From Candidatus Latescibacterota bacterium (GTDB taxonomy: Bacteria > JAAXHH01 > JACQVL01): 5,666 bases of DNA. Shown piece by piece: positions 1 to 5,666 of the stretch. The stretch is taken from the NCBI GenBank assembly GCA_016209865.1, contig JACQVL010000348.1:1-5666 (forward strand), given 5' to 3'. Position 1 is the stretch's first letter; every line of letters starts with the position of its first letter. A model generated the notes under the pieces. The model was not told the origin of the DNA and made no database searches. It saw only the letters and a program-made list of their open reading frames with translations. The translations under genes were made by a program, and so were the position numbers.

Positions 1-147
1 CCCGCTGTCCGGGTTGGGGTCGCCAGGACAGAAGACGCGAACCTGACGGCCGTCTGCCAGCCGCAGCCGCCGTCTTCGCGGCAGTCGTTCGCGCCAGAGG
101 TGACAGACGAGCGCCTCTGCGATGTCAGCGTCAGCGATACAGGACAT
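1..147 (-). CDS. Probable DUF2851 family protein, N-terminal fragment (runs off the left edge)
   Basis: An open minus-strand frame runs from an ATG at 147 to the window edge, giving 49 codons with no stop. The translation contains a segment ending ADGRQVRVFCPGDPNPDSG, after a helical stretch with a CHLWRERLP core. This resembles the start of DUF2851 proteins, where a short 'xxLWxxxxLP' helix precedes 'LRTxDGxxVxVxxPGxxNxxxGPDF'. The fragment stops just before the expected PDF. The molecular function of DUF2851 is not established. An in-frame ATG at 195 would add 16 residues, but that extension is translated from heptamer-repeat sequence and looks non-native; neither start has a convincing Shine-Dalgarno. 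The gene follows the cyclic-nucleotide-binding gene on the same strand with no visible terminator between them, so read-through is possible. The family call rests on recognising this short motif only. Confidence 0.5.
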   Translation of the reverse strand, partial: MSCIADADIAEALVCHLWRERLPRRRRLRLADGRQVRVFCPGDPNPDSG

Positions 148-156
148 GAGGCGGGA

Positions 157-172
157 AGAGTGAAGAGTGACG
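157..172. repeat. Heptamer tandem repeat, AGAGTGA type (2 copies plus partial)
   Basis: Two exact copies of AGAGTGA (157-163 and 164-170) are followed by CG. On the minus strand this reads TCACTCT repeated, just upstream of the putative ATG at 147. It is short, and supported mainly because similar 7-nt-period arrays occur at the other gene boundaries in the window. Confidence 0.5.
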
Positions 173-250
173 AAAAAGACCTTCTCTTCTCTCATCAGTC
201 GGAAAATCCCGCCATTTCTCGACTGTCCTCAAAGTATGTAGAAGTTTTTT

Positions 251-268
251 ACTGATCACTGACCACTG
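251..268. repeat. Heptamer tandem repeat, ACTGAYC type (about 2.5 copies)
   Basis: ACTGATC (251-257), ACTGACC (258-264) and ACTG (265-268) form a 7-nt-period array starting a few bases beyond the stop codon of the cyclic-nucleotide-binding gene. Read on that gene's strand it includes GGTCAGT and TCAGTAAAA. The same words occur just after the stop codon of nadE (5575-5585) in the same orientation relative to the gene. Confidence 0.55.
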
Positions 269-274
269 CCTTGC

Positions 275-748
275 TCACCGCGACCACAGCAGCTCGTTCC
301 GCAGCCAGAGGTTGGTGCTGCGGAGCCGCGCGGACAGGACAGTGGCCAGGTTGCGCATGATGATGTAGCCGATCCGTGGCTGTGCGTCCATCACGCGGCG
401 GAGGTCATCGCTCGTGATCTCCAGGAGAACGGAGGCCTCCAGCGCGCGCGCCGCGGCAGAGCGCGGGGAGCCGTCGACGAGCGAGATTTCGCCGAAGACC
501 ATGCCAGGGACGGCTGTGGCGAGGCGCTCCGTCTGATGGACCAGCCGGTCGGGGAGCGTCACCTCGAGGCTGATGCGCCCGTCGCAGACGATATACAACT
601 CTCGCCCCCGGCTGGCCTCCTCGAAGATTTCACGCCCCGTCTTCACCCGTCGTTCACGACAGAGCGGCGCGATGGCCTGCAGCTCTTCGTCGGTAAGCCC
701 CTCAGCCAATGGAGTCTGGCGGAGTATCTCGACAACCTCGATGGCCAT
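275..748 (-). CDS. Stand-alone cyclic nucleotide-binding domain protein (Crp/cap-type sensor domain)
   Basis: A complete 157-residue protein, almost entirely one cNMP-binding domain. Residues 6-30 form the N-terminal helices (hydrophobic 'TPLAEGLTDEELQAIAP'). Residues 31-110 form the beta-roll, with 'LYIVCDGRISLEV' as the central strands. The phosphate-binding cassette is at 85-99, FGEISLVDGSPRSAA, with the conserved Gly-Glu (86-87) and the Pro-Arg-Ser (95-97) whose Arg would contact the cyclic phosphate. Residues 112-150 form the C helix region. There is no helix-turn-helix after it, so this is not a Crp/Fnr DNA-binding regulator. It is more likely a sensor or docking subunit, with the ligand (cAMP, cGMP or none) not decidable from sequence. 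The ATG at 748 is chosen because a perfect AAGGAGGT sits 8 nt upstream. The gene lies 47 nt downstream of the diguanylate cyclase gene on the same strand and is probably co-transcribed with it. Its partner is unknown. Confidence 0.9.
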   Translation of the reverse strand: MAIEVVEILRQTPLAEGLTDEELQAIAPLCRERRVKTGREIFEEASRGRELYIVCDGRISLEVTLPDRLVHQTERLATAVPGMVFGEISLVDGSPRSAAARALEASVLLEITSDDLRRVMDAQPRIGYIIMRNLATVLSARLRSTNLWLRNELLWSR

Positions 749-756
749 AGCGACTG

Positions 757-764
757 ACCTCCTT
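757..764 (-). promoter_or_regulatory. Strong Shine-Dalgarno site for the cNMP-binding protein
   Basis: On the minus strand the sequence is AAGGAGGT, complementary to the 16S rRNA 3' end over 8 bases, with 8 nt to the ATG at 748. It fixes the start codon and predicts efficient translation independent of the upstream gene. Confidence 0.85.
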
Positions 765-795
765 ACGTGCGATGAGACGCTTCCTTTGAACGGCT

Positions 796-1983
796 CTATT
801 TAGTTGTCCGGTGCCGTACCGCTTCATCCTGACTGAGCAGTTGTTCGACCAGCAGCCAGTCCATCGAGTCTCGCTCGACCATCCGCATCACCGCCTGCGA
901 AACCCCTGACTGATCAGCTTCGACACCGATGACGTTCCCGGAGAGGGTGATCGAATCCCCGGAAACCGGCAGAGTGAGGGCGACCTCGAGCATCTGATCG
1001 ACCGTGACCGGGATGGAGACGGCCACCTGGAACCGGTGATGCCCGATCGTCTTCTTCGGGGCTCCGGACGCCCACTCGACAGGACGAATCGACTGGATCA
1101 TGTCGGCGGGGATGGGACTGACTTCATCCTGGTACAGCAGGTCAAGGTACACCCGATTCTTGCCTTCGCGCTTCGCTAAGTACAACGCCTGATCGGCCGC
1201 CTCGATCAGGTGCTCGGGGGTCCTGGTATCGCCCCCCCGATATTCCGCGATGCCCCCCGAGGTGGTAATCTGAATCCCCTCCGGCGGACCGGATGGCATC
1301 TGCGTCGCCGTGACTGCGAACGCTCGACGAATCCGTTCGGCCACGACCAGCGCGTCAGACCGGGTCGTCGACGGGAGCAGGGCGAGGAATTCTTCCCCCC
1401 CATACCGGCCGACGACATCCGTCCCGCGTGTATACTGGAGCAGACAGGCGGCAAACGTTCGCAGCACCGCATCCCCCGCCAGATGCCCGTACTGGTCGTT
1501 GCATTGCTTGAAAGAGTCCAGATCAAACAGGATGATCGCGCCGCCACCGCCGTACCGCTTGCCTTTCTGGACTTCCCAGGTCACCTGCTCCCGGATGTAC
1601 CCGGTGTTGTACAGCCCGGTCAGACCATCCCGGATGGCCGCACGCGCCATCTGTTCGTAGCTCCTCACCTCCATCACTTTGGGGTGACGGATGTAGTGTT
1701 TGACCGACGTCACGTAATCGTGCAGGGCCATGGGGAGATTCACCGGCCTCGCAAGACGGGTCGAGAGCGTCTCCGTATACTGCCAGACGGCATCCCAGAG
1801 GACTTTCGCGTCGTGTGGCGACATCTCGAGAGATGTCAGGACGTGGATGATCTCGGCATACGCCGTCTGCCCGAACCGGCGAGCTAACTGGGCCACAGTA
1901 TCATGGAGTTTCTCGTTATTCGTGCTCTCCTCGATGGCGTGGAGCGTCCGCTCGTGCAACGTCAACCGGTCACGGTCAGCCAT
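796..1983 (-). CDS. GGDEF diguanylate cyclase with PilZ-like C-terminal tail
   Basis: A 395-residue soluble protein with no membrane segment or signal peptide, predicted to condense two GTP into cyclic di-GMP in the cytoplasm. Residues 1-110 are a mostly helical N-terminal region that I do not recognise. The GGDEF domain covers about 115-282, starting with the usual RDGLTGLYN (118-126). It has metal-binding FDLDSFKQCND (153-163, Asp154), GHLAGDAVLR (166-175), the catalytic GGEEF at 195-199 and the C-terminal KREGKNRVY (271-279). An intact inhibitory-site motif RGTD lies at 186-189, nine residues before GGEEF, so product feedback inhibition is expected. Residues 285-395 form a beta-rich tail resembling the second half of a PilZ barrel but without its ligand motifs. 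The start is the ATG at 1983, preceded by AGGGGGAGG. The gene begins 14 nt after the outer-membrane protein's stop codon, which suggests translational coupling. Confidence 0.93.
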   Translation of the reverse strand: MADRDRLTLHERTLHAIEESTNNEKLHDTVAQLARRFGQTAYAEIIHVLTSLEMSPHDAKVLWDAVWQYTETLSTRLARPVNLPMALHDYVTSVKHYIRHPKVMEVRSYEQMARAAIRDGLTGLYNTGYIREQVTWEVQKGKRYGGGGAIILFDLDSFKQCNDQYGHLAGDAVLRTFAACLLQYTRGTDVVGRYGGEEFLALLPSTTRSDALVVAERIRRAFAVTATQMPSGPPEGIQITTSGGIAEYRGGDTRTPEHLIEAADQALYLAKREGKNRVYLDLLYQDEVSPIPADMIQSIRPVEWASGAPKKTIGHHRFQVAVSIPVTVDQMLEVALTLPVSGDSITLSGNVIGVEADQSGVSQAVMRMVERDSMDWLLVEQLLSQDEAVRHRTTK

Positions 1984-1987
1984 GGCG

Positions 1988-1996
1988 CCTCCCCCT
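1988..1996 (-). promoter_or_regulatory. Shine-Dalgarno site for the diguanylate cyclase, abutting the upstream stop codon
   Basis: The minus strand reads AGGGGGAGG with about 4 nt to the ATG at 1983. It starts one base after the TAA (1998-2000) of the outer-membrane protein gene. Ribosomes ending there would sit on this site, as in translational coupling. Confidence 0.7.
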
Positions 1997-1997
1997 T

Positions 1998-3623
1998 TTA
2001 CAACTCCCGGTACAGGCGAACGACGACGCGGGGTCCGACATCAGCATCATGCAGGTTCTGGGCGATGAACACGCTGGCGTAGAGGAGCCGGCTGGAGAGG
2101 GCGACCCCCGCGCCCGCATCGCTCCGAAGGTCGGAGAACCCATCGGGCAGAGGCAGGCCGAGGTGCGGACTGACCCGCGACCGGAGCGCCGGATGGGTGA
2201 GGACGTTCCGTCCGGACGCGGCCGAGAAGAACGCCGTCCCGGCGTCGAAGAACGGGATGAGTTCGACCTTCCAGGAGACGAATTGCTGGCGGCGCAGGGT
2301 CGTGACCGGGAGCCGGTATTCCGCGTTGAAGACGAGCAGCCGGTCCCCAGCATACTCAAAATCCCCGAATCCCCGAAGACCGCCGGCCGCGCCCAGCACG
2401 TACGACCGCTGGAGCGGGAGCGGCGCTCCTGAGGCCGCCAGTTTTGCCCGGACGTTCAGATGGTGGCCTCGCCAGGCGTTGTACCGGCTGATCGTCACAT
2501 CGAACCGGGTGAACCTGAAATCTCCCCCCAACCCTTTCTCGGCCCGCTCCAGTTCCGCGTCGAACGACCAGGCGTTGTCCGGCGGCACATCAGACGGCCG
2601 GGTGTCATACCGCGCCCGCCAGACCAGGCCGTGGATCGCCCCTTCATCGATATCCGGGTTGGCGCGGAACGCCCGATTCCCCCCGAACAGGGTGAACGGA
2701 GACCGGACCGCCAGGGTCCGGAAGGTGTCGTGACGGTACTCCATCCGCACCATGGCGTGCTGGCCCACCCGTTGTTCCGCATACGCAGTGAAGCCGGACC
2801 GGAGGAAGTAGTTGTAGAAATCGTTCTTCGTCCCGAACGCGGCGAGAGAGTTGTGTAGCGGCGGTACCTGCCACCGGTCGTTCGTGTCCGTCATCTTGTA
2901 CCCTTCAATCCCGAGCCGCAAGGGGTGCCGCACGAAGAACGGCTCCACCACCCCCGCTTTAAAGCCGAGAAACCCGTGATCGTTCGGCTCGGTCGGGACG
3001 GTGATCGTCCCGGTCAGGCTGGGACGCCCGGTCTCCTTGAGGGGTACCACTCTCAAGGTCAGGTCGACCTCATGCCCCCGCACCCGGCTGAACCGCCAGC
3101 CGCTCGGTCTGATTGTCCATTCGACCCCGGACGGCTGGACCGGGCTGAGCCGGAGGCTGCCGGTCTTCGTCCGCGAGACGGTATACTCCCCGGCGTAGAC
3201 GACGCGCTGTCCCTGAACGGTCGCCCGGCGCGAGGCGTAAATCTGGCCGCCGATGACTTTCACATCCCCGGTGACGACCGACCCGCCCTGCAACGAGGCG
3301 CTCCCGTTGATGACGAAGAGGTCTCCATCGACCGTCCCGCTGACGTACAAGTTCCCGTGGAGAATGACGAGCGGCCCCGCCACCGCCGTCCCCCGGCCGA
3401 TGCTCACATCCCCCAGCCGGACCGTCGTCCCGTCCCGGTTGATCAGCGCCTCCAGGTCGTGCGGGGCAATCTGCGCGTGTCTCACCGCGCTGTCAGCCGG
3501 CGCCGTCTGGCGCAGTGGACTCGCCGCATGGGCGGCCTGGATGGTAATGAGGACGCAAAGAATGAATGCGGTCTTAGACAGAGTGCGGATTACGGAGTGC
3601 GGAGTGCGGATTGATACATCCAT
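1998..3623 (-). CDS. Outer-membrane protein: bactofilin-like beta-helix joined to an Omp85/BamA-type barrel
   Basis: A 541-residue exported protein, counting from the ATG at 3623. Residues 1-33 form a signal peptide with basic residues, a hydrophobic core FILCVLITI and an Ala-His-Ala cleavage site. Residues about 68-140 form short beta-helix repeats such as GNLYVSGTVDGDLFVINGSA and VTGDVKVIGGQI, resembling bactofilins/polymer-forming proteins. Residues about 140-215 form a beta-rich linker. Residues about 216-541 form a barrel of alternating amphipathic strands. The Omp85-family hallmark GGLRGFGDFEYAGD is at about 414-427, with LRGF matching the (V/L)RGF loop-6 motif, followed by LLVFNAEYRLP. 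No POTRA repeats are seen, so a BamA-like insertase role is doubtful; a surface anchor, secretion pore or scaffold is equally possible. The last residues, VVVRLYREL, end in Leu rather than the usual aromatic. A TTG nine bases upstream (3632) is in frame, but it is too close to the Shine-Dalgarno. Confidence 0.85.
   Translation of the reverse strand: MDVSIRTPHSVIRTLSKTAFILCVLITIQAAHAASPLRQTAPADSAVRHAQIAPHDLEALINRDGTTVRLGDVSIGRGTAVAGPLVILHGNLYVSGTVDGDLFVINGSASLQGGSVVTGDVKVIGGQIYASRRATVQGQRVVYAGEYTVSRTKTGSLRLSPVQPSGVEWTIRPSGWRFSRVRGHEVDLTLRVVPLKETGRPSLTGTITVPTEPNDHGFLGFKAGVVEPFFVRHPLRLGIEGYKMTDTNDRWQVPPLHNSLAAFGTKNDFYNYFLRSGFTAYAEQRVGQHAMVRMEYRHDTFRTLAVRSPFTLFGGNRAFRANPDIDEGAIHGLVWRARYDTRPSDVPPDNAWSFDAELERAEKGLGGDFRFTRFDVTISRYNAWRGHHLNVRAKLAASGAPLPLQRSYVLGAAGGLRGFGDFEYAGDRLLVFNAEYRLPVTTLRRQQFVSWKVELIPFFDAGTAFFSAASGRNVLTHPALRSRVSPHLGLPLPDGFSDLRSDAGAGVALSSRLLYASVFIAQNLHDADVGPRVVVRLYREL
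3581..3612. repeat. Heptamer tandem repeat inside a coding region, GAGTGCG type (about 4.5 copies)
   Basis: Consecutive 7-mers are GAGTGCG (3581), GATTACG (3588), GAGTGCG (3595), GAGTGCG (3602) and GATT (3609). The array falls within the first codons of the outer-membrane protein gene and encodes the Ile-Arg-Thr-Pro-His-Ser-Val-Ile-Arg-Thr stretch of the signal peptide N-region. A 7-nt period shifts frame with each unit, so a change in copy number that is not a multiple of three would alter the reading frame. Confidence 0.8.
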
Positions 3624-3634
3624 GATTCGCAATT

Positions 3635-3650
3635 CCCTTTGCAGAAAGGG
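3635..3650 (-). other. Small leader hairpin overlapping the Shine-Dalgarno of the outer-membrane protein gene
   Basis: CCCTTT (3635-3640) and AAAGGG (3645-3650) are a perfect 6-bp inverted repeat around a 4-nt loop. In the minus-strand transcript the 3' arm is AAAGGG, the likely ribosome-binding sequence, about 11 nt before the ATG at 3623. The hairpin could modestly lower translation initiation. No ligand-binding structure is apparent, so this is not called a riboswitch. Confidence 0.4.
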
Positions 3651-3668
3651 CTATCGGGCGACACTTCC

Positions 3669-3698
3669 ATTCTACCGCAATATGTCATCCATTGTCAA
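3669..3698 (-). promoter_or_regulatory. Sigma70-like promoter for the outer-membrane protein / diguanylate cyclase operon
   Basis: On the minus strand, a perfect TTGACA (-35, 3698 down to 3693) and TAGAAT (-10, 3674 down to 3669, 5/6 match) are separated by 18 bp. An A-rich stretch just upstream of the -35 could act as an UP element. Transcription would start near 3662, giving a leader of about 39 nt to the ATG at 3623. Confidence 0.75.
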
Positions 3699-3751
3699 GA
3701 GCTTTTTCTTAGGCGCCCGCTCCTGGCGGCGGACATTTACACGAAAATCCC

Positions 3752-3780
3752 TTGACAACCCCTCTCATACGACCTACCAT
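3752..3780 (+). promoter_or_regulatory. nadE: Sigma70-like promoter for nadE
   Basis: A perfect TTGACA (3752-3757) and TACCAT (3775-3780, 4/6 match to the -10) are separated by an ideal 17 bp. Expected initiation is near 3787, so the leader of about 50 nt includes the whole AATCCAA-type heptamer array. The two divergent -35 boxes are 53 bp apart, leaving room for a shared regulator, but no clear operator is visible between them. Confidence 0.65.
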
Positions 3781-3792
3781 CAAAGTAAAGGT

Positions 3793-3820
3793 CCAGAATC
3801 CAAAATCTAAAATCCAAAAT
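3793..3820 (+). repeat. Heptamer tandem repeat, CCAAAAT type (4 copies), in the nadE leader
   Basis: Four units with 7-nt period: CCAGAAT (3793), CCAAAAT (3800), CTAAAAT (3807) and CCAAAAT (3814), ending just before the GGGAG ribosome-binding site. Very similar AATCCAA arrays are known as short tandemly repeated repetitive sequences in cyanobacteria and appear in other large bacterial genomes. Its A-rich, unstructured nature would leave the start region accessible. Confidence 0.85.
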
Positions 3821-3821
3821 C

Positions 3822-3826
3822 GGGAG
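3822..3826 (+). promoter_or_regulatory. nadE: Shine-Dalgarno site deciding the nadE start
   Basis: GGGAG lies 9 nt before the ATG at 3836 and supports that codon as the start, over an in-frame TTG at 3752 that lies within the promoter -35 box. Confidence 0.65.
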
Positions 3827-3835
3827 TCCTCGCCC

Positions 3836-5572
3836 ATGAGGACGCTGCGCATCGCCTTAGCCCAGATCAACACGACGGTGGGCGATCTGGACGGCAACAC
3901 GGAGAAAATCCTGAACGGCATCGCCGCCGCCCGGCAGCACGGCGCGGACCTGGTCGCCTTCCCGGAACTGGCGATCACCGGGTATCCGCCGGAGGATTTG
4001 CTGTTCAAGCCGCGGTTCATCGACGGGAATCTGGATCGCCTGCGCGAGATCGTGCGGGCGACGGACGACATCGCGGCCATCATCGGGTTCGTCGACCGGG
4101 GGGACGACATCTACAACGCCGCGGCGATCGCCTGTCACGGCCAGCTCGCCGGCGTCTACCACAAGGCGTTCCTGCCCAATTACGGGGTGTTCGATGAGAA
4201 CCGGTATTTCCAGGCCGGGACGTCGTTCCCCGTCTTCCGCCTCAACGAGGTGACGATCGGAGTCAACATCTGCGAGGACATCTGGTACCCCGACGACCCG
4301 ATGAAAACGCAGGTGCTGGACGGCGCGGCGGAGGTGATCGTCAACATCTCCGCCTCCCCGTACCACGCGGGCAAGGGACAGTTCCGGGAGACGATGATCG
4401 CCACGCGGGCGGCCGACAACGCGGTGGTCGTCGCCTTCGCCAACCTGGTCGGCGGCCAGGACGAGCTGCTGTTCGACGGCCGGAGCCTCATCTTCAACGA
4501 GACGGGCGACCTCCTCGCCCGCGGGAAGCAGTTCGAGGAAGACTTAGTCGTGGCCGACCTCGACATCGAGGCTGTCTTTCGCTGGCGGCTCCACGACCCG
4601 CGCCGCCGGAAGGCGAAGGACGGCGTGCAGGCCACCAGCGATCGCGTGCCGGTGATCGACCTCGGGGAAGTCCGGCATGCCGCGCGGGCCCGTCTCACCC
4701 CGCCCGTCGCCGTCACCCTGGAGGCCGACGCCGAGGTCTACACCGCCCTCTGCCTGGGGACGCGGGATTATGTGATGAAGAACGGGTTCAAGGGCATCGT
4801 CGTCGGGGTCAGCGGCGGGATCGACTCCGCGATGGTGACGACGATCGCGGTCGACGCGTTGGGGCCGGACAACGTCGTCGGGGTGACGATGCCGTCGCAG
4901 TATTCGTCGGATGAGACGAAGACGGATGCCTACCGGCTGGCGGAGAACCTCGGCATTCGTTTTCTGACGATCCCGATCAAAGACACGTTCGACACCTACC
5001 GGCGGGTGCTGGCCGAGGAATTCAAGGGACTGAAGGAAGATGTGACCGAAGAGAATCTCCAGGCGCGCATCCGGGGCAACCTCTTGATGGGGCTGTCCAA
5101 CAAGTTCGGCTGGCTGGTGCTGACGACCGGGGACAAGAGCGAGATGAGCGTCGGGTTTGCGACGCTGTACGGGGACATGTCGGGCGGGTTCGCGGTCATC
5201 AAGGACGTGTACAAGACGCGGCTGTATGCGCTCGGACGGTACCGGAACGGGCGAGCCGGGCACGCCCTCATCCCTGAGGGCATCCTCACCCGCGAGCCAA
5301 GCCCGGAGCTGAAACCCAACCAGAAGGCGTCCGATACCCTGCCGCCGTATCCGGTGCTCGACCCCATCCTGCGGGCGTACGTCGAGGAGGACAAGTCGCT
5401 CGACGAGATCGTGGACATGGGCTTCCCCGAAGCGACCGTCCGGGATGTCATCCGGCGGGTGGACCGGAGCGAGTACAAACGCCGTCAGGCCCCGCCCGGC
5501 ATCAAGATCACCACACGAGCGTTCGGGAAAGACCGGCGATTGCCGCTGACGAACCGGAATGTGTATTACTGA
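3836..5572 (+). CDS. nadE: Glutamine-dependent NAD+ synthetase
   Basis: A 578-residue cytoplasmic enzyme catalysing the last step of NAD+ synthesis: deamido-NAD+ + ATP + glutamine to NAD+ + AMP + PPi + glutamate. The N-terminal nitrilase-type glutaminase domain (about 1-270) shows the full catalytic triad: Glu44 in FPELAITGYPPEDL, Lys110 in HKAFLPNYGVFDE and Cys146 in NICEDIW. The C-terminal synthetase domain (about 290-578) has the ATP pyrophosphatase loop SGGIDS (326-331) and the conserved LTTGDKSEMSVGFATLYGDM (429-448). It also contains REPSPELKPNQKASDTLPPY (486-505). Both domains appear intact and the length is usual for the two-domain form. Start: ATG 3836, with GGGAG 9 nt upstream. An in-frame extension to a TTG at 3752 would begin inside the promoter and translate repeat DNA, so it is rejected. 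The gene is transcribed alone, divergently from the envelope/signalling operon. Confidence 0.97.
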   Translation: MRTLRIALAQINTTVGDLDGNTEKILNGIAAARQHGADLVAFPELAITGYPPEDLLFKPRFIDGNLDRLREIVRATDDIAAIIGFVDRGDDIYNAAAIACHGQLAGVYHKAFLPNYGVFDENRYFQAGTSFPVFRLNEVTIGVNICEDIWYPDDPMKTQVLDGAAEVIVNISASPYHAGKGQFRETMIATRAADNAVVVAFANLVGGQDELLFDGRSLIFNETGDLLARGKQFEEDLVVADLDIEAVFRWRLHDPRRRKAKDGVQATSDRVPVIDLGEVRHAARARLTPPVAVTLEADAEVYTALCLGTRDYVMKNGFKGIVVGVSGGIDSAMVTTIAVDALGPDNVVGVTMPSQYSSDETKTDAYRLAENLGIRFLTIPIKDTFDTYRRVLAEEFKGLKEDVTEENLQARIRGNLLMGLSNKFGWLVLTTGDKSEMSVGFATLYGDMSGGFAVIKDVYKTRLYALGRYRNGRAGHALIPEGILTREPSPELKPNQKASDTLPPYPVLDPILRAYVEEDKSLDEIVDMGFPEATVRDVIRRVDRSEYKRRQAPPGIKITTRAFGKDRRLPLTNRNVYY

Positions 5573-5587
5573 GCGGTCAGTAAAATC

Positions 5588-5608
5588 AGTGACGAGTGAC
5601 AAGTGACG
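5588..5608. repeat. Heptamer tandem repeat, AGTGACR type (3 copies)
   Basis: AGTGACG (5588), AGTGACA (5595) and AGTGACG (5602) are three consecutive 7-mers, starting 16 nt after the nadE stop codon. The preceding bases GGTCAGTAAAA (5575-5585) share words with the array after the cyclic-nucleotide-binding gene. Confidence 0.75.
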
Positions 5609-5626
5609 AGTAAATCAGAGGGTGTC

Positions 5627-5646
5627 ATTCCCGCGAAAGCGGGAAT
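5627..5646. repeat. REP-like palindrome, ATTCCCGC-GAAA-GCGGGAAT
   Basis: A perfect 8-bp inverted repeat encloses a GAAA tetraloop, embedded in GTCATTCCCGCGAAAGCGGG plus AATCCAG. It matches the ATTCCC-N8-GGGAAT pattern known as dRS3 in Neisseria, and similar extragenic palindromes are widespread in other bacteria. It lies 54 nt after the nadE stop. As RNA it forms a stable stem with a GNRA loop and could protect or end the nadE transcript. Confidence 0.8.
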
Positions 5647-5663
5647 CCAGTCGGCCTGGTTTT
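5627..5663 (+). terminator. Possible nadE terminator: REP stem, a 4-bp stem, then T4
   Basis: The 8-bp REP stem (5627-5646) is directly followed by CCAG (5647-5650), a 5-nt loop, CTGG (5656-5659) and TTTT (5660-5663). The short stem alone is weak and the T-run is brief, so intrinsic termination is only plausible. The window ends three bases later, and what follows could change the interpretation. Confidence 0.3.
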
Positions 5664-5666
5664 AAC

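Follow-up and report, generated by a model that had tools for sequence, protein, structure and literature searches.

The GGGNATC repeats of Xanthomonas and Nostoc have a 7-nt unit, lie mostly in intergenic DNA and comprise about four units (Rehm et al. 2015, PMC4692102). Their G-rich strand is found up to 50 bp after stop codons on the coding strand and before start codons on the non-coding strand, each Xanthomonas genome holds 70-75 convergent inverted pairs, and the type of repeat (single or pair) is mostly kept between relatives (PMC4692102). The STRR of filamentous cyanobacteria are usually 7-bp intergenic repeats that can form a hairpin, as at hupS-hupL, and roles in transcript stabilisation or translation coupling have been suggested for them (PMC2670836). 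The TAACTGA direct repeats of the Beggiatoaceae are intergenic heptamer arrays of a single unit, located mostly just upstream of start codons, with 169 direct sets and one indirect set (MacGregor 2015, PMC4679880). An excess of heptamers has been reported since 2007, when Mrazek et al. proposed that the length of 7 nt reflects polymerase contact, and as related in PMC4679880 and PMC4692102 the cause is not agreed.

Of the known systems the GGGNATC repeats come closest to the arrays analysed here, which share with them the strand rule, the distance preference and the convergent inverted pairs. However, where the GGGNATC repeats form one unit family per genome and were read as G-quadruplexes, we find about eight large unit classes and further smaller ones, many of them incapable of forming a quadruplex, with arms that are matched in class pair by pair and, in phages, replacement of one class by another at orthologous junctions. 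The present arrays are not built on a GGGNATC unit with four G-tracts able to form a quadruplex, the dominant classes ACGAGTG, ATTTTGG and CGGTGGT being without GGG. As in STRR, the units are tandem, 7 nt long and intergenic. The hairpin capacity reported for STRR is seen in 54 of the 73 facing pairs of the genome and is not seen in the two of the window; the organism is a different one, and the strand rule and class matching are quantified here. Unlike the present arrays, the TAACTGA repeats do not pair into hairpins. REP, BIME and REPIN elements are likewise dispersed intergenic palindromes near stop codons, but the arms here consist of tandem heptamers from many classes, RAYT (Y1_Tnp) was not detected in the genome and most spacers are unique.

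Heptamer arrays of the window

The window, the whole stretch of 5,666 nucleotides that was analysed, is one contig of a draft genome of 3.75 Mb (356 contigs, 83% complete, GC about 62%). It contains the following features.

155-170, plus strand: heptamer array GAAGAGT x2.3, GAAGAGTGAAGAGTGA; the G-rich strand is on plus and leads away from the minus-strand ORF on the left, into intergenic DNA
251-268, minus strand: heptamer array ACTGAYC x2.6, ACTGATCACTGACCACTG, one mismatch; the G-rich strand is on minus; the array lies just 3' of the cNMP-binding gene's stop
275-748, minus strand: cyclic-nucleotide-binding domain protein (PF00027)
796-1983, minus strand: GGDEF diguanylate cyclase (PF00990)
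1998-3623, minus strand: Omp85-superfamily outer-membrane protein (PF01103); start codon uncertain, the first codons being heptamers
3586-3610, plus strand: heptamer array GGAGTGC x3.6, CGGATTACGGAGTGCGGAGTGCGGA, at the 5' end of the Omp85-like gene; the G-rich strand is on plus and directed away from the gene
3792-3821, minus strand: heptamer array AATCCAA x4.3, TCCAGAATCCAAAATCTAAAATCCAAAATC; the G-rich strand GATTTTG is on minus; the array precedes the NAD synthase start by 14 nt
3836-5572, plus strand: glutamine-dependent NAD+ synthase (PF00795 and PF02540)
5588-5611, plus strand: heptamer array AGTGACG x3.4, AGTGACGAGTGACAAGTGACGAGT, 15 nt past the NAD synthase stop; the G-rich strand is sense
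5627-5648, plus strand: REP-like palindrome ATTCCCGCGAAAGCGGGAATCC, adjoining the 5588-5611 array; 133 genome copies (68 + 65)

The five exact period-7 arrays described by the first-pass annotation are all present to within a few bases; the array it had given as 3581-3612, a range that includes one imperfect unit, we find as 3586-3610. Its AGTG/CACT core is correct for four of the five, and all five indeed lie at gene ends or starts, with the 3586-3610 array falling inside a predicted ORF, within the first ~15 codons of the Omp85-like gene. At a score of at least 8 the window holds five period-7 arrays against 0.2 expected from dinucleotide shuffling within segments (at most 2 in any of 400 shuffles), and each other period from 4 to 13 gave 0 or 1 array. 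Two of the five, at fewer than three copies, would be unremarkable singly and carry weight only within the set. No array is present in the 47- and 14-bp junctions flanking the GGDEF gene, and an Rfam 15 search of the window gave no match above the gathering score.

The 3792-3821 array in its 25-nt form has 58 genomic matches, that of the window among them, and the order of variant units in the 5588-5611 array (G, A, G) is the commonest in the AGTGACG class. The arrays at 155-170 and 251-268 face each other across 80 bp but differ in unit class. The same is true of the other facing pair of the window, and neither pair folds better than shuffles (z of -0.77 for 155-170/251-268 and -1.16 for the other). 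Given this difference in class and these ordinary predicted folds, single or relic arms are the better description of the window's arrays.

Period, unit classes and strand orientation

We extended the analysis to 121 sequences of the genome (120 contigs and the window; 1.105 Mb, 29% of the genome), in which a codon-usage ORF caller placed 905 genes with approximate start codons, at a coding density of 85%. The first-pass annotation had named as its own test an intergenic excess of period 7 over periods 5, 6, 8 and 9, and such an excess is found, with 279 intergenic arrays at period 7 compared with 2, 5, 31 and 17 at those four periods and 3, 4, 2 and 4 at periods 10, 11, 12 and 13; period 14 merely restates period 7. 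Only 77 period-7 arrays lie in predicted coding sequence, a strong intergenic bias in a genome that is 85% coding. All-frame stop codons were rejected as the cause of the period, 74 of 268 long arrays being free of stops on the G strand. About eight large unit classes and some smaller ones make up the 356 arrays; written on the G-rich strand, the large classes are ACGAGTG (124 arrays), ATTTTGG (49), CGGTGGT (45), CGGGGTT (32), AAGGACG (25), AGGGGTC (19), AGTGGGC (14) and ATTGCGG (13). Within a class, an identical variant unit recurs at an identical place at many loci, the order AGTGAC-G/A/G being carried by 26 arrays. Some intergenic regions contain nested classes.

A single strand rule, absent from the first-pass annotation as was the pairing described below, governs these classes: read 5' to 3', the G-rich strand of an array points away from whichever gene is nearest. 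Of the sampled arrays within 60 bp of stops, 155 fit the rule and 12 oppose it (p ~1e-32), and within 60 bp of starts the counts are 96 and 21 (p ~1e-12). The window's arrays conform to it in 5/5 cases. Array-free intergenic ends have no G bias after stops (188 vs 178). Placement is equally sharp, since array onset peaks 3-7 nt past the stop codon, other arrays overlap the stop codon in 7-nt phase (-5, -12, -19) and start-side arrays end 14-21 nt ahead of the start codon, leaving place for a ribosome-binding site.

That some classes contain GGG (CGGGGTT, AGGGGTC, AGTGGGC) and that arrays often have about four units would suit G-quadruplex elements of the kind proposed for the GGGNATC repeats (PMC4692102). 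Classes without GGG, however, keep the strand rule just as well as the GGG classes (fit to anti, ACGAGTG 95:10, ATTTTGG 39:1, CGGTGGT 33:6, AAGGACG 17:3, ATTGCGG 9:0), which refutes the quadruplex as a general explanation and leaves it extremely improbable here.

The preference for seven is broad. Among 80 unrelated loci of other phyla, sampled only via the NAD synthase gene, 31 intergenic arrays have period 7 and at most 8 have any other period. In a relative of the same order (G013), period-8 arrays are as common as period-7 arrays, and the 8-nt arrays keep the strand and pairing rules (8 fit, 1 anti; facing pairs 2/2). Because they obey the same rules, 7 nt is preferred and not fixed, and the strict preservation of the length assumed by the first-pass annotation does not hold. 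Polymerase slippage with a 7-nt step, the 2007 proposal of Mrazek et al., would have arrays grow locally in intergenic DNA that just tolerates them; the generality of the period-7 excess across the 80 loci agrees with it, as do the arrays phased with the stop codon, which resemble local growth, but the strand rule and an 8-nt version under the same rule are not what it predicts.

Nor does slippage predict a variant order that is shared among many loci and with another phylum. The exact 32-nt AATCCAA-class array AATCCAAAATCCAAAATCTAAAATCCAAAATC, odd unit included, is present in a Dolichospermum plasmid, and a Sphaerospermopsis plasmid carries 31 of its 32 bases; these plasmid arrays adjoin genes as the strand rule predicts. 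In these plasmids, arrays near genes number 16 that fit and 1 anti, and facing pairs are matched in 3/3 cases. Plasmid searches with the AGTGACG array gave weak, chance-level matches only, and with GGGGACT no match. Among 15 other genomes of the phylum that were examined, the AATCCAA class is present in one (G011) and the AGTGACN class in none.

Class matching of facing arrays

When an intergenic region has two arrays, these almost always face each other, the '><' order being the only common one. In 54 of the 73 facing pairs both arrays belong to one class, compared with 13.6 expected and a largest value of 24 in 2000 shuffles. Facing arrays less than 200 bp apart match in class in 75% of cases against a background of ~18%, and at any other orientation or distance the match is near background. 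Since facing arrays are mostly of one unit class, they appear to be the complementary arms of a hairpin. Swapping one arm for an arm of another class weakened the predicted RNA fold from a mean of -55 to one of -29 kcal/mol and gave a worse value in 51/51 cases. Independent slippage cannot give same-class inverted pairs at this rate. Gene cassettes bounded by inverted arrays were also considered and rejected, because the arrays flanking one gene match in only 14/53 cases, near background; the matched unit is thus the intergenic region and not the gene. The few divergent regions have matched arms in 0/2 cases on opposite starts and in 2/3 cases on one side. Of 137 intergenic regions with a single array, 19 have a 10-base inverted match, so that a hidden partner is rare.

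It is also conceivable that the arrays serve as DNA sites read in 7-bp steps by some protein, in nucleoid organisation or gene insulation, each orientation marking one edge of an intergenic region. The strand rule, the sharp placement near coding edges and the recurrence of exact arrays with the same variant unit at the same place would all fit such sites. A single protein is hardly expected to read many unrelated units under one rule, and the confinement of class matching to facing arrays of one intergenic region, with weaker matching at longer distances, speaks against it as well; we regard this reading as very unlikely.

The order of units within arms gives a different result from their class. 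The two arms of a true pair resemble each other in unit order only as much as arms drawn at random from their class do (0.760 vs 0.758), which indicates that pairing is kept by class and not base by base. A recent inverted duplication of one arm is not supported, on the same ground, and there is no sign of selection for wobble pairs on the C-rich arm, the variant letters showing no such preference.

Spacers bear on whether each class might be a dispersed mobile hairpin, MITE- or REP-like, that inserts whole into tight gene junctions. One family, ACTGCCC, does spread as a complete hairpin whose spacer is conserved, in ~15 copies in the genome, and the classes nested in some regions would be in keeping with insertion. 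In 35 of 51 pairs, however, the spacer has no match elsewhere in the 1.1-Mb sample although the arms are near consensus, and unique spacers between near-consensus arms argue that arm and spacer are not copied together; some of the other spacers contain REP elements. The 83% complete genome yielded no match to the REP-associated Y1 transposase (PF01797, RAYT), for which 5 of 14 control genomes were positive, and none to the reverse transcriptase domain (PF00078) that telomerase- or RT-templated repeat addition would call for.

Turnover in phages and the proposed element

A scan found 19 viral contigs with an AGTGACG array, among them one phage family with head-protease and tail genes whose members are related at several distances. 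Facing pairs in this family are matched in 15/20 cases, compared with 4.7% at random. At the junction that follows the head gene, L304 and L306 bear AGTCGGG arms of 9 and 4 units with a similar spacer, L305 has AGTGGCG arms, L312 TCAGCTA arms and L297 AGTGGGC-type arms, and the more distant relatives L298, L299 and L300 have no arrays. L304, L305, L306 and L312 have head genes of 91-94% identity, and gene similarity does not predict the class. Orthologous junctions of eight contigs gave 24 comparisons with different classes and 8 with the same class, and 35 of a pair with no array, counts that are not independent because some rows are reciprocal repeats. Between L273 and L281, a 103-nt hairpin at one junction has a counterpart of ~20 nt. 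As judged from sequence, both arms change together at these junctions, and pairs are exchanged or absent in their entirety. In the phages the strand rule holds less strongly (59:16) and '<>' pairs of the TCAGCTG class are present, since TCAGCTG and similar units have little G/C asymmetry.

These junctions inform two of the alternatives. Whole-pair presence and absence, with empty junctions of ~20 nt, is what a mobile hairpin would leave; set against the unmatched spacers and the lack of detected transposase and reverse transcriptase genes, it leaves that explanation doubtful in our view. The different copy numbers in the close phages L304 and L306, which have class and spacer in common, are as slippage would have them, but the joint replacement of both arms and the wholesale loss of pairs are not. 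Slippage is already insufficient alone, and we think it unlikely to be the explanation. The wider idea of the first-pass annotation, one generating mechanism acting through many sequences, is partly borne out, in that period 7 is intergenic genome-wide and follows a common rule without the arrays being copies of one element; it fails in its appeal to plain slippage and to an unvarying length.

On balance, we consider it somewhat more probable than not that the arrays are the arms of intergenic hairpin elements that are gained, lost and replaced as pairs. Counting against this are the differing classes and ordinary folds of the window's facing arrays, the many regions with a lone array, the lack of a shared unit order or wobble preference between arms, and the weaker strand rule of the phages. 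In a typical element, a G-rich heptamer array, usually of 16-33 nt or ~2-4.5 units, would begin 3-7 nt past a stop codon or overlap it, and would be followed by an unrelated spacer of ~20-140 nt. The second array, reverse-complementary to the first in class, would end 14-21 nt upstream of the following start codon or, at a convergent junction, a few nt beyond the stop. Unit classes would coexist in large number, each pair being gained, lost or replaced as a single thing; the number of units would shift in 7-nt steps, and lone arrays would be half-elements or relics. The period, the strand rule, the class matching, the positions and, in phages, the turnover of whole pairs are established at the level of sequence comparison.

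In mRNA, the arms of such an element would form a long stem between the stop codon and the ribosome-binding site that may protect or separate neighbouring messages. We infer this role from the placement of the arrays, from their predominance in co-directional and convergent regions and by analogy with the STRR hairpins of cyanobacteria (PMC2670836). Identity of class without a shared unit order further suggests that arms stay alike by copying between arms or loci: one arm would be rewritten from the other arm or from another locus, by template switching or inverted-copy conversion, and slippage and reshuffling would vary the units. More tentatively, the heptamer hairpins may be one widespread element class of bacteria and phages, with hardly any constraint on arm sequence beyond a period of 7 (sometimes 8) and a match between the arms, and with a dedicated process that writes both arms and places them at coding edges.

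What is new here is the presence of many classes in one genome, the class-matched arms and the concerted replacement of class. The studies of Rehm (PMC4692102) and MacGregor (PMC4679880) each treated one unit family, whereas a single genome here holds about eight large classes under one rule of strand, position and pairing. This case belongs with the known heptamer repeats and shows that quadruplex formation is not needed. The coexistence of classes and the joint replacement of arms remove both the G-quadruplex and simple slippage as general causes and point to the hairpin as the thing that is selected or copied. The heptamer puzzle, known piecemeal in cyanobacteria and Xanthomonas, thereby becomes testable, with Xanthomonas and Nostoc as culturable hosts.

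Palindromes beside and between heptamer arrays

Downstream of the NAD synthase gene, the final array of the window is accompanied by a second kind of repeat.

window 5627-5648, REP-like palindrome ATTCCCGCGAAAGCGGGAATCC, adjoining the last heptamer array

Palindromes of this form number 133 copies across the genome, and the spacers between the facing arms of heptamer pairs are a frequent site for them. A further palindromic family, GGCAGTAGGCAGT-ggacgggggaacggcttct-ACTGCCCACTGCCC, is dispersed over stretches L014, L017, L023, L027, L035, L057, L080 and L227, with a conserved spacer and 1-4 heptamers in each arm.

Arrays in relatives, plasmids and phages

The genome of relative G013, from the same order, carries tandem arrays of 8-nt period, GTGATTTG and GGCAGGTG (stretches L211 and L207-L209), which adjoin 7-nt arrays with a near-identical word (CAATCAC). 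The strand and pairing rule of the 7-nt arrays also holds for these, with a unit one base longer. The nearest relative of the window NAD synthase (69% identity) lies in a Latescibacterota MAG, at a locus (L112) that also carries an 8-fold CACGAAC array.

The AATCCAA array of the window genome recurs over 31-32 nt on cyanobacterial plasmids, where its odd unit occupies an identical position.

L291:3680-3711, AATCCAA array
L292:20001-20031, AATCCAA array

Heptamer hairpins also occur at phage head/tail gene junctions (IMG/VR contigs L273, L281, L297, L303-L306 and L312), and the class of these hairpins varies from phage to phage among those whose head genes share 91-94% identity.

Contig ends and a probable coding array

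Heptamer arrays lie at or close to the ends of contigs L045, L049, L063, L066 and L005, suggesting that the repeats interrupted assembly and that arrays are undercounted. At the Omp85-like gene, the GAGTGCG array supplies the first codons (window 3576-3623), corresponding to the signal-peptide n-region, and thus this 7-nt array is probably translated.
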